DNA of 64,000 nucleotides from Galbibacter pacificus (lineage in GTDB: Bacteria > Bacteroidota > Bacteroidia > Flavobacteriales > Flavobacteriaceae): contig NZ_JAQSVC010000004.1 of NCBI RefSeq assembly GCF_029603165.1, forward strand, positions 248,001 to 312,000, written 5' to 3'. Shown in pieces: positions 1 to 64,000 of this stretch (its first letter is position 1; every line of letters begins with the position of its first letter). The notes below the pieces were generated by a model that was not told the DNA's origin, made no database searches, and saw only the letters and a list, made by a program, of their open reading frames with translations. The position numbers were made by a program, and so were the translations under genes.

Positions 1-1380
1 CGGATGAAATACCGGTATTTGGACATTCGTCGCAACCCGGTAAAAAACAGCCTCATTTTTAGGCATAAGGTGGGCATAGAAGTTAGAAATTACCTTTCAA
101 ACGAAGGTTTTGTAGAAATTGAAACCCCATATCTTATCAAGTCCACCCCCGAAGGTGCACGCGATTTTGTGGTACCTTCCAGGATGAACGAGGGCGAGTT
201 TTATGCCCTCCCACAATCGCCCCAAACTTTCAAGCAATTGCTAATGGTGGGCGGTATGGACAAATATTTTCAAATTGTAAAATGCTTTAGGGACGAGGAC
301 CTTCGTGCCGACAGACAACCGGAATTTACGCAAATAGACTGCGAAATGGCCTTTGTTGAACAAGAAGATATTTTAAATGTTTTTGAAGGGCTTACACGTC
401 ATCTTCTAAAAGAAATAAAAGAAATAGAAATTGGCGGTTTTCCGCGAATGACCTATGATGAAGCCATGAAAAAATATGGAAACGACAAGCCCGATATCCG
501 CTTCGGGATGGAATTTGGCGAACTCAACGCCGTAGCCCAACATAAAGATTTTAAAGTTTTTAACGACGCCGAACTGGTTGTCGGGATTGCTATTCCGGGA
601 GCTGCCAATTATACCAGAAAAGAAATAGATAAGCTTATAGATTGGGTAAAGCGCCCACAAATTGGTGCACTGGGCATGGTGTACGTTAAGTGCAACGAAG
701 ACGGCAGCTATAAATCTTCCGTTGATAAATTTTACGATCAAGACGACCTTAAAAAATGGGCAGAAGCCACCGGGGCCAAAACCGGGGACCTTATTTGTGT
801 GCTTTCGGGGCCAACACATAAAACCAGGACGCAATTAAGTGCCTTACGTATGGAAATGGCAGAGCGTTTGGGCTTGAGAAATCCCAATGAATTTGCTCCG
901 CTATGGGTGGTAGATTTTCCATTGTTGGAGTGGGACGAGGAAACTAGCCGGTACCATGCCATGCACCACCCGTTTACCTCTCCAAAACCAGAAGACATTA
1001 AACTTCTGGATACCGATCCCGGGAGCGTAAGAGCCAATGCATACGACCTAGTGCTGAACGGCAATGAAATTGGCGGAGGATCCATAAGGATATTCGATAA
1101 GGATTTACAGGCCTTGATGTTCAAGCATCTCGGGTTTACCGAAGATGAAGCCAAAGCTCAATTTGGATTCTTAATGGACGCTTTTCAATATGGTGCCCCG
1201 CCACATGGTGGATTGGCCTTTGGTTTTGATAGATTGGTGGCAATTTTAGGTGGACAGGAAACCATTCGCGATTTTATTGCTTTCCCAAAAAACAATGCGG
1301 GCCGTGATGTTATGATCGATGCCCCGTCTAAAATAGACAACGAACAACTGGACGAACTGCATATTAAGTTAAATATTTAA
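1..1380 (+). CDS. aspS: Aspartate--tRNA ligase, 5' end outside window
   Basis: Charges tRNA-Asp with aspartate in the cytoplasm. The reading frame is open at base 1, so the N-terminal anticodon-binding OB fold (roughly 130 residues in a bacterial enzyme of about 585) lies upstream of the window. What remains is the class II catalytic core: the KYRYLDIRR entry segment, motif 2 ([18 protein letters not shown]), the bacterial GAD insertion in the middle third (from about KVFNDAEL to VLSG), and motif 3 with [10 protein letters not shown] near the C terminus. The gene ends just before a good intrinsic terminator. Identity is secure; whether it is the discriminating or non-discriminating form cannot be read from this part. 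Confidence 0.97.
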
Positions 1381-1386
1381 AAATCA

Positions 1387-1422
1387 AACGCTTGTAAGTA
1401 TTATATTTGCAAGCGTTTTTTA
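1387..1422 (+). terminator. Intrinsic terminator of aspS
   Basis: An 8-bp perfect stem (AACGCTTG / CAAGCGTT, 1387-1394 with 1410-1417) is followed by a T run, 7 bases after the aspS stop codon. The loop carries a TAnnTTTG promoter-like element. Confidence 0.8.
1402..1409 (+). promoter_or_regulatory. Candidate -7 element for the ClC gene
   Basis: TATATTTG matches the Bacteroidota sigma-ABfr -7 consensus TAnnTTTG exactly and lies about 30 bases before the chosen ATG of the ClC gene. No clear TTTG at -33 is visible at the usual 17-23 base spacing, so the call rests on the -7 match and its position. It sits inside the loop of the aspS terminator. Confidence 0.4.
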
Positions 1423-1439
1423 TATTAAATCCATGGGTG

Positions 1440-3233
1440 ATGCCTCATACTAAAAAAAGTCTTTTTACCCGAATATTAATATGGCGTGCCAAACATATTT
1501 CGCAACGCCAATTTATATACATCTTGAGCATTCTGGTTGGTTTTACCTCCGGATTGGGCGCCGTTGTGTTAAAAAACCTTACGCACTTTATACAGTTATT
1601 GCTTGAAGGAAAGCTTGTTCAACAATTCCACCATGCCTTTTACTTTGTCTACCCGATAATTGGTTTAACACTCACATACCTTATTATGAAATATATAATA
1701 AGGAACAGGGTTAGCCATGGTATCCCTTCTACCCTCTTTGCCATTTCAAAGCGAAAAGGAATCATGAAGCAGTTCCAAATGATAGGAAGTATCCTTACCG
1801 CACCTTTTACGGTAGGTTTTGGGGGGTCGGTTGGACTTGAGGGGCCTACGGTTGCCACCGGTGCAGCATTAAGTTCCAACATAGCCCGCTTGTTCCATAT
1901 GAACCAGGCTAGCCGGACACTCTTGATTGGGGCCGCAGCGGCCGGGGCAATGGCATCTATTTTCAAGGCCCCCATTGCAGCCATTATTTTTGCCGTGGAA
2001 GTTTTTAGCCTTGACCTCACCTTAGCATCGTTACTACCTTTGTTGTTGGCATCTCTGTCGGGCGTTATAACTTCTTATTTTTTCTTCGGAAGCGATATTC
2101 TGCTTCCTTTTAAACTAGAAGACGATTTTGTACTGCACGATGTTCCCTTCTTTATTCTTTTGGGGGTTGTTGCCGGGTTTACATCCATATATTTCACCAA
2201 AGTATATGCATACATACACGATTATTTCGATAAAATAAGTTCTCCCATTAGGCGCCTCATTATAGGCGGGATTGCTATTGGAATTATTGTGTTTTTTATT
2301 CCGCCACTATACGGAGAAGGATATGAAGTAATTAACCATTTGGTACAAGGCCACCCCAAGGCAGCACTTGAAAACAACTTTTTTAACATCGACCTGGACA
2401 ATGTATGGGTTGTGGTTGCCCTACTAGTGGGCCTTATCCTATTTAAAATTGTGGCCAGTGCCATTACTTTTGGGGCCGGCGGTGTTGGTGGTATTTTTGC
2501 CCCTACCTTGTTCATGGGGAGCATAATGGGCAATTGCCTTGCCAAAGTATTAAATCATTTAGGTATTTTAAGCAACCCTGTTTCCGAAAGCAATTTTACA
2601 CTTGTCGGCATGACCGGGCTCATGGCCGGTGTCCTGCACGCCCCCCTAACAGCTATTTTCCTTATTGCCGAATTAACCGGTGGTTACGAGCTGTTTATTC
2701 CGTTAATGATTACCGCAACCATTTCGTTTGCCATTACCAAATACTTTATACCGCATTCTGTTTATACCATGGAACTGGCCAATAAAGGCGAATTGATAAC
2801 CCATAATAAAGATCAAGCGGTATTGACCTTGATGGATATTGAAAGCGTAATCGAGACAAACTTTGTCCCCCTTTTTCCAGATATGACCCTTGGCGATATT
2901 GTTCACAATGCAGTGGTAAAATCCAACAGGAATATATTTCCGGTACTCAATAGGGAAACCCGCTATTTGGAAGGGATTATTTTATTGGACGATATCCGGT
3001 CGATTATGTTTGACCAAAGTTTATATGAAGAAATCAAAGCTTCGGATGTCATGCAAAACCCACCTGAGGTCATCAAGATGCAAACCGATAAAATGACAAG
3101 GGTCATGCAAAAATTTCAAGATAGCGGCGCATGGAACCTTCCGGTAACAAAAGATGATAAATACTACGGGTTTGTGTCCAAATCCAAACTTTTAACCGCC
3201 TACCGAAGAAAATTAATCTCTTTCACCGAATAA
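1440..3233 (+). CDS. ClC-family chloride channel/antiporter with C-terminal CBS domains
   Basis: Inner-membrane anion channel or Cl-/H+ antiporter of 597 residues. The characteristic ClC signatures are present in order: SHGIPS near the first selectivity region, GGSVGLEGPT with the gating glutamate, FKAPIAAIIFAVEV, and GAGGVGGIFAPTLFMG. After about residue 440 the protein turns hydrophilic and carries a CBS pair (MTLGDIVHNAV, ASDVMQNPPEV), which in this family binds nucleotides and modulates gating. I start at ATG 1440 (MPHTKKS). The frame opens further upstream at a TTG in the aspS terminator, which is an unlikely start. The gene is monocistronic or read with the small protein downstream. Physiological role is unknown; pH or osmotic homeostasis is inference. 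Confidence 0.9.
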   Translation: MPHTKKSLFTRILIWRAKHISQRQFIYILSILVGFTSGLGAVVLKNLTHFIQLLLEGKLVQQFHHAFYFVYPIIGLTLTYLIMKYIIRNRVSHGIPSTLFAISKRKGIMKQFQMIGSILTAPFTVGFGGSVGLEGPTVATGAALSSNIARLFHMNQASRTLLIGAAAAGAMASIFKAPIAAIIFAVEVFSLDLTLASLLPLLLASLSGVITSYFFFGSDILLPFKLEDDFVLHDVPFFILLGVVAGFTSIYFTKVYAYIHDYFDKISSPIRRLIIGGIAIGIIVFFIPPLYGEGYEVINHLVQGHPKAALENNFFNIDLDNVWVVVALLVGLILFKIVASAITFGAGGVGGIFAPTLFMGSIMGNCLAKVLNHLGILSNPVSESNFTLVGMTGLMAGVLHAPLTAIFLIAELTGGYELFIPLMITATISFAITKYFIPHSVYTMELANKGELITHNKDQAVLTLMDIESVIETNFVPLFPDMTLGDIVHNAVVKSNRNIFPVLNRETRYLEGIILLDDIRSIMFDQSLYEEIKASDVMQNPPEVIKMQTDKMTRVMQKFQDSGAWNLPVTKDDKYYGFVSKSKLLTAYRRKLISFTE

Positions 3234-3271
3234 TTCTTAATTTAATACGCTATATTGAATAAAAACAGGCC

Positions 3272-3526
3272 ATGAAAAGAGTTGTCCAAATTATATTTGC
3301 TTTAATTATTATTGGTTTTTGCACAGGCTATTATTTTAAATGGCAGGATAACGACCTTATGGGCGATAGGATTATTGGGATTTCGGTTATTGCTACGGCT
3401 TTTATCTTAATGCCACTGTTTTTAATCTCCCGTTCAAAGGGCAAAAAAATATCAGATTACATGTTAACAAAGGAAAATCTTGATAAAATGAACGAAAAAA
3501 AGGAGGAAAACACTGAAAATCAATAA
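3272..3526 (+). CDS. Small two-helix membrane protein, unknown
   Basis: An 84-residue protein with two predicted transmembrane helices (about residues 4-22 and 34-51) joined by a short polar loop, then a charged lysine/glutamate-rich C-terminal tail. It starts 38 bases after the ClC stop on the same strand, so it may be cotranscribed. I do not recognise a family with a known function; similar short membrane proteins occur widely in Flavobacteriaceae. The tail looks cytoplasmic by charge. Confidence 0.7.
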   Translation: MKRVVQIIFALIIIGFCTGYYFKWQDNDLMGDRIIGISVIATAFILMPLFLISRSKGKKISDYMLTKENLDKMNEKKEENTENQ

Positions 3527-3553
3527 TTTTTAAAAGAAATAACCATAATTTTA

Positions 3554-3583
3554 TTTGCACTCTCAATTAAATTGGTACATTTG
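3554..3583 (+). promoter_or_regulatory. Promoter of the cold-shock gene
   Basis: A TTTG -33 element (3554-3557) and TACATTTG -7 element (3576-3583) are separated by 18 bases, within the 17-23 base spacing known for Bacteroidota housekeeping promoters. Transcription should start near 3590, giving a leader of about 20 bases. Confidence 0.65.
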
Positions 3584-3610
3584 GTACTTTAATTTTTATT
3601 ACAATTTATA

Positions 3611-3805
3611 ATGACTGGTACAGTAAAATTTTTCAATGAATCAAAAGGTTACGGATTCATAACCAACGACGAAACAGGTAAAGACATTTTTGTTCACGTA
3701 ACTGAACTTAAAGGTGTTGAACTAAACGAAGGTGACAAAGTAGAATACGAAGAAGAAGAAGGAAGAAAAGGCATGGTTGCTGCACAAGTACAGGTAATCG
3801 GCTAA
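3611..3805 (+). CDS. Cold-shock domain protein (CspA family)
   Basis: A 64-residue single cold-shock domain that binds single-stranded RNA/DNA and is expected to act as an RNA chaperone. Both nucleic-acid-binding motifs are visible: RNP1 as KGYGFI and RNP2 as DIFVHV. Length is normal for the family. It has its own promoter and terminator, so it is monocistronic. The predicted leader is much shorter than the thermosensing leader of E. coli cspA, so cold induction by that mechanism is not suggested. Confidence 0.95.
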   Translation: MTGTVKFFNESKGYGFITNDETGKDIFVHVTELKGVELNEGDKVEYEEEEGRKGMVAAQVQVIG

Positions 3806-3830
3806 AAGATATTTTATTTTTGTAGTATCT

Positions 3831-3860
3831 AAAAGCCGTCCAGATTGGACGGCTTTTTTT
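3831..3860 (+). terminator. Intrinsic terminator of the cold-shock gene
   Basis: A stem of about 11 bp (AAAAGCCGTCC / GGACGGCTTTT, 5-base loop) is followed by a T run. It is strong and lies 26 bases after the stop codon. Confidence 0.9.
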
Positions 3861-3892
3861 ATGGAACGGTTTTTAGTAATCTCCTTATGAAA

Positions 3893-4342
3893 TCAATTCA
3901 GGTTTCTTTTTTCAATAAAAAACCTTTTTAGCAAAGAAGCTGATTCCTGCTCCATTACCCCACTTACAACTTCGGTTTTTGGATGAAGTTTGGCTCCCAT
4001 TACCGTATAACCACGGTGTTGATCGGTTGCCCCATATACAATTTTGCTTATTTGGCTCCAATATAGAGCCCCGGCGCACATTTGGCAAGGTTCTAAAGTA
4101 ATGTACATGGTACATCCGCTAAGGTATTTGCCACCCAAATAATTGGCAGCAGCCGTAATTGCCTGCATTTCCGCATGAGCAGTTACGTCGTGTAATGTTT
4201 CGGTAAGATTGTGTGCCCTGGCTATAATTTTATTATCAACTACCACAATGGCGCCAACCGGAATTTCACCACTATCATAAGCCTTTTCTGCTTCCTGAAT
4301 GGCTTTTTTCATAAAATAGGCATCATCAAAAGGTTCTATCAT
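3893..4342 (-). CDS. tadA: tRNA-specific adenosine deaminase
   Basis: Converts adenosine-34 of tRNA-Arg(ACG) to inosine. The cytidine/deoxycytidylate deaminase zinc site is complete: HAE at residues 57-59 supplies the ligand histidine and the proton-shuttling glutamate, and PCQMC supplies Cys86 and Cys89. The EIPVGAIVV and LEPCQMCAGA contexts are typical of TadA rather than of a nucleoside deaminase. I use the ATG at 4342 (149 residues, MIEPFDDAYF); the in-frame ATG seven codons upstream adds a segment not typical of the family. It is convergent with the cold-shock gene. Confidence 0.93.
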   Translation of the reverse strand: MIEPFDDAYFMKKAIQEAEKAYDSGEIPVGAIVVVDNKIIARAHNLTETLHDVTAHAEMQAITAAANYLGGKYLSGCTMYITLEPCQMCAGALYWSQISKIVYGATDQHRGYTVMGAKLHPKTEVVSGVMEQESASLLKRFFIEKRNLN

Positions 4343-4471
4343 AACTACAAAGGTACAATTCAAAATGAAAAGAAGCTGAAAATAAAGTTTAAGATTATTT
4401 ACATCATATTAAAAGAGATTGATTATATCTACTACATATATAACATTTACCCCTAATAATATTGCGCTATA

Positions 4472-5005
4472 ATGATAATATGGTCTGGCAGAGGATTTTT
4501 AATCGCCCTTGTTTTATTTGCTTCCTTGTTTGCAGGATTTTACTTTTTACCCAAAGAAAGTAGTGATTACGGATTTGTTTTTGCAGCTTTCTTAACGGGT
4601 TTTTTTAGTTGGGCTTTCGGCCGTAAATGGAACAGAGCAGATAATCGGGTTTTTATTGATGAGAAAACAGGGCAAAGATTCCGCATAAAAAACAATCACA
4701 CCCTTTTTTGGATCCCCATGCAATACTGGGGAATTATCCTGCCAATACTAGGCATTGTTATTCTTTTTCAAAATTCGACCTTGATTGCCGTTATAGCTAC
4801 CATTATCCTTGTTGGGATTATTATTTTTCAGTTCAACAGAAACAAAACTAAAAAGCCTATTTCCAATCATGGCAATTTACAGACAAGTCCAAAAAGGAAT
4901 AAAAAAACCGAAGTTGAAATTGAGCAGAACAAACCTGACTCTTTTGAAGACAGGGAAAAAAGAAGAAAAGAAAAAGAAGACCCAAGCAGGTTCATGCCTA
5001 AGTAA
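4472..5005 (+). CDS. Predicted membrane protein, unknown
   Basis: A 177-residue protein with two N-terminal transmembrane helices (about residues 8-26 and 33-50), a short basic loop with a GRKWNRADNR patch, two more helices (about 82-100 and 104-121), and a hydrophilic lysine/glutamate-rich tail of about 55 residues. The topology predicts a cytoplasmic tail. I do not recognise a characterised family. It stands alone between tadA (divergent) and dxs. The tail could be an interaction segment, but nothing in the sequence shows this. Confidence 0.7.
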   Translation: MIIWSGRGFLIALVLFASLFAGFYFLPKESSDYGFVFAAFLTGFFSWAFGRKWNRADNRVFIDEKTGQRFRIKNNHTLFWIPMQYWGIILPILGIVILFQNSTLIAVIATIILVGIIIFQFNRNKTKKPISNHGNLQTSPKRNKKTEVEIEQNKPDSFEDREKRRKEKEDPSRFMPK

Positions 5006-5127
5006 ACATTTCGCTTGAAATAAAGCCATTTCCGTCAAAAAAAGAATCCATTGCCGTGTTGAGACCTAAAAGTACTGATTTGACTTACATCCTATAAAAA
5101 ATCCAACAAATTCCCTATTTATTAACG

Positions 5128-5135
5128 TACTTTTG
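5128..5135 (+). promoter_or_regulatory. -7 element directly before dxs
   Basis: TACTTTTG matches TAnnTTTG and is followed after only four bases by the dxs ATG. If it is used, transcription would start at or next to the start codon and give a leaderless mRNA. No convincing -33 TTTG is seen. Confidence 0.4.
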
Positions 5136-5139
5136 CGGT

Positions 5140-6912
5140 ATGGAGCATCCTTTATTAGAAACCGTTAACGATCCCGCCGATCTCCGGAAATTAACCAAAG
5201 ACCAACTTCCCGCTTTGGCTGGCGAGTTGCGCGATTTTATTATCGATATCGTTTCTACAAAAGAAGGGCATTTGGGCGCCAGCTTGGGCGTTGTAGAACT
5301 TACCATTGCCCTGCATTACATATTTAACACCCCGGCCGACCAACTGGTCTGGGACGTGGGGCACCAAGCATACGGACATAAAATTTTAACGGGACGAAGG
5401 GATGTTTTCCATACCAACAGGCAATTAAACGGGTTGAGTGGTTTTCCGCGCAGGTCTGAAAGCAGGTACGATACTTTTGGCGTTGGGCATAGCTCCACCT
5501 CTATTTCGGCCGCTTTGGGCATGGCAATGGCTTCTAATTTAAAAGGCGAAACCGAAAAACACCACATTGCCGTAATTGGCGACGCCTCCATTGCCAGCGG
5601 AATGGCCTTTGAAGCTCTTAATCATGCAGGCGTTAGCAAAGCAAACCTGCTTATTGTTTTAAACGATAACGCCATTGGAATAGACCCAAGCGTAGGTGCC
5701 TTGAAAGAATATCTTACCAATGTAAAAAAGGACAGACAGCTTGCTAAGAACAATATTATAAAAGCTCTTAATTTTGATTATAGCGGGCCCATTGACGGGC
5801 ATAGCCTCCCAAAACTTTTAAAAGAACTGGAACGGCTTAAAAAGAAAAAGGGACCAAAATTTTTACACATTATTACCACCAAAGGAAAAGGTTTAAAAAA
5901 GGCAGAAGAAGACCAGGTAAAATACCATGCCCCCGGAAAATTCGACAAACATACCGGGGCACTTATTGTACAACCCAATAAAGAAGAGCCCCCAAAATAT
6001 CAAGATGTTTTTGGAGCAACCATTATGGAATTGGCCGAACAAAACAAAAAAATTGTCGGGATAACGCCTGCCATGCCTACCGGAAGCTCTTTAAAATACA
6101 TGATGAAGAAATTCCCGGACCGCGCATTTGATGTTGGCATTGCCGAACAACATGCCGTAACGCTCGCAGCCGGAATGGCAACACAGGGCCTTCTCCCCTT
6201 TTGCAATATTTATTCCACTTTTTTACAACGGGCTTACGACCAGGTAATCCATGATGTGGCGTTGCAAAAACTGCCCGTTATTTTTTGCCTGGACCGCGCC
6301 GGACTTGTGGGACAGGATGGCGCCACACACCACGGTGCTTTTGATCTTGCGTACCTAAGGTGCATTCCAAACATTATAATTTTTGCCCCAAGGAACGAAA
6401 TCGAGTTAAGAAATATTATGTATACCGCCCAATTGGGATTAGATTTCCCTATTGCCATTAGGTATCCACGCGGAAGGGGTATTACACTGGATTGGAAAAA
6501 GCCTTTTGAAGAAATTGAAATTGGTACAGGGGTTGAGTTAAAAAAGGGAAAAGATATTGCTGTAGTAACTATTGGTAACATGGCACAAAATGCTTCAGAA
6601 GCAATTAACAATTCTATGGGCAAAGAACGTATTGCACATTTTGACCTGCGCTTTTTGGCTCCAATGGACGAAAACCTCTTGCATTATATCTTTTCGACTT
6701 ATAAAAAAATAGTAACGGTAGAAGACGGGAGCATAAAAGGCGGTATGGGTAGTGCCCTTTGTGAGTTTGCAGTAAAGCATCGGTATAAAAATAAAATTAA
6801 AATTCTTGGCATTCCCGAACAATTTATAGAACAGGGTTCCGTTGAAGAACTGCAATTTGCGGTTGGTATTCACCCAAAAAGCATCGCCGTTCAGCTTAAT
6901 AAATTTTTATAA
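5140..6912 (+). CDS. dxs: 1-deoxy-D-xylulose-5-phosphate synthase
   Basis: First step of the non-mevalonate isoprenoid pathway: thiamine-diphosphate-dependent condensation of pyruvate with glyceraldehyde 3-phosphate; DXP also feeds thiamine and pyridoxal synthesis. Visible features are the GHLGASLG segment with His44, the thiamine-diphosphate motif GDASIASG (Asp148) to NDN, and the catalytic glutamate Glu336 in VGIAEQHAVTLAAGMA. The transketolase C-terminal domain follows. At 590 residues it is slightly shorter than the proteobacterial enzyme but complete. The start at 5140 fits the family N terminus (LLETVNDPADLRKL). Confidence 0.96.
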   Translation: MEHPLLETVNDPADLRKLTKDQLPALAGELRDFIIDIVSTKEGHLGASLGVVELTIALHYIFNTPADQLVWDVGHQAYGHKILTGRRDVFHTNRQLNGLSGFPRRSESRYDTFGVGHSSTSISAALGMAMASNLKGETEKHHIAVIGDASIASGMAFEALNHAGVSKANLLIVLNDNAIGIDPSVGALKEYLTNVKKDRQLAKNNIIKALNFDYSGPIDGHSLPKLLKELERLKKKKGPKFLHIITTKGKGLKKAEEDQVKYHAPGKFDKHTGALIVQPNKEEPPKYQDVFGATIMELAEQNKKIVGITPAMPTGSSLKYMMKKFPDRAFDVGIAEQHAVTLAAGMATQGLLPFCNIYSTFLQRAYDQVIHDVALQKLPVIFCLDRAGLVGQDGATHHGAFDLAYLRCIPNIIIFAPRNEIELRNIMYTAQLGLDFPIAIRYPRGRGITLDWKKPFEEIEIGTGVELKKGKDIAVVTIGNMAQNASEAINNSMGKERIAHFDLRFLAPMDENLLHYIFSTYKKIVTVEDGSIKGGMGSALCEFAVKHRYKNKIKILGIPEQFIEQGSVEELQFAVGIHPKSIAVQLNKFL

Positions 6913-7010
6913 ACAAGCATTTTTTAGCATTTTTGCACCCGTGAAGCCAACTTTTATAAAAATACATAACGCATTGTGTACGTACAACCCAACCTAATAT
7001 TTATGTAAAA

Positions 7011-8036
7011 ATGAGAATTCTTACTGTTATCTTTTTCATGTTATTTTTAGCATCTGCAAATGCCCAAGACGACGATCAGCATGTGTATACCAATCCCAGA
7101 ACCAACGAAATATATATTATTTCGGGAAAAGATACCGTAAACTTAACCAAGATTATCAAAGAATATAAACCTTTGCCTCCCCGTTGGAAACGCATAAACA
7201 AAGTGGGGCTAAACATAAGCGAAATTGCTTTTGTAAACTGGAGCGCAGGGGGAAACAATTCCATTAGCGGGTTGAGCAACGCTCAATTTGAAAGAAATTA
7301 TAAGCATGAAAAGGTGCAATGGAACAACGAAATGATTATGCGTTATGGCCTGAACGTACAGGAAGGACAAAAGGTTAGAAAAACCGAAGATGCTTTTGCC
7401 ATTAACTCCACTTTGGGCTTTAGAATGGATAACCTATCTAACTGGTATTTTTCTGCCAAAGCGAATTTTAACACTCAGTTTGCCAACGGTTACAAATATC
7501 CCGATACCGACAACCCTATTTCAAGGTTCATGGCCCCGGGCTATTTTTTGTTTGGTTTTGGTAGCGAATATTCCCCCGAAGGAAAAGATTTTAAACTTTA
7601 TATTTCGCCCATTACTCAAAAATCGACCTTTGTACTCGATCAAGATTTGGCCGATGCAGGCTCTTTTGGTGTTAAAAAGGCTACATACGATGCAGACGGA
7701 AACAAAATATCAGATGGACAAAAAGTAGTAACCGAACTCGGTTTTTTAGTTACAAACTCGTATCAAACCAAGATATACGAAAATATGTTTTTGTCCAACA
7801 GGATTACCTTGTATAGCGATTATCTCAACAGTTTTGGAAATATTGATGTAAACTGGTTGCTTGATGTTGAGCTTAAAGTAAACGAGTATGTGGTTGCCAA
7901 TGTGGGGACACAGCTTATTTATGACAACGACGTTAAGTTTGAGGAGACCGAGCTTGCCAGTGGCGAAAAAATAACATACGGCCCGCGTGTACAGTTTAAG
8001 CAATCTTTGGGCGTTGGGGTTATTTACAACTTTTAA
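7011..8036 (+). CDS. DUF3078 outer-membrane-like protein
   Basis: A 341-residue secreted protein. An N-terminal signal peptide ends at about residue 18 (ASANAQ). The mature part has alternating aromatic and polar residues, and it ends with a strand terminating in phenylalanine (GVIYNF), as expected of an outer-membrane beta-barrel. The FVNWSAGGNNSISG segment is characteristic of the DUF3078 family, which is widespread in Bacteroidota and has no established function. It is convergent with dgt, with only six bases between stop codons and no visible terminator there. Confidence 0.8.
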   Translation: MRILTVIFFMLFLASANAQDDDQHVYTNPRTNEIYIISGKDTVNLTKIIKEYKPLPPRWKRINKVGLNISEIAFVNWSAGGNNSISGLSNAQFERNYKHEKVQWNNEMIMRYGLNVQEGQKVRKTEDAFAINSTLGFRMDNLSNWYFSAKANFNTQFANGYKYPDTDNPISRFMAPGYFLFGFGSEYSPEGKDFKLYISPITQKSTFVLDQDLADAGSFGVKKATYDADGNKISDGQKVVTELGFLVTNSYQTKIYENMFLSNRITLYSDYLNSFGNIDVNWLLDVELKVNEYVVANVGTQLIYDNDVKFEETELASGEKITYGPRVQFKQSLGVGVIYNF

Positions 8037-8042
8037 GTAATC

Positions 8043-9383
8043 TTAAACCAGTTCCCCGTTTATTTTATTAAAAATCAACAAGGCATTACCATCGGTTAAG
8101 CCTGCCACAAATTGAGTTACCAGCAATAAAGTATCGTATGCCCCGGTTGCTCCCTTAAACCGCTCTGGCAAAAGGTTGAGCACCAATTTATCGTAATTTG
8201 TTGCCTTACCTGTGCTGGTACGCATGACGGCGCCGCAAAAGGTATCCAACAGCTGGTCTATTATTTTATAACCTACAATTTCTTTCTGGATGACCTCATT
8301 GCTTTTATAGATGTTTTTTATGCTCAAGCTGATAATGTCTTCAATTTGAGCCTTATATTTTGATTTTTCCAATAGCGAAACATGAAAATTGCCATTCAAA
8401 ATATCGGTTTCGTTTTCAATAAAAATTCTAGTGGCATCGGCTATAAGTGTATTAATGGAAAGTGCCCTTAAATACCCCAAACGGTCTTCTTTTGTTGTTA
8501 AAGAATAATATTTATTAATATTGATGGTATCCTGCACCAGTTTAATTAAATATTCCAGGGCATATTCTTCCTGAATTAACCCGAGATTGATACCGTCTTC
8601 AAAATCAATAATGGTGTAACAAATATCATCGGCGGCTTCCACCAAAAAGGTAAGGGGGTGCCTGCAAAACGAAATATCGTTTCCGGACCTGGTTTGTACA
8701 AGGCCTAGTTCTGTAGCAACATCCTTGAATATATCTTTTTCGGATTGAAAAAAACCAAACTTTTTATCGGCAATTTGTTGCGTAGGTTTCTTCGGAAGCG
8801 ATTCTTTTGGATATTTCATAAAAGCACCAAGCGTAGCATAGCTTAATCGTAAACCCCCGATTATACCTTTTCGGCTTTCGGTTAAAATTCTGAAGCCATT
8901 GGCATTTCCTTCAAAATCTATAACGTCCTGATACTCTTTATCGGTTAATTGCGATTTATATTTTTCTCCATTTCCATTTTTAAAATATTCGCCAATTGCT
9001 TTCTCTCCACTATGCCCAAATGGCGGATTACCAATATCGTGTGCCAAAGCAGCGGCAGCCACAATTGCGCCAAAATCATTAAACTTATACCCGTGGACTT
9101 CGCCTAAATAAGGATGCTTTTCCAAAATGGCCTTGCCAACCGTTCTGCCAAGGCTTCGGCCCACCACCGAAACTTCCAAGCTGTGTGTTAACCGGGTATG
9201 TACAAAATCGGTTTTGGAAAGCGGGATTACCTGCGTTTTATCCTGTAAACTCCTAAAAGCCGATGAAAAAATTATCCGGTCATAGTCTACCTCAAACCCC
9301 AAACGGGTTTCATCCTGCTCTTTTCTCAATCTTTTGTGCGTGTCGTTATACCTTTTTAACGACAATAATTCTTCCCAGTTCAT
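8043..9383 (-). CDS. dgt: Deoxyguanosinetriphosphate triphosphohydrolase
   Basis: HD-domain enzyme that hydrolyses dGTP (and often other dNTPs) to the nucleoside and tripolyphosphate, tuning dNTP pools. The metal site is intact: His67 in HTRLTHSLE, the His115-Asp116 pair in AHDIGNPPFGHSGE, and a downstream Asp in VEAADDICYTIID. The 446-residue length and ETRLGFEVDYDRIIFSSAFR opening fit the Dgt family. The start is supported by an unusually good Shine-Dalgarno (AGGAG) just upstream on the minus strand. Confidence 0.93.
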   Translation of the reverse strand: MNWEELLSLKRYNDTHKRLRKEQDETRLGFEVDYDRIIFSSAFRSLQDKTQVIPLSKTDFVHTRLTHSLEVSVVGRSLGRTVGKAILEKHPYLGEVHGYKFNDFGAIVAAAALAHDIGNPPFGHSGEKAIGEYFKNGNGEKYKSQLTDKEYQDVIDFEGNANGFRILTESRKGIIGGLRLSYATLGAFMKYPKESLPKKPTQQIADKKFGFFQSEKDIFKDVATELGLVQTRSGNDISFCRHPLTFLVEAADDICYTIIDFEDGINLGLIQEEYALEYLIKLVQDTININKYYSLTTKEDRLGYLRALSINTLIADATRIFIENETDILNGNFHVSLLEKSKYKAQIEDIISLSIKNIYKSNEVIQKEIVGYKIIDQLLDTFCGAVMRTSTGKATNYDKLVLNLLPERFKGATGAYDTLLLVTQFVAGLTDGNALLIFNKINGELV

Positions 9384-9674
9384 ACTCCTAATTTATAGTT
9401 TGCAATATACTGTAGAGTTTTATTATATGTAAGGTTTTATTAAAAATTATACCTACAACTAAGAGTCGTAAACCTGAAAACAAAATCAATCTTTAACCGC
9501 TAAACACAATGCGGGATATTGGTTTTTTAAATAAGTTATTTCCTTGTATTCATGGAAGTTTATCTGCTTATCTTTTATAAGAATAAACTTAATGTTAAGT
9601 TAATAATTTATTTACGCTAATTTCAAATTAATAGCAGACTTTTGGCATTAAGAAAAAAACATATATTTCAACAA

Positions 9675-9826
9675 CTTTTAGTTTTTGTCGACTTAGTTAC
9701 TGAAATATCCGGCTGCCCGTTTTGGGCAGCCTTTTTTTTGCAACTGCATAATTTTTAATATCTTAATATACAGGAAACAATTTCTTAACATTTCTATCTG
9801 TTCTTTGCAGCGACAAAAACTAAAAG
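9675..9826. repeat. 16-bp perfect inverted repeat spanning the porin leader
   Basis: CTTTTAGTTTTTGTCG (9675-9690) is the exact reverse complement of 9811-9826. The right arm overlaps the A-rich ribosome-binding region of the porin gene. The two arms enclose 120 bases that include the terminator at 9711. In a transcript starting upstream of 9675 the arms could form a long-range stem. Confidence 0.75.
9711..9739 (+). terminator. Orphan intrinsic terminator in the porin leader
   Basis: An 8-bp GC-rich stem (GGCTGCCC / GGGCAGCC, 9711-9718 with 9724-9731) is followed by a run of about nine T. No plus-strand gene ends before it, so it must terminate either a short RNA or a leader transcript upstream of the porin. 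Confidence 0.75.
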
Positions 9827-9830
9827 CGAT

Positions 9831-11033
9831 ATGAAATATTATGCAACTGTGGGATTGCTGTTTCTCGCCATGTGCTATACAAATGCACAAGAGATTAAAG
9901 CGCCCCGCTTTGGTAAGGGGATACTTAATATCACCGGAAAAGATAGTACGTGGAGTATGAAATTTGCTACTAGAATTCAGCTACTTGGAACTGCAACTTG
10001 GCAAGAAAACAATGACAACTCTACCGATTTTGATACAAATTTCCTTATCAGAAGAGCCCGTTTAAAGTTCGACGGCTTTGCATTCACCAAAAAACTTACT
10101 TATAAAATAGAAATAGGATTATCAAACCGGGATATTTCCGGCGGATCGCCCTATACAAACAATACCCCAAGATATATCTACGACGCTTTGATAAAATGGA
10201 ATTTTTACAAAAACTTCAGCCTTTGGGCCGGACAGACCAAACTGCCCGGGAACGTGGAGCGCGTTATCTCGTCGGGAAACCTACAATTTGTAGACCGTTC
10301 CCTTTTAAATGCAGAGTTTAACATAGACCGCGACATAGGCCTCCAGCTAAGACATCGCTTTTATACTGGGCAAAATTTTTTAATACGTGAAAAATTTGCC
10401 CTTTCCCAAGGTGAAGGAAGAAACGTGACCGTTGGAAATATAGGCGGCTATCAGTATACGTCCAGAATCGAACTTTTGCCTTTTGGTGCTTTTGAAGGAA
10501 ACAACGAATACCAGGGCTCTGCTTTAAAACGGGAAAATAAACCCAAGTTAATGATAGGTGCGACATACGACTTTAACGACGATGCCATAAAAACCCGAAG
10601 CAATATGGGCACTTTTATGGAAACCGATACAAATCCTTATGAAACCGATATTTCTACCCTTTTCCTCGATATAGTTTTTAAATATAAAGGCTTTTCGTTT
10701 TTAAGTGAATATGCCAACAGAAATGCAGACGACCCTATTGCAAGAAATTCCGATGGCACCCCAACAGGCGACGTAGTTGAAGTTGGAAATGGCTTTAATG
10801 TACAGGCAGGATATTTATTTAATAGCAATTGGGAAATAAGTGGGCGTTATACCAATCTGGACATGGACGAAATAGGTGAATATAGAAAAAGTTATGAAGA
10901 CCAATATACATTTGGCATTTCCAAGTATATTGTCGGGCATAAATTAAAAGTACAAACAGATGTAAGTTATTTGTCTGCCTTTCAAAGTGGCAACGAGATC
11001 ATGGCAAGATTACAAATGGAATTACATTTTTAA
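9831..11033 (+). CDS. Phosphate-selective porin O/P family protein
   Basis: A 400-residue outer-membrane beta-barrel of the OprO/OprP family, which in Pseudomonas is a trimeric porin for phosphate or polyphosphate. The signal peptide ends around residue 19 (CYTNAQ). Family hallmarks include RRARLKFDGFAF, the ISSGNLQFVDRS region with basic residues near the predicted eyelet, and the C-terminal strand ending in Phe (MELHF). The next gene is a PiT phosphate transporter 57 bases downstream, so the pair probably moves phosphate across both membranes. Regulation may involve the structured leader. Anion specificity is inferred from family and neighbour. Confidence 0.85.
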   Translation: MKYYATVGLLFLAMCYTNAQEIKAPRFGKGILNITGKDSTWSMKFATRIQLLGTATWQENNDNSTDFDTNFLIRRARLKFDGFAFTKKLTYKIEIGLSNRDISGGSPYTNNTPRYIYDALIKWNFYKNFSLWAGQTKLPGNVERVISSGNLQFVDRSLLNAEFNIDRDIGLQLRHRFYTGQNFLIREKFALSQGEGRNVTVGNIGGYQYTSRIELLPFGAFEGNNEYQGSALKRENKPKLMIGATYDFNDDAIKTRSNMGTFMETDTNPYETDISTLFLDIVFKYKGFSFLSEYANRNADDPIARNSDGTPTGDVVEVGNGFNVQAGYLFNSNWEISGRYTNLDMDEIGEYRKSYEDQYTFGISKYIVGHKLKVQTDVSYLSAFQSGNEIMARLQMELHF

Positions 11034-11090
11034 ATTAAAAAACTGAATATTAAATAGTTATATAAAAAAGAATAATTTATATTTAAAGTT

Positions 11091-13370
11091 ATGGAGAATA
11101 TCTATTTGTTAATGATCTTCGCACTGGCCATTTTGGCAATTGCAGATTTAGTTGTCGGTGTCAGTAACGATGCCGTTAATTTTCTAAACTCGGCCATTGG
11201 CTCGAAAGCTATTTCTTTCAAGTCGATTATGGTTATCGCAAGCATAGGGATTTTTATTGGAGCTGTATTTTCCAGCGGAATGATGGAAGTAGCCCGTAAA
11301 GGTATTTTTGTGCCAAAAGAATTTATGTTTAATGAGATTATGATCATTTTTATGGCGGTCATGATTACTGATATTCTCTTGTTAGACTTTTTCAATACCT
11401 TGGGAATGCCAACATCTACTACGGTTTCCATTGTTTTCGAACTTTTAGGTGCTGCCGTGGCATTGGCACTTATTAAAATTGCAGGTAACGATGGGGAAAC
11501 GGTTGCCGACCTCTCAAAATACATCAACTCGGACAAAGCCTTGGAAATTATAATGGGCATTCTCCTATCTGTAGTAATTGCATTTACAATAGGTGCCATT
11601 GTACAGTTTCTATCCAGATTGATTTTTTCTTTCCAATACGAAAAGAAGATGAAGTATTTCGGAGCACTTTTTGGCGGAGTTGCACTTACAGGAATTACAT
11701 ATTTTATCTTCATGAAAGGGCTCAAGGGAACTCCTTACTATGAAGATCTTAAGGGCGTTACGGAAGGAAACGAACTATATGTCCTCATTATTAGTTTTAT
11801 TGTTTGGACCCTGTTCTCTCAACTATATGCTACCCTTTTTAAAAAGAATGTGCTGGTTGTGGTAATTGCCATGGGAACATTTGGACTGGCATTGGCATTC
11901 TCCGGCAACGACCTTGTAAACTTTATAGGCGTTCCCATGGCGGCATACCACTCGTATGAAGCCTGGGTGGCCTCAGGTGTTGCGCCAGATCAGTTTGCCA
12001 TGGGGTCCTTGGCACAAAAAGTACCTACCGAGCCTATGTTGCTCTTTATTGCCGGAGGCATTATGGTTTTAACCCTTTGGTTTTCTAAAAAAGCAAGATC
12101 TGTAGCCGAAACAGAAATTGGACTATCCAGACAGAATGAAGGAAAAGAAAAATTCCAACCAAATTTACTATCAAGGGCAATTGTACGAGCAGCAACCAAA
12201 ACAAGCCAAGGCATTAACTTTTTTTTACCGAAAACCGTACAACGTAAAATTAATGCGCAATTTGAAAAACCTGTTGTTACCGTTAATAAAAGTAAAAGCC
12301 AAGACCTTCCAGCATTCGACCTCATCAGGGCATCGGTCAACCTAATGATTGCCGGGATATTAATATCCATTGCCACATCAAACAAACTACCGCTATCTAC
12401 CACTTATGTAACTTTTATGGTAGCTATGGGTACCTCTTTGGCCGACAGGGCTTGGGGACGCGAAAGTGCCGTTTATCGTGTTGCGGGTGTGTTTAATGTA
12501 ATTGGCGGATGGTTTTTTACCGCTATTATTGCCTTTGTTGCCGCCTCTATCATGGCATACCTTATTTATATAGGCGGCCCAGCCATTATAGCCGTTTTAC
12601 TTTTCTTTGCCGTTGTATTATTGGCGAGAAATTACATTAACTATAAGAAAAAATCACAGGTCACAAAAGAAGAAGACAGCTTAAGCAGGGCCGAAAGTAG
12701 TTCCATTCAAGGTGTTATTGAAGAAAGTGCCGATAACATTGCCGCTGTAGCCAATCGCGCACATAAAATATACACCGGAGCCATTACAGGGCTCTCCAAA
12801 GAAGACCTTAAGCAACTTAAAAAAGCCAAAAAAGGGGAAGCCAAGCTTACCTCGGAGATTGACGAGCTTCAGGAAAGTGTATTCTATTTTATTAAAAATC
12901 TAGATGAATCAAGTGTAGGTGCAAGTCATTTTTACATCAACATATTAGGGTATCTGCAAGACATGGCGCAATCGCTCGAATATATCGGGAAAGCTTCCTA
13001 TAAACACGTAAACAATAATCACAAAAAATTAAAATACAATCAAACACGCGAATTACTGGACCTTCAAAATGAAATGCAATCGCTCTTCAGCAATATAAAA
13101 AAGAGTTTTGATGCACGTGCCTTTGAAGACATCCATATGCTCCTTCAGGAAAAACAAGGTCTGATGGAAAGTGTTAGCAAGAAAATTGAAAAGCAAATTT
13201 CAAGGACCAGAAGCGAGGAATCCAGTCCGAAAAACACCTCCTTATATTTTAGCTTGCTTACCGAAACCAAAGACTTGGTAGTCGCTACCATGAACCTTTT
13301 AGAGTTGTATCACGATCAATACGACAGCTCTGTACCAAAAGCAGAAATTACGGCCACTGAAGAAGAATAA
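11091..13370 (+). CDS. Inorganic phosphate transporter, PiT family, with C-terminal regulatory domain
   Basis: Inner-membrane cation-coupled phosphate permease of 759 residues. The two internal PiT repeats are seen as GVSNDAVNFLNSAIGSKA near the N terminus and GNDLVNFIGVPMAAY in the middle. The STTVS and STTYVTFMVAMGTSLADRAWG segments occur in the two halves. After the last helix (about residue 520) a cytoplasmic region of some 230 residues follows, predicted helical and charged, resembling the PhoU-like tails of other bacterial PiT proteins. That tail makes it longer than classical PitA (about 500 residues). It probably forms a transcription unit with the porin and ends at a strong terminator. 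Confidence 0.9.
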   Translation: MENIYLLMIFALAILAIADLVVGVSNDAVNFLNSAIGSKAISFKSIMVIASIGIFIGAVFSSGMMEVARKGIFVPKEFMFNEIMIIFMAVMITDILLLDFFNTLGMPTSTTVSIVFELLGAAVALALIKIAGNDGETVADLSKYINSDKALEIIMGILLSVVIAFTIGAIVQFLSRLIFSFQYEKKMKYFGALFGGVALTGITYFIFMKGLKGTPYYEDLKGVTEGNELYVLIISFIVWTLFSQLYATLFKKNVLVVVIAMGTFGLALAFSGNDLVNFIGVPMAAYHSYEAWVASGVAPDQFAMGSLAQKVPTEPMLLFIAGGIMVLTLWFSKKARSVAETEIGLSRQNEGKEKFQPNLLSRAIVRAATKTSQGINFFLPKTVQRKINAQFEKPVVTVNKSKSQDLPAFDLIRASVNLMIAGILISIATSNKLPLSTTYVTFMVAMGTSLADRAWGRESAVYRVAGVFNVIGGWFFTAIIAFVAASIMAYLIYIGGPAIIAVLLFFAVVLLARNYINYKKKSQVTKEEDSLSRAESSSIQGVIEESADNIAAVANRAHKIYTGAITGLSKEDLKQLKKAKKGEAKLTSEIDELQESVFYFIKNLDESSVGASHFYINILGYLQDMAQSLEYIGKASYKHVNNNHKKLKYNQTRELLDLQNEMQSLFSNIKKSFDARAFEDIHMLLQEKQGLMESVSKKIEKQISRTRSEESSPKNTSLYFSLLTETKDLVVATMNLLELYHDQYDSSVPKAEITATEEE

Positions 13371-13399
13371 GTGGTTTGTTTATAAGCACTTTTTTATAA

Positions 13400-13438
13400 A
13401 TCGGGTAGTTGTTTTTTAACATGTTACCCGATTTTTTT
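13400..13438 (+). terminator. Intrinsic terminator of the phosphate module
   Basis: ATCGGGTA (13400-13407) pairs with TACCCGAT (13425-13432), followed by a T run. It lies 30 bases after the PiT stop codon. Confidence 0.85.
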
Positions 13439-13523
13439 ATGGGCATACGTCTCGTAATATCTTTTCTTTTGACTTATTTCATAGAGGAGTAAACCTCTTT
13501 ATATCTGGAAACAATTAATTATC

Positions 13524-13555
13524 CAAAAAAAAAAGGAAGCTGTAAAACAACTTCC
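13524..13555 (-). terminator. Intrinsic terminator of nrdA
   Basis: On the minus strand the stem GGAAG / CTTCC (13551-13555 with 13535-13539, extended by two pairs after a mismatch) is followed by a run of about ten T, just downstream of the nrdA stop codon. Confidence 0.75.
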
Positions 13556-13587
13556 CCTTTCCTCAATTATTATATAAATGAAAAGAT

Positions 13588-16017
13588 CTAAGATCCGCAC
13601 ATAAGGCAATCGTCGTCTTCTGCATCTCTCGATTTTGCCAACATTTCTTTTAATTCCTGTGGCGATAAAGGTTCTACCGCAACGGGGGTTGCCGCTGCCG
13701 GTTTTGCTTTTACCTCGGCTGCTTCGGCTGGAACTTTTTCGGTCTTTTTGGTATTGTCCAATGTAAATTTAATGGCATCTACCGCCGATTTTGTCCTTAA
13801 GTAGTACATGCCCGTTTTTAAGCCGCTTTTCCATGCATAGAAATGCATCGAGGTAAGCTTCGCATAATTGGCGCCTTCCATAAACAGGTTAAGCGATTGC
13901 GACTGGTCTATAAAATACCCTCTGTGGCGTGACATATCGATAATGTCTTTCATGCTCAACTCCCAAACCGTTTTGTAAAGGTCTTTTATGTCTTGTGGAA
14001 TAATCTCTATATGCTGAATAGAACCATTGGCACGCATTAATTCCTGTTTTAATTCTTCGGTCCATAAACCGAGGTTCACCAAGTCTTCCAACAAGTGTTT
14101 GTTTACAACTATAAACTCGCCCGAAAGCACCCTTCGCGTATAGATATTGGACGTATATGGCTCAAAACATTCATTATTACCCAGTATTTGCGATGTAGAG
14201 GCCGTTGGCATTGGTGCTACCAACAGTGAGTTTCTTACCCCGTGTTTTTTTACGTCTTTACGTAGCTTTTCCCAATCCCAGTTTCCAGAAAGCTCTTTGT
14301 CTTTAATCCCCCAAAGGTTGTGTTGAAATTCTCCTTTGGAAATTGGCGATCCTTTGTAAGATTCGTATGTGCCCTCTTCTTTGGCCATTTCCATAGAAGC
14401 TGTAACTGCTGCATAATAAAGGGTTTCAAAGATATCCTGATTAAGTTTCTTAGCCTCATCCGAAGTAAAAGGCATGCGTAATTTAATAAACGTATCTGCT
14501 AGCCCCTGAACTCCCAATCCTATTGGCCTGTGGCGGAAATTGGAATTCCTGGCTTCTTCTACCGGATAATAATTTCTGTCAATTACCCTATTTAAGTTTT
14601 TGGTAACCCTTTTGGTTACTTTGTAGAGTTCTTTATGATCAAACTCGTTGTTTTTTACAAACATTGGTAAAGCAATAGATGCCAAATTACAAACCGCAAC
14701 TTCATCTGGTGAAGTATATTCAAGGATTTCCGTACAAAGGTTAGAAGAACGGATGGTCCCCAAATTCTTTTGGTTCGATTTTCTGTTGGCAGCATCTTTG
14801 TATAGCATGTACGGAGTTCCTGTTTCTATTTGAGATTCCAGGATTTTCTCCCACAATTCACGTGCTTTAATAGTTTTTCTTCCTTTACCTTCTTTTTCGT
14901 ATTTGGTATAAAGTGCTTCAAATTCTTCGCTGTGCACATCGCAAAGCCCCGGGCATTCGTTAGGGCACATTAGTGTCCACTCCCCGTTTTCCTCTACCCG
15001 TTTCATGAACAAGTCTGACATCCACATGGCATAGAAAAGGTCGCGTGCACGCATTTCTTCTTTTCCGTGGTTCTTTTTAAGGTCTAGGAAATCAAAAATA
15101 TCGGCATGCCAAGGTTCAATATAAATAGCAAACGATCCTTTACGTTTTCCCCCACCTTGATCTACGTAACGTGCGGTATCGTTAAATACTTTTAGCATGG
15201 GCACGATCCCGTTGGAAGTACCGTTGGTTCCTGCGATATAACTTCCCGTTGCGCGTATGTTATGTATAGAAAGCCCAATACCGCCAGCCGATTGCGATAT
15301 TTTGGCCGTTTGTTTAAGCGTATCGTATATTCCGTCAATACTGTCTTCTTTGGCTGTAATTAAAAAGCAGGAAGACATTTGCGGTTTTGGAGTTCCAGAA
15401 TTAAATAAGGTAGGAGTAGCGTGTGTAAAATATTTTTTAGACATGAGTTCGTAAGTCTCCAAAGCACTGTCTATATCGTCAAGGTGAATTCCAACAGAAA
15501 CCCTCATTAACATATGCTGTGGGCGTTCGGCAATCTTTCCGTTTAATTTTAACAGATATGAACGCTCCAATGTTTTAAATCCAAAATAATCATACCCGAA
15601 ATCGCGGTTATAAATAATCATGGAATCCAGTTTGTCGGCATTTTTCTGGATTACTTCATAAACCTCGTCTGAAAGTAGCGGTGCTTTTTTCCCGGTTCGC
15701 GGGTTCACGTATTCATAGAGATCGGTCATGGTTTCAGAAAACGATTTCTTCGTGTTTTTGTGAAGGTTGGACACAGAAATCCTAGCGGCCAATCTTGCAT
15801 AATCCGGATGTGTTGTGGTCATTGTTGCGGCAATTTCTGCTGCAAGGTTATCCAGTTCGGATGTGGTAACACCATCATATAGCCCTTCAATAACTCTCAT
15901 GGCTACTTTTACGGGGTCTACTAATTCGTTTAGCCCATAGCAAAGTTTACGGACCCGTGCCGTAATCTTATCGAACATAATGGGCTCTTTTCTGCCGTCT
16001 CTTTTAATTACATACAT
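13588..16017 (-). CDS. nrdA: Ribonucleoside-diphosphate reductase, alpha subunit (class I)
   Basis: Catalytic subunit reducing ribonucleotides to deoxyribonucleotides, 809 residues. An N-terminal ATP-cone ([17 protein letters not shown]) provides allosteric activity control. The core includes [25 protein letters not shown] and the CNLASIALP loop. The C terminus ends in the redox-shuttle pair CLMC, preceded by a flexible Ala/Pro/Lys-rich linker. The catalytic domains and the C-terminal pair are therefore present. It is encoded downstream of nrdB on the same strand, separated by a 271-base structured intergenic block, so it may be expressed both from the nrdB promoter and independently. Confidence 0.97.
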
Positions 16018-16029
16018 ACGCTACAAAAT

Positions 16030-16255
16030 TTTATGGTTAAAGGATAGTCAATTGCCTTGTGGTTCGCCCCAAGGCACATACTAGGAAAACTATTAAAACA
16101 TTTCGATACTGTGCCTGCCATGAATATCGGGCAAGTAAGCACCGGAATTTTTGTCCCGAAACTCCCAATGGTTATCGGGCAAGCCCACTATGTGAGCCAA
16201 TCCAGTCCGTGTTTTCCTAAATCCGGACTTTCTAAAAATTATTATTAAACGGGGG
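16030..16255 (-). other. Hairpin-rich noncoding block between nrdB and nrdA
   Basis: Compared with neighbouring intergenic DNA this stretch is GC-rich and dense in potential stems, read on the minus strand (the direction of nrdBA): AGTCCG...CGGACT, CCCGA...TCGGG, GGTGC...GCAC and GCCTTG...CAAGGC. The last is just upstream of nrdA. The sequence TATCGGGC recurs within it. Either a structured leader RNA of nrdA or a dispersed intergenic repeat would fit. I do not recognise a named riboswitch, and the conserved cobalamin box is not visible. No protein-coding gene is convincing here. Confidence 0.5.
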
Positions 16256-16288
16256 TTCCTTGATTTTCTTTGTTTGCTTCAATATAAT

Positions 16289-17269
16289 CTAGAAATCTGC
16301 GTCGAAGCTAATTTTTTGGTCTTCGTCGTCTTTGTTAAGCACGCCTGCTTTTTGGTATTCTGACACTCGTTTTTCAAAGAAATTTGTTTTTCCCTGTAAC
16401 GAAATCATATCCATAAAGTCAAACGGATTCGTGGAGTTGTACACTTTCTCGCATTCCAATTCCACCAAGAGCCTATCTGTCACAAACTCCAAATACTGTG
16501 TCATTAAAGTGGCGTTCATCCCAATTAAGCTTATCGGGAGCGATTCGGTAATAAACTCGCGCTCGATATCCAGGGCATCTATTATAATTTCTTTGATACG
16601 CTCCTTGCTCACTTTATTTTTTAAGTGATGGTTATGAAGGTGTACCGCAAAATCACAGTGCATCCCTTCATCACGGGAAATCAGCTCGTTTGAAAAGGTC
16701 AACCCCGGCATTAAACCACGTTTTTTCAACCAGAAAATAGAACAAAATGCCCCCGAAAAGAAAATTCCTTCAACGGCCGCAAAAGCAATTAACCGTTCGG
16801 CAAAACTTGGGGACTCGATCCATTTCAAGGCCCAGTCTGCTTTCTTTTTAATAGCAGGAAAATTTTCAATAGCCTTAAAAAGAGTACTTTTTTCCTTTTC
16901 GTTTTTCACATAGGTGTCTATTAACAACGAATAGGTTTCAGAATGGATGTTTTCCATCATGATCTGGAAACCATAAAAGAATTTAGCTTCAGAATACTGC
17001 ACCTCATTCACAAAATTTTCGGCCAGATTTTCATTCACGATACCATCTGAAGCAGCAAAAAATGCCAATATGTGTTTTATAAAATATTGCTCGTCGGCGT
17101 TTAATTTACTGTTCCAATCTGTTAAATCCTGATGTAGATCAATTTCCTCCGCAGTCCAAAAACAGGCCTCTTGTTTTTTATACCACTCCCAAATATCGTG
17201 GTGTTGTATTGGAAAAATAACAAACCGGTCTTTATTTTCTTGCAAAATTGGCTCTACTGCTGCTGACAT
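16289..17269 (-). CDS. nrdB: Ribonucleoside-diphosphate reductase, beta subunit (class I)
   Basis: Diiron/radical-generating subunit, 326 residues, partner of NrdA. The ferritin-like metal-binding segments are visible: the [14 protein letters not shown] helix, [13 protein letters not shown] with Glu and His ligands, an [12 protein letters not shown] helix, and the [15 protein letters not shown] segment with the last Glu/His pair. Length fits the class Ia/Ic small subunit. I have not established from sequence alone whether the radical tyrosine is present or replaced. Upstream lie three copies of a repeated motif that may be the operator. Confidence 0.95.
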
Positions 17270-17360
17270 TTCTTCTGATTTTTAGCGTTTTATTATTTGA
17301 TTTTTTATTGTGACTTGGGACTAACAAAGATTGAAAAATGACGGCGAAAATGAAAGGTTA

Positions 17361-17461
17361 TTAACATGAATTGTTGTAAAAGTTTTTAACATAAATTGTT
17401 GAAATCTATCTTCAACACCCATAAACAGGGGCGTGTTAAGACATTGTTAATCAATTTGTTG
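17361..17461. promoter_or_regulatory. Repeated motif upstream of nrdB
   Basis: The 379-base region 17270-17648 carries no gene. Within it TTAACATGAATTGTTG (17361-17376) and TTAACATAAATTGTTG (17386-17401) form direct repeats with one mismatch and a 25-base period. A weaker third copy, TTAATCAATTTGTTG, is at 17447-17461. A 7-bp inverted repeat TGTTGAA / TTCAACA overlaps the second copy (17397-17417). This resembles an operator array for a regulator of nrdBA. It does not look like the classical NrdR box or a DnaA box. Confidence 0.5.
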
Positions 17462-17648
17462 AAACTGAAACTCAACCATAAAAAACATCGCTAAAAAAAC
17501 GCGCAATATCCCGATAAAACACCCAAAATACTGAAAGCAAGCAGTATGCGATGTAAAAAAATATCGCTAGAGGAACTTTTTCTAAAATCTCTTTTTTTAA
17601 TTTTACCGAGAAAGTCTTTTTACACAGGCAACGGCTAAAAACACCCGC

Positions 17649-18221
17649 TTATGAATGCCCCAGGTCTTTGGCGACCTGCTCTAATTCTTCGTACCATTCT
17701 ATGCCGAACTTTTCTATGAGCGCATTTTTAACAAACTTGTATACGGGCACTTGAAGCGTTGTGCCAAGCGTACATGCATCGTCGCAAATATGCCATTTAT
17801 GATAATTTACAGCTGCAAATTCTTGATACTGCCTAATACGCACCGGATACAGGTAACAAGAAATGGGTTTTTTCCAATTAACTCCCCCCGCGTTATAGGC
17901 TTGCTCAATACCGCAAAGCGCCGTACCATTTTCGGCAAAAGTAACATAGGCACATTCGCTGCCGTTAACCAAAGGGGTTTCCCATTCGCCATCCAGTCCT
18001 TTTACATACGTGCCCTGCCTTTCAATGGCCTCGATGCCTTCTTTTCTTAAATAAGGCTTCACTTTGGGGTAAATTTCTTCCAGTATTTTGGTTTCATCAT
18101 TTTCAACCGGAGCCCCGGCTTCCCCATCAACACAACAGGCCCCTTTGCAGGCCGAAAGGTTGCAAACAAAATCGTTTTCCAGTATCTCTTCAGATACAAT
18201 AGTTTTCCCTAATTGAAACAT
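17649..18221 (-). CDS. DUF3109 cysteine-rich protein
   Basis: A 190-residue protein with the DUF3109 signature CNLSACKGACC followed by further cysteines (ECAYVTF, CGIEQA, SCYLYPVRI, ICDDAC). The spacing resembles YkgJ-like zinc or iron-sulfur binding proteins, so a metal cluster is likely but unproven. The family has no established function and is common in Bacteroidota. No signal peptide or membrane segment is seen, so it should be cytoplasmic. A -7 element lies four bases from the start codon. Confidence 0.85.
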   Translation of the reverse strand: MFQLGKTIVSEEILENDFVCNLSACKGACCVDGEAGAPVENDETKILEEIYPKVKPYLRKEGIEAIERQGTYVKGLDGEWETPLVNGSECAYVTFAENGTALCGIEQAYNAGGVNWKKPISCYLYPVRIRQYQEFAAVNYHKWHICDDACTLGTTLQVPVYKFVKNALIEKFGIEWYEELEQVAKDLGHS

Positions 18222-18225
18222 GCTG

Positions 18226-18233
18226 CAAATATA
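18226..18233 (-). promoter_or_regulatory. -7 element directly before the DUF3109 gene
   Basis: On the minus strand TATATTTG is followed by four bases and then ATG. This is the same geometry as at dxs, again implying a leaderless or nearly leaderless transcript. Confidence 0.4.
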
Positions 18234-18341
18234 CTTTTTTTAAAGACACAGGTGCGACTTGTTCATGGATATTCAAAGATTTTCCAACGATTCTGAGAAA
18301 TAAAGAGATAGAAAAATTTTCCTGTTTTTTTAATAAAACTA

Positions 18342-18375
18342 TTCGTTAGAAATCAATTAGTTATTTATAGCTTTG
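18342..18375 (+). promoter_or_regulatory. Promoter of the MarC gene
   Basis: TAGCTTTG (18368-18375) matches the -7 consensus. TTCG (18342-18345), three of four matches to TTTG, lies 22 bases upstream. The start codon follows 25 bases after the -7 element. Confidence 0.45.
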
Positions 18376-18400
18376 CACCGATTTTTAAAGCCCATTTAAA

Positions 18401-18973
18401 ATGAATTTTGATCTAAAGGAAATTATAACCGCCGGCATGATTTTATTTGCCGTAATCGATATCGTAGGAAGCGTTCCAATAATTGTAGATTTGCGAAATA
18501 AGGTGGGTCATATACAATCGGAAAAGGCCTCCATTGTGGCTGCCGTTATCATGATTGCCTTTTTGTTTATTGGAGAAACCATTCTTTCGCTTATCGGCAT
18601 TGATGTAAACTCGTTTGCCGTTGCCGGATCTTTTATCATTTTCTTTTTGGCCATTGAAATGATTTTGGGCATTACCCTATATAAAGACGATGCGCCAGAA
18701 ACAGCTTCCATAGTCCCTTTGGCCTTCCCGTTAATTGCCGGGGCGGGTACCATGACGTCTATTCTATCGCTTAGGGCAGAATACCATGTGGAGAACATTA
18801 TAGTGGCCATTATTGTCAACATTATTATAGTTTACCTTGTATTGAAATCTTCCAGTAAAATAGGTAAGATTCTAGGTAAATCGGGTTTGGCTGTGATACG
18901 TAAAGTTTTTGGCGTAATTTTGCTGGCCATAGCCGTTAAGCTGTTTGCCACCAATGTAACCGGCTTGTTTTAA
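18401..18973 (+). CDS. MarC family integral membrane protein
   Basis: A 190-residue inner-membrane protein with six predicted helices. The MarC (UPF0056) hallmarks are the opening helix with DIVGSVPI, an AIEMILGI segment, and the PLAFPLIAGAGTMTSIL motif. E. coli MarC was once linked to multiple antibiotic resistance, but that role is not supported and the function is unknown. The next two genes follow closely on the same strand and may be cotranscribed. Confidence 0.9.
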   Translation: MNFDLKEIITAGMILFAVIDIVGSVPIIVDLRNKVGHIQSEKASIVAAVIMIAFLFIGETILSLIGIDVNSFAVAGSFIIFFLAIEMILGITLYKDDAPETASIVPLAFPLIAGAGTMTSILSLRAEYHVENIIVAIIVNIIIVYLVLKSSSKIGKILGKSGLAVIRKVFGVILLAIAVKLFATNVTGLF

Positions 18974-19015
18974 GGCGATTTTTTCACGGTATTAAAAAAA
19001 ATAAATCTATTTCAA

Positions 19016-19222
19016 ATGAAAATTTTAACTATAATCCTCATTCTATTTGCCGTTGCCATGATTGGTTTTAATGTAACCATGTTGGATTTCGACAGCCCGT
19101 TTCAAGGAGACAGTTTAATTGCGGTTATAGGAATTATAGCCTCGTTATGCGCGATTTTATTATTGTCGATATTCTATCAGTCTAAAAAAATTCAAGACAA
19201 ACTCAAAGAACAGGAAAAATAA
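19016..19222 (+). CDS. Small two-helix membrane protein, unknown
   Basis: A 68-residue protein with helices at about residues 3-21 and 35-53 and a short basic tail. Its stop overlaps the start of the following oxidoreductase (TAATG), so the two are translationally coupled. It could anchor or assist the oxidoreductase at the membrane; this is inference from coupling only. I do not recognise a family. Confidence 0.7.
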   Translation: MKILTIILILFAVAMIGFNVTMLDFDSPFQGDSLIAVIGIIASLCAILLLSIFYQSKKIQDKLKEQEK

Positions 19223-19830
19223 TGTTTGATGCGCTTATAATTGGCGGAGGGGCTTCGGGAATGCAGTGCGCATTGGTTTTGGGCTCTGCCCATAAAACAG
19301 CATACGCCAAGGACAAAAAAATAGGGATTGTAATGCACCAAAAAGCTTCGCACCTCCAATCGGCATTGCTCAACAATGTTCTAGGAATTCCACCAGGGAC
19401 CAGCGGGCTCGAAATACTGAATGAAGGAAAAAAGCAACTTGCAAATCTTTATCCGCAGATTGAGCAAATTGAAAAAGAAAAAGTTCTTTCCGTACAAGAA
19501 GAAAACGGCATATACACTGTTTCCACCAACAAAAGCACCTATGTCACCAAAATTGCGGTTATTGCCATAGGATATACCAACTTATTTAATATTGAAGGCC
19601 TAAAAGGCTATATAGAGCCACATGCTTTAAGCCCTGCCGAAAAAAACAGGGTTCAGCTTAAAAATTACAATCATTTAATTAAACAAGGGCTTTATGTTGC
19701 CGGCACGCTTGCCGGATGGAGAAGTCAATTTGCCATTGCGGCGGGTAGCGGGGCACAAGTAGCAACCGACATCCTTACGTTTTGGAACGACGGCAAGCAT
19801 ACAAAAGTGCACGACAAGCTCGATGTTTGA
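19222..19830 (+). CDS. Small FAD-dependent pyridine-nucleotide-disulfide-like oxidoreductase
   Basis: A 202-residue flavoprotein. The Rossmann FAD motif GGGASG lies at residues 8-13. The second FAD region is visible as YVAGTLAGWRSQFAIAAGSGAQVA near the C terminus, like the GD-x-A segment of thioredoxin reductases. It is about one third shorter than thioredoxin reductase and lacks both a recognisable NAD(P)H domain and the CxxC redox pair, so it is not a TrxB. Related short proteins are annotated as FAD-dependent oxidoreductases of unknown substrate. It is translationally coupled to the small membrane protein. Confidence 0.75.
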   Translation: MFDALIIGGGASGMQCALVLGSAHKTAYAKDKKIGIVMHQKASHLQSALLNNVLGIPPGTSGLEILNEGKKQLANLYPQIEQIEKEKVLSVQEENGIYTVSTNKSTYVTKIAVIAIGYTNLFNIEGLKGYIEPHALSPAEKNRVQLKNYNHLIKQGLYVAGTLAGWRSQFAIAAGSGAQVATDILTFWNDGKHTKVHDKLDV

Positions 19831-19891
19831 GATGTAGTTTTTTATAGTTGAAGTTTATATCTCCGGAGAAATAACATATACCTGAGTTCGA

Positions 19892-21520
19892 TTATTCTGT
19901 TTCTTGATATTGTGCCGTTTCCACATCAGCTTCATCAGCCTCTGCAACATGTAGGACGGCTTCAAGCATGGCATCATTTTGCTTTAGGATCTGCTGCTGA
20001 ATGTTCTCGTCGTACAATTGCTCTGCCATAGTGGCTTTAATATAGAGTTTCAGGTTCTCCTTGTAAGGCGTTAAGTCGATATTCAGGCCACGGTCTTCGG
20101 CATAATACATAAAATCGTCTACCATTTCGTCGTTCACCACAAAGTTCAATATAAATTCGTTAGGTGAAATTTCATTGTAGGTATTTCTATGCATATCTAA
20201 ATATTCAAAAACATAAAAAGACATAAATCCAGAGTCGAGCATACTGTTTACCCACGCTTCTTCCTGGGTAGCATTAATAGGCACAAAGATATCGGGGATA
20301 ATGCCCCCCCCACCGTAAACTATTTTTCCTTTGGGAGTTTTAAAAACCAGGGAATCAGCTATTTTAATACTATCGGCCGAGCGCATTTCGCCGTTCTCGT
20401 ACCTTTTATAAAACTGTTTGTAATAATCTTCGGTACCATTTTCGTAAGAGCGCTGAATAGACCTTCCTGTAGGGGTATAATATCTCGATACGGTAAGCCT
20501 CACCGAAGATCCATCGCCTAAGCCCATTTCGCGCTGCACCAGTCCTTTTCCAAAAGAGCGTCGCCCGATTATGGTCCCACGGTCGTTGTCTTGCAATGCA
20601 CCAGCTACGATTTCGCTAGCAGAAGCCGATTTTTCATTGATAAGCACATAAATTTCTCCATCTTCAAAATTCCCCCTTTTAGAAGCATATGCTTTTTCTA
20701 TGGCACCACTTTTGTTTTTGGTAAAAAGTATTAGTTTATCATCTTCCAGAAATTCATCGGCTATTTGTTCGGCTATGCCCAAATACCCGCCAGGGTTATC
20801 GCGCAAATCCAAAGCAAGTTTTGTTATGCCCTGTTTTTGAAGTTGGTTAAGCGCACTTTTAAATTCGCGGTACGTACTTTCCGCAAAGCGGTTAATTTTA
20901 ATGTAACCCAGATCTGAAGCCAATAAATAATAGGCATCGACACTTTGTAGGGGTACCTCGGCCCGTTTTAGGTCTATTTTTAGTGTTTTCTTTTCAGAAG
21001 GCCGGTATACCAGTAATTTTATAGATGTTTTATTGTCGCCTTTTAATTTGCTTACTATTTCCCGGCTACTTAATTCCTTTCCGTAAAGGGTATCGTTATC
21101 GGCCATTAATATCCTGTCTCCGGCCCTGATCCCTGCCTTCATGCTCGGACCGCCTTCTATTGGCCTGATAACGGCCAGCGAGTCTTTGTACATGTAAAAG
21201 CTCACGCCCACGCCCACAAAGTCGCCTTTCATGTTTTCTGCAACTTTTGCCGCTTCCCTTTTTGGAATATACACAGAATGGGGGTCCAGCTTGTTTAATA
21301 TATTGTTTACCGTTACGTCTACAATGCTATCTGTATTTACATCATCTACATATTCGTAATCTATATAATCGATAAGCCTGTTTAATTTGTCTTTTTTAGA
21401 ATTTGTAGAGAAAAGTTTTTCGGGGGTATCGTTAAAGTTTAACTTTCCGCCAATAAAAATTCCAACTGCCAATGCAGCAGCAATAATGAGGGGCAATAAA
21501 TAGTTTTTGTTTTTCAGCAT
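19892..21520 (-). CDS. S41 family carboxyl-terminal processing peptidase
   Basis: Periplasmic or membrane-anchored serine protease of 542 residues. Domains in order: an N-terminal membrane anchor (about residues 7-24), a PDZ domain (around GVGVSFYMYKDSLAVIRPIEGGPSMKAGIRAGDRIL), and the S41 catalytic domain. The catalytic serine is in NEKSASASEIVAGAL and the lysine in RRSFGKGLVQ. The family degrades or processes proteins from their C termini (CtpA/Prc). The C-terminal extension ends in an acidic, glutamine-rich tail. It is directly abutted by the dCMP deaminase gene upstream (no spacer), so the two are cotranscribed. Confidence 0.92.
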   Translation of the reverse strand: MLKNKNYLLPLIIAAALAVGIFIGGKLNFNDTPEKLFSTNSKKDKLNRLIDYIDYEYVDDVNTDSIVDVTVNNILNKLDPHSVYIPKREAAKVAENMKGDFVGVGVSFYMYKDSLAVIRPIEGGPSMKAGIRAGDRILMADNDTLYGKELSSREIVSKLKGDNKTSIKLLVYRPSEKKTLKIDLKRAEVPLQSVDAYYLLASDLGYIKINRFAESTYREFKSALNQLQKQGITKLALDLRDNPGGYLGIAEQIADEFLEDDKLILFTKNKSGAIEKAYASKRGNFEDGEIYVLINEKSASASEIVAGALQDNDRGTIIGRRSFGKGLVQREMGLGDGSSVRLTVSRYYTPTGRSIQRSYENGTEDYYKQFYKRYENGEMRSADSIKIADSLVFKTPKGKIVYGGGGIIPDIFVPINATQEEAWVNSMLDSGFMSFYVFEYLDMHRNTYNEISPNEFILNFVVNDEMVDDFMYYAEDRGLNIDLTPYKENLKLYIKATMAEQLYDENIQQQILKQNDAMLEAVLHVAEADEADVETAQYQETE

Positions 21521-21955
21521 TTAATCTTCTTCTAAGTTCTCCATATGCACCAGCTCTACGCCGGCCTTTTCTAAAAATTGTAATCCTTCGCTATCTTTAT
21601 ATGCATGTATGTACACAACCCGTTTAATCCCTGCCTGGTGTACCAGTTTACTACATTCCTTACACGGAGACAAGGTTATATAGAGGGTAGCTCCATGGCA
21701 CGACTGCGTAGACGATGCTACTTTAAGTATGGCATTTGCCTCGGCATGCAGGACGTACCATTTGGTAAAACCTTCTTCATCTTCGCATACATTTTCGAAT
21801 CCGGTCGGGGTGCCGTTGTATCCATCAGAGATAATCATTCTATCTTTAACAATAATTGCGCCAACTTGTTTTCTTTTACAATGTGACAGTTTTCCCCATT
21901 CCTGAGCCATTCTTAAATAAGCCCTGTCGTATCTTGCCTGCTTTTTATCAATCAT
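21521..21955 (-). CDS. dCMP deaminase (ComE/DCTD type)
   Basis: Deaminates dCMP to dUMP, feeding thymidylate synthesis. Zinc ligands and catalytic residues are intact: HAE at 70-72 and PCKEC with Cys98 and Cys101. The DGYNGTPTGFENVCEDE segment is the deoxycytidylate deaminase signature. I start at ATG 21955 (MIDKKQARYDRAYLRMAQEW, 144 residues). The frame is open for 16 more codons upstream, but those do not resemble the family. A 13-base palindrome CTCACT-T-AGTGAG (22070-22082) lies upstream and could be an operator. Confidence 0.9.
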   Translation of the reverse strand: MIDKKQARYDRAYLRMAQEWGKLSHCKRKQVGAIIVKDRMIISDGYNGTPTGFENVCEDEEGFTKWYVLHAEANAILKVASSTQSCHGATLYITLSPCKECSKLVHQAGIKRVVYIHAYKDSEGLQFLEKAGVELVHMENLEED

Positions 21956-22084
21956 AGCATTTGTTGAAGCAACTGACCCGGGCATGCCCAAAAGCCATCT
22001 CAATTAAATTATTTATTGGCAAGCCAGCAATATAGCATTGTCCCGCCGGGTTTTTAAATTCTTGAAAACCTCACTTAGTGAGTT

Positions 22085-22113
22085 AAAAAAAGCAACACTA
22101 ATTGATAGGTTGC
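22085..22113 (-). terminator. Terminator of the HupE-like gene
   Basis: On the minus strand GCAAC and GTTGC (22109-22113 with 22092-22096) form a stem followed by seven T, downstream of the HupE-like stop codon. Confidence 0.6.
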
Positions 22114-22177
22114 CTATTTCGAGACGAAGATAAAGGCTTTGAACCTTAATTACAACTTGAATACAGTTAATTTTAAC

Positions 22178-22765
22178 CTAATTAAATGCACATGAGTTAA
22201 TTAACATGGGAATTACAAATCCTATTACTATTGCTGAAATGACCATAATCCAGTCTCTTTTATTAAACCGAAAGATATTCTGCACCAAAAATCCAATGAT
22301 CAACACTATTATAACCACGATAATCTGCGAAGCCTCGATGCCCAATGCAAATTCCAGCAGCGGCACCAATTTGTTTGAAGCACTGGCCACTATTTGCTTA
22401 AAATATGTAGAAAACCCTAACCCGTGTATGAGTCCGAAAAACAAGGTAGCAAAAAATGCCAAGCCAAACTTTTCCCGTTTTGCCCCTTTTCCGGCAGTAA
22501 AAATATTAAACACGGCCGTAATAAATATGGTAATTGGTATTAAGCATTCTACAAGTCCGGAACTAGCCGTAACAACACCATATGTGGCCAATATAAGTGA
22601 AAGTGTATGCCCCAACGTAAAAATAGTGACCAACCATAACACCCTTTTCCAATTGCTAAAGGTATAAGGCACCGTTAATACAATGAAAAACAATACATGG
22701 TCGTATGCATTGATATCGAGTACGTGATTAAGCCCGAGCTTAAAATAGAACCAAAACTGATCCAT
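22178..22765 (-). CDS. HupE/UreJ family membrane protein
   Basis: A 195-residue protein with six predicted helices. It shows the HupE/UreJ hallmarks HVLDINAYDHVLFF, FTLGHTLSL and FFGLIHGLGFS, whose histidines suggest metal binding. Members beside hydrogenase or urease genes are nickel permeases. No hydrogenase or urease gene lies nearby here, so transport of nickel is not supported by context. It stands alone, flanked by its own terminator. Confidence 0.85.
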   Translation of the reverse strand: MDQFWFYFKLGLNHVLDINAYDHVLFFIVLTVPYTFSNWKRVLWLVTIFTLGHTLSLILATYGVVTASSGLVECLIPITIFITAVFNIFTAGKGAKREKFGLAFFATLFFGLIHGLGFSTYFKQIVASASNKLVPLLEFALGIEASQIIVVIIVLIIGFLVQNIFRFNKRDWIMVISAIVIGFVIPMLINSCAFN

Positions 22766-22914
22766 ATTGCATTTAGATTTATGGGTTTGTCAAACTTACA
22801 ATTATTTTAAAAAATCCGTTAAAATTCTAACAAACATTCGCTAAAATTTCACATCTCCTAAAAGTACTTTTTTTAATTCTTTGATACACAGGTGAAAAAT
22901 AATCCAATCTTTAT

Positions 22915-23643
22915 TTACATCCCCCGCTCTTTTTGAATCTGCTCATAAGCCATTTGCACTTCCTTAAATTTATCCTCGGCCCCTTTTTTTATGGCTTCAT
23001 CGTTTGTACGTACTTTATCGGGATGGTATTTTTTTACCATTTGCCGGTAGGCGGCCTTTACATCGGCATCACTGGCATTTTTGTTGATTTCTAGAATTTT
23101 ATAGGCCGTATCGGCCGATTTGACAAACATAGCCTTGATACTTTCAAAATCCCTGTAATGAATTCTAAAATAGCCCGCAATCTCACGAATTTTAAGCCGT
23201 TCCGATTCCGTTACGGCACCATCGGCTTGGGCAATCCCAAAAAGAAAGTGCAATAATTGCAATCGGACTTCATATCGTGTCCGTTGGTTTAAATAGCCAC
23301 AAATACGTTTGGCAGAAACCTCCCTTTTTTTAACAATTTCATTAAAAGTTTTAAAAATGGCATTTGCCTTGTCTTCCCCATACGTTGCAATAAAGTAGCT
23401 GCGCACGTATTGCAGTTCGTTTTGGTTGACTTTTCCGTCGGCTTTGATTACAATCGAACAGAGCGAGAGCAGATTCAGCTCAAAATCGGCCGGGGAAACT
23501 TTGTCTCTATCATTAAAAATAGTGTCAATACGTATTCCACCCTTTCTTTGGCTATCTATTAAACTGCCAACAATAAACCCGATAACAACACCTGGAATCC
23601 GCAAAAAAAAGTATCCGGCAAATGCCAAGATCCATTTAAACAT
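22915..23643 (-). CDS. DjlA-like membrane-anchored TerB/DnaJ protein
   Basis: A 242-residue co-chaperone-like protein. An N-terminal hydrophobic segment with a glycine-rich stretch (about residues 3-28) is followed by a TerB-type helical domain (about 55-165) with two acidic repeats (IKADGKVNQNE, AQADGAVTESE). A C-terminal J domain carries the HPD motif (KKYHPDKV), which stimulates DnaK. The order membrane segment, TerB, J domain is that of DjlA. In E. coli DjlA links DnaK to envelope stress signalling; the role here is not known. Confidence 0.88.
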   Translation of the reverse strand: MFKWILAFAGYFFLRIPGVVIGFIVGSLIDSQRKGGIRIDTIFNDRDKVSPADFELNLLSLCSIVIKADGKVNQNELQYVRSYFIATYGEDKANAIFKTFNEIVKKREVSAKRICGYLNQRTRYEVRLQLLHFLFGIAQADGAVTESERLKIREIAGYFRIHYRDFESIKAMFVKSADTAYKILEINKNASDADVKAAYRQMVKKYHPDKVRTNDEAIKKGAEDKFKEVQMAYEQIQKERGM

Positions 23644-23663
23644 AACATTTTTTTTATAAGCTT

Positions 23664-23671
23664 CAAATATA
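23664..23671 (-). promoter_or_regulatory. -7 element of the DjlA-like gene
   Basis: TATATTTG on the minus strand lies 20 bases before the start codon. No -33 element is evident. Confidence 0.4.
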
Positions 23672-23837
23672 AGGCTATTTTGTTGGTTGCTATATGAATT
23701 GATGTTTATTAAAATTTACATGCAACCAGCGACATTCAGGTCAGCTTATAAAAAAATTAACATAAACCCATTTAACTTCAATAAAAATCGGCAAAATCAT
23801 AAGCCTTAAATCAACATAAAAAGTGTATGTTTTTCTT

Positions 23838-23845
23838 TATCTTTG
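23838..23845 (+). promoter_or_regulatory. -7 element of the bacilliredoxin gene
   Basis: TATCTTTG matches TAnnTTTG exactly, 46 bases before the start codon. The divergent DjlA-like promoter is about 165 bases away. Confidence 0.45.
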
Positions 23846-23891
23846 CGACTTAATTAGTTAACTGAAATAAAAATATTAAAATATAGCGATT

Positions 23892-24302
23892 ATGTATCCA
23901 GCAGAATTAGTAAAACCCATGAAAGACGACCTTGTAGCTGTAGGTTTTGAAGAATTACTCTCAACTGAAGCCGTAGATGCCGCCATGAAAAAAGAAGGTA
24001 CAACACTAGTGGTCGTAAATTCCGTTTGCGGTTGTGCCGCGGCCAATGCAAGACCCGGTGCAAAAATGAGTTTGAGAAATGCAAAAACCCCAGATAATTT
24101 ATATACGGTTTTTGCAGGCTTTGACAAAGAAGCTACCGACAAGGCACGGGAATATATGTTGCCGTTCCCCCCATCTTCACCTTGTATGGCTTTGTTTAAA
24201 GACGGCGAATTGGTACATATGTTGGAAAGGCATCATATTGAAGGGAGACCAGCAGAAATTATTGCCGATAACCTTACCGAAGCATATAACGAGCACTGCT
24301 AA
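23892..24302 (+). CDS. BrxA/BrxB family bacilliredoxin
   Basis: A 136-residue thioredoxin-fold protein of the YphP/YqiW family. The active site is CGC (Cys46 and Cys48) in VVNSVCGCAAANARPG, followed by the SPCMALFKDGELVHMLERH segment containing the conserved cis-proline region. In Bacillus these proteins remove bacillithiol from S-thiolated proteins; Bacteroidota also use bacillithiol-like chemistry in some lineages. No bacillithiol synthesis gene is in this window, so the in vivo thiol is inferred. It is monocistronic with its own promoter and terminator. Confidence 0.9.
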   Translation: MYPAELVKPMKDDLVAVGFEELLSTEAVDAAMKKEGTTLVVVNSVCGCAAANARPGAKMSLRNAKTPDNLYTVFAGFDKEATDKAREYMLPFPPSSPCMALFKDGELVHMLERHHIEGRPAEIIADNLTEAYNEHC

Positions 24303-24333
24303 GCAAAATAGTATGCTTTTAACCGCATTCAAG

Positions 24334-24358
24334 CCACGTTTTTACACGTGGTTTTTTT
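24334..24358 (+). terminator. Intrinsic terminator of the bacilliredoxin gene
   Basis: CCACGT (24334-24339) pairs with ACGTGG (24346-24351), followed by seven T. The T run continues directly into a TAnnTTTG element. Confidence 0.8.
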
Positions 24359-24365
24359 ATTTTTG
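24358..24365 (+). promoter_or_regulatory. -7 element abutting the terminator
   Basis: TATTTTTG matches TAnnTTTG and begins at the last T of the preceding terminator. It is placed to drive the phosphatase/plsC/HD operon from a start near 24371. Confidence 0.4.
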
Positions 24366-24386
24366 CCAATAAATACCATTACACAT

Positions 24387-24836
24387 TTGGAACTTAGAAT
24401 ACTATTTATTTGTACCGGAAATTATTACCGAAGCAGGTTTGCAGAAATTTTATTCAACGAGCTCTGCCAAGAAGAAGGGATTCGGTTTCGGGCTTTTTCA
24501 AAGGGACTCCGGTTATCCAGTAACAACAAAGGGCCCATTTCCATACATACCAAAAACTATATGGAAAAGTTACGCATAGACATATCCAACCAGTTACGGA
24601 TGCCCATTCCTGTTACTGCTGAAGACTTTGACTATTACCATACAGTTATTGCCATGGATGAAAACGAACACCGCGACTTGATGAAAGAAACTTTTCCAGA
24701 AATGGAAAATAAAATATCGTACTGGCTTTTTGCCGATGATTATATAGAAGCCCCCGAAAAAGTACTTCCGCTGTTGGAAAAGAAAACCCGGGAATTTGTA
24801 GAACAATTAAAAGAGGAACTCCATACAAAAAAGTAA
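24387..24836 (+). CDS. Low-molecular-weight protein-tyrosine-phosphatase-like protein
   Basis: A 149-residue protein with the phosphatase P-loop CTGNYYRSR (Cys9, Arg15) immediately after the first strand (LRILFIC), as in LMW-PTP and arsenate reductase folds. The canonical loop is CxGNxCRSP; here a Tyr replaces the second Cys and Arg replaces the Pro. The DPD-type general acid is not obvious. FADDYIEAPEK near residue 120 could contain it, so activity is plausible but not certain. There is no in-frame ATG before the P-loop. I choose TTG 24387 (reads MELRILFICTGN); the GTG at 24348 lies inside the upstream terminator. plsC follows after six bases. Confidence 0.75.
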   Translation: MELRILFICTGNYYRSRFAEILFNELCQEEGIRFRAFSKGLRLSSNNKGPISIHTKNYMEKLRIDISNQLRMPIPVTAEDFDYYHTVIAMDENEHRDLMKETFPEMENKISYWLFADDYIEAPEKVLPLLEKKTREFVEQLKEELHTKK

Positions 24837-24842
24837 GGTTAA

Positions 24843-25577
24843 ATGAAAAAGATACTTTCCTATCCATTGTCTGTTGTTTATTTTATATTCTTTGGGCTGT
24901 TACTCGTTATTTTCCATCCCATTCAATGGATATGCCATAATTTATTGGGTTATCAGGCCCATAAAAAAAGCGTCGACATACTAAATTGGTTTTTAATGCG
25001 GAGCCTGTTATTGTTGGGAACGACCGTTTCGTTTAGAAACCCTCATAAAATTGCAACAAACCAGCCGTGCATCATTGTTACCAACCATCAAAGTATGTAC
25101 GATATTTCTCCCATTGTCTGGCATATGAGAAAACATCACCCTAAATTTATCAGCAAAAAAGAACTGGGCAAGGGCATCCCGAGCATTTCATACAATTTAA
25201 GGCACGGAGGGTCAGCTTTGATAGACAGGAAAGACAAAGAGCAAGCATTTAAGGAGATACTAAAAGTGGCCAATTATGCCAAAGAAAACAACAGGTCGAT
25301 TGTTATATTCCCCGAAGGGACACGCAGCAGGAACGGCAAGCCAAAACGTTTTCAAACAGGAGGGCTTAAAATATTGCTTAAAAAAATCCCCAATGCAACC
25401 GTTGTGCCCATAAGCATCAATAATTCATGGAAAACCCTGCGCTACGGTAAATTTCCAATGGGCATAGGCACCCATATAACTTTTGATGTCCATACGCCTA
25501 TTGGGGCCAGGGACCTGCCTCCAGATGAGCTTATTGCCAAAATTGAAGAAACCATTAGCAGCCATATAAATTATTAA
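24843..25577 (+). CDS. plsC: 1-acyl-sn-glycerol-3-phosphate acyltransferase
   Basis: Adds the second acyl chain to lysophosphatidate, giving phosphatidate for membrane phospholipids. The 244-residue protein has an N-terminal hydrophobic anchor (about residues 7-27), the catalytic NHxxxxD motif (NHQSMYD, His82 and Asp87) and the substrate-binding FPEGTRSR motif (Glu158). It is tightly packed between the phosphatase-like gene and the HD hydrolase, so they form an operon. One base separates it from the next start codon. Confidence 0.93.
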   Translation: MKKILSYPLSVVYFIFFGLLLVIFHPIQWICHNLLGYQAHKKSVDILNWFLMRSLLLLGTTVSFRNPHKIATNQPCIIVTNHQSMYDISPIVWHMRKHHPKFISKKELGKGIPSISYNLRHGGSALIDRKDKEQAFKEILKVANYAKENNRSIVIFPEGTRSRNGKPKRFQTGGLKILLKKIPNATVVPISINNSWKTLRYGKFPMGIGTHITFDVHTPIGARDLPPDELIAKIEETISSHINY

Positions 25578-25578
25578 T

Positions 25579-26235
25579 ATGACCAATACAGAAACCATTG
25601 AACAAACCATTGCCTTTGTAAAGGAGACCCTAATAAATGCTGAAGGTGGCCACGATTGGTTTCATATACAACGTGTTTTTAACAATGCCCTGCTTATTGC
25701 CAAAGACGAAAAAAAAGCCGACCCACTGGTAGTTGGGCTTGGTGCGCTTTTGCACGATATTGCCGATGCCAAATTTCATGATGGCGACGAAACCATTGGG
25801 CCCAAGACCGCCGATACTTTTTTAAGAAGCATTAAAGTAGACGAAACCACCATTGAACACGTAAAAAAGATTATTGAGAACATCTCTTTTAAAGGAGGTA
25901 ATTTCAATCAGCAGTTCAAATCCTTGGAACTCGATATTATTCAGGATGCAGACCGACTGGATGCCATTGGCGCCATTGGCATTGCCCGGTGCTTTAATTA
26001 CGGTGGGTTTAAAAACAGAAAACTGTACGACCCAGAAATTGCTCCGAAAATGAACATGAGCAAAGCCGAATACAAAAAAAGCCAATCCCCCACCATAAAT
26101 CATTTTTACGAAAAATTATTGCTTTTAAAAGACCGGATGAACACTAAGACCGGAAAAAAAATTGCCCAGAAAAGGCATGAGTACATGGAAGGTTTTTTAG
26201 AAGAATTTTACAACGAAGTTAATGGCCGATTATAA
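25579..26235 (+). CDS. HD-domain phosphohydrolase (YedJ-like)
   Basis: A 218-residue cytoplasmic protein. The HD-domain metal ligands are seen as H in GGHDWFHIQRV, HD in GALLHDIADAKF, and a downstream D in IIQDADRLDAIGAIGIAR. This arrangement matches the YedJ/YpgQ subfamily of nucleotide or phosphoesterase-like hydrolases. The substrate is not predictable from sequence; some relatives act on nucleoside triphosphates. It is the last gene of the operon and is convergent with the regulator of the glucan locus. Confidence 0.88.
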   Translation: MTNTETIEQTIAFVKETLINAEGGHDWFHIQRVFNNALLIAKDEKKADPLVVGLGALLHDIADAKFHDGDETIGPKTADTFLRSIKVDETTIEHVKKIIENISFKGGNFNQQFKSLELDIIQDADRLDAIGAIGIARCFNYGGFKNRKLYDPEIAPKMNMSKAEYKKSQSPTINHFYEKLLLLKDRMNTKTGKKIAQKRHEYMEGFLEEFYNEVNGRL

Positions 26236-26286
26236 CTTTTTAACCATAGAAAATCGATGTCATGGAATAGGCGATTGATGTAGTAA

Positions 26287-29175
26287 TCAATCCAAGTTGC
26301 GTAAAAATTCTTGCAGTTTGTCTTCGTGCTCCAAGTTTAGCTTTTTCCGAAGGCGGTAACGCAAGGTTTCCACTCCGCGCACAGAAATATTCAACAAAGG
26401 CGAAATCTCTTTGTTCGACAAGTCCATTTTGATAAAAGCACATAGGCGCTGCTCTTTTTTTGAAAGCTTCGGGTTGATTCTTTTCAGTTTTTCAAAAAAC
26501 TGGTAATGAACGTTTTCAAAATTCACATCAAAAACCTCCATGTATTCTTCCCCTATTTTATGCTGATGCAGTTTCCTGAAAATATCGGTAATTTTTTGTC
26601 GGGAAGTTTGCGTGCGCACTAATTGTCTCAATTCTTTTAAATCGTTTTGCAAATCGTTGAATGCATCTTTTTTATTTACCAACTGCATGGTATAATTGGC
26701 CAATTCCTTGCTTTTTGTAATGATGTTTTTTTCCAGGACTTCTTTATCCCGCTCAATCCGCTCTTTATCATGTTGCAATTTTAAGCTTTCTATTTCTAGC
26801 TCCAACATTCTCTTTGCCTTTAAGTTTGCGGCTTGGGCCTTCTCATTTTCTTTTTCAAGACTCCTCTTAATCAGCTGGAAACCAAGCCACAACAAAAATA
26901 AAAACACTACTACCAAAAATATTCTAATTACAGTTGTTTGGTACCATTTGGGCATTACCGTAAACATATAGCCCGCAATTTCCCCATGGCTCCCATTTAG
27001 GTTACGGCTTCTTACCTTAAATGTATATGTTCCCGGTTGCAGGTGCGAATATTCTTTAAAACTATTTGCAGCCCATTCGGACCAACCAACATTAAGTCCT
27101 TCAAGAATATATTGAAACTGAACACTTCCATCAGAAATAAGGTTTGGCGATGCAAAATTGAACCGAATAACATCGGTATTGTTGGGAAGTTCCACAGCTT
27201 CTTTCTGCTTAACAACAAGGTTCTCTTTATCCTGATTGTGAAACTTCACCACTTTGGTTATAAGTGTGTTGGTTTCGCAGGCATTATCAATTTTTAAATC
27301 GAATAAATAAATGCCATCGGTTGTTCCTGTCAATACTTTTCCGCTAGGGAGTGGCAATATACTTTCCATACCCCTGTTTAATTGCCCTTTTACTTTTAAA
27401 AAAGGTTTGGTTTTTGGGGTCGGTGTTGCATCAGAGGTAACAAAATACCCTATTTCATTGTCTTGTACGAGCCAAGTGGTATCTTTAAGTTGCAAAATTT
27501 TACGTGTGTTTTTGGTGGTGTCCAAAATACTATTAAGCGGTTTATAGGGAACAAACTGGTTCAACTCATTATTGTATGTATATACGCCTGTATTGCTGGT
27601 AAAAACTATATGGTTGTTCCATTTAAAAACATTGATGTTGAAAGGCGACTCGAAACCGTTGTTATTGGTGTAGTGATCTATGGAATATACATGACTGTAA
27701 TTTTCGTTTATCTTTATTTTATACACTCCCTTATACCCATGGCATACCCAATAGGTATTGGGTTGATCGGCCGCTACAATGTCCCTGGTCGACTCTGTAA
27801 AGCCATTAATTTTATTAATCATTTTATATGTATCACCTTCTTTGTGTATAAGCGTTAAGCCCGTATATCCACAAGCCAGAAATTGATCTTTTTCTCCCGG
27901 AATATCCAAAGTTTTCCAAACTCCGTTAAGTGTAATCCGGGACACTGTATCATTTTTATATAGATAAAGCCCTTTATGATGCCCAATTAACAAATCTCCG
28001 TTTCGTTCTTGAAAACTCCATGCCTGCCCTTGCAGTTCTGAAATTAGTTCAAAAGAAAACCTCCCCGGAGCTTCGTTATTATATTTAGACACAAAAACCC
28101 CTTTGTTTGCCGCAACAAACAAGTGGTTGTTATAAATATGCAGATCGTATATTTTAGTAGACTCAAAAAACTTAACAGACGCTGTTTTATAATTAATAAA
28201 ATCCAGGCCATTATACAACATTACCCATAATCCGTTCTCCACGTTAAGCAAGTTTAGCACAGATGGATTCTGGATATGTTTAAAAGCGGCAGGGGTATTA
28301 ATGCTTTTTCCGTTGGCATCGAGCATTTTAATTTTAGAGCTCAATGTTCCCAATAAATAAGTATTGCCTTTCCTCGTCGAACTAATTACCTGATCGCTCT
28401 CTTGGTCTTTAAAGACATCTTCCCAAAGCTGTACCTTTTTAGTTTTCACATTCCCTTTGTATATGGCGCCATTCTCTAAAAAAATCAATAGTTCATCGGG
28501 CTTGTTTGTTGGCCAAAAGCCTTTTATCGCATTGTTTTTTATAGGATTGGAAGTAAATACCTGCGCTAGTTGATTGGTATCGGGGTTAAAACTAAGCACC
28601 CCAATATGGATGTCCTGTACATAGTAGGTCCCGTTAACAACATTGGCGTTCATAAAATCTGTGGTAGATGGTATAATAGTTTTTCTATTATCGCTTACCA
28701 CTATTAATTCTTTGTAAAACCGAAAAATTATATTGTCCCCCAGTTGATGAATTTGCTCAAGGTTTTCAAGTTCCTGCCCTTCCAGTTTTAGCTGATGGAT
28801 CATTGAACTGTAATGATAATTTCCCAAACTATCCTTTTCTATCGTCCCAAATTCGTTATATCCGCCGGCATAAATTTCCCCTTTTTTTGTGGCCAATAGC
28901 GAACGTACGGAAGAACTATTTGGCAAGACTACTTTTTGCCATGTTTCACCATCATAAATTACCACCCCATCATTATTCCCAAAGTAAAGTACCCCATCAT
29001 TGCCTTCACAAGCAGACCAAAATTCGGAATCGCCTTTAAAATCCGATCGATCAAAATGAATTACTTCGGGTTGATTGGCAACAGAATCAACAATTTGAAA
29101 AAAAGACCGCTGTGAATATGCATTAGCTGCAAAAAAAAAGAGCAATAATTCAATATATAGTAATCTTAACCTCAT
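26287..29175 (-). CDS. Membrane-bound triple-tyrosine/LuxR transcriptional regulator of the glucan locus
   Basis: A sensor-regulator of 962 residues. An N-terminal signal sequence (MRLRLLYIELLLFFFAANAYSQ) exports a beta-propeller-like sensor of about 680 residues. This is followed by a triple-tyrosine (Y_Y_Y) domain (EGLNVGWSEWA, LQPGTYTFKVRSRN), one transmembrane helix (about VIRIFLVVVFLFLLWLGFQL) and a long coiled coil (about 780-880). It ends in a LuxR-type helix-turn-helix (LSKKEQRLCAFIKMDLSNKEISPLLN). The sensor is periplasmic and the HTH cytoplasmic, so one protein spans the membrane without histidine kinase domains. I use ATG 29175; an ATG 11 codons upstream is possible. It is divergent from susC and presumably activates the locus on oligosaccharide binding. 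Confidence 0.88.
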   Translation of the reverse strand: MRLRLLYIELLLFFFAANAYSQRSFFQIVDSVANQPEVIHFDRSDFKGDSEFWSACEGNDGVLYFGNNDGVVIYDGETWQKVVLPNSSSVRSLLATKKGEIYAGGYNEFGTIEKDSLGNYHYSSMIHQLKLEGQELENLEQIHQLGDNIIFRFYKELIVVSDNRKTIIPSTTDFMNANVVNGTYYVQDIHIGVLSFNPDTNQLAQVFTSNPIKNNAIKGFWPTNKPDELLIFLENGAIYKGNVKTKKVQLWEDVFKDQESDQVISSTRKGNTYLLGTLSSKIKMLDANGKSINTPAAFKHIQNPSVLNLLNVENGLWVMLYNGLDFINYKTASVKFFESTKIYDLHIYNNHLFVAANKGVFVSKYNNEAPGRFSFELISELQGQAWSFQERNGDLLIGHHKGLYLYKNDTVSRITLNGVWKTLDIPGEKDQFLACGYTGLTLIHKEGDTYKMINKINGFTESTRDIVAADQPNTYWVCHGYKGVYKIKINENYSHVYSIDHYTNNNGFESPFNINVFKWNNHIVFTSNTGVYTYNNELNQFVPYKPLNSILDTTKNTRKILQLKDTTWLVQDNEIGYFVTSDATPTPKTKPFLKVKGQLNRGMESILPLPSGKVLTGTTDGIYLFDLKIDNACETNTLITKVVKFHNQDKENLVVKQKEAVELPNNTDVIRFNFASPNLISDGSVQFQYILEGLNVGWSEWAANSFKEYSHLQPGTYTFKVRSRNLNGSHGEIAGYMFTVMPKWYQTTVIRIFLVVVFLFLLWLGFQLIKRSLEKENEKAQAANLKAKRMLELEIESLKLQHDKERIERDKEVLEKNIITKSKELANYTMQLVNKKDAFNDLQNDLKELRQLVRTQTSRQKITDIFRKLHQHKIGEEYMEVFDVNFENVHYQFFEKLKRINPKLSKKEQRLCAFIKMDLSNKEISPLLNISVRGVETLRYRLRKKLNLEHEDKLQEFLRNLD

Positions 29176-29414
29176 AATAATGATAAATAAACGCCCAATT
29201 AACATCATTTAAAGCAAAAAAACCAATAAAATAAATAAAAAGTTAAATATATAACTAATTATCATTCAGAATACTATAAATTTTGAAGTACTTTATGCGT
29301 AGTTGATAACTATATTGACGTAATTAAAGCGTATTCAAAAAAATAGCCTCTCCATTATCAAATTCTAATTTAGTTGACCTAAAAACCAAGCCGAAATCGT
29401 TTTCGCCTTTATTA

Positions 29415-29435
29415 TTATTATCATATTGATAATAA
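29415..29435. promoter_or_regulatory. Candidate operator upstream of susC
   Basis: A 9-bp perfect inverted repeat TTATTATCA-TAT-TGATAATAA lies in the 283-base divergent intergenic region, 57 bases before the susC start. A dimeric LuxR-type regulator encoded next door would suit such a site. The rest of the intergenic region is AT-rich and shows no clear TAnnTTTG element. Confidence 0.45.
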
Positions 29436-29491
29436 AATTGTTAAAACGCAATTGGCAACTAGCAAACTAACTCACTTAATTTAAACAATTT

Positions 29492-32400
29492 ATGAAGATC
29501 AACAAGTATTTATGGTTATGCTTTTGGTGTATCACCTCAACAGTGTTTGCACAAACAAAAGAAATAACCGGAACTGTAACAGAAGAAGGGGGCGTTCCCC
29601 TTCCCGGAGCAAATGTTATAGTAAAAGGCACAACAAAAGCTACAGTAACAGATTTTGACGGAATTTATACCATTCAGGCAAGTCCCGGGGATATCCTGCA
29701 AATATCATACATAGGGTACATTACCAAAGAAATTAACGTTGGTGGTCAAACCACTATTGATGCATCTTTGGTTCCCGACACTCAGGCTCTGGACGAAGTG
29801 GTGGTTGTAGGTTATGGAACACAAAAGAAAAGCGTGGTAACCGGAGCCATTTCGAGCGTAAAAGGGGAAGATTTAGAAGACCTGCCCATTACAAGGGTTG
29901 AACAGTCTTTACAAGGTAGAACGTCTGGGTTGACCATTGCCGCAAACTCTGGACAACCGGGTTCCTCCTCTACGGTTCGCGTAAGGGGTATAACCACATT
30001 TGGAAACAACAATCCCCTTTGGGTGGTAGATGGTGTTGTGGTAGATGCCGGCGGAATTGGATATTTAAACCAATCGGATATTGAATCTATCGAAGTTTTA
30101 AAAGATGCCGCATCTCAAGCAATTTATGGTGCACGGGCTGCCGCTGGTGTAATATTGATTACCACCAAAAAAGGAAAGTCTGGCAAACTTACGGTAAACT
30201 ACAACGGTTATACTGGAATTTCTGCCCCAGCCAGGAAATTAGATCTCTTGAACGCCGAAGAATATGCAACCATTATGAACGAGGCTTATGTAAACGGAGG
30301 CAGTAACCCCATTTTTGCAAACCCGCAATCTTTGGGTGAAGGAACCGACTGGCAAGATGTTATCTTTAATAACAATGCACAAAGAATTGGTCAAGAGGTA
30401 AGCTTAAATGGTGGTAACGATGTATCTACTTTCTTTGCCTCATTTGGTTTTTTAGAACAGGAAGGCATTGTAATGCCCGAAATTTCTCAATATAAAAGAA
30501 CCAGCATCCGCTTGAATTCTTCCCATAAAATATCAAAAGCAATTACATTCGGGCAAACGGCCGGATATTCCAGGGAAAAAAACATGGGCATTGGCAATAC
30601 CAATAGCGAGTTTGGAGGCCCTTTAAGTTCTGCTATTAATTTAGATCCTACTACGCCAATAGTGGAAACAGACCCAGCAAAACTTAACGCCACACCCTAT
30701 ACCATTTCATCGATTGTAAGAGATGCCAATGGCAATCCATACGGTATTTCTTCTTTGGTAGGGCAAGAGATGACAAATCCGCTTGGTTACCAACAAACGC
30801 GTTTGGGCAATTATGGATGGTCAGATAACTTTGTGGGAAATGCATATGTACAAATAGAACTGCTCCCGGGGCTTAAAGTTAAGAGTACCTTGGGCGGAAA
30901 GTTGTCTTACTGGGGCGGCGAAAGCTTTACGCCTGTTTATTACTTAAATGCTTCAAGCAATACCTCTCAAAACAATATTTCTAGAAATACAAATAAAGGG
31001 TTTGGTTGGAATATTGAAAATACGATATTATACGAAAGAAGCCTTGGAAAACATAACTTTGATATTCTTTTAGGACAAGGTGTATACGTAGACAACATTA
31101 CCAGTGGGGAAAGCGTTACTTATTACGATATCCCGACGAACAATTACCAAGATGCATCATTTAATTATAGTGTTCCTACAGACCAAATAAATGCTTCAGC
31201 ATATACAAACCCCGACCATCGTGTTACATCGTTATTTTCAAGGGTTAATTATGATTATGACGAAAAATATATCTTCACGGGAATTATTAGGCAAGACGGG
31301 TCTTCCAGGTTTGGATCAAACAACAAATATGGTATTTTCCCTTCATTTTCATTGGGATGGGTACTTACAAAGGAAGATTTTTGGCAACAGAGCAATATTT
31401 TAAATCAGTTAAAAATCCGTGGAGGTTATGGAATTACCGGTAGCGATGCCATCGGGGACTTTAGATATCTTTCAACTATTGGAGGTGGCAGAAATTATAC
31501 CATCGGAACCTCTGGTTCGGTAACAATCGGTAATAGCCCAAATGCGCCTTCCAATCCCGATTTAAAATGGGAAGAAACCAGCCAAACAAACATTGGCTTA
31601 GAAGCTAGGCTGTTAAGCAATTTCAGCTTGGTCTTGGATTTTTACAACAAAACAACTAAAGGGATTTTACAAGATGTTCGTATTCCAGGTTATGTCGGAG
31701 CTACAGGAAATCCGGTTGGAAATGTGGCAGATATGGAAAACCGAGGAATTGATGTTGAGCTTGGTTACAATAGGACTTTTGGCGACTTTACGGTATCGGC
31801 TAATGCCAACCTGTCGTACCTAGAAAATGAAGTGACATTTTTAGGAAATGATATAGATTATTTATCCGGTGGACAGACCATTCAGTCAAGTACATATCCT
31901 ATTACAAGAACAGCTGTTGGGCAACCGTACAATTCGTTTTATGGATTTGTTACCGATGGCGTCTTTCAAAACCAAACAGAAATCGACAATTACACAAACA
32001 GTGAAGGGAATTTAATCCAGCCAAATGCTGTTCCGGGCGATTTTAAATGGAAAGACGTAAATGGCGATGGAGCAATAAGTGAAGACGATCGCGATTTTAT
32101 AGGCAGTTCAATCCCTAAATACACTTATGGGTTTACAGTAAACCTTACCTATAAAAACTTCGATTTGATGGTTTTTGCACAAGGTGCCGCAGGGAACAAA
32201 ATTTTCCAAGGTTTAAGGCGTTTAGACATCCAAAACGCCAATTATCAAACTACTGCTCTTAACCGTTGGGTTGGCGAAGGAAGCTCTAACAGCTTCCCAA
32301 GGTTAACTATTGATGATACTAACAAGAATTTTAACAACCCTTCTGATTTTTACTTGGAGGATGGCGATTACCTAAGGGTCAAAACCGTACAGTTTGGCTA

Positions 32401-32593
32401 TACTCTGCCAGACGCTGTTATACAAAAAATCGGATTAAAAAGGCTTAGACTGTACTTAACAGGTGAAAACCTGTTTACATTCACCAAATACACTGGTTAC
32501 GACCCCGAGATTGGTGGTGGTGTTTTTGGTATCGACAGAGGTTTCTATCCTCAAGCAATTACAGGAATGTTAGGCGTAAATCTTCAATTTTAA
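29492..32593 (+). CDS. SusC/RagA family TonB-dependent outer-membrane transporter
   Basis: Imports oligosaccharides across the outer membrane with energy from TonB. The 1033-residue protein has a signal peptide (ends near TVFAQ), a carboxypeptidase-regulatory-like domain (EITGTVTEEGG...YIGYITKEINV), a plug beginning DEVVVVGYGTQKKS, the SusC signature region (LKDAASQAIYGARAAAGVILITT), and a beta barrel ending in Phe (MLGVNLQF). It forms a bucket-and-lid complex with the SusD protein encoded 10 bases downstream. A SusC without a SusD could serve siderophores, but the pair and the hydrolases fix the role as glycan uptake. Confidence 0.96.
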   Translation: MKINKYLWLCFWCITSTVFAQTKEITGTVTEEGGVPLPGANVIVKGTTKATVTDFDGIYTIQASPGDILQISYIGYITKEINVGGQTTIDASLVPDTQALDEVVVVGYGTQKKSVVTGAISSVKGEDLEDLPITRVEQSLQGRTSGLTIAANSGQPGSSSTVRVRGITTFGNNNPLWVVDGVVVDAGGIGYLNQSDIESIEVLKDAASQAIYGARAAAGVILITTKKGKSGKLTVNYNGYTGISAPARKLDLLNAEEYATIMNEAYVNGGSNPIFANPQSLGEGTDWQDVIFNNNAQRIGQEVSLNGGNDVSTFFASFGFLEQEGIVMPEISQYKRTSIRLNSSHKISKAITFGQTAGYSREKNMGIGNTNSEFGGPLSSAINLDPTTPIVETDPAKLNATPYTISSIVRDANGNPYGISSLVGQEMTNPLGYQQTRLGNYGWSDNFVGNAYVQIELLPGLKVKSTLGGKLSYWGGESFTPVYYLNASSNTSQNNISRNTNKGFGWNIENTILYERSLGKHNFDILLGQGVYVDNITSGESVTYYDIPTNNYQDASFNYSVPTDQINASAYTNPDHRVTSLFSRVNYDYDEKYIFTGIIRQDGSSRFGSNNKYGIFPSFSLGWVLTKEDFWQQSNILNQLKIRGGYGITGSDAIGDFRYLSTIGGGRNYTIGTSGSVTIGNSPNAPSNPDLKWEETSQTNIGLEARLLSNFSLVLDFYNKTTKGILQDVRIPGYVGATGNPVGNVADMENRGIDVELGYNRTFGDFTVSANANLSYLENEVTFLGNDIDYLSGGQTIQSSTYPITRTAVGQPYNSFYGFVTDGVFQNQTEIDNYTNSEGNLIQPNAVPGDFKWKDVNGDGAISEDDRDFIGSSIPKYTYGFTVNLTYKNFDLMVFAQGAAGNKIFQGLRRLDIQNANYQTTALNRWVGEGSSNSFPRLTIDDTNKNFNNPSDFYLEDGDYLRVKTVQFGYTLPDAVIQKIGLKRLRLYLTGENLFTFTKYTGYDPEIGGGVFGIDRGFYPQAITGMLGVNLQF

Positions 32594-32603
32594 AAAACAG
32601 ATC

Positions 32604-34112
32604 ATGACTTTAATAAATACAAAACATAAAATTTTAGCCCTCGCTTTAGTTGCGATAGTAAGTTCGTGTTCTAAAGATTTTTTAGAGGTAAAACCTGAAG
32701 GAACAGCCCTTGAAGAAAGCTATTATTCAACTCCCGAAGAGGCATATTCTGGACTTATAGCAGTATACGATATTCTGGGAAAACAGTCCCGTGGCTTTGA
32801 AAATATGGTAACAATGATGAACGCTGGCTCAGACGACCATTATGCAGGCGGCGGCGGTGCTACAGATGGTGCCGGCATACAGTCTTTTTCCAATTACAGT
32901 ATCGATGCATCGACCATTCCCGCCAGTTATTGGAACGACTTTTATCAAGGTGTTTTTAGGGCCAACGTCCTTTTGGACAAACTTCCCGATGTGCCTATGG
33001 ACGAAACCTTAAAAAGCAGATATGCTGCCGAAACAAAAGCATTACGGGCACATTTCTATTTTGAATTGGTACGCATGTTCAAGAACATTCCATTAATTAT
33101 AGAACCCCTTGAAACATCTCAAATATATGAAGTTGCTCAAGCAAACCCCGAAGAGGTTTATGCTCAAATTGAAACAGATCTTAAGGAAGCTATTCCAAAT
33201 TTACCTTTAAAAATAACCGATCTAGAAAACGAAGCCGGAAGGCTTTCGCAAGGAACCGCAATGGCCATTTTAGGGAAAGTTTATCTGTATGAAGGAAAAA
33301 ACGATTTGGCAGCTTCAACATTGGCACAAGTTAACGGGACCCCAGGCGGAACCAGTAAATATGGTTATAAATTGTTGAACGATTATAATAACCTTTGGGT
33401 TATCAGTAACAAATTCAATACTGAGTCTATTTTAGAATCCTCGCATACAGACCAAAGTAATGCCGGTTGGGGTAATTGGGGGTCCGGGTCGGATGAAGGG
33501 AACTCTATCAATATCATGGTTGGCCCCAGAAATTACAATGCATCAGAAGATGGCCCAGATTATGTTTCGGGATGGAGTTTTAACCCAATTACCCAAAATT
33601 TATATGATGCCATGAAAGAAGACCCACGTTTCGATGCTACCATTGCCGATGTTAAAGCGCTTAAAGAAGATGGATTGGCCGATTATAGCCCTGGTTATTT
33701 GGACACTGGTTATTTCTTAAAAAAATTCATGCCCTTAAATTCTGATAAATCTACCGGAGGTGGGGCAGTAGAGCTAAACTTTAAACAAGATGTATACATC
33801 ATCCGTTTAGCCGACACCTACCTTATGGAAGCAGAAGCATTGGGCGCACAAGGCTCAAGGGCGCAAGCTTTATTGGATGCAGTACGTGCACGTGTAGGGC
33901 TTGCCTCCACCCCTGTTTCCATGGATGCCATTATGCACGAAAGAAGAATGGAATTGGCTGGAGAAGGACACCGATGGTTCGATTTGGTTAGAACAGGAAA
34001 AGCGGCTTCTGTTCTAGCCGACAGAGGTTTTACAGCCGGGAAGAATGAGATTTTCCCGATTCCGCTTCAGGAAATGGAAAACACATTAATTGAACAAAAT
34101 CCTAACTACTAA
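32604..34112 (+). CDS. SusD/RagB family surface glycan-binding lipoprotein
   Basis: Lid of the SusCD importer, 502 residues. The lipobox ends in SSC at about residue 21. Acidic residues soon after the cysteine (SKDFLE) agree with the Bacteroidota surface-export signal. SusD landmarks include the DFLEVKPEGTALEESYYSTPEEA opening, tetratricopeptide-like helices (AETKALRAHFYFELVRMF), and the C-terminal RRMELAGEGHRWFDLVRTGKA. It should bind the polysaccharide at the cell surface. Confidence 0.95.
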   Translation: MTLINTKHKILALALVAIVSSCSKDFLEVKPEGTALEESYYSTPEEAYSGLIAVYDILGKQSRGFENMVTMMNAGSDDHYAGGGGATDGAGIQSFSNYSIDASTIPASYWNDFYQGVFRANVLLDKLPDVPMDETLKSRYAAETKALRAHFYFELVRMFKNIPLIIEPLETSQIYEVAQANPEEVYAQIETDLKEAIPNLPLKITDLENEAGRLSQGTAMAILGKVYLYEGKNDLAASTLAQVNGTPGGTSKYGYKLLNDYNNLWVISNKFNTESILESSHTDQSNAGWGNWGSGSDEGNSINIMVGPRNYNASEDGPDYVSGWSFNPITQNLYDAMKEDPRFDATIADVKALKEDGLADYSPGYLDTGYFLKKFMPLNSDKSTGGGAVELNFKQDVYIIRLADTYLMEAEALGAQGSRAQALLDAVRARVGLASTPVSMDAIMHERRMELAGEGHRWFDLVRTGKAASVLADRGFTAGKNEIFPIPLQEMENTLIEQNPNY

Positions 34113-34123
34113 ATCGCAAAAAA

Positions 34124-34996
34124 ATGTCATTTAAATACAATCATATAAAAAAATTCGGAACAATGGCCATTGCAATAGGATTGTTCTTTGGCTGTCAGCC
34201 CGATGAAATCGACGAAGGAAATGGTCTTACAGACCCCAATGTAGATGCTTCGTTTACTATTTCGCCCATCGAGGGGAAAACCAATCGATATTTACTGGAA
34301 GCGCAAACCCAAAACGTAATTTCATCGCAATGGGATTTTGGCGACGGGGTTTTTAAAGGTAAGATGACCGAAGAAGTTTTTTATCCAGATGCCGGAACCT
34401 ATAACATTACCCATATTGCCGTTGGCCGTGGTGGCGCAAAAGGCTCTTTAACCAAAGAATTGGTGGTAGAAACCTCCGATCCAGTTGCAGGAAACCTGGT
34501 TCAAGGTGGAAAATTTGCAAATGAAGACGATTATGCTAAATGGACTATCCTTAAAATTAACCCTTCAGGATCTGAATGGGTTTTTAATGAAGGCAGTGCA
34601 ACTCTTTATTCAACAGAAAGCTCTAGCCAACAAGGCATTTATCAAACCATTGAAGTAAAAAAAGATAAGGTTTATACCATAGACATGAAAGTTTCTGGAG
34701 GCGCCAATCAAGATACTTGGTTTGAAATCTATGCAGGAACCACTGTTCCTCAAGAAGGTTCGGATTATACAGATACACGAATTATGGGATTAAATACATG
34801 GGATGGATGCGGAAATGAAGCCTTTAGCGGGAAATTATCTCAAATTGGTTGTGTAAAAAATTCGCAAACGGAAACCGTTTCCAATGAAGTTACTTTTGAG
34901 CAAGACGGCACAATTTATTTAGTTATCAGGGGAGGTGGAGCTTCTGTGGCACCCGAAGGAATAACGATAACAGATGTAGAAATGAGAGGTTCTTAA
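34124..34996 (+). CDS. PKD-domain surface glycan-binding lipoprotein (SusE/F position)
   Basis: A 290-residue lipoprotein. The lipobox (LFFGC) is followed by the acidic stretch QPDEIDE, a surface-export type signal. Domain 1 is a PKD fold (residues about 40-125; WDFGDGVFKG and AGTYNITHIAVG are typical). Domain 2 (about 130-290) is a beta-rich, carbohydrate-binding-module-like domain with aromatic residues (AKWTILKI, EWVFNEG, DTWFEIYAG). Its position right after susD matches surface glycan-binding proteins of laminarin-type loci. The exact ligand cannot be read from the sequence. Confidence 0.8.
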   Translation: MSFKYNHIKKFGTMAIAIGLFFGCQPDEIDEGNGLTDPNVDASFTISPIEGKTNRYLLEAQTQNVISSQWDFGDGVFKGKMTEEVFYPDAGTYNITHIAVGRGGAKGSLTKELVVETSDPVAGNLVQGGKFANEDDYAKWTILKINPSGSEWVFNEGSATLYSTESSSQQGIYQTIEVKKDKVYTIDMKVSGGANQDTWFEIYAGTTVPQEGSDYTDTRIMGLNTWDGCGNEAFSGKLSQIGCVKNSQTETVSNEVTFEQDGTIYLVIRGGGASVAPEGITITDVEMRGS

Positions 34997-35017
34997 TCCT
35001 TTTTATAGTTAGCTATT

Positions 35018-35058
35018 AAAAGAGGATGTCTTGATTTCTTGTCGGGACAGCCTCTTTT
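35018..35058 (+). terminator. Hairpin between binding-protein and hydrolase genes
   Basis: AAAAGAGGATGTC (35018-35030) pairs with GACAGCCTCTTTT (35046-35058) with one mismatch. The T-rich end of the right arm follows a GC-rich base, as in an intrinsic terminator. It lies between the glycan-binding-protein gene and the first GH30 gene, so it may partly terminate transcription and lower hydrolase expression relative to susCD. Confidence 0.6.
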
Positions 35059-35089
35059 ATTTCCATTACAACTTCTGAAAAAAATCAAT

Positions 35090-36553
35090 ATGAAAATTAC
35101 GCAAAAAGCAGTATTTATCTTTCTTTGTTTTTTAATTTTTACGGCTTGTTTTTCACCTTCAGATGATGATCCGGTTAATCCCACGCCAGACCCTACCCCC
35201 ACACCAACACCCGATATCAAAAACGAAGTTGATTTTTGGGTCACAATGGGAGATCAATCTCAAAAATTAAAAAAACAATCAGAGCCTATTGCCTTTGTTT
35301 CGTCAGCAAATAATTATGCCACCATTAATGTAAACCCTACTAAAACATATCAAACCATCGATGGTTTTGGCTTTACATTAACTGGCGGAAGTGCTCAGGC
35401 AATTCAACGTTTATCTTCATCTGAAAAAAGCAATTTACTGAAAGAGCTTTTCGGAAACGGAGAAAATGCCATTTCCATAAGCTACTTGCGTGTAAGCATT
35501 GGTGCTTCCGATTTAAACGAAGCTCCTTTTACTTATTGCGAGGTACCTGAAGGCGAAACCGATACCGAACTGGAAAATTTTAGTCTGGAAAAGGATATGG
35601 ATGGCGTTATTTCCCTGTTGAAAGAAATTCTTGTTATCAACCCAAATATAAAAATACTTGGCAGTCCATGGACCGCCCCGATTTGGATGAAAAACAACAA
35701 AAGTTATATTGGCGGCGAGCTGCTTCCCGAATATTATGATGCTTATGCGCAGTATTTTGTAAAATATATCAGTGCAATGAAAGAACAAGGCATTACCATT
35801 GATGCCATTACCCCACAAAACGAGCCGTTGCACGACGGGAACAACCCAAGCATGTACATGCCTGCCCAAAATCAAGCCGAATTTATAAAAAATAATCTGG
35901 GGCCTGCTTTTGAAGCTGCCAATATTGAAACAAAAATTATTGCTTGGGACCACAATTGCGATAATCCAGATTACCCAATTACAGTTTTTAACGATCCTGA
36001 AGCCTATAAATATACAGATGGTGCTGCTTTTCATTTATACTCGGGCGATATAAGTGTACTTTCAACCGTACATAATGCTTTTCCGGATAAGAATGTGTAT
36101 TTTACGGAACAATACACCTCATCGCAAGGAGATTTTGGGGGTGATTTAAAGTGGCATTTAAAAAATGTAATTATAGGTTCCATGCGAAATTGGAGCAAAA
36201 ATGCCCTTGAGTGGAATTTGGCCAACAACGAATATTACGAGCCTCATACCAATGGGGGTTGTACTGTTTGCAAAGGTGGATTAACTATAGACAACGCCGG
36301 AAATATTACCCGAAATGTTGGGTATTATATTGTTGGGCATGCCTCTAAATTTGTTCCGCAGGGGTCTGTTAGCATTGAAAGCAACATAAGTGGAACGCTA
36401 CAAAATGCTGCGTTCTCCACCCCAAATGGCAAAATTGTGCTTATTGTGGAAAACGATGGCGGCAACGACGAATCTTTTAATGTAAAATACAATGATAAAT
36501 GGTTTACAATAGCGCTTCCAGCGGGGGCCGTTGGAACCTTTATTTGGAAATAA
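35090..36553 (+). CDS. Glycoside hydrolase family 30 lipoprotein, first copy
   Basis: A 487-residue retaining beta-glycosidase. The acid/base Glu245 is in TPQNEPLHDGNNP and the nucleophile Glu340 in YFTEQYTS, within a (beta/alpha)8 barrel flanked by the GH30 side beta-domain. The N terminus is a lipoprotein signal (FTACF) followed by SDDD, a strong surface-export signature, and a Pro/Thr-rich linker (about PTPDPTPTPTPD). This suggests a surface enzyme on a flexible tether. GH30 members of this type cleave beta-1,6-glucan or beta-1,3/1,6-glucan side chains. I start at ATG 35090; the frame extends upstream only through a TTG in the hairpin. Confidence 0.87.
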   Translation: MKITQKAVFIFLCFLIFTACFSPSDDDPVNPTPDPTPTPTPDIKNEVDFWVTMGDQSQKLKKQSEPIAFVSSANNYATINVNPTKTYQTIDGFGFTLTGGSAQAIQRLSSSEKSNLLKELFGNGENAISISYLRVSIGASDLNEAPFTYCEVPEGETDTELENFSLEKDMDGVISLLKEILVINPNIKILGSPWTAPIWMKNNKSYIGGELLPEYYDAYAQYFVKYISAMKEQGITIDAITPQNEPLHDGNNPSMYMPAQNQAEFIKNNLGPAFEAANIETKIIAWDHNCDNPDYPITVFNDPEAYKYTDGAAFHLYSGDISVLSTVHNAFPDKNVYFTEQYTSSQGDFGGDLKWHLKNVIIGSMRNWSKNALEWNLANNEYYEPHTNGGCTVCKGGLTIDNAGNITRNVGYYIVGHASKFVPQGSVSIESNISGTLQNAAFSTPNGKIVLIVENDGGNDESFNVKYNDKWFTIALPAGAVGTFIWK

Positions 36554-36564
36554 ACAACAACATA

Positions 36565-38274
36565 ATGAAGAATTTAATTAATATCTTATTTCTGGCCATA
36601 ACAGCAATTGGTTTTTCACAAAACCTGCATACCGATGGTCAAAAAATTGTAAACGAAAAAGGCGAAAATGTATTGCTAAAAGGAATTGGCCTTGGCGGAC
36701 ACATGCTCCAAGAAGGTTATATGCTTAAAGTTCCCTTCTCGGGTCAGCAATATGTTTTTAAACAACATATTGAAGCATTAATTGGAAAAGAAGCTACGGC
36801 AGAATTTTACAACCGTTGGCTTGCCAACCATACCCAAAAAACCGATATCGATTCGTTAAAGAGCTGGGGGTTTAACTCTGTTAGGCTTCCCATGCATTAC
36901 AATCTTTATACGCTCCCCATAGAAGACGAACCCGTAAAAGGCAAACAAACATGGCTGGAAAAAGGTTTCCAGATGACCGATTCTTTATTGCAATGGTGCA
37001 AAGAGAATAAAATGTACCTCATTCTAGACATGCATGCCACTCCGGGCGGACAAGGACACGACCTAAACATATCCGACCGCGACCCCTCTAAACCTTCCTT
37101 ATGGGAAAGTAAAGCCAATCAAGAGAAACTCGTTGCGCTTTGGCAAAAATTGGCCGAAAGGTACAAAGACGAAGCATGGATTGGCGCCTACGATATTATT
37201 AACGAGCCCAATTGGGCATTTACCGGAAAACATAAAAACGGGATAGACGAACAGGAAAACAAACCGCTTAAAAAATTAATGGTAGAAATCACCAAAGCCA
37301 TTAGGAAAGTAGATAAAAAACACATCCTCATTATAGAAGGAAACGGCTGGGGAAATAATTACAACGGCGTTCTTCCCCCATGGGACGACAATATGGTAAT
37401 TAGTTTCCACAAATACTGGAACTACAACACCCAAGCTGAAATTCAAGGTTTTTTGGATTTTCGGAAAAAATACAATACCCCTATTTGGTTAGGCGAAACC
37501 GGGGAAAACTCGAATGTATGGTTTACCGATGCTATTACTTTAATGCAGCAGAACAATATTGGTTGGTGCTGGTGGCCGCTAAAAAAGCTGGGCTTCAACA
37601 ATCCATTGGAGGTTAAGGTAAACCCGGGCTATCAAAAATTGTTGGATTATTGGGCTGATAAAGCCGATAAACCCACTCAAAAAGAAGCTTATGACGCACT
37701 GATGCAACTCGCCGAAGATGCTAAAATTGAAAACAATATTTTCCATAAAGATGTTGTAGATGCCATGATGCGCCTACCATTAACAAACGGAACAAAATCA
37801 TACAAAGCAGTAAATATTGATGAAGATACATTGATAAAGGCAGTAAATTACGACCTTGGAAAGCTTGGCATTGCTTATTTTGATACCGATTATGGAAATT
37901 ATTACGTTTCTACCGGAAAAGAGCGCACAGGATGGAACAATGGCCGCACCTATAGAAACGACGGCATTGATATTTACAAAGACGAAAGCGGGTATTATGT
38001 AGGCGATACCCAACGTGGCGAATGGCTTCAATATACTTTTGAAGCTTCAGAAGAAGGGGATTATGAAATTGCATTTACTACAAAAACTACTTCGGAATGT
38101 GCTGTTTTAATAGAAAACAAGGATGGATATTCTGAAGTAATTACAATTGCCAAAAACTTATCTTGGAACACTTCAGAAGCAAAAAAAATAACGCTTAACA
38201 AAGGTTTCAATCAACTCAAAATTACCGTTCTTAAAGGTCGGCCGGACCTAAAGGAAATTCTTATCAAAAAATAA
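36565..38274 (+). CDS. Glycoside hydrolase family 5 with C-terminal CBM6-like domain
   Basis: A 569-residue secreted endo-beta-glycanase. The signal peptide ends near residue 16 (AIGFSQ). The GH5 barrel covers about residues 20-380 with the acid/base Glu214 in IINEPNW and nucleophile Glu311 in WLGETGENS. RLPMHYN and HATPGGQGH are GH5 landmarks close to exo-1,3-glucanase-like members. The last 130 residues (about 440-569) read as a CBM6-like beta-sandwich (RNDGIDIY, GEWLQYTF, GDYEIAF). There is no lipobox, so the enzyme is periplasmic or secreted. Specificity for beta-1,3, beta-1,4 or beta-1,6 linkages is not decidable by eye. Confidence 0.85.
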   Translation: MKNLINILFLAITAIGFSQNLHTDGQKIVNEKGENVLLKGIGLGGHMLQEGYMLKVPFSGQQYVFKQHIEALIGKEATAEFYNRWLANHTQKTDIDSLKSWGFNSVRLPMHYNLYTLPIEDEPVKGKQTWLEKGFQMTDSLLQWCKENKMYLILDMHATPGGQGHDLNISDRDPSKPSLWESKANQEKLVALWQKLAERYKDEAWIGAYDIINEPNWAFTGKHKNGIDEQENKPLKKLMVEITKAIRKVDKKHILIIEGNGWGNNYNGVLPPWDDNMVISFHKYWNYNTQAEIQGFLDFRKKYNTPIWLGETGENSNVWFTDAITLMQQNNIGWCWWPLKKLGFNNPLEVKVNPGYQKLLDYWADKADKPTQKEAYDALMQLAEDAKIENNIFHKDVVDAMMRLPLTNGTKSYKAVNIDEDTLIKAVNYDLGKLGIAYFDTDYGNYYVSTGKERTGWNNGRTYRNDGIDIYKDESGYYVGDTQRGEWLQYTFEASEEGDYEIAFTTKTTSECAVLIENKDGYSEVITIAKNLSWNTSEAKKITLNKGFNQLKITVLKGRPDLKEILIKK

Positions 38275-38277
38275 AAA

Positions 38278-39687
38278 ATGCTACAAAAATATAACTTACT
38301 GTTACTGGGAATTGCTTTTATTGCATTTTCTTGTTCAACTAAAAAAGAACAACAAAACAACGATGCATTGTTATGGGTTACTTCCCTGGATAAATCTGTA
38401 TTGTTAAAAAAAGTCCCGATTGAAAACCATTCTGAAAAACCCCCTGGAAATGCAGTTATTATAAATATTGACACCACAAAAACCTACCAAACCATGGATG
38501 GGTTTGGGTACAGCTTAACAGGCGGTAGCGCCATGCACCTTTATAAAATGAGCGATTCTGCCCGGATAAAAATCTTGGAAGAGCTTTTTGGCACGGGCAA
38601 AAACAGCATTGGGGCAAGTTATTTGCGGATAAGCATTGGTTCTTCGGACCTTGATGAGAAACCTTGGTCTTATGATGATATTGCCGAAGGAAAAACCGAT
38701 GAAAATTTAGAACACTTTTCTTTGGCTTACGACACGCTTTATTTAATTCCGGTATTAAAGGATATTCTAAAAATAAATCCCGATATAAAAATAATGGGCT
38801 CGCCATGGTCGCCCCCAAAATGGATGAAAACCAATAACGATACCCGTGGCGGAAGCTTAAAAAAAGCATACCATGAAGTATATGCCCAATATTTTGTAAA
38901 GTATCTCAAAGCGATGGAAGAACACGGGATTACCTTGGACGCCATTACCGTACAAAACGAGCCCCTGCACCCCGGCAACAACCCCAGCACGCTTATGCTG
39001 GCGGCACAACAGGCCGATTTTATTAAACACAATCTGGGACCTGCTTTTAATAAAAATAACATTACGACCAAAATTGTGATTTACGATCATAATGCCGACC
39101 GGATTGATTACCCTATTTCTATTTTAGACGATCCCGAAGCTGCCAAATATATAGATGGCGCTGCATTTCATTTATACGGCGGGGAAATTGATGCACTTTC
39201 CAAAGTACATCAAAAGCATCCGGATAAAAATCTTTATTTTACCGAACAATGGGTGGGTGCACCGGGCGATTTTGAGAAAGAAATGGAATGGCATACCGAA
39301 AATCTTATTATTGGCGCTACGCGAAACTGGTGTAAAACGGTTTTGGAATGGAACTTGGCCGCTGATGAAAAAATGGACCCACATACGGACAGGGGCGGAT
39401 GCGATATTTGTTTGGGCGCCATAACCATTAAAAGTGACTCTGTATCACGAAATCCGGCATATTATATTGTAGCACAAGCTTCTAAATTTATACCCCCGAG
39501 TTCGGTAAGGGTTGCCTCCAGCACCAATGATATGGTTCCTAATGTAACTTTTAAAACCAAAGAAGGAAAGATTGTTTCTGTCATATTGAATAAAACCGAT
39601 CAACCTCAGCAAGTTCAAATAAAAATAGGCCATACAAATGTATACGTTCAAGTTATGGCAAGAGCTGTAGCAACACTTGTTCAATAA
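38278..39687 (+). CDS. Glycoside hydrolase family 30 lipoprotein, second copy
   Basis: A 469-residue GH30 paralogue of the gene two positions upstream. The acid/base Glu228 is in TVQNEPLHPGNNP and the nucleophile Glu323 in YFTEQWVG. A lipobox (AFSC) is followed by STKKEQQ, which lacks the acidic surface signal of the first copy, so a periplasmic-facing outer-membrane location is possible. It shares long colinear stretches with the first GH30 (YQTxDGFG, TGGSA, GSPW, YFVKY) but differs around both catalytic loops. It starts three bases after the GH5 stop, so the three hydrolases are cotranscribed. Confidence 0.87.
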   Translation: MLQKYNLLLLGIAFIAFSCSTKKEQQNNDALLWVTSLDKSVLLKKVPIENHSEKPPGNAVIINIDTTKTYQTMDGFGYSLTGGSAMHLYKMSDSARIKILEELFGTGKNSIGASYLRISIGSSDLDEKPWSYDDIAEGKTDENLEHFSLAYDTLYLIPVLKDILKINPDIKIMGSPWSPPKWMKTNNDTRGGSLKKAYHEVYAQYFVKYLKAMEEHGITLDAITVQNEPLHPGNNPSTLMLAAQQADFIKHNLGPAFNKNNITTKIVIYDHNADRIDYPISILDDPEAAKYIDGAAFHLYGGEIDALSKVHQKHPDKNLYFTEQWVGAPGDFEKEMEWHTENLIIGATRNWCKTVLEWNLAADEKMDPHTDRGGCDICLGAITIKSDSVSRNPAYYIVAQASKFIPPSSVRVASSTNDMVPNVTFKTKEGKIVSVILNKTDQPQQVQIKIGHTNVYVQVMARAVATLVQ

Positions 39688-39718
39688 AATTATTCCCTAC
39701 CTACATCTTTTTATGCAG

Positions 39719-39742
39719 AAAAGAGGCCAATTGGCCTCTTTT
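39719..39742. terminator. Bidirectional terminator, glucan locus / crotonase
   Basis: A perfect 10-bp stem (AAAAGAGGCC / GGCCTCTTTT) with a 4-base AATT loop sits between convergent genes. Its A and T flanks let it serve both strands. Confidence 0.85.
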
Positions 39743-39745
39743 GTT

Positions 39746-40522
39746 TTATTCCCCGGGGAAATCCGCTTTTCGTTTTTCTAAAAATGCGGTGGTGCCTTCC
39801 TTAAAATCTTCGGTGCCAAAACATTCGCCAAAAGCTTCAATTTCTTTACGGTAACCATTACTGCCAAATCCTGCGTTTATGGAAGCTATGGCCGATGAAA
39901 TTGCCACGGGGGAGTTATTGATAATTTTTCCGGCTATTTTTTCACAAAAAGGAATTAACTGCTCCTGGGCAACCATATGGTTGATGAGCCCGGACATCAA
40001 GGCTTGCTCGGTACCAATCATTCCGGCAGTTAAAATCATTTCCATGGCTCTTCCTTTTCCTACCAATTGCGGAAGTCTTTGCGTACCTCCATAACCGGGG
40101 ATAACGCCCAAAGATGTTTCCGGAAGCCCCATTCTAGCATGGTCGCTTGCCACTCTAAAATGGCACGCCATTGCCAATTCCAAACCACCCCCCAATGCAA
40201 AACCGTTAATGGCAGCAATTACCGGGGTGCTAAGATTTTCTATTAAATTAAAAAGCAGTTCTTGGCCTTTTGCGGCCAATTGCGACCCTTCATACACCGA
40301 AAAGTTAGCAAATTCTGCAATATCGGCACCTGCAACAAATGCCTTTTCCCCTGCTCCGGTTATAATAATAACCCGTACATCGGGGTCTTCTTCAAGGTTT
40401 TTAAAGGCTTCGTGCAGTTCTTCAATAGTAGCTTTATTAAGTGCATTTAATTTTTTAGGGCGGTTAATGGTAATTAAACCAATATGTTCCTGAATATCGA
40501 TTAAAATATTTTCAAAGCTCAT
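39746..40522 (-). CDS. Enoyl-CoA hydratase/isomerase (crotonase) family protein
   Basis: A 258-residue crotonase-fold enzyme acting on acyl-CoA thioesters, probably in fatty-acid or amino-acid degradation. The oxyanion-hole segments are AGADIAEF and NGFALGGGLELA. Both catalytic glutamates of true hydratases are present: Glu115 in GLELAMACH and Glu135 in LPETSLGVIPGYGG. Its reaction is therefore likely hydration of an enoyl-CoA rather than isomerisation only. No other beta-oxidation gene is next to it, so the pathway is open. Confidence 0.9.
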   Translation of the reverse strand: MSFENILIDIQEHIGLITINRPKKLNALNKATIEELHEAFKNLEEDPDVRVIIITGAGEKAFVAGADIAEFANFSVYEGSQLAAKGQELLFNLIENLSTPVIAAINGFALGGGLELAMACHFRVASDHARMGLPETSLGVIPGYGGTQRLPQLVGKGRAMEMILTAGMIGTEQALMSGLINHMVAQEQLIPFCEKIAGKIINNSPVAISSAIASINAGFGSNGYRKEIEAFGECFGTEDFKEGTTAFLEKRKADFPGE

Positions 40523-40542
40523 AGATGTCTTATTTATACTTT

Positions 40543-42012
40543 TTATTCTGATTTCTCTTTAAATTTAGGAAAAGATACGGTAAAAACAGTTCCTTTTCCC
40601 AAAACAGACGACATACATATATGCCCGTTATAGGTTTCAACAATATTTTTTACCATTCCTAGACCAAGCCCCATTCCGCTGGTCTTGGTGGTAAACTTCG
40701 GTTCGAATATTTTTTCTTGGTTTTCGGGGGCAATGCCAATACCATTATCGGCTACAGAAATTTTTACCAGGTCTTTATCAGAGTAGACGTTCACTACAAT
40801 TTTAGGTTCCCTGTCTGGTGCCAGTGCCTGCGTTGCATTTTTCACCAAATTTGTAATTATCCTTATTAACTGGGTCCTGTCCAGTTTTGCTATAATTTCT
40901 TTTTCTTCTGAAAAAAACTTTATATAGTCTTCATTGAAAATATCGACCGACAACCGCACCACTTCAATAACATTTAGTGTTTCGTTTTGCTGTGCCGGCA
41001 TATTGGCAAAACTTCCAAAGGCCGAAGCAATATTACTCATGGTATCGATTTGCTGAATTAATGTTTTTGAGAATTCGTTTATTTTATTTGATGCATTTTC
41101 GTCGTCCGGGTCGAATTTTCGCTGAAAGTTTTGAACGCTCAGGCGCATGGGCGTAAGCGGGTTTTTAATTTCGTGGGCCACTTGCTTAGCCATTTCGCGC
41201 CATGCCTGTTCACGTTCGCTTTTGGCTAGTAATGTAGCACTGTTCTCGAGTTCGTCTACCATACCGTTGTAGGCATTTACCAAAGCGCCAATTTCTTCAC
41301 TGGGGTCGTCCAGATAAATTTTTTGGTTCTGCTTGCTAAGCCTGGTCTGGTATAGTTTTTCGCTAATGGCTTTTAGGGATCGTGTAATATATTTAGATAT
41401 AACATAGGCAAGCATTACCGCAAGGGCAAGTAAAATAAGGTATACGGCACCGAGCCTTAGCAAAAACTCTTTTAACTCGCTGTTATTAAAAGTATCGTCT
41501 TCATAATAAGGGATATGAAGGATACCGATCGGTTTAAATTTAGGGTCTAAAATATAACTATAAGAAGATTGAAAACGGTCGCCGGCCGCTTTGGTCTTTT
41601 CTATATAACGCTTGGTAAAACTGGAAGCCAGCCCGTGAATAATGCTTTGGTCCAATTGATTATTGGTTTCGTCCAGGCCAATTCTAGGTTTTGAGCTTAT
41701 TATTAGGTTTCCTTCAAGGTCGTATACATTAAAATTGATATCCAATACATCTGAAGCTTCATAAATGGCATTTTTATATTCCAGAATATACATAAGGTTT
41801 TCGGTTTTAACCTCCCAAGTAGTATTCTTCAATATATAATCTATTTGAGCGTTGAGCTGGTCTTCTTTTCTTTCAAGGTATTCTTTGTGGTAATCTTCGG
41901 CCTGTTCTTTGTATTGATAAATAGTAACCCCGGCGATAAGCACAGATGCCAGCACCACTATAAAAATCATGGTAATGAATATGCGTGTCCGAAGCGAAAG
42001 TTTATTATACAC
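40543..42012 (-). CDS. HAMP-domain sensor histidine kinase, orphan
   Basis: A 489-residue membrane kinase. A first transmembrane helix (about residues 10-31) and second (about 185-206) bracket a periplasmic sensor of about 155 residues. A HAMP linker (about 205-260), a HisKA helix with phospho-acceptor His280 in VAHEIKNPLTPMRLS, and an HATPase domain with N box (NLVKNATQAL), DNGIGI and GMGLGLGMV follow. The HEIKNPL context resembles NtrY-like kinases. No response-regulator gene is adjacent, so its partner is elsewhere. The start is GTG 42012, the only suitable start ahead of the first helix. Confidence 0.9.
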   Translation of the reverse strand: MYNKLSLRTRIFITMIFIVVLASVLIAGVTIYQYKEQAEDYHKEYLERKEDQLNAQIDYILKNTTWEVKTENLMYILEYKNAIYEASDVLDINFNVYDLEGNLIISSKPRIGLDETNNQLDQSIIHGLASSFTKRYIEKTKAAGDRFQSSYSYILDPKFKPIGILHIPYYEDDTFNNSELKEFLLRLGAVYLILLALAVMLAYVISKYITRSLKAISEKLYQTRLSKQNQKIYLDDPSEEIGALVNAYNGMVDELENSATLLAKSEREQAWREMAKQVAHEIKNPLTPMRLSVQNFQRKFDPDDENASNKINEFSKTLIQQIDTMSNIASAFGSFANMPAQQNETLNVIEVVRLSVDIFNEDYIKFFSEEKEIIAKLDRTQLIRIITNLVKNATQALAPDREPKIVVNVYSDKDLVKISVADNGIGIAPENQEKIFEPKFTTKTSGMGLGLGMVKNIVETYNGHICMSSVLGKGTVFTVSFPKFKEKSE

Positions 42013-42086
42013 AATTGCAATTTTTCAATTTTAAAGATAACAATAATTACACCAATGTTTTTATAAATATCCAACCTTTAAATACG

Positions 42087-42638
42087 TCAGGCCTCCGGAT
42101 TTTTATCGCGAATACGTTTATACAAACGTATGCCCAGCATGAGCAAAATTGCCAAAATAAAAATACCGACAACGCCAAATACCCAATTAAGGCTATCTTT
42201 TAAAATTACTAGAAAAACTACTGAAAACAAGATGATGGTGGATCCTTCGTTCCAAATACGCATAGATTTGGAGGTGTATTTTACCTCGTCCCGCTGTAGT
42301 TGCTTAAAGATTTGATGTGTTTTTAAATGATATAAAATCAGCAAAAAAACAAAAAGGAGCTTTATGTGCATCCACCCCTGTTGAAGCCATCCCGGCATTA
42401 TTACCAGCAACAATATTGCAAAAAACAGGGCTAAAATAGCCGACGGCCAGGTAATGATGAACCACAAGCGCTTGGCCATTAATTTAAGTTGTTTGCCCAA
42501 AATTTCCTTTTCGGGCGATGGTTTTTGGAATGCTTCAATTTGATAGACAAACAACCTTGGAATATAGAACAATCCTGCAAACCAAGTAATAACAAAAATT
42601 AAATGTAATGCCTTTATGTAGTTGTAATATTCGGCCAT
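42087..42638 (-). CDS. hemJ: HemJ-type protoporphyrinogen IX oxidase (CopD/UPF0093 family)
   Basis: Oxidises protoporphyrinogen IX to protoporphyrin IX, the penultimate step of heme synthesis, in the inner membrane. The 183-residue protein has about four or five helices and the HemJ landmarks ALHLIFVITWFAGLFYIPRLFVY (given here in part: His12, Arg28), a WMHIKLLFV segment with a conserved lysine, and RIWNEGST. Automatic annotation often calls such proteins CopD (copper resistance), but a heme role fits: hemH is two genes away and the hemABCDEF set lies beyond. hemG and hemY are absent from this window. Assignment by motif and context. Confidence 0.8.
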   Translation of the reverse strand: MAEYYNYIKALHLIFVITWFAGLFYIPRLFVYQIEAFQKPSPEKEILGKQLKLMAKRLWFIITWPSAILALFFAILLLVIMPGWLQQGWMHIKLLFVFLLILYHLKTHQIFKQLQRDEVKYTSKSMRIWNEGSTIILFSVVFLVILKDSLNWVFGVVGIFILAILLMLGIRLYKRIRDKNPEA

Positions 42639-42650
42639 CTTGCTTTAAAA

Positions 42651-44006
42651 TTAATTATTCTCTGTAATAACCAGTTCTTTTCGCACTTCTTTATTCAAAA
42701 AATATCCAGTAACGATGGTAGAAAGAACATCTGCTATAGGAAAGGATATCCAAACCCCGATTTCACCGTAAAACTTGGGCAAGATCAATATCAACGGTAT
42801 AAAAAATAACCCCTGCCGTGTCAAGGTAAGCAACAATGCCGGTTTGGCTTTTCCAATGGCTTGAAAATAAGCCGAACCTATTAATTGTATCACCACAATT
42901 GGCGTAGCGGCAAAGACCCAACGCATGGCTCCGGGTGTCTCGGCCAAGACTTCCTTGTCGTGTGTAAACACATTGGTTATTGCCTCGGGGAACAACATTA
43001 TCAAAATAAAAATGGCAAAGCCTAAAATTACGGCATATTTAATAGCCGTATTAATGGATTCCCGCACTCTTTGGTATTGCTTGGCCCCATAATTAAATCC
43101 TGCAATTGGCAAAAAACCTTGGGTAATACCCAGCACCGGAAACAATGCAAACATAAGCATGCGCCCAATAATGGCATATACCGTAACCGACGATTCGCCG
43201 CCCAGTTCAAACAGGATATTGTTTAAAAATAAATACGTAATGCTTACCACGGCCTGTCTTGCAAGGGTAACCCCACCCAATGAAGCAATTTCGAAAACAA
43301 TACTTTTATTTAGCCCAAAATGGGACCAGTTTATTTTAAGCTCGGAATTTTTTGATAAAAAATACCAAACTATGTAAATAAAGCAGCACATATAAGATCC
43401 CGTCGTGGCCCATGCCGCACCATACATTCCGTAGTCCAGCACATTTATAAATATATAATCGAAGATTAAATTACCCGCCGATGGGATAATCATAGCAATC
43501 ATGGCAAACTTTGGCCGTCCTTCTGCCCTTATTACATTATTCCCCAGCATGCACAATGCCAAGAAAGGAACCCCATAAAGTACTATTTTGTAATAGATCT
43601 TTGCCGGATCGAATATTGCACCCTTTCCACCAAAACTTGGTATTATGGTATCTACAAATACCAAACCAACAATTACAAAAACCGATGTTAGAAGAAAAGT
43701 AAGCGTAATTTGATTTCCAAAGGTTTTTAGTGCCTTTTTTGGTTCTTCGGCGCCTAATGCCCTGGAAATTATGGAAGAACCGCCAATCCCGATTGCCATT
43801 CCCAAAGCGGCTATAAAAAACGAGACCGGGAGCACCACATTAATGGCCGCAATAGCTACAGAACCAATCCAGTTCCCCACAAAAATGGTATCGACCAAGA
43901 TATTTAGCGACATTACCAGAATACCAATGGAGGCCGGCACTGCTTGACGCACCAATAATTTGCCTATGGAATCTGTTCCCAATTCTTTTGAAGTAGCTTT
44001 TGCCAT
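42651..44006 (-). CDS. MATE family multidrug/metabolite exporter
   Basis: Inner-membrane Na+ or H+-driven antiporter of 451 residues with twelve predicted helices in two MatE repeats (LVRQAVPASIGILVMSLNILVDTIFVG at the start of the first; AIGIGGSSIISRALGAEE later). The drug or metabolite exported is not predictable. It lies 12 bases upstream of hemJ on the same strand and could be cotranscribed with it. A role in porphyrin export would be attractive but is speculation. Confidence 0.92.
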   Translation of the reverse strand: MAKATSKELGTDSIGKLLVRQAVPASIGILVMSLNILVDTIFVGNWIGSVAIAAINVVLPVSFFIAALGMAIGIGGSSIISRALGAEEPKKALKTFGNQITLTFLLTSVFVIVGLVFVDTIIPSFGGKGAIFDPAKIYYKIVLYGVPFLALCMLGNNVIRAEGRPKFAMIAMIIPSAGNLIFDYIFINVLDYGMYGAAWATTGSYMCCFIYIVWYFLSKNSELKINWSHFGLNKSIVFEIASLGGVTLARQAVVSITYLFLNNILFELGGESSVTVYAIIGRMLMFALFPVLGITQGFLPIAGFNYGAKQYQRVRESINTAIKYAVILGFAIFILIMLFPEAITNVFTHDKEVLAETPGAMRWVFAATPIVVIQLIGSAYFQAIGKAKPALLLTLTRQGLFFIPLILILPKFYGEIGVWISFPIADVLSTIVTGYFLNKEVRKELVITENN

Positions 44007-44093
44007 ATTTTTTTAACTTACTAAGTAAGGTTGATAGGTTCTATGCTTTCTTGTGCAACATATGTTTGCCAGCAAGTGCAGGACATTTATTCT

Positions 44094-45122
44094 TTATTTT
44101 TCAATGGGGCTAAGTGCCCATTCATCGATCCAACGGGATAATACTTTTACCCATGCTTCATCATCGTTCAAGCAGGCGAGCATATGAAACGTTTTGCCTC
44201 CATTTTGTTGAAATTCATGCCGGGCCTCCATTCCAATTTCTTCTAAAGTTTCTATACAATCTGACACAAATGCGGGGGTAACCACGGCAAGCTTATCCAC
44301 GCCTTCGCTTGCAAATTTATTAATTGTTTTGTCGGTAAAAGGTTGCAACCAAGGATCTATACCCAATCTTGATTGAAAAGAACTTGAGTATGTCCCTTCC
44401 TTTAACCCTAAATAAGCGGCCACCTGCCTTGTGGTTTCCAAACATTGGTGACGGTAACAAAATTGATGCGCAGGAGAAGCGGTTTGGCAACATTGCCCGT
44501 CTATTTTACAATGCGACTTTGTAATATCAGACTTTTTGATGTGCCTTTCCGGAACCCCGTGGTATGAAAACAGCAAATGGTCCCACTCCTTATTTTCCAA
44601 TTGCGATTGAATGGATTCGGATAACACGCGCACATAATCCGGGTGATTGTAAAAAGCCGGTACATTGGTAAACTGCATTTCCGGAAAATGCCTTTGCCGC
44701 AATTCTTCGGCCTTGACCAAAATGGTTTCCGTTGTAGCCATGGCAAATTGTGGGTATAGGGGTATTAATAAAACATCGGTTACGCCTTCGTTATAAAGTG
44801 TTTGCAAACCGTTTTGTATGGATGGGTTTCCGTAGCGCATGGCCAAAGCCACGGGAACCTGTGTTAAATGGTCTATTTTTTCCTGCAATCTCTCTGAAAG
44901 GACAATTAACGGGGATCCTTCCTCCCACCAGATTTTTTCATAAGCTGCCGCAGATTTTTTTGGTCTGGTATTTAAAATTATTCCTTTTACAATGAAAGTG
45001 CGTAGCCATAAAGGAAGGTCTATAACTCGTTCGTCCATTAAAAACTCTTCTAAATATCGCTTAACATCTTTAGGGTCTGTAGAATCTGGAGAACCCAAAT
45101 TAACCAATAATACTCCTTTCAT
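44094..45122 (-). CDS. hemH: Ferrochelatase
   Basis: Inserts Fe2+ into protoporphyrin IX, forming protoheme. The 342-residue protein has the opening KGVLLVNLGSPDS, the catalytic His188 in LLFSYHGVPERHI, SFQSRLGIDPWLQPF, and the second metal-site region FVSDCIETLEEIGME. Between residues 205 and 227 is a Cys-rich insertion (Cys205, 211, 212, 222 and 227) not present in the E. coli enzyme. In some bacterial ferrochelatases internal cysteines ligate a [2Fe-2S] cluster. The gene has its own -7 element and is followed, after a MATE gene, by hemJ. Confidence 0.95.
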   Translation of the reverse strand: MKGVLLVNLGSPDSTDPKDVKRYLEEFLMDERVIDLPLWLRTFIVKGIILNTRPKKSAAAYEKIWWEEGSPLIVLSERLQEKIDHLTQVPVALAMRYGNPSIQNGLQTLYNEGVTDVLLIPLYPQFAMATTETILVKAEELRQRHFPEMQFTNVPAFYNHPDYVRVLSESIQSQLENKEWDHLLFSYHGVPERHIKKSDITKSHCKIDGQCCQTASPAHQFCYRHQCLETTRQVAAYLGLKEGTYSSSFQSRLGIDPWLQPFTDKTINKFASEGVDKLAVVTPAFVSDCIETLEEIGMEARHEFQQNGGKTFHMLACLNDDEAWVKVLSRWIDEWALSPIEK

Positions 45123-45171
45123 TCATTCTTGCTTTTTTGCTCTGTGCCAAGCAGGTTTTTTAAATTTTTTG

Positions 45172-45179
45172 CAAAGCTA
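45172..45179 (-). promoter_or_regulatory. -7 element of hemH
   Basis: TAGCTTTG on the minus strand lies 49 bases before the hemH start codon. No clear -33 TTTG is seen. Confidence 0.4.
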
Positions 45180-45247
45180 ATGCTTTAACATATTAATTTC
45201 TTCTTTTTCCCTGTTAAGGTTTTATGCCGCTATAAATAATATTGATA

Positions 45248-46024
45248 TTAATCACGCCCCAAGCAATAGGTAAGACCTCCCAATACATGCGCTACAAAAA
45301 GGGGTTCTGAATAAGACTCGATGGTATGGCCCCCACCGATATAAAAGGCCCGGCCACCATCAAACTCATGATACCATGCAATTGGATGGTGCTCGCCGTT
45401 TTCTCCGCCTTCATATGAATTTTCATCTAAATTAAGCAACACATGTATATCGGGGTTAATATCTTTAAAGTTATACCACTCGTCGTTCCTTTCCCACGTT
45501 TTTCCGGGCAACATTTGTGTTGAGACATGTGATTTATCTAGAATCTGTATTGTGGCCTTTCGTACATTTGGGTTATTAGGGTGACTTACAAAATAAGCCC
45601 CGACCAGTTTTCCGTACCATGGCCAGCCATATTCGGTATCGCTGGCGGCATGGATGCCCATAAAACTGCCACCGTTTTGAATGTATTTTTTAAAGGCCTG
45701 CTGTTGTTCGTCCCCAAGTACGTCCATGGTGGTGGAAAGAAATAAAACTACTTTGTATTTTGATAGGTTCGATGTGTTAAACTGCAACGAATCTTCTGTA
45801 TGCACAACTTTAAAATTATTTTCATTTCCCAGTTTTTTTATCAGTTCGACACCTGTTTCAATAGATTTGTGCCTATATCCATTGGTTTTTGTAAAAACAA
45901 GCACCTGTTCTTCCTGCGGTACTTTGCCCGTGTTATCTTTTTCTGAATCTTGTGCGGTACAAAATAAAAAGCAATTGAGGAACAAAATAAAAAAGACTTT
46001 GCAAGTTGGTTTTAAGCTTATCAT
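45248..46024 (-). CDS. ThuA-domain secreted protein
   Basis: A 258-residue protein with a signal peptide (ends around CTAQ) and a ThuA domain, a class I glutamine-amidotransferase-like fold. Typical segments are LVFTKTNGYRHKSIETG, GGSFMGIHAASDTEYGWPWY and GRAFYIGGGHT. ThuA is linked to trehalose or sugar utilisation in rhizobia, but its biochemistry is unsettled. Here it starts three bases after the AraC regulator stop on the same strand, so it may be a target or co-expressed partner of that regulator rather than a heme gene. Confidence 0.85.
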   Translation of the reverse strand: MISLKPTCKVFFILFLNCFLFCTAQDSEKDNTGKVPQEEQVLVFTKTNGYRHKSIETGVELIKKLGNENNFKVVHTEDSLQFNTSNLSKYKVVLFLSTTMDVLGDEQQQAFKKYIQNGGSFMGIHAASDTEYGWPWYGKLVGAYFVSHPNNPNVRKATIQILDKSHVSTQMLPGKTWERNDEWYNFKDINPDIHVLLNLDENSYEGGENGEHHPIAWYHEFDGGRAFYIGGGHTIESYSEPLFVAHVLGGLTYCLGRD

Positions 46025-46027
46025 AAT

Positions 46028-46885
46028 TTAAGTGTTTAATGACATTATGTATTTTTTTGGTGTGGTTCCGTACTTTTTCTTGAAAGCGGCAATAAAATGA
46101 CTTGCGGTGCTATATCCTACGCGCAAACCGACTTCGTTTACATTAAGTTCGCCCGTTTCGAGCATTTTTCGCGCATATTCCATTTTATAATCAAACAAAA
46201 AACTATACACCGAATCTCCATAGACCTGCTTAAACCCTTCTTTTAATTTTTTTAAGTTTAACCCTATTTCATCCGACAGTTCTTGAAGCGAGGGCGGTTC
46301 AGCCATTCTGGAAATAACAATGTCTTTTGCCTTTCTAATGCGGCGGACATTGTCTTCGTCTATTAAAAACGGACATTGTTCTATATCGGCGTCTTCCGGT
46401 TTGTTGAAATAAAGGCTCAATAGCTCGTATATCTTCCCTTTTAAATAAAGCGGCTTTATGGACGGGTGCAGATTATAATTCATTATCTGGCTTAAAACCA
46501 CAGACATCACCGGGGTTATTATGGCATTGTTGTAATATTTCTTATCTATGTTTTCTTCATTTAAAAAATGAATATAATCTGCTTCCGAAGAAAAAAGCGA
46601 GTGAAACTTCTTTATGGGTATCAATACGGAGATAAGCCAGGTTTTCGAGTTGAGCTCCAAATTGATGGGTAAATCCCGTTGTGGGTTGTAAAGTAGTAAA
46701 GCTTGGTCTTCTTTTAAGTCAATGGCATAATTTCCCTGGTTAAAATGAAAAATCGAACTTCCCTTTAAACAAAAGTGGAACTGGATAAAACTACTGTCAA
46801 TTTGTTTGCTAATATGCTGAATGTCATTACCTTCATTTTGAATTTTCAACAAAGTCAGCCTATCTTCAATTATAATTTCTTCCAT
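46028..46885 (-). CDS. AraC family transcriptional regulator
   Basis: A 285-residue one-component regulator. The C-terminal third has two helix-turn-helix units of the AraC/XylS fold (LQELSDEIGLNLKKLKEGF, then VNEVGLRVGYSTASHFIAAF, and KKYGTTPKKYIM). The N-terminal 190 residues are a putative sensory domain without an obvious cupin signature. I use ATG 46885; a GTG two codons upstream is in frame. It is divergent from hemA, shares a 238-base intergenic region carrying direct repeats, and is cotranscribed with ThuA. The natural hypothesis is control of hemA and/or itself in response to iron or heme. Confidence 0.88.
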   Translation of the reverse strand: MEEIIIEDRLTLLKIQNEGNDIQHISKQIDSSFIQFHFCLKGSSIFHFNQGNYAIDLKEDQALLLYNPQRDLPINLELNSKTWLISVLIPIKKFHSLFSSEADYIHFLNEENIDKKYYNNAIITPVMSVVLSQIMNYNLHPSIKPLYLKGKIYELLSLYFNKPEDADIEQCPFLIDEDNVRRIRKAKDIVISRMAEPPSLQELSDEIGLNLKKLKEGFKQVYGDSVYSFLFDYKMEYARKMLETGELNVNEVGLRVGYSTASHFIAAFKKKYGTTPKKYIMSLNT

Positions 46886-46895
46886 GAGCACTTAC

Positions 46896-47079
46896 AGCGT
46901 TATTTTTTTATAAAATCAAGCACTTGTAATTTCAGTGTGTTATTTAGAATTGTTCTAAACAAAAAACCCGAAAAGGGTTTATTTTACTTCAAAAGTACAT
47001 TATTTTAAGCTATAAAAGTCCAAAAAAACACTGTTTTTCTTGTAGCGACATAAAAAGTTCTTCTAGCGTTATTTTTTTA
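46896..47079. repeat. 15-base direct repeat in the araC-hemA intergenic region
   Basis: AGCGTTATTTTTTTA occurs exactly at 46896-46910 and 47065-47079. Each copy is followed by TATAAAAT at once or within four bases. A degenerate relative (TTGTAGCGACATAAAAAG) is at 47040. The right copy lies just ahead of the hemA -7 element; the left copy adjoins the regulator start. It could be a binding site. Confidence 0.5.
46955..46980 (-). terminator. Terminator-like hairpin upstream of the AraC gene
   Basis: On the minus strand AAACCC-TTTTC-GGGTTT (46980-46964) is followed by a T-rich tail. It lies between hemA and the regulator and would act on transcripts entering the regulator from upstream. Confidence 0.45.
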
Positions 47080-47092
47080 CTTTTATAAAATA

Positions 47093-47100
47093 TATTTTTG
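47093..47100 (+). promoter_or_regulatory. -7 element of hemA
   Basis: TATTTTTG matches TAnnTTTG exactly and lies 24 bases before the hemA ATG, giving a short leader. No good -33 TTTG is seen, which would suit an activator-dependent promoter. Confidence 0.5.
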
Positions 47101-47123
47101 TCACCGATTTCAGAAAACACTGA

Positions 47124-48377
47124 ATGGAAGCTTATAATATATCAAAACATAGTTCTTTCTACGCCATTGGCATTAGCTACAAAAAAGCCGATGCCGCCCT
47201 TAGGGGGAAATTCAGTTTGGACGAGACAGCAAAAAATGCACTTTTGGATCAAGCGAAGTCTGCCGGGATAGATGGCATTTTAGTAACCTCGACCTGCAAC
47301 CGAACCGAAATATTTGGTTTTGCACAGCACCCGTTTCAACTTATTCAACTGCTTTGTGGCAATTCCAACGGTACCGTGGAAGAGTTTCAGAGCATTGGCT
47401 ATGTATATAAAAACAACCATGCCATTTCTCATTTATTTAGGGTCGGGACCGGTTTGGACAGTCAGATTTTGGGCGATTTTGAAATTATCAGTCAGATAAA
47501 GCAAAGTTTCATAGCTTCAAAAGAAAAAGGGGTAACCAATCATTTTATGGAGCGTCTTTGCAACAGCGTAATACAGGCAAGCAAGCGCATTAAAAACGAA
47601 ACCGAGATTTCATCGGGGGCAACTTCGGTTGCATTTGCTTCGGTACAATACATTTTGGCCAAAGTGCCCGATATTTCCAATAAAAACATTTTGCTTTTCG
47701 GAACGGGGAAAATAGGCCGGAATACCTGTGAAAATTTGGTAAAACATACCAAGAACGACCATATTGTCCTTATTAATAGGACCAAGGACAAAGCAGAGAA
47801 GGTTGCCGGGAAATTCAATTTAATAGTCAAGGAATACAGCAACCTTCCGGAAGAAATTAAAAAGAGCGACGTTCTTATCGTTGCAACGGGCGCCCAAAAG
47901 CCAACTATTTCAAAAGAACTTATTTACACTTCAAAAGATTTATTAATTTTAGACTTATCTATCCCCCAGAATGTCGATCTTAATGTGGAGGAGCACAAAA
48001 ACGTTACCTTGGTACATTTGGATCAGCTGTCTAGAATTACGGACGATACTTTAAAACGCAGGGAAAAATTTATTCCGCAGGCTGAAGCAATCATCCAAGA
48101 GGTAGAAACCGATTTTAAACATTGGCTGGAAACGCGAAAGTTTGCCCCCACCATTAAAGCATTGAAAAAAAAGTTAAAAACATTAAAAGATGCCGAAATT
48201 GATTTTCAGCGTAAAAAAATAAGCGACTTTAATGACGAACAGGCAGAAATTATAAGTAACCGCATCATTCAAAAAATCACGACGCACTTCGCCAATCATT
48301 TAAAAGAAAGTTCAAACACCTCAGACGACAGCATCGAACTTATAAAAAAAGTGTTTCAATTAGAAACTTCAAAATGA
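47124..48377 (+). CDS. hemA: Glutamyl-tRNA reductase
   Basis: First committed enzyme of the C5 heme pathway: reduces glutamyl-tRNA to glutamate-1-semialdehyde with NADPH. The 417-residue protein has the catalytic Cys58 in VTSTCNRTEIFG, the substrate-binding HLFRVGTGLDSQILG segment, the NADPH fold (LLFGTGKIGRNTC) and the C-terminal dimerisation helices. Stop codon and hemC start overlap by four bases. Its -7 element and the divergent AraC regulator suggest that the pathway is regulated at this promoter. hemL, the next step, is not in the window. Confidence 0.96.
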   Translation: MEAYNISKHSSFYAIGISYKKADAALRGKFSLDETAKNALLDQAKSAGIDGILVTSTCNRTEIFGFAQHPFQLIQLLCGNSNGTVEEFQSIGYVYKNNHAISHLFRVGTGLDSQILGDFEIISQIKQSFIASKEKGVTNHFMERLCNSVIQASKRIKNETEISSGATSVAFASVQYILAKVPDISNKNILLFGTGKIGRNTCENLVKHTKNDHIVLINRTKDKAEKVAGKFNLIVKEYSNLPEEIKKSDVLIVATGAQKPTISKELIYTSKDLLILDLSIPQNVDLNVEEHKNVTLVHLDQLSRITDDTLKRREKFIPQAEAIIQEVETDFKHWLETRKFAPTIKALKKKLKTLKDAEIDFQRKKISDFNDEQAEIISNRIIQKITTHFANHLKESSNTSDDSIELIKKVFQLETSK

Positions 48378-49291
48378 ATAAAGTAATAAAAATTGGAACT
48401 CGCGATAGCGAACTGGCGCTATGGCAGGCTAACCACGTAAAAGATTTATTAATCCGCAATGGCCATGAAGCAACGATTGTTCCTGTAAAATCAGACGGGG
48501 ACCTTGTTCTGGACAAGCCCTTGCACGAATTGGGGATTACGGGCATTTTTACCAAAACCTTGGACGTTGCCATGCACAACGGCTTCATAGACATAGCCGT
48601 ACACAGCATGAAAGATGTTCCAACGCAGTTGCCTTCGGGCATAGTAAAAGCTGCCGTACTGGAAAGAGCAAACACAAAAGACCTGCTGATACACAAAGAA
48701 AAACCTCAGGGGTTTGGCAAAAAAGCAACCATAGCCACCGGGAGCCTTAGGCGCAAAGCACAATGGCTTAACAGATACCCAAAACACACCATTGAAGATC
48801 TTAGGGGCAATGTAAATACACGTCTTCAAAAATTAAAGGACAATGCTTGGGACGGTGCGGTTTTTGCCGCAGCAGGTTTGGAACGGATTAACCTAAAACC
48901 CAAACATTATACCGAACTGGACTGGATGATCCCTGCCCCGGCACAAGGAGCCATGCTTGTGGTTGCCATGGAAAACGACAACTATTCCCGAAAAGCGCTG
49001 GAAAAGCTAAGCCATTACGAAACCGATATCTGCACGAGCATCGAAAGGGACTTTTTAAGGACTTTAGAAGGTGGCTGCACGGCACCTATAGGAGCATTGG
49101 CAACTATTGATATTGATTACATAAGCTTTCTTGGCGGTGTTTTCTCTTTGGACGGAAAACAAAAAGCAACCGTTGAAAAGAGAGTACTTATTGAACATTG
49201 CGAAGGTTTAGGTGCTTTATGTGCCAAAGAAATATTAAGTTTGGGTGGAGAAGAAATAATGAAAAAAATTAAAAAAGAATTAAGTGTGTGA
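48374..49291 (+). CDS. hemC: Hydroxymethylbilane synthase (porphobilinogen deaminase)
   Basis: Polymerises four porphobilinogen units into hydroxymethylbilane. The 305-residue protein opens with KIGTRDSELALWQA, has a central GSLRRKAQWLNRYP segment, and carries the dipyrromethane cofactor cysteine, Cys235, in LEGGCTAPIGA. Domain 3 is complete. Translation is coupled at both ends: its ATG overlaps the hemA stop, and its stop overlaps the GTG start of trkH. Confidence 0.96.
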   Translation: MNKVIKIGTRDSELALWQANHVKDLLIRNGHEATIVPVKSDGDLVLDKPLHELGITGIFTKTLDVAMHNGFIDIAVHSMKDVPTQLPSGIVKAAVLERANTKDLLIHKEKPQGFGKKATIATGSLRRKAQWLNRYPKHTIEDLRGNVNTRLQKLKDNAWDGAVFAAAGLERINLKPKHYTELDWMIPAPAQGAMLVVAMENDNYSRKALEKLSHYETDICTSIERDFLRTLEGGCTAPIGALATIDIDYISFLGGVFSLDGKQKATVEKRVLIEHCEGLGALCAKEILSLGGEEIMKKIKKELSV

Positions 49292-51030
49292 GAAAAGTTA
49301 GTCCGCAACGGTTATTTTTTTTAATAATTGACTTTATTGTCATTAGTTTTCTCATTTTTGATTTTGGGTTTTTTATTTACGAAAAATTCAGGGCCCATAA
49401 ACTCATTATCATAAGTGCATTAATATTAATCCTACTTGGCACCAATATATACCGTTATTTTATTTTAAAAGACAAAAGCCGAAAACTCCTTAGCCTAACC
49501 TATGTCAGCATTTTTTCGGCAGTGGTGCTTTTAAGCATAGGGGTGTATGTTTTTGCATCCCAACATATTTTGCAACAATACCTTTTTAAAATAAAACCGT
49601 TTTTAGAAGGGTCTCTGCTGCTCTACCTTATTTTAAGGCTTACCATTGTAATACGTTATTTGTACAGTATTTACTTTAACCCTGCAATTCTTTTTGCGGG
49701 AAGCTTTTTTATATTCGACCTCATAGGTGCCTTTTTATTAATGTTACCAAAGGCAACAACCGTTGGGGAATTGCATTTTATAGATGCCTTTTTTACCTCG
49801 ACAAGTGCCGTGTGCGTTACCGGCTTGGCAGTAATGGATACTGCTACCGATTTTACCGTATTTGGGCATACCATAATATTGTTCCTTATACAACTGGGCG
49901 GTTTGGGAATATTAACCTTTACCTCTTTTTTTGCTTATTTCTTTAAAGGCGGTTCATCGTTTAAGGAAACGCTCTATGTAAAAGATTATGTTGCTTCTGA
50001 AACCTTAAAGGACACTTTAAAATTTGCCATGAACATTGTTGCCTTTACCTTTGCTTTAGAAGGTATAGGCGCTATTTTTATTTATTTTTCAATTGAAGAC
50101 CTCTCTAAAATAGACAACCCCATCTTTTTTAGTATTTTTCATTCCATATCGGCATTTTGTAACGCTGGGTTTTCAACAGCTCCCGATGGGCTGTTTAACC
50201 AGGCATTGAGGTTTGACTATCCTTTTCAATGGGCCATTATGACACTTATTGTTTTTGGGGGCTTGGGTTACAATATCGTTTTTAATTTCTTTAGCTATTT
50301 AAAAACATACATTTTTAATTTGTTCAACCGCGAGCATAAAGCACAATTGGTAAGGCTGATTACCCTTAATTCTAAAATTGTAATGACAACAACCATGCTT
50401 TTGCTTATTTCGGGGTTTGTATTTTTCTATTTTAACGAAAGCAGCAATACACTTGTAGAACACAATTCTACCTTTGGAAAAATTACCGCCACTGCATTTC
50501 AATCGGTTACTCCAAGAACAGCAGGTTTTAACACAATAGATTATGCGCATTTAACCATGCCCTCTTTATTGTTTGTAATTTTGTTAATGTGGATAGGTGG
50601 CTCGCCAGCATCAACGGCCGGTGGTATAAAAACCACTACTTTTGCTTTGGCTACACTTAATATTTTTGCCATTGCCAGAAATAAAAAGCAAATAGAAATT
50701 GGAACCCGAAGTATTGATAATGCTACTTTAAACAGGGCCTTTGCCATTTTGTGCATTTCATTAATAACTATTGGTATTTCCATTTTATTGCTATTGTTTT
50801 TCGAACCCAAAAGAGACCTTATCTCGCTTGCATTCGAGTCTTTCTCTGCATATAGCACCGTTGGGCTCAGCTTAAATTTAACCCCCGTGCTGAGCTATCC
50901 CAGCAAGGTGGTAATAATTGTTGTAATGTTTATTGGGCGGATAGGAATGCTCAACATCCTTATAGGGGTTTTAAGACAAATGAACACTCAATTCTATGAG
51001 TATCCAAAAGAAAATATACTAATCAATTAA
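49288..51030 (+). CDS. trkH: TrkH-family potassium uptake channel
   Basis: Membrane component of a Trk/Ktr potassium uptake system, 580 residues with about ten helices. The four pore-loop repeats of the family are visible (STSAVCVTGLAV, CNAGFSTAPDG, SVTPRTAGFNT, and AYSTVGLSL), each with the selectivity-filter glycine. ASTAGGIKTT is another family hallmark. The GTG start overlaps the hemC stop (GTGA) and no other start fits as well. It is followed by its NAD-binding partner after 14 bases. Its place between hemC and hemD is unusual. Confidence 0.93.
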   Translation: MRKVSPQRLFFLIIDFIVISFLIFDFGFFIYEKFRAHKLIIISALILILLGTNIYRYFILKDKSRKLLSLTYVSIFSAVVLLSIGVYVFASQHILQQYLFKIKPFLEGSLLLYLILRLTIVIRYLYSIYFNPAILFAGSFFIFDLIGAFLLMLPKATTVGELHFIDAFFTSTSAVCVTGLAVMDTATDFTVFGHTIILFLIQLGGLGILTFTSFFAYFFKGGSSFKETLYVKDYVASETLKDTLKFAMNIVAFTFALEGIGAIFIYFSIEDLSKIDNPIFFSIFHSISAFCNAGFSTAPDGLFNQALRFDYPFQWAIMTLIVFGGLGYNIVFNFFSYLKTYIFNLFNREHKAQLVRLITLNSKIVMTTTMLLLISGFVFFYFNESSNTLVEHNSTFGKITATAFQSVTPRTAGFNTIDYAHLTMPSLLFVILLMWIGGSPASTAGGIKTTTFALATLNIFAIARNKKQIEIGTRSIDNATLNRAFAILCISLITIGISILLLLFFEPKRDLISLAFESFSAYSTVGLSLNLTPVLSYPSKVVIIVVMFIGRIGMLNILIGVLRQMNTQFYEYPKENILIN

Positions 51031-51044
51031 AAATTGGTATTATC

Positions 51045-51737
51045 ATGAAAATAATAATCTTTGGTTTAGGAAATTTTGGGACTTCGCTCGCCATGAAACT
51101 TACCGAGTCGGGCAACGAAGTTATTGGCGTAGACCTAAAAATGGAAAAAGTCAATCTCTTAAAGGACAAAATCGCCCACGCCATCTGCCTTGACGCGACC
51201 AACGAGCTGGCATACGATTCGCTTCCTTTAAAAGATGCGCATATTGCCATTGTAGCCATTGGCGAAAATGAAGGGGCCGCAATTATTACCACGGCAATTT
51301 TAAAAGATAAAACCGAGGCAAAAATTATAAGCAGGTCCCTATCTCCTGTGCACGACACGGTGCTCAAGGCCATGGGCATTAAAAATATTATCCACCCCGA
51401 ACAGGAAGCAGCAGCAAACCTTACGGGAAAAATCAACTTAAAGAACGTTCTGGACAATTTTAATCTGGACGACGAGTATTCCATTTCCGAAATTCAGGCG
51501 AAAGATTCTTTTGAAGACAAAACACTTCAAGAACTGGACTTCAGAAAAAAATACAACCTCAACGTGGTTACCATTATACGCCCTTGCAACAAAAAGAACT
51601 TCTTGGGCAACAAAATCAAAAAAAAGGAAGTTATAGGTTTGCCCGACAACAACACACGTATTCAAAAAAATGATCTTTTAATAGTTTTTGGAAGAAACGA
51701 AGACATTTCCAATTTTGGAGAAGAAATTTCTAAATGA
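51045..51737 (+). CDS. trkA: TrkA/KtrA-type NAD-binding regulatory subunit
   Basis: Cytoplasmic ring-forming regulator of the TrkH channel, 230 residues. The RCK_N Rossmann motif GLGNFGTSLA is near the N terminus, followed by an acidic end of strand 2 (VIGVDLKMEKVNLL) for ribose binding. The RCK_C/TrkA_C domain fills the second half. Single-domain length matches KtrA-like proteins rather than the double-domain TrkA of E. coli. Together with trkH it forms a complete K+ uptake pair. Confidence 0.92.
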   Translation: MKIIIFGLGNFGTSLAMKLTESGNEVIGVDLKMEKVNLLKDKIAHAICLDATNELAYDSLPLKDAHIAIVAIGENEGAAIITTAILKDKTEAKIISRSLSPVHDTVLKAMGIKNIIHPEQEAAANLTGKINLKNVLDNFNLDDEYSISEIQAKDSFEDKTLQELDFRKKYNLNVVTIIRPCNKKNFLGNKIKKKEVIGLPDNNTRIQKNDLLIVFGRNEDISNFGEEISK

Positions 51738-51755
51738 TAAAAAGGATTGTAAGAA

Positions 51756-52406
51756 ATGATTGAAATTTTAAGTACGAAACGACTTAGCGTTACACAAAAA
51801 AATATTTTAGAAGAAGCAGCCATTCAATGTATTGAAAAAGATTTTATTGAAATAGCCCCGATATCATTTAAGACTCCCGAAACCATTGAAAATGCAATCT
51901 TTACCAGTAAAAATGCAGTAAATGCAATTCTGGACCGTTCCATAAAAATAAAAAATTGCTTTTGTGTAGGCGATAAAACCGAAGCCCTGCTTAAACACCA
52001 TGATTTCAATGTAGTTGAAAAAGCATATCAAGCTGGGGCACTGGCAAACAAAATTGTGGCAAAACACCCGGACAAGGATTTTTACCTGTTTTGCGGCAAC
52101 CTCCGCAGGGAAGAATTGCCAAAAATGCTTCGGAAAAACAATATTAAGCTCAACGAAATTCAGGTATACAAAACCAGGCTTACTTCTAAAAACATGATTC
52201 GTCAATATGATGGGATTTTATTTTTTAGCCCCAGTGCCGTAGAAAGCTATGCACAGCGGAATTTATTTGAAGACACCACCGTTTTCTGCCTTGGAAAAAC
52301 CACTGAGGCTGAAGCCAGAAAACACACCAACAATATCATTACCGCCAACAGGACCACTATTGAAAATGTGCTTGTTCAGGTAATCAAGCATTTTAAAGAA
52401 CATTAA
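51756..52406 (+). CDS. hemD: Uroporphyrinogen-III synthase
   Basis: Cyclises hydroxymethylbilane with inversion of ring D. The family has very low sequence conservation. The 216-residue length, two-domain Rossmann-like pattern (FTSKNAVNAIL, FCVGDKT, FFSPSAVESY, CLGKTTEAEARK) and its place before hemE support the call. FSPSAVESYAQ corresponds to the best-conserved segment of the family. Separated from hemC by the trk pair. Confidence 0.87.
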   Translation: MIEILSTKRLSVTQKNILEEAAIQCIEKDFIEIAPISFKTPETIENAIFTSKNAVNAILDRSIKIKNCFCVGDKTEALLKHHDFNVVEKAYQAGALANKIVAKHPDKDFYLFCGNLRREELPKMLRKNNIKLNEIQVYKTRLTSKNMIRQYDGILFFSPSAVESYAQRNLFEDTTVFCLGKTTEAEARKHTNNIITANRTTIENVLVQVIKHFKEH

Positions 52407-52410
52407 GCTT

Positions 52411-52439
52411 CCTGCAAGGTTTCCAAAAAACCTTGTAGG
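52411..52439 (+). other. Stem-loop in the hemD-hemE spacer
   Basis: CCTGCAAGGTTT (52411-52422) pairs with AAACCTTGTAGG (52428-52439) including one G-U pair, loop CCAAA. No T run follows, so it is not a normal terminator. The arm sequence AACCTTGTAG recurs at 52476-52485 close to the hemE start. Confidence 0.6.
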
Positions 52440-52497
52440 TGTAAAAAACAAAACGTTGGGATTCAACAAAAACTCAACCTTGTAGAAAAATAAAAAC

Positions 52498-53526
52498 ATG
52501 ATAAAAAACGACCTTTTTTTAAAAGCCCTGAAAGGAGAAACCGTGCAAAGGCCCCCGGTTTGGATGATGCGCCAAGCAGGAAGGTATTTGCCCGAATTTA
52601 TGGCGTTGAAAGACAAATACGATTTTTTTACCCGCTGCCGAACACCAGAGTTGGCCGCCGAAATTACCGTACAACCCATTCGTATTGTTAAGCCCGATGC
52701 GGCTATTTTATTTTCAGATATTTTGGTCATTCCACAGGCCATGAACATTGAAGTGGAAATGAAACCCGGCCTGGGGCCATGGTTGCCAAATCCAATCCGG
52801 ATAGCCAAAGACGTCGATCAGGTAATTGTTCCCGATATCAATGAAGAACTGGGCTACGTTATGGATGCCATTAAGCTTACCAAAGAAATGTTGAACAACG
52901 AAGTTCCGCTAATTGGTTTTGCCGGTTCCCCATGGACCATTCTTTGTTATGCGGTTGAAGGAAAAGGCTCAAAAAGTTTTGATACTGCCAAGGGTTTTTG
53001 CTTTTCGCAACCCGAAGCTGCCCATGCTTTGCTCCAAAAAATAACCGACACTACTATTCTTTACCTTAAAGAAAAAGTGAAAAACGGGGTTAATGCCGTT
53101 CAGATTTTCGATTCTTGGGGCGGAATGCTTTCTCCTGTTGATTATCAAGAGTTTTCCTGGAAATACATCTACCAAATCGTAGAGGCCTTGGCCGGTGAAA
53201 CCGAAGTAATTGTATTTGGAAAAGGCTGCTGGTTTGCTTTAAATGATATGGCAAAAAGTAAAGCTTCTGCTTTGGGCATAGATTGGACATGCTCGCCTAA
53301 AAACGCACGGTATTTAACCGGCGGGAATATCACTTTACAGGGGAATTTCGACCCATCCCGATTGCTATCACCCATTCCGACCATTAAGAAAATGGTACAC
53401 GAAATGATCGATGCCTTTGGGAAAGATAAATATGTCGTGAATCTGGGGCACGGAATTTTACCAAATATTCCCGTAGACCATGCCAAAGCCTTTATCGAAG
53501 CGGTCAAAGAATACGAACACAAATAA
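52498..53526 (+). CDS. hemE: Uroporphyrinogen decarboxylase
   Basis: Decarboxylates the four acetate side chains of uroporphyrinogen III to coproporphyrinogen III, no cofactor. The 342-residue protein has the signature [15 protein letters not shown] near residue 20 with the conserved Arg residues and [12 protein letters not shown] with the catalytic Asp. It also has GFAGSPWT and a C-terminal [14 protein letters not shown]. It follows a 91-base spacer that holds a stem-loop. Length and motifs are complete. Confidence 0.96.
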
Positions 53527-53527
53527 A

Positions 53528-54406
53528 ATGAATCTCGGACGCATCATAAAGTCGCTTTCATGGAAACAGCTTATTAAGTTGGTTTCTTTTGCATTAATGC
53601 GGCCTATTTTTTTTTACTGTTTTGTAAAAGCCACTAAGCAATGCATAGGCATGTCTACCAGCTATTTTGGCAAGACACACCATAAAAACAACAAAGCCAA
53701 TGCATACAGGCATGCACTGTGGAACATGTTAATTGCCTATCGTTCAACCAAAGCAGGAAAGAGCCTTTCCAAGGCATTGGATTGGGCAAAAACCATAACC
53801 GATTGGCATGAATCGGCTTTTGCGAATAAAGACTTAGAGAAAGCAATGGACTTGCACAACAATAAAATGGGACGCATTTGGTTTGAAAAAATATATCGGC
53901 AAAACAATGTTTTATCGACTACAGACCTTCATCATAAGTTGATGAAAGAGCTTGATCTGAGCGAAAAAGTTTCAACCGTCAATTCCTCAGCATTTGTTTT
54001 AAAAACCTTAGTTTATATTAATAATTGTATAGATGTATTCACGTTTGAAAATTATCAGTTTAAAATGGATGATCAAGGGTTCATTCCTTTATCCGAATTT
54101 GCCGACCTATTATTCGAGAATGATGTTGTAAGCCTTGCCCGAATTGTCACCGAACAACCTGACGATGTCCTGTTCAAGAAAAAAAATGTAAAGCATAACA
54201 TCCGCTTTAAAAAAGTAGAAATTCCACCAGAACCTATGTTTCCGGACATAACGCATAGAATAGCATGCCAAGGTGGCATCCACAAAGATTCCTTTGCTGA
54301 TTATACTGAAATTATGCGATCGCTTCAAAAGCAATCCAGTGAATGGTTTGAAAAATTTGTAGACGATTATAATGAAGAAGTAAAAAAACGATTTCCAAAA
54401 AGATAA
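53528..54406 (+). CDS. DUF6973-like protein of unknown function
   Basis: A 292-residue protein beginning one base after the hemE stop. The segment KANAYRHALWNMLIA followed by WHESAF and the MDLHNNKMGR stretch resembles the DUF6973 family, recalled from Bacteroidota annotations; its role is unknown. The histidines (RHALWN, WHE, LHNN) could form a metal site. No signal peptide is evident; one hydrophobic stretch near residues 14-28 could be a membrane contact. I prefer ATG 53528; an in-frame ATG 16 codons upstream overlaps hemE. Confidence 0.6.
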   Translation: MNLGRIIKSLSWKQLIKLVSFALMRPIFFYCFVKATKQCIGMSTSYFGKTHHKNNKANAYRHALWNMLIAYRSTKAGKSLSKALDWAKTITDWHESAFANKDLEKAMDLHNNKMGRIWFEKIYRQNNVLSTTDLHHKLMKELDLSEKVSTVNSSAFVLKTLVYINNCIDVFTFENYQFKMDDQGFIPLSEFADLLFENDVVSLARIVTEQPDDVLFKKKNVKHNIRFKKVEIPPEPMFPDITHRIACQGGIHKDSFADYTEIMRSLQKQSSEWFEKFVDDYNEEVKKRFPKR

Positions 54407-54433
54407 TTCTTAAAAACACATCCCATTTTCAAC

Positions 54434-55978
54434 ATGCATAAGCTCATCATTTTTATACTATTATTTTCCGTTGTTAAAGGATTCGGTCAAGAACTGGAAT
54501 TCAATCCTAAAAAAGATCATCCTTATTCCTTTGAAACCGAATTTCTTATTTTAAAAGAATCCGTTATTGAACTAGCGCTTAAAACAGATATCGAAGCCAC
54601 TTTCTTAAAGGATGATGCAAGTTTCAATATGAAGGTCAACAGGTTTCAATTGAATTCTATGGGGTTTAACATCGACAGCAGAAACCCTAAAAGTTTGGGA
54701 AGGGATAGCACAAAAATTCGACAATTAACATCCAAACCATTTATCTTTCAGATTGATGAAGGAACTATGAAACTGGTAAGCCATAAAAATATGGAGAATG
54801 CTAATAAAGTACAAGATATCTTAAAAGAATTGGGGAAGTATTGCAATCCCACTTACAATAAACTATACAAAGACATTGTTTTAAAAAAAGGATATTCTTG
54901 GAGTACAACCGATTCAATTTCAAGTAAATTACTCGATGCCAAAGCACAACCCGTAACGTTTCACTATACAGTTGAAAACATCAATAGGAAAGAAGCCATC
55001 ATATACGGAAAGAGTACTTTGGAAGAAAAACACGGCACCATCTATATGGCCGTAAAATATATTTTGGACAAGAAAACAGGAATACCTCTTTACACCAAGT
55101 ATATATCGTATGGTGACGACGTAATCACCTTAATGATAAACAAGGCCGAAAATTATGAAGCCCCAAACATGTATGATGAATACATGGCAATAGAACCTGC
55201 CCTGAATTATCTCAGCTATATGAAATATAGCAACTTAGGCTTTGACCCTATAACATATACTTATAAGAAAAACCCTTTGACAACCGATAAAGAAAAACTC
55301 GAAAAAATTATCGGGCAATCTTTAGATAGCTTAACCATTGATAGTCCCGGTCTCAGCAATATGTATTTTCTTTCCGGATATAGAAACAAAAATGCAGCTG
55401 TTTTAGATTCTCTTTTAACCGGAACATATGCAGAGGTAAATGCTATTCGTTTTATAGATAAAAATGGAGAAACCATGGATATAAAGCCCAATACCAATAT
55501 AAAATACTACACACCAATGTATATGGGGCCTTATCATCCAGGTTTGTACCAAAAGGAAAAAGAAAGTATGGTAGCAAAAGTCGAACTGGATATTACCACA
55601 AATAGCCCCACCAAAAGGAAAACCGTTCATCTAACATCCTCCGTAGAAGAGAATGCCGATTACCATTTTAAATTATCTGATAGTACGGCCATTATAAGCT
55701 TTAAAAACTACCTCAATATTGATTATAAGTCCTTTAGATTTTATGACAAGGATGGCAACGAGCTAACTGCTGAGTGGGTTCCTAATTACATGAATGAAAG
55801 TTTTATCGTAAGCCATGACGCTTTTACACAAAAATTCATTGAGCAAGTGCCGGGCGAAAAGAAGATTCTATACAGTATGAAATTCATTGTGAAAAATGCC
55901 ATAAAAATGACATTCGATATTCTTACTGGGGATATAAAATTCAGGTACAAAAAAACAATTTCCAAGAAACACTCATAA
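54434..55978 (+). CDS. Secreted protein of unknown function in the heme operon
   Basis: A 514-residue protein with a signal peptide (ends at about residue 19, VVKGFGQ) and no lipobox or membrane helix in the mature part. The body is predicted mixed beta with many Lys, Asn and Tyr residues. A DIEATFLKDDASFNMKV beta-strand pattern and a CNPTYNK segment are seen, with only one cysteine. I do not recognise any family. It sits 27 bases after the DUF6973-like gene and three bases before the next membrane-protein gene, so it is cotranscribed and probably exported to the periplasm or cell surface. Confidence 0.7.
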   Translation: MHKLIIFILLFSVVKGFGQELEFNPKKDHPYSFETEFLILKESVIELALKTDIEATFLKDDASFNMKVNRFQLNSMGFNIDSRNPKSLGRDSTKIRQLTSKPFIFQIDEGTMKLVSHKNMENANKVQDILKELGKYCNPTYNKLYKDIVLKKGYSWSTTDSISSKLLDAKAQPVTFHYTVENINRKEAIIYGKSTLEEKHGTIYMAVKYILDKKTGIPLYTKYISYGDDVITLMINKAENYEAPNMYDEYMAIEPALNYLSYMKYSNLGFDPITYTYKKNPLTTDKEKLEKIIGQSLDSLTIDSPGLSNMYFLSGYRNKNAAVLDSLLTGTYAEVNAIRFIDKNGETMDIKPNTNIKYYTPMYMGPYHPGLYQKEKESMVAKVELDITTNSPTKRKTVHLTSSVEENADYHFKLSDSTAIISFKNYLNIDYKSFRFYDKDGNELTAEWVPNYMNESFIVSHDAFTQKFIEQVPGEKKILYSMKFIVKNAIKMTFDILTGDIKFRYKKTISKKHS

Positions 55979-55981
55979 AAA

Positions 55982-56602
55982 ATGCCGGTTAGGATCATTG
56001 AAAAATACGACAGACAATTTGAATATGCTGGTATTTTAATGAATGCATTTATTGTATACCAATTTTTGCAACTCTGGTTTTTCCCACGACTCAACCAAGC
56101 AGAAAAAATCTATTCCATGTCGTCGTTAATGGCCTTTGAGTTTGTGTTGGTACATTCGGGTGTTTTTATGGCATTGATGCCCAAAAAATGGTCGCTTATC
56201 GTCTTTGTCCCCTTTTACGGTCTTTTTGCTTATGCTTTTAATAAATCGATGCCCAATAACGTTATTTTAATTACCTATATGTTTGTAATTTTAAACAGAA
56301 TGCGTTTTGCCTTTTTTAATGTCGATAAAAAATTAAAAGACCGAACTATTCTTTTTTCTATTATTGCCCTTATTGCCTATTTTGTATTACTATTTATAGT
56401 AGCCTTTAGCTCAAAAATACTTCCCCCTTTTGGACTTACAAACGAATTTTTAAACACATCGGGGTACAACGAGCTTAAAAACAGCTCGGGAGGCTCGGGA
56501 GGTTTGTTTTTAGATGCCCCACAAACAGGATTACTTATGGGGGTTTTATACTACAGCGTGCTCACCATTATTGAAGCCAAATTAATTTCATATAAAAAAT
56601 GA
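55982..56602 (+). CDS. Multi-helix membrane protein of unknown function
   Basis: A 206-residue inner-membrane protein with about six predicted helices (around residues 13-32, 43-60, 65-86, 90-108, 122-145 and 178-200). A glycine/serine-rich loop NSSGGSGGLF precedes the last helix. No family is recognised. It starts three bases after the secreted unknown protein and seven bases before hemF, so all three are one unit. A role in heme, iron or envelope function is only suggested by location. Confidence 0.7.
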   Translation: MPVRIIEKYDRQFEYAGILMNAFIVYQFLQLWFFPRLNQAEKIYSMSSLMAFEFVLVHSGVFMALMPKKWSLIVFVPFYGLFAYAFNKSMPNNVILITYMFVILNRMRFAFFNVDKKLKDRTILFSIIALIAYFVLLFIVAFSSKILPPFGLTNEFLNTSGYNELKNSSGGSGGLFLDAPQTGLLMGVLYYSVLTIIEAKLISYKK

Positions 56603-56609
56603 AATCAAC

Positions 56610-57512
56610 ATGAAAGAAAAGTTTTATCAATACATACAAAACCTGCAAGACACCATTACGTCCAAACTGGAAGCAATTGATGGGAAAGCCTCTTTTCAAC
56701 AAGACCTTTGGGAACGTGCCGAAGGCGGTGGGGGAAGAACGCGGGTTATAGAAAACGGCAACGTTTTTGAAAAAGGCGGCGTAAATATCTCGGCTGTTCA
56801 CGGTCCACTTGCCCCGGCCATGCAAAAATATTTTAATATGAATGATTGCGATTTTTTTGCCTGCGGACTGAGTTTGGTGCTACACCCCAAAAATCCATTT
56901 GTCCCGACCGTTCATGCCAATTGGCGTTATTTTGAAATGTATAATAAAAAAGGAGAAGTCATCGATAATTGGTTTGGCGGTGGTCAAGATTTAACCCCAT
57001 ATTATTTATTTGAAGAAGATGCCAAACACTTCCATCAAGTATGCAAAATAGCCTGCAATAAGCACGATGCAGCTTTTTACCCCGATTTTAAACAGAAATG
57101 CGACAACTATTTCTGGAATGCTCACCGAAATGAAGCCCGCGGAATTGGCGGCTTGTTTTTTGATTACTGCAAAGCTGAAAACGGCAAGAATATGGAAGAT
57201 TGGTACAATTTTGTAACCGAAGTTGGCAATAGCTTTTTAGAGGCATATGTTCCTATTGTTGAAAAAAGAAAGGATATCCCTTTTTCAGATGAAAACAGAA
57301 ATTGGCAGGAAATACGCCGTGGACGTTATGTAGAGTTTAATTTGGTGCACGACAAAGGCACCTTGTTCGGGCTCAAAACCAATGGCCGTATTGAGAGTAT
57401 TTTAATGAGCCTGCCGCCACATGTACAATGGGTTTACGACCATCATCCGGAAAAGGGAAGTGAGGAAGAAAAATTGGTCAATGCACTAAAACAACCAAGG
57501 AAATGGGTATAA
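56610..57512 (+). CDS. hemF: Oxygen-dependent coproporphyrinogen-III oxidase
   Basis: Oxidative decarboxylation of coproporphyrinogen III to protoporphyrinogen IX using O2. The 300-residue protein shows the conserved FVPTVHANWRYFEM, WFGGGQDLTPYY and RRGRYVEFNLVHDKGTLFG segments, and the GGGGRTRVIENG opening. Because HemF needs oxygen, the cluster is fitted for aerobic heme synthesis; no hemN is seen in this window. Ten-base overlap with the next gene. Confidence 0.96.
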   Translation: MKEKFYQYIQNLQDTITSKLEAIDGKASFQQDLWERAEGGGGRTRVIENGNVFEKGGVNISAVHGPLAPAMQKYFNMNDCDFFACGLSLVLHPKNPFVPTVHANWRYFEMYNKKGEVIDNWFGGGQDLTPYYLFEEDAKHFHQVCKIACNKHDAAFYPDFKQKCDNYFWNAHRNEARGIGGLFFDYCKAENGKNMEDWYNFVTEVGNSFLEAYVPIVEKRKDIPFSDENRNWQEIRRGRYVEFNLVHDKGTLFGLKTNGRIESILMSLPPHVQWVYDHHPEKGSEEEKLVNALKQPRKWV

Positions 57513-58468
57513 AAAAGGAACTTTTTATTTGTTTTGTTTTTGCGGGTTCTTATTGTTTTGCGCAAGTAGACAGTACGGCAAGCACTAACTATATTCAAAA
57601 ATATCACGATAAAATTGCCCTAAAACTATTGTTTATCAATGCCCCAAACAATTTCTTTTTCACCGATGAAAACGACGATATAAAATACAACATTATCCCC
57701 AATAAAAAAGAACGAATCGCTCTAAATGTACAATACCGTGCAATTGAATTTGGCGTGGGCATCTCCCCTAACTTTCTGCCCGGAAATGACCCGGACAGCA
57801 ATGCCGAAATCTATAACCTTAATTTCAGGAGCTTTTACAAAGGCTGGGTCTGTAACTTAAGCTTTTATCATCAAAAAGGATTCGACATTAGCTATGATGG
57901 TACCCGAACAGAAGCTCCAAAATTTGAAACCAATAAAATTGGTGGCTCTATTGCCTATTCCTTCAACGAAAACTTCTCGTACAGGGCAACCATCGGGCAA
58001 CGCGAATGGCAACGTAAAAATGCCGGGAGCTTTATGCCGAGTGTATATTGGTTTTATACAAACTTTGTTATGGAATCCAGCGGGTTCGACAATAATAACG
58101 GTGCCTTTAATATAGCCTTGGCACCTTCATATTTTTACAATTATGTAATAGGTAAAAATATTTTACTCACTGCGGGCACTTCTGCGGGATTTGGTTTAAA
58201 TTACAACAATTTTGGCGATGAAACATCCATAAAACCCTTGTATGAGTTTGCCCTTAATGCAGGCGTAAGCTTTAATTACAACCGCTTTTTTTATGGCGTA
58301 CAGGGCAATGTTATTTTTTTAAAACAAAAACTGAACAACTATATGCGTTTAAGCGATAATATTACCTATGTAAATGTGCATGTAGGCTATCGCTTTCCGG
58401 CCCCCAAGGCACTTACCAAAACAGCAGACAAAATCAACGAAAAACTTAACTTACCTAAAGAAGATTAA
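57503..58468 (+). CDS. DUF4421-like outer-membrane protein
   Basis: A 321-residue secreted protein with a signal peptide (ends near residue 20, YCFAQ). It has many aromatic/polar alternations predicted to form a beta barrel, and a terminal segment that is basic and Lys-rich (KTADKINEKLNLPKED), unlike a canonical C-terminal Phe. The KIALKLLFINAPNNFFF and QRYAI-like strands resemble DUF4421 proteins of Bacteroidota; the match is from memory. Its start overlaps the hemF stop by ten bases. Function unknown; an outer-membrane component of the heme operon is notable. Confidence 0.65.
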   Translation: MGIKKELFICFVFAGSYCFAQVDSTASTNYIQKYHDKIALKLLFINAPNNFFFTDENDDIKYNIIPNKKERIALNVQYRAIEFGVGISPNFLPGNDPDSNAEIYNLNFRSFYKGWVCNLSFYHQKGFDISYDGTRTEAPKFETNKIGGSIAYSFNENFSYRATIGQREWQRKNAGSFMPSVYWFYTNFVMESSGFDNNNGAFNIALAPSYFYNYVIGKNILLTAGTSAGFGLNYNNFGDETSIKPLYEFALNAGVSFNYNRFFYGVQGNVIFLKQKLNNYMRLSDNITYVNVHVGYRFPAPKALTKTADKINEKLNLPKED

Positions 58469-58493
58469 ATTAAAACTAGTAAATTCAACAATT

Positions 58494-59483
58494 ATGTATC
58501 CGCTAAAAAGAAACAGACGCTTAAGAAGCAATGAATCCATTAGGAACCTAGTTCAAGAAACTGTTATTACCCCTAACGATTTTTTGGTGCCGCTTTTTGT
58601 GGTTGAAGGAAAAAACACAAAAGAAGAAATAGCTTCCATGCCCAATTATTACCGGTTTAGTCTGGATTTACTTGAAAAGGAAGTAAAAGAATTATGGCAA
58701 CTTGGGTTAAAATCGGTGTTATTGTTTGTAAAAGTACCCGAAAACTTAAAAGACAATAAAGGCACCGAAGCCCTGAATCCAAACGGATTGATGCAACGCG
58801 CCATCAAAACCGTAAAAAATGCCGTTCCAGACATCCTGGTAATGACCGATGTTGCATTAGACCCCTACTCTGCTTATGGGCACGACGGTATTGTGGAAAA
58901 TGGCGAAATTTTAAACGATGCCTCTGCCGAGGTACTGGCAAAAATGGCACTTTCGCACGCTCAGGCCGGCGCCAATTTTGTGGCTCCAAGCGATATGATG
59001 GACGGAAGGATCTTAACCATGCGGCAAACACTGGAAAACGAAAGCTTTTACAATACTGGAATAATGAGTTATAGTGCCAAATATGCATCCGCTTTTTATG
59101 GTCCGTTTCGCGATGCCTTAGATTCGGCTCCCGTAGACGCAAAAGATATTCCAAAAGATAAAAAAACCTATCAAATGGACCCCTCTAACCGGACAGAAGC
59201 CATAAAAGAAACCCAGATGGACATAGATGAAGGCGCCGATATTGTAATGATAAAACCGGGCTTATGCTATTTAGATATTGTACGCGACCTAAAAAATGCT
59301 TTTCAAGTGCCCATTGCCGTATATCAGGTAAGTGGCGAATATGCTATGATTAAAGCAGCGGCCGAAAAAGGATGGCTCAATCACGATGCGGTTGTTTTAG
59401 AACAAACCATGGCCATAAAAAGAGCCGGTGCCGACATTATTGCTTCCTATTTTGCCAAAGATGTAGTGAAATTAATCTCGTAA
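58494..59483 (+). CDS. hemB: Delta-aminolevulinic acid dehydratase (porphobilinogen synthase)
   Basis: Condenses two aminolevulinate molecules to porphobilinogen. The 329-residue protein has Schiff-base Lys254 in IVMIKPGLCYLD and the second active-site Lys196 in SYSAKYASAFYGPFRDA. The metal region reads DVALDPYSAYGHDG (Asp119, Asp123, Asp131) instead of the three-cysteine zinc site, so the enzyme should use Mg2+ (and K+), not catalytic zinc. Complete length. The last gene of the heme train. Confidence 0.95.
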   Translation: MYPLKRNRRLRSNESIRNLVQETVITPNDFLVPLFVVEGKNTKEEIASMPNYYRFSLDLLEKEVKELWQLGLKSVLLFVKVPENLKDNKGTEALNPNGLMQRAIKTVKNAVPDILVMTDVALDPYSAYGHDGIVENGEILNDASAEVLAKMALSHAQAGANFVAPSDMMDGRILTMRQTLENESFYNTGIMSYSAKYASAFYGPFRDALDSAPVDAKDIPKDKKTYQMDPSNRTEAIKETQMDIDEGADIVMIKPGLCYLDIVRDLKNAFQVPIAVYQVSGEYAMIKAAAEKGWLNHDAVVLEQTMAIKRAGADIIASYFAKDVVKLIS

Positions 59484-59497
59484 AAACCCAAACAATA

Positions 59498-59545
59498 CGT
59501 CATATCGAACAGATGTGAGATATCTCATTTTACTTGATATGATGG
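59498..59545. repeat. Dispersed-repeat-like intergenic element
   Basis: The sequence around CGTCATATCGAAC...GAGATATCTCAT contains a perfect 12-base palindrome TGAGATATCTCA (59516-59527). It resembles a short intergenic repeat commonly seen in Flavobacteriaceae with a TCATTTCGA...GAGAAATCTCA core. That resemblance is remembered, not computed. It lies just downstream of hemB, in the 133-base gap before the antitoxin gene. Confidence 0.4.
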
Positions 59546-59619
59546 GCTTCATTTAAAAAAAACATTTTGCCAAAAAATTTCTGGTTAAAATCGTTATTTT
59601 TAATAACAAATAAAATGTG

Positions 59620-59841
59620 ATGGATATTCAGGCGGAAAAAACAGAATTGGTTAAAATGCTTTTGGATACTGAAAATCCGAAAATAATTGAATCAATTAAA
59701 AAAATCTTCAAAAAAGCAAATATAACGGACTTTTGGGATGATTTATCTATTGAACAACGTAAAGAAATTGAAAAAGCTTCTCGTGAAATAGAAAACGGAG
59801 AAGTAACGGATTACAATTCTTTTATGCAAAAACACAGATAA
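59620..59841 (+). CDS. Antitoxin of a type II toxin-antitoxin pair
   Basis: A 73-residue protein rich in charged residues, with a hydrophilic helical N terminus (EKTELVKMLLDTENPKIIES) and a C-terminal part (DDLSIEQRKEIEKASREIENGE followed by DYNSFMQKHR) of the kind that wraps a RelE/ParE toxin. It is immediately followed by a toxin remnant. The frame starts at ATG 59620; a GTG one codon upstream is also in frame. Family name cannot be pinned; antitoxins of this type often accompany RelE/ParE toxins in Bacteroidota. Confidence 0.75.
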   Translation: MDIQAEKTELVKMLLDTENPKIIESIKKIFKKANITDFWDDLSIEQRKEIEKASREIENGEVTDYNSFMQKHR

Positions 59842-59842
59842 T

Positions 59843-60142
59843 TTGAATAGAAAAGTTGTTATTTCGAAAACAGCCGAAAGGAAATTAGATAAACTTTTCG
59901 AGTATTTAATTAAAGAATGGCCTGTTAAAGTAAAAAGAGGTTTTTGAAAAATTAGATTCATCGATAAAAATAATAAAAACCAGCCCGAAATATTTCCTGA
60001 GTCTAAAAAAGGTAAAGGTTTGAGAAAATGTGTAATCACAAAACAAACGACTCTATACTATCGATATAATTCCAAGCGAATCAATATTGTTACGGTCTTT
60101 GACACAAGACAAAATCCGTATAAACTAGATAAAGAAATATAA
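59843..60142 (+). pseudogene. RelE/ParE-family toxin gene broken by compensating indels
   Basis: The frame starting at TTG 59843 encodes a ParE/RelE-like N terminus (RKVVISKTAERKLDKLFEYL) but meets TGA at 59945. The same frame resumes from about 59983 (EIFPESKKGKGLRKC, then TLYYRYNSKRINIVTVFDTRQNP) to the TAA at 60140. Between them a frame offset by one gives FEKLDSSIKIIKTSP. An extra base near 59940 and a missing base near 59983 would restore a 99-residue toxin, the normal length. So this is a full-length gene with a double frameshift: inactivated, or a sequencing artefact. Confidence 0.8.
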
Positions 60143-60154
60143 AAAACGAAAGAC

Positions 60155-60285
60155 GAACAACGTGTCCTATAGTTCATTGCTTCTGATTTTCCTATCGGAA
60201 ATTTCTCGTAAATTTGCTATCTTCAGTTTACGGCGGAAAAATCCTCGCAGATTTTCCGCAACAAGCCATACACAAAACCGATGTA
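60155..60285. other. Hairpin-rich noncoding block after the toxin remnant
   Basis: The 172-base gap before the DinB gene holds two stems: TTTCC-TATC-GGAAA (60188-60201) and GCGGAAAAATC / GATTTTCCGC (60233-60243 with 60250-60259, one bulge). Its sequence, including the motif ending in CATACACAAAACCG, resembles an intergenic segment I recall next to cassettes and toxin-antitoxin genes in other Flavobacteriaceae. The flanks AACAACG and CCGATGT are loosely complementary, as in a recombination site. Not a coding region. Confidence 0.45.
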
Positions 60286-60314
60286 TTTTACATTGTAATT
60301 TATTCAAAGTCTAA

Positions 60315-60818
60315 ATGAAAAAACTGATTTTTATTACCCTTGCCCTATTTTCTTTTATAATGAAAGCACAGGATACACCCATAACAGCATTTTTAGAAAA
60401 ATGGAACAATTCGAAAGATTACCTGTTAAAAATTGCCGAAATAATGCCCGAGGAAAATTATACTTTCAAACCTACCGAAAGGGAAATGACCTTTGAGGAA
60501 CAATTACTTCATATAAAACAGAACATGGATTGGCTGGGGAATGCCTATTTTAATGCCCCAAAAATTGATGCTCACAAAAAATACGCCAATAAAGAAGCCT
60601 TGATTAATGCCTTGATTGCCTCTTTCAACAATATATATAATGCAATCGAAAAAACACGGGAAACCGACCTAAAACAAAAAGTCGATTTCTTTGCCGGCGA
60701 AAAAACCAAACTACAAACCCTTAACTTATTGCAGGATCACGTAACGCATCACCGGGGTCAACTTATTATTTACCTTAACCTTAACAACATCGAGCCTCCA
60801 AAGTATATAGGTTGGTAA
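60315..60818 (+). CDS. Secreted DinB-family protein
   Basis: A 167-residue protein with a signal peptide (ends around residue 18, MKAQD) and a DinB-type four-helix domain. The metal-binding histidines expected of DinB proteins are visible: HIKQNMDWLG and the DHVTHHRGQLIIYL motif. A DinB protein with a signal peptide should be periplasmic; members are thought to be metal-dependent transferases or hydrolases with unknown substrates. It has no obvious functional link to the neighbouring toxin remnant. Confidence 0.85.
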   Translation: MKKLIFITLALFSFIMKAQDTPITAFLEKWNNSKDYLLKIAEIMPEENYTFKPTEREMTFEEQLLHIKQNMDWLGNAYFNAPKIDAHKKYANKEALINALIASFNNIYNAIEKTRETDLKQKVDFFAGEKTKLQTLNLLQDHVTHHRGQLIIYLNLNNIEPPKYIGW

Positions 60819-60840
60819 AATGCCGCTTACAATTAAACTA

Positions 60841-60863
60841 AAACGGCCGTACTAAAACCGTTT
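60841..60863 (+). terminator. Weak terminator-like hairpin after the DinB gene
   Basis: AAACGG (60841-60846) pairs with CCGTTT (60858-60863), followed by only a moderately T-rich stretch. Confidence 0.35.
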
Positions 60864-60910
60864 CTTGGTTCTTAACAGATATATACTTAAATTAGCCATA
60901 AATCACTCGT

Positions 60911-62023
60911 ATGGGATTACTTATTTTTTTTGCCCTTATTTCTATATTTTTCTCTTTTTTGTGCTCTGTTTTAGAGGCTGTTTTTTTGAGTGTAACCCCA
61001 ACATACATAAATGTTAAAAAGCAAGAGGGAAAAGCTTATGCCTTTACGTTGGAAAAATTAAAGCACGATGTCGATAAACCGCTTATCGCTATTTTAACCA
61101 TCAATACCATTGCACATACGGTTGGAGCTATTTTGGTAGGTGTTCAGGCCGAAAAACTTCCTTATGACATCAATATCTATGGCGTCAACTTTGTTGGTAT
61201 TGTTTCGGCTATTATGACTTTTTTAATTTTGGTACTTTCCGAAATTATCCCAAAAACCATCGGGGCAACCTACTGGAGACAATTGACCAATTTTACCTCC
61301 AAGACCTTAACCATTATGATTTTTGTATTGAAATGGACAGGCATTATCTGGGTGCTTCAACTTACCACCAAAGTAGTTGGCGGAAAAGATGCACACGGCT
61401 CGGTCTTTAGCAGGGAAGATTTTACGGCCATGGCCGATATTGCTCATGAAGAAGGCGTTTTTAAGGAGTCTGAATCGACCATGATTAAAAACCTGATGCG
61501 CTTTGACCAAATTCTGGCCAAAGATATCATGACCCCCCGAACAGTGATGAAAGCCGCTTCGGAAGACACTTCCATCGAAACGTTCTTTGAAAAGAATCCC
61601 AAGCTACGCTTTTCCCGTATTCCCGTTTATAAAAACAATGTAGACAATATTACCGGGTTTGTTTTAAAAGATCAGGTCTTGGAAGCCATGATCGATGGGT
61701 CGGGAAAAGAAAAACTCAGCACACTCCGACGCGATATTTTAGTTACAAAACGAAGTATTCCGTTACCGGAACTGTTTCAAAAATTTATAAGAAATCAAGA
61801 TCATATTGCCTTGGTTGTTGATGAATATGGCTCCATAAGTGGCTTGGTTACCATGGAGGACATTATTGAAACCATGCTCGGACTGGAAATTGTGGACGAA
61901 AGCGACAATGTAGAAGACCTACAGCTATTGGCACGCCGAAACTGGCAAATACGTGCCGAACGTATGGGTATTTTTGAAAAACCTATTGAAGAAGGAAAAC
62001 AAGATGATACAGGCAATAGTTAA
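60911..62023 (+). CDS. CNNM/DUF21-CBS membrane protein (HlyC/CorC-like)
   Basis: A 370-residue protein with an N-terminal DUF21/CNNM domain of about four helices (residues 1-150, with FALISIFFSFLCSVLEAVFLSV) followed by a CBS pair (ILAKDIMTPRTVMKAA and HIALVVDEYGSISGLVTMED). The family includes Mg2+ and Co2+ transport or resistance proteins. It stops right after the second CBS and lacks the C-terminal CorC_HlyC domain of longer members, so it is a short form. The start of the following gene overlaps its 3' end by 20 bases. Confidence 0.88.
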   Translation: MGLLIFFALISIFFSFLCSVLEAVFLSVTPTYINVKKQEGKAYAFTLEKLKHDVDKPLIAILTINTIAHTVGAILVGVQAEKLPYDINIYGVNFVGIVSAIMTFLILVLSEIIPKTIGATYWRQLTNFTSKTLTIMIFVLKWTGIIWVLQLTTKVVGGKDAHGSVFSREDFTAMADIAHEEGVFKESESTMIKNLMRFDQILAKDIMTPRTVMKAASEDTSIETFFEKNPKLRFSRIPVYKNNVDNITGFVLKDQVLEAMIDGSGKEKLSTLRRDILVTKRSIPLPELFQKFIRNQDHIALVVDEYGSISGLVTMEDIIETMLGLEIVDESDNVEDLQLLARRNWQIRAERMGIFEKPIEEGKQDDTGNS

Positions 62024-62477
62024 TACTCCCTTGGGAAAGACCAAAATTACCGGAGATACTGCCGGGGTTTCCTCCATTACCGTATTAAATGATGAAGCAC
62101 AAACTTCAAAAACCATCCCTGCTGAATTAAAAAATGCCGTTGAGCAACTTTTGGCCTATTTTGAAGGAACATTAAAAGATTTTGATTTTCCACTCGCTCC
62201 AAAAGGCACCGAATTCCAACAAAAAGTATGGAGCGCCTTACTGGAAATTCCTTACGGAAAAACCATCAGTTACCTAGAACTGTCCAAAAAGTTAGGCGAT
62301 GTAAAAGCCATTCGCGCGGTGGCCGCCGCCAATGGTAAAAACCCGTTATGGATTGTTGTTCCTTGCCATCGTGTAATTGGTAGTGACGGTTCGCTTACGG
62401 GCTATGCCGGTGGCTTATGGCGTAAAAAATGGCTTTTGGAGCACGAAAACCCATCGGCACAGCAATCTTTGTTTTAA
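62004..62477 (+). CDS. Methylated-DNA--protein-cysteine methyltransferase
   Basis: Repairs O6-alkylguanine in DNA by irreversible transfer of the alkyl group to Cys121 in the VVPCHRVIG motif. The 157-residue protein has the helix-turn-helix arginine finger region (VKAIRAVAAANGKNP) and TGYAGGLWRKKWLLEHE. Length matches the Ogt/single-domain type without an Ada N-terminal domain. Start at ATG 62004, overlapping the CNNM gene; an earlier in-frame ATG adds 17 codons that do not resemble the family. Confidence 0.92.
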   Translation: MIQAIVNTPLGKTKITGDTAGVSSITVLNDEAQTSKTIPAELKNAVEQLLAYFEGTLKDFDFPLAPKGTEFQQKVWSALLEIPYGKTISYLELSKKLGDVKAIRAVAAANGKNPLWIVVPCHRVIGSDGSLTGYAGGLWRKKWLLEHENPSAQQSLF

Positions 62478-62518
62478 TAGAAATATTACTATATTTAGCT
62501 TAATTTCATCAAAATTTA

Positions 62519-63673
62519 ATGAAACTAGTCGTCAAAACTTTTAGAGCTATGCTCTTTATCGTTGGAATAGGGTTGATTTCCTTGTATATTTTTGGGTATG
62601 CCTACTTGATAAAGGCCGTTCGTGTAACCTATTTAACAGGACATTCTACTGCTTTTATAGACGATTACAGCTATTTCGACAATGAAATCATTCAGAAAGG
62701 GAATAATCCGCAACCGTGGCCGGAAGCAACTTCATATAAAAACTCTTTGTCCGAAAATCTTGACAAGCTTCATCAAGAATACGGAACGGCTGCATTTCTT
62801 ATTATAAAAAACGACACTATTTTAAGGGAAAAATATTATGATGATTACGACCAAGATAGCCAAACCAACTCATTTTCCATGGCAAAAACCCTGGTGGTTT
62901 CATTAATGCAAAAAGCCATTCAGGAGGGCTATATAAAAAGTCTAGATCAGCCTGCAACCGATTTTTTTGAAGAATTTAATACCGATTTAGGTAAAAAAAT
63001 GACTGTTGGCGACCTTGCGTCCATGGCTAGCGGCCTTAATTGGGACGAAGCCTATTACAGCCCGTTTTCCATTACAACCCGTGCCTATTTTGATGACGAC
63101 CTTGCTAAAATAATTTTAGGTCTAAAAGTAGTGGACGAGCCCGGTAAATCGTTTAATTATTTAAGCGGCAATACCCAATTATTGGCCATGGTCATTGAAA
63201 AGGCAACCGGGCAAACGCTTTCAAATTATTTATCACGAAGCTTTTGGCAACCCATGGGCGCCACCAATATGGCATTTTGGCAATTGGACAGTAAAGAGCA
63301 CGGTCATGCAAAAGCTTATTGTTGTATTGCCGCCACAGCCAGGGATTTTGCCCGTTTTGGCAAACTATATAAAAACAATGGGAAATGGAACGGGAAACAA
63401 CTGTTGGATTCAACTTTTGTGACAAAAGCTACAAAACCAAGATTTCAAGACGGCCCCATGTACGGTTATGGGCTTTGGCTTTTACATTATAAGGAAAAGG
63501 ACTTTTTTATGCTCCGCGGACATTTGGGGCAATACGTAATTGTACAACCGGAAGACAATTTCATCATTGTTAGGTTGGGAGACAGGACCTCAAATAACAA
63601 CATAAATTCTTTCAGCAAGGATATATATCAATATATTGACGAATCGTATAAAATTCTTAACGATGCTACATAA
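62519..63673 (+). CDS. Serine hydrolase of the beta-lactamase (class C-like) family
   Basis: A 384-residue protein with one N-terminal membrane helix (about residues 10-30) and a periplasmic serine hydrolase domain. The nucleophile/base pair is SMAK (Ser120, Lys123). The Tyr motif is in NYLSGNTQ, and RGHLGQY fills the position of the KTG/HxG box. These proteins are often D-amino-acid esterases or peptidases; beta-lactamase activity is not implied. Cotranscription with the methyltransferase is possible (41-base gap). Its end overlaps the next gene by 11 bases. Confidence 0.88.
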   Translation: MKLVVKTFRAMLFIVGIGLISLYIFGYAYLIKAVRVTYLTGHSTAFIDDYSYFDNEIIQKGNNPQPWPEATSYKNSLSENLDKLHQEYGTAAFLIIKNDTILREKYYDDYDQDSQTNSFSMAKTLVVSLMQKAIQEGYIKSLDQPATDFFEEFNTDLGKKMTVGDLASMASGLNWDEAYYSPFSITTRAYFDDDLAKIILGLKVVDEPGKSFNYLSGNTQLLAMVIEKATGQTLSNYLSRSFWQPMGATNMAFWQLDSKEHGHAKAYCCIAATARDFARFGKLYKNNGKWNGKQLLDSTFVTKATKPRFQDGPMYGYGLWLLHYKEKDFFMLRGHLGQYVIVQPEDNFIIVRLGDRTSNNNINSFSKDIYQYIDESYKILNDAT

Positions 63674-64000
63674 AATAAGTCTTGAAAACATTCTTTTTCT
63701 AGATATTGAAACGGTTCCCCAACACAAAGAATACCACGAACTGGACGATGATAAAAAAATGCTTTGGGAACAGAAAACACAGTACCAGCGCAAAGATGAG
63801 TTTACTGCCGGTGAGTTTTATGACCGTGCCGGGATTTGGGCCGAATTTGGTATAATTATATGCATTTCGGTAGGCTATTTTACTTTTAAAGGCAACAAAC
63901 GCAACTTCCGGGTAACTTCTTTTCACGGAGAAGAACGTCAAATTTTAACCGACTTTAAATCGCTTTTGGAAACACATTACCAAGAGCCCTACAAACTACT
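63663..64000 (+). CDS. Predicted 3'-5' exonuclease (RNase H-like, PolB-type), 3' end outside window
   Basis: The frame from ATG 63663 is open to the window edge (113 codons). It starts MLHKISLENILFLDIETVP: DIETVP is the exonuclease I motif with the first metal-binding Asp-Glu pair. A conserved GIIICISVGYF strand follows. This fits the predicted 3'-5' exonuclease family related to DNA polymerase B proofreading domains, about 240 residues long and common in Bacteroidota. The catalytic later motifs are outside the window, so completeness is not known. Overlaps the upstream stop by 11 bases. Confidence 0.8.
   Translation, partial: MLHKISLENILFLDIETVPQHKEYHELDDDKKMLWEQKTQYQRKDEFTAGEFYDRAGIWAEFGIIICISVGYFTFKGNKRNFRVTSFHGEERQILTDFKSLLETHYQEPYKL

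Follow-up and report, generated by a model that had tools for sequence, protein, structure and literature searches.

The seven genes at positions 26287-39687 of the window, the 64,000-nucleotide stretch of Galbibacter pacificus DNA analysed here (contig NZ_JAQSVC010000004.1), probably constitute a polysaccharide utilization locus (PUL) for beta-1,6-branched beta-1,3-glucan of the laminarin type, in the form of a reduced laminarin PUL variant D. All seven frames are open and intact in the ORF check, and are arranged in the order divergent regulator, SusC, SusD, PKD-type binder, GH30a, GH5 and GH30b, with SusC and SusD adjacent and glycan-active enzymes alongside, the arrangement by which a PUL is recognised. 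The ORFs and the Pfam matches for regulator, SusC, SusD, GH30 and GH5 bear out the gene set of the original prediction, with corrections to starts and modules, and Pfam agrees with it in finding no GH16, GH17 or GH3 gene within the locus. Its description as unlike typical laminarin loci carries less weight than it seems to: GH17-less loci with GH5-CBM6 and GH30 are already in the literature as variants C and D of the laminarin PUL, which also carry GH16 (PMC6298971; PMC6794258), and loss of GH16 has already been noted in some Formosa laminarin loci. The locus is a pared-down representative of an already known kind.

The SusD-type lipoprotein (32604..34112, plus strand) is orthologous to the crystallised GMSusD (PDB 6GCZ), with 64.8% identity over 480 aligned residues and a score of 703 bits. 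Branched laminarin and pustulan are reported as ligands of GMSusD, and a triad of tryptophans is reported to be critical for substrate recognition in this branched-laminarin binder; W289, W292 and W324 of the SusD correspond to the triad, with all three kept, and a similar ligand is predicted. At the level of sequence, the orthology and the three tryptophans favour a branched beta-glucan as the target. The source strain of GMSusD, Gramella sp. MAR_2010_102, has a laminarin PUL of variant D, one of two laminarin PULs in that strain to either of which GMSusD could belong. The SusC-type TonB-dependent transporter (29492..32593, plus strand; TIGR04056, 903 bits) is 64-74% identical to its counterparts in seven syntenic loci of the same family, one of them a partial gene, and the SusC/RagA and SusD matches are confirmed by Pfam.

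In common with variants C and D of North Sea Flavobacteriia (PMC6298971; PMC6794258), the locus combines SusC/D, a GH5 with a CBM6-type module (GH5_46) and GH30 in the absence of GH17, and with variant D it shares a SusD of the laminarin cluster, as judged from the SusD alone (tree and identity to 6GCZ) rather than from the published SusC/D trees. It differs in lacking a GH16, the only one in the genome lying elsewhere, and a GH30_1-type gene, and in possessing two genes on the GH30_3 side; the GH30 of variant C/D-like loci is labelled GH30_1 in PMC6794258. The SusC/D of variant D cluster with those of variants A and B, whereas those of variant C cluster elsewhere, and the authors allow another function for them, with a later paper placing some among the laminarin types. 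The traits of variant B are lacking, as there is neither GH17 nor GH30_1, and both GH30s are nearest to something other than GH30_1. Among 19 other loci carrying this SusD within the family, a gene of the GH30a/b clade (GH30AB) is present in 16, a GH30_1-type gene (GH30C) in 15, GH5 in 10, GH16 in 10 (or 11, counting a fragment located at the end of a contig) and GH3 in seven. Of these, GH30C, GH16 and GH3 are missing from the present locus. The absence of the SusD and the GH5 from two genomes of the same genus speaks against the laminarin assignment.

Divergent from the transporter genes is the regulator (26287..29208, minus strand, 973 aa), with a Y_Y_Y domain (33.5 bits) and a C-terminal LuxR/GerE helix-turn-helix (26 bits), both above the Pfam cut-off, and relatives of this regulator adjoin SusC in related loci. 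The binder (34124..34996, plus strand) is a predicted surface glycan-binding lipoprotein (SGBP) with a PKD-like domain and a beta-sandwich. Its PKD_4 match is under the Pfam cut-off (23.4 versus 27), a profile search leads to Bacteroides SGBP-B PKD proteins, and Foldseek with its structure model (mean pLDDT 80) finds BtSGBP-B at low TM, with matches at the domain level only. Between the uptake and enzyme genes is a gap with a strong stem-loop (34994..35089, plus strand; MFE -23.9, z -4.3), possibly an attenuator or an mRNA stabiliser. A terminator-like hairpin, with a 10-bp stem followed by a T-rich tail, lies 3' of GH30b (39719..39742, plus strand) as a consensus match only, and belongs to a class that is not clearly above chance in the region (19 sites versus 14.2 +/- 4.2 in shuffles). 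The sigma-70 promoter scan was uninformative, because its 35 sites compare with 40.5 expected from shuffling.

The two GH30 genes, GH30a (35090..36553) and GH30b (38278..39687), both on the plus strand, each encode a GH30 TIM barrel and a GH30C domain (Pfam), are 49% identical to one another, and are the sole PF02055 matches in the genome. Their nearest solved relative is BT3312 (GH30_3, the endo-1,6-beta-glucanase subfamily), matched at 284 and 271 bits as against at most 166 bits for other solved GH30s, placing them closer to BT3312 than to GH30_1. The reverse pattern is seen for the one neighbour-type GH30C gene compared (L043), with 170 bits to BT3312 and 252 bits to glucosylceramidase, the GH30_1 representative. 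Eleven BT3312 residues are kept in both (D131, W179, N237, E238, N244, H281, N282, E339, W377, C393 and C396), and in GH30a the catalytic pair and the -1 subsite are kept. However, both fall below the 700-bit equivalog cut-off of NCBIfam NF053856 (400.7 and 414.5 bits), and both lack D286 and the -2 subsite residue W345, whose change to Ala leaves BT3312 with 0.4% of its activity. The shortfall in score and the missing W345 count against the assignment to branched laminarin, as does the lack of a GH16 or GH17 laminarinase and of a glucosidase in the locus. The same residues are missing throughout the clade, W345 from 88 of 89 members (the exception, L138, has a longer loop) and D286 from all 89, and the position two residues past the nucleophile is Tyr, Trp or Met in 83 of 85 distinct clade sequences. 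It is possible, if doubtful, that the GH30a/GH30b clade represents an unassigned subfamily beside GH30_3. Its altered -2 subsite would then confer specificity for beta-1,6 branches carried by a beta-1,3 backbone, and GH5_46, its usual partner, would be a branch-tolerant beta-1,3-glucanase; the two together would make up a minimal laminarin system of three enzymes that dispenses with GH16, GH17 and GH3.

Starts and signals of the locus genes were judged by eye rather than by a signal-peptide program. GH30a probably starts at ATG 35090, and it is lipoprotein-like, its cysteine being followed by an acidic stretch. GH30b was originally thought to have no obvious export signal, which is wrong, as a lipoprotein-type signal (FIAFS-C) is present; both GH30s are lipoprotein-like, and GH5 is the sole enzyme of the locus that looks soluble-secreted from its sequence. 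Residue counts give no support to GH30b being necessarily periplasmic, with a mean of 3 acidic residues after the cysteine in the GH30a clade (8 of 13 members caught by the pattern, the cysteine being visible in the starts of the five missed) and 2.86 in the GH30b clade (7 of 7).

A locus serving beta-1,6-glucan alone, linear or fungal (pustulan type), and leaving the beta-1,3 part intact, would be the counterpart of the Bacteroides thetaiotaomicron PUL1,6-beta-glucan (PMC5481569), and is an unlikely reading. The two loci share SusC/D, an SGBP and a surface GH30 nearest BT3312, and the presence of two such GH30s, with none of the known laminarinase families supplying a beta-1,3-glucanase, fits this substrate, as does the reported binding of pustulan by GMSusD. 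However, the B. thetaiotaomicron locus unites GH30_3 with a periplasmic GH3 beta-glucosidase, whereas the present locus has no GH3, has an extra GH5 and a second GH30, and encodes GH30s just 36.2 and 34.6% identical to BT3312, in a clade almost uniformly without W345 and D286. In addition, the GH16 and GH30_1-type genes of syntenic relatives fit a branched beta-1,3-glucan, and the tryptophan triad is the one reported as critical for a binder of branched laminarin.

The GH5 (36565..38274, plus strand; Cellulase match of 118.6 bits) probably starts at ATG 36565 and not at 36499; the ORF from 36499 overlaps the end of GH30a, and ATG 36565 gives a signal-peptide-like N-terminus in agreement with relatives. 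Numbered from this ATG, the catalytic glutamates are 214 and 311, and the C-terminal CBM35_2/CBM6-type module matches CBM_35_2 above the cut-off (30.8 bits) and CBM6 below it (20.6 versus 28.9). Its structure model was not usable for a fold search because of a mean pLDDT of 61. The enzyme groups with GH5_46 through 55% identity to 576-aa genes in three genomes (Glu 215/312), whose neighbours, a PCMT gene and two oxidoreductase genes, match the gene context published for cbGH5; these are apparent CbGH5 orthologs by that context and not by the CbGH5 sequence. CbGH5 of Chryseobacterium sp. HT1 (PMC5812240) is alike in catalytic Glu spacing (97), length and the combination of GH5 with a C-terminal CBM, but its gene is not part of a SusC/D locus in the fragment published, and the enzyme was characterised as a cellulase-xylanase, with reported activity on CMC and birchwood xylan and weaker activity on barley beta-glucan; the word 'laminarin' is absent from the main text of that paper. 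Together with a rumen GH5_46 enzyme reported to act on CMC, this counts against the branched-laminarin assignment. The originally predicted beta-1,6-linked or -branched target is partly supported, by the GMSusD-like SusD and the BT3312-nearest GH30s. It is nonetheless improbable that the GH5_46 sets the target as a beta-1,4 or mixed-linkage glucan or xylan, despite the identity to the apparent CbGH5 orthologs: these stand alone rather than beside SusC/D, no assay on laminarin or pustulan is reported in the passages available on CbGH5, the SusD and GH30s point to beta-1,3/1,6-glucan, and 45 of the 80 best named loci have GH5 and a GH30a/b-clade gene in one co-directional run.

That this is a decaying laminarin locus, now a helper only or on its way out after loss of GH16, GH30_1 and GH3, is very improbable, for although each of the 19 relatives retains at least one of these families, the seven frames are all intact, the same set is kept in Leeuwenhoekiella marinoflava and, with GH3 added, in Robertkochia, and the SusD clusters with that of Robertkochia at 0.99 support in the SusD tree. 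The locus of L. marinoflava DSM 3653 (L057) has regulator, SusC, SusD, SGBP, GH30, GH5 and GH30 in the same order, differing in a Tyr at the first Trp position of its SusD and in a GH5 that is 63% identical.

Outside the locus, the genome encodes one GH16 and six GH3s, and GH17 was not detected, in a search whose built-in control was silent in this genome and whose model matches in 34 of 120 genomes of the same family. A fuller laminarin locus elsewhere is not supported by the surroundings of the GH16 or of the scanned GH3 genes. The GH16 is flanked on one side by a SusC/D locus that also encodes F5/8-type and BSP proteins and on the other by genes with transferase and TRCF-helicase matches. 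Gene-family scans of the flanks of three GH3s place two of them with GH92, GH2 and GH95 and the third with a sulfatase and a glycoamylase-type enzyme (PF10091), the flanks of the others (L037, L039 and L041) being seen as ORF lists only.

From gene content, orthologies, conserved residues and synteny, which are observed directly, a pathway can be proposed in which linkage specificities, localisations, order of steps and inducer are predicted. The SGBP and SusD would hold the glucan at the cell surface, where GH30a, as a surface lipoprotein, would cut beta-1,6 links, with the debranched or short chains imported by SusC/SusD. In the periplasm, the soluble GH5_46 would cut the backbone and GH30b would remove leftover beta-1,6 links, while GH3 glucosidases from other parts of the genome would carry out the final release of glucose, and the Y_Y_Y/LuxR protein would sense an oligosaccharide and switch the operon on. 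The sequential outside-inside digestion originally proposed is plausible.

With enzyme specificities predicted in this way, the target is most likely a beta-1,6-branched beta-1,3-glucan, and the locus most likely serves to capture and digest branched polymers of the kind represented by laminarin, a storage sugar of algae that is described as one of the major molecules in marine carbon cycling (PMC7104365). In the published text available on enzymes of GH5_46/GH30-clade loci, no laminarin or pustulan assay is reported, and this three-enzyme locus represents a compact test case for the roles of GH5_46 and the GH30a/b clade.

The host genome (4.04 Mb in 21 contigs, with the window on contig 16) carries between 26287 and 39687 one divergent regulator and six co-directional genes in the order SusC, SusD, binder, GH30a, GH5 and GH30b. 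GH30a (35090..36553) and GH30b (38278..39687) flank a GH5 gene whose start is most likely at 36565, the most likely start of GH30a being at 35090. SusC and SusD are separated by 10 bases, SusD and the binder (34124..34996) by 11 bases, and GH5 and GH30b by 3 bases; the gap between the binder and GH30a is 93 bases and contains a strong stem-loop, and a terminator-like hairpin lies downstream of GH30b. Elsewhere in the window, a ThuA-domain protein with a signal-like start (45248-46024) adjoins a regulator judged by eye to be of the AraC type (46028-46891).

Laminarin utilization loci with a GH5 carrying CBM6, a GH16 and a GH30, and without GH17, have been described as variants C and D (PMC6298971), Gramella sp. 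MAR_2010_102 being named there as one strain with variant D, and the same source states that further functional work is needed. Loci with GH5_46 are also reported in PMC6794258, with GH16 missing in some Formosa. The window locus therefore belongs to an already published kind, with a reduced enzyme set. In titles and opening lines of abstracts concerning GH5_46, flavobacterial GH30_3 and Leeuwenhoekiella laminarin GH30/GH5, drawn mostly from outside the subscription journals, no laminarin assay of such enzymes was found.

Homologs of the SusD (E 1e-120 or better) occur in 20 of 397 genomes of the family and homologs of the GH5 (E 1e-50 or better) in 24 of 299, own genome included in each case, and at the same thresholds two genomes of the host's genus lack both. 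The 19 other SusD loci, some of which are cut short where a contig stops (in L045 a fragment of GH16 lies at such a point and was left out of the count), hold members of the GH30 clades AB (16 loci) and C (15), GH5 (10), GH16 (10) and GH3 (7); joint absence of GH30C, GH16 and GH3 was seen in none of them. For the GH5, at least 576 of at least 595 named candidate stretches encode a relative, and among the best 80 of these, GH30AB lies co-directionally in the same run in 45, SusC and SusD are in the run in 36, and none of the seven families sought is present in 27. SusC, SusD and GH30AB without GH16, GH3 or GH30C were found in 14 of these 80, twelve being Pedobacter with other genes downstream. 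The gene order of the Leeuwenhoekiella marinoflava locus is exactly that of the window; in Robertkochia solimangrovi there is a GH3 in addition. These family labels come from small home-made profiles to which GH17, GH2 and other families are invisible, and L042/L060 and L058/L202 are apparently duplicates from the same genomes.

In the case of SusD, the best match among solved structures is PDB 6GCZ (703 bits, versus 181 for the runner-up SusD), with 311 of 480 aligned residues identical (64.8%). According to two papers citing the original study, this protein, GMSusD of Gramella sp., binds branched laminarin and pustulan; its Trp triad corresponds to W289, W292 and W324 of the window SusD. Two further SusDs of the host genome are 25-27% identical to both proteins and do not keep the triad, and the Leeuwenhoekiella SusDs have Tyr at its first position. 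The binder profile matches SGBP-B proteins from Bacteroides in their PKD domains (best 9.4e-8); the structure of one of these proteins was solved with laminaritriose, according to its title.

Searching 345 genomes of the phylum with a model of BT3312, the GH30_3 endo-1,6-beta-glucanase of Bacteroides thetaiotaomicron (floor E 1e-60), yielded three bands of scores: 821 and 887 bits in two genomes, about 337-454, and about 209-309. In a tree of 120 GH30 sequences, BT3312 groups with two orthologs (support 1.0; 3 distinct sequences), apart from 89 AB sequences that include both window enzymes (0.78; 85 distinct) and 28 C sequences (1.0; 27 distinct), the AB and C labels having been assigned by profile score prior to the tree. 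With residue numbering and mutant data from PMC5481569, the AB clade keeps the catalytic pair (89/89), N244 (88/89) and a Cys-Cys pair (89/89). Trp is absent at the W345 position in 88 of 89 (a gap in 66), the D286 position is empty in all 89, 87 of 89 have a nucleophile loop shortened by 2-3 residues, and the position two after the nucleophile is Trp, Tyr or Met in 83 of the 85 distinct sequences. The one sequence with Trp aligned at W345, L138 (genome G620), also has the top AB-clade score for the BT3312 model, 454 bits. A clade C sequence, from L043, is nearer GH30_1 (252 bits to glucosylceramidase versus 170 to BT3312). Judged from score bands, tree, residues and this last contrast, GH30a and GH30b are placed on the GH30_3 side, as putative rather than proven members.

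For the GH5, the spacing of the catalytic glutamates is 97, equal to that of CbGH5 of Chryseobacterium sp. HT1, for which PMC5812240 gives the CAZy assignment GH5_46. A 576-aa GH5 encoded in three genomes from a different family of the same order (L174-L176) is 55% identical to the window enzyme. Its catalytic glutamates, 215 and 312, have the numbers published for CbGH5, and in each genome its neighbours are a PCMT gene, a GFO/IDH/MocA oxidoreductase and a 2-hydroxyacid dehydrogenase, matching the published neighbours of cbGH5 (two oxidoreductases, one PCMT and one unknown; PMC5812240). Activity of CbGH5 on CMC and xylan (PMC5812240), and of a rumen GH5_46 enzyme on CMC (PMC3526467), argues against a pure beta-1,3/1,6 reading of the target, which the original prediction had suggested to be a beta-1,6-linked or beta-1,6-branched glucan.

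A long form of GH5, about 1080-1095 aa, occurs in six same-family loci (L049, L050, L051, L053, L054, L055), with 1297 aa in the case of L052. Of these proteins, that of L049 was scanned and contains two CBM6 stretches as well as a Por secretion-system sorting domain, the latter suggesting type IX secretion. Outside Bacteroidota, relatives of the window GH5 are encoded by Caulobacter, by Cellvibrio and by a gammaproteobacterial MAG (L133, L117 and L135). In genome G310 a single run that lacks GH5 holds SusC, SusD, SGBP, GH30AB, GH3, GH16 and GH30C (L178), and a GH5_46-type gene is found by itself at another place (L172).

Whole-genome counts for the host are two GH30, one GH16 and six GH3, and GH17 was not detected by a search that was positive in 34 of 120 relatives. 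Judged from these four families, the window locus may be the sole laminarin-type import locus of the genome. Another SusC/D locus of the host (L040; G000:C11:940000-956000) encodes a Laminin_G_3 protein, a PF10091 glycoamylase-type enzyme, a BglX-type GH3 and a sulfatase; the PF10091 model is matched by GH144 beta-1,2-glucanases.

The stem-loop at 34994-35089, where the uptake genes give way to those for enzymes, has counterparts in the matching gaps of L042-L048, alike in position and different in sequence. Folding of seven same-family loci gave a hairpin in all seven; five same-family SGBP-to-GH gaps were scored (L042 and L043 fall outside that class), two of them, L044 and L048, not being significant. 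Across loci, a few of which represent one genome counted twice, SGBP-to-GH gaps have a median of 92 bases and z < -2 in 15 of the 19 that are at least 40 bases (26 in total); among SusD-to-GH gaps of that length, z < -2 holds for 14 of 16 (23 in total); GH-to-GH gaps have a median of 17 bases and z < -2 in 14 of 35 (145 in total). A long, structured gap separates the last uptake gene from the first gene for an enzyme. A limited literature search found nothing on such a gap. It is possible that the stem-loop is an attenuator or a stabiliser of mRNA 3' ends common in these loci, and the structure may allow more transporter than enzyme to be produced from one operon.
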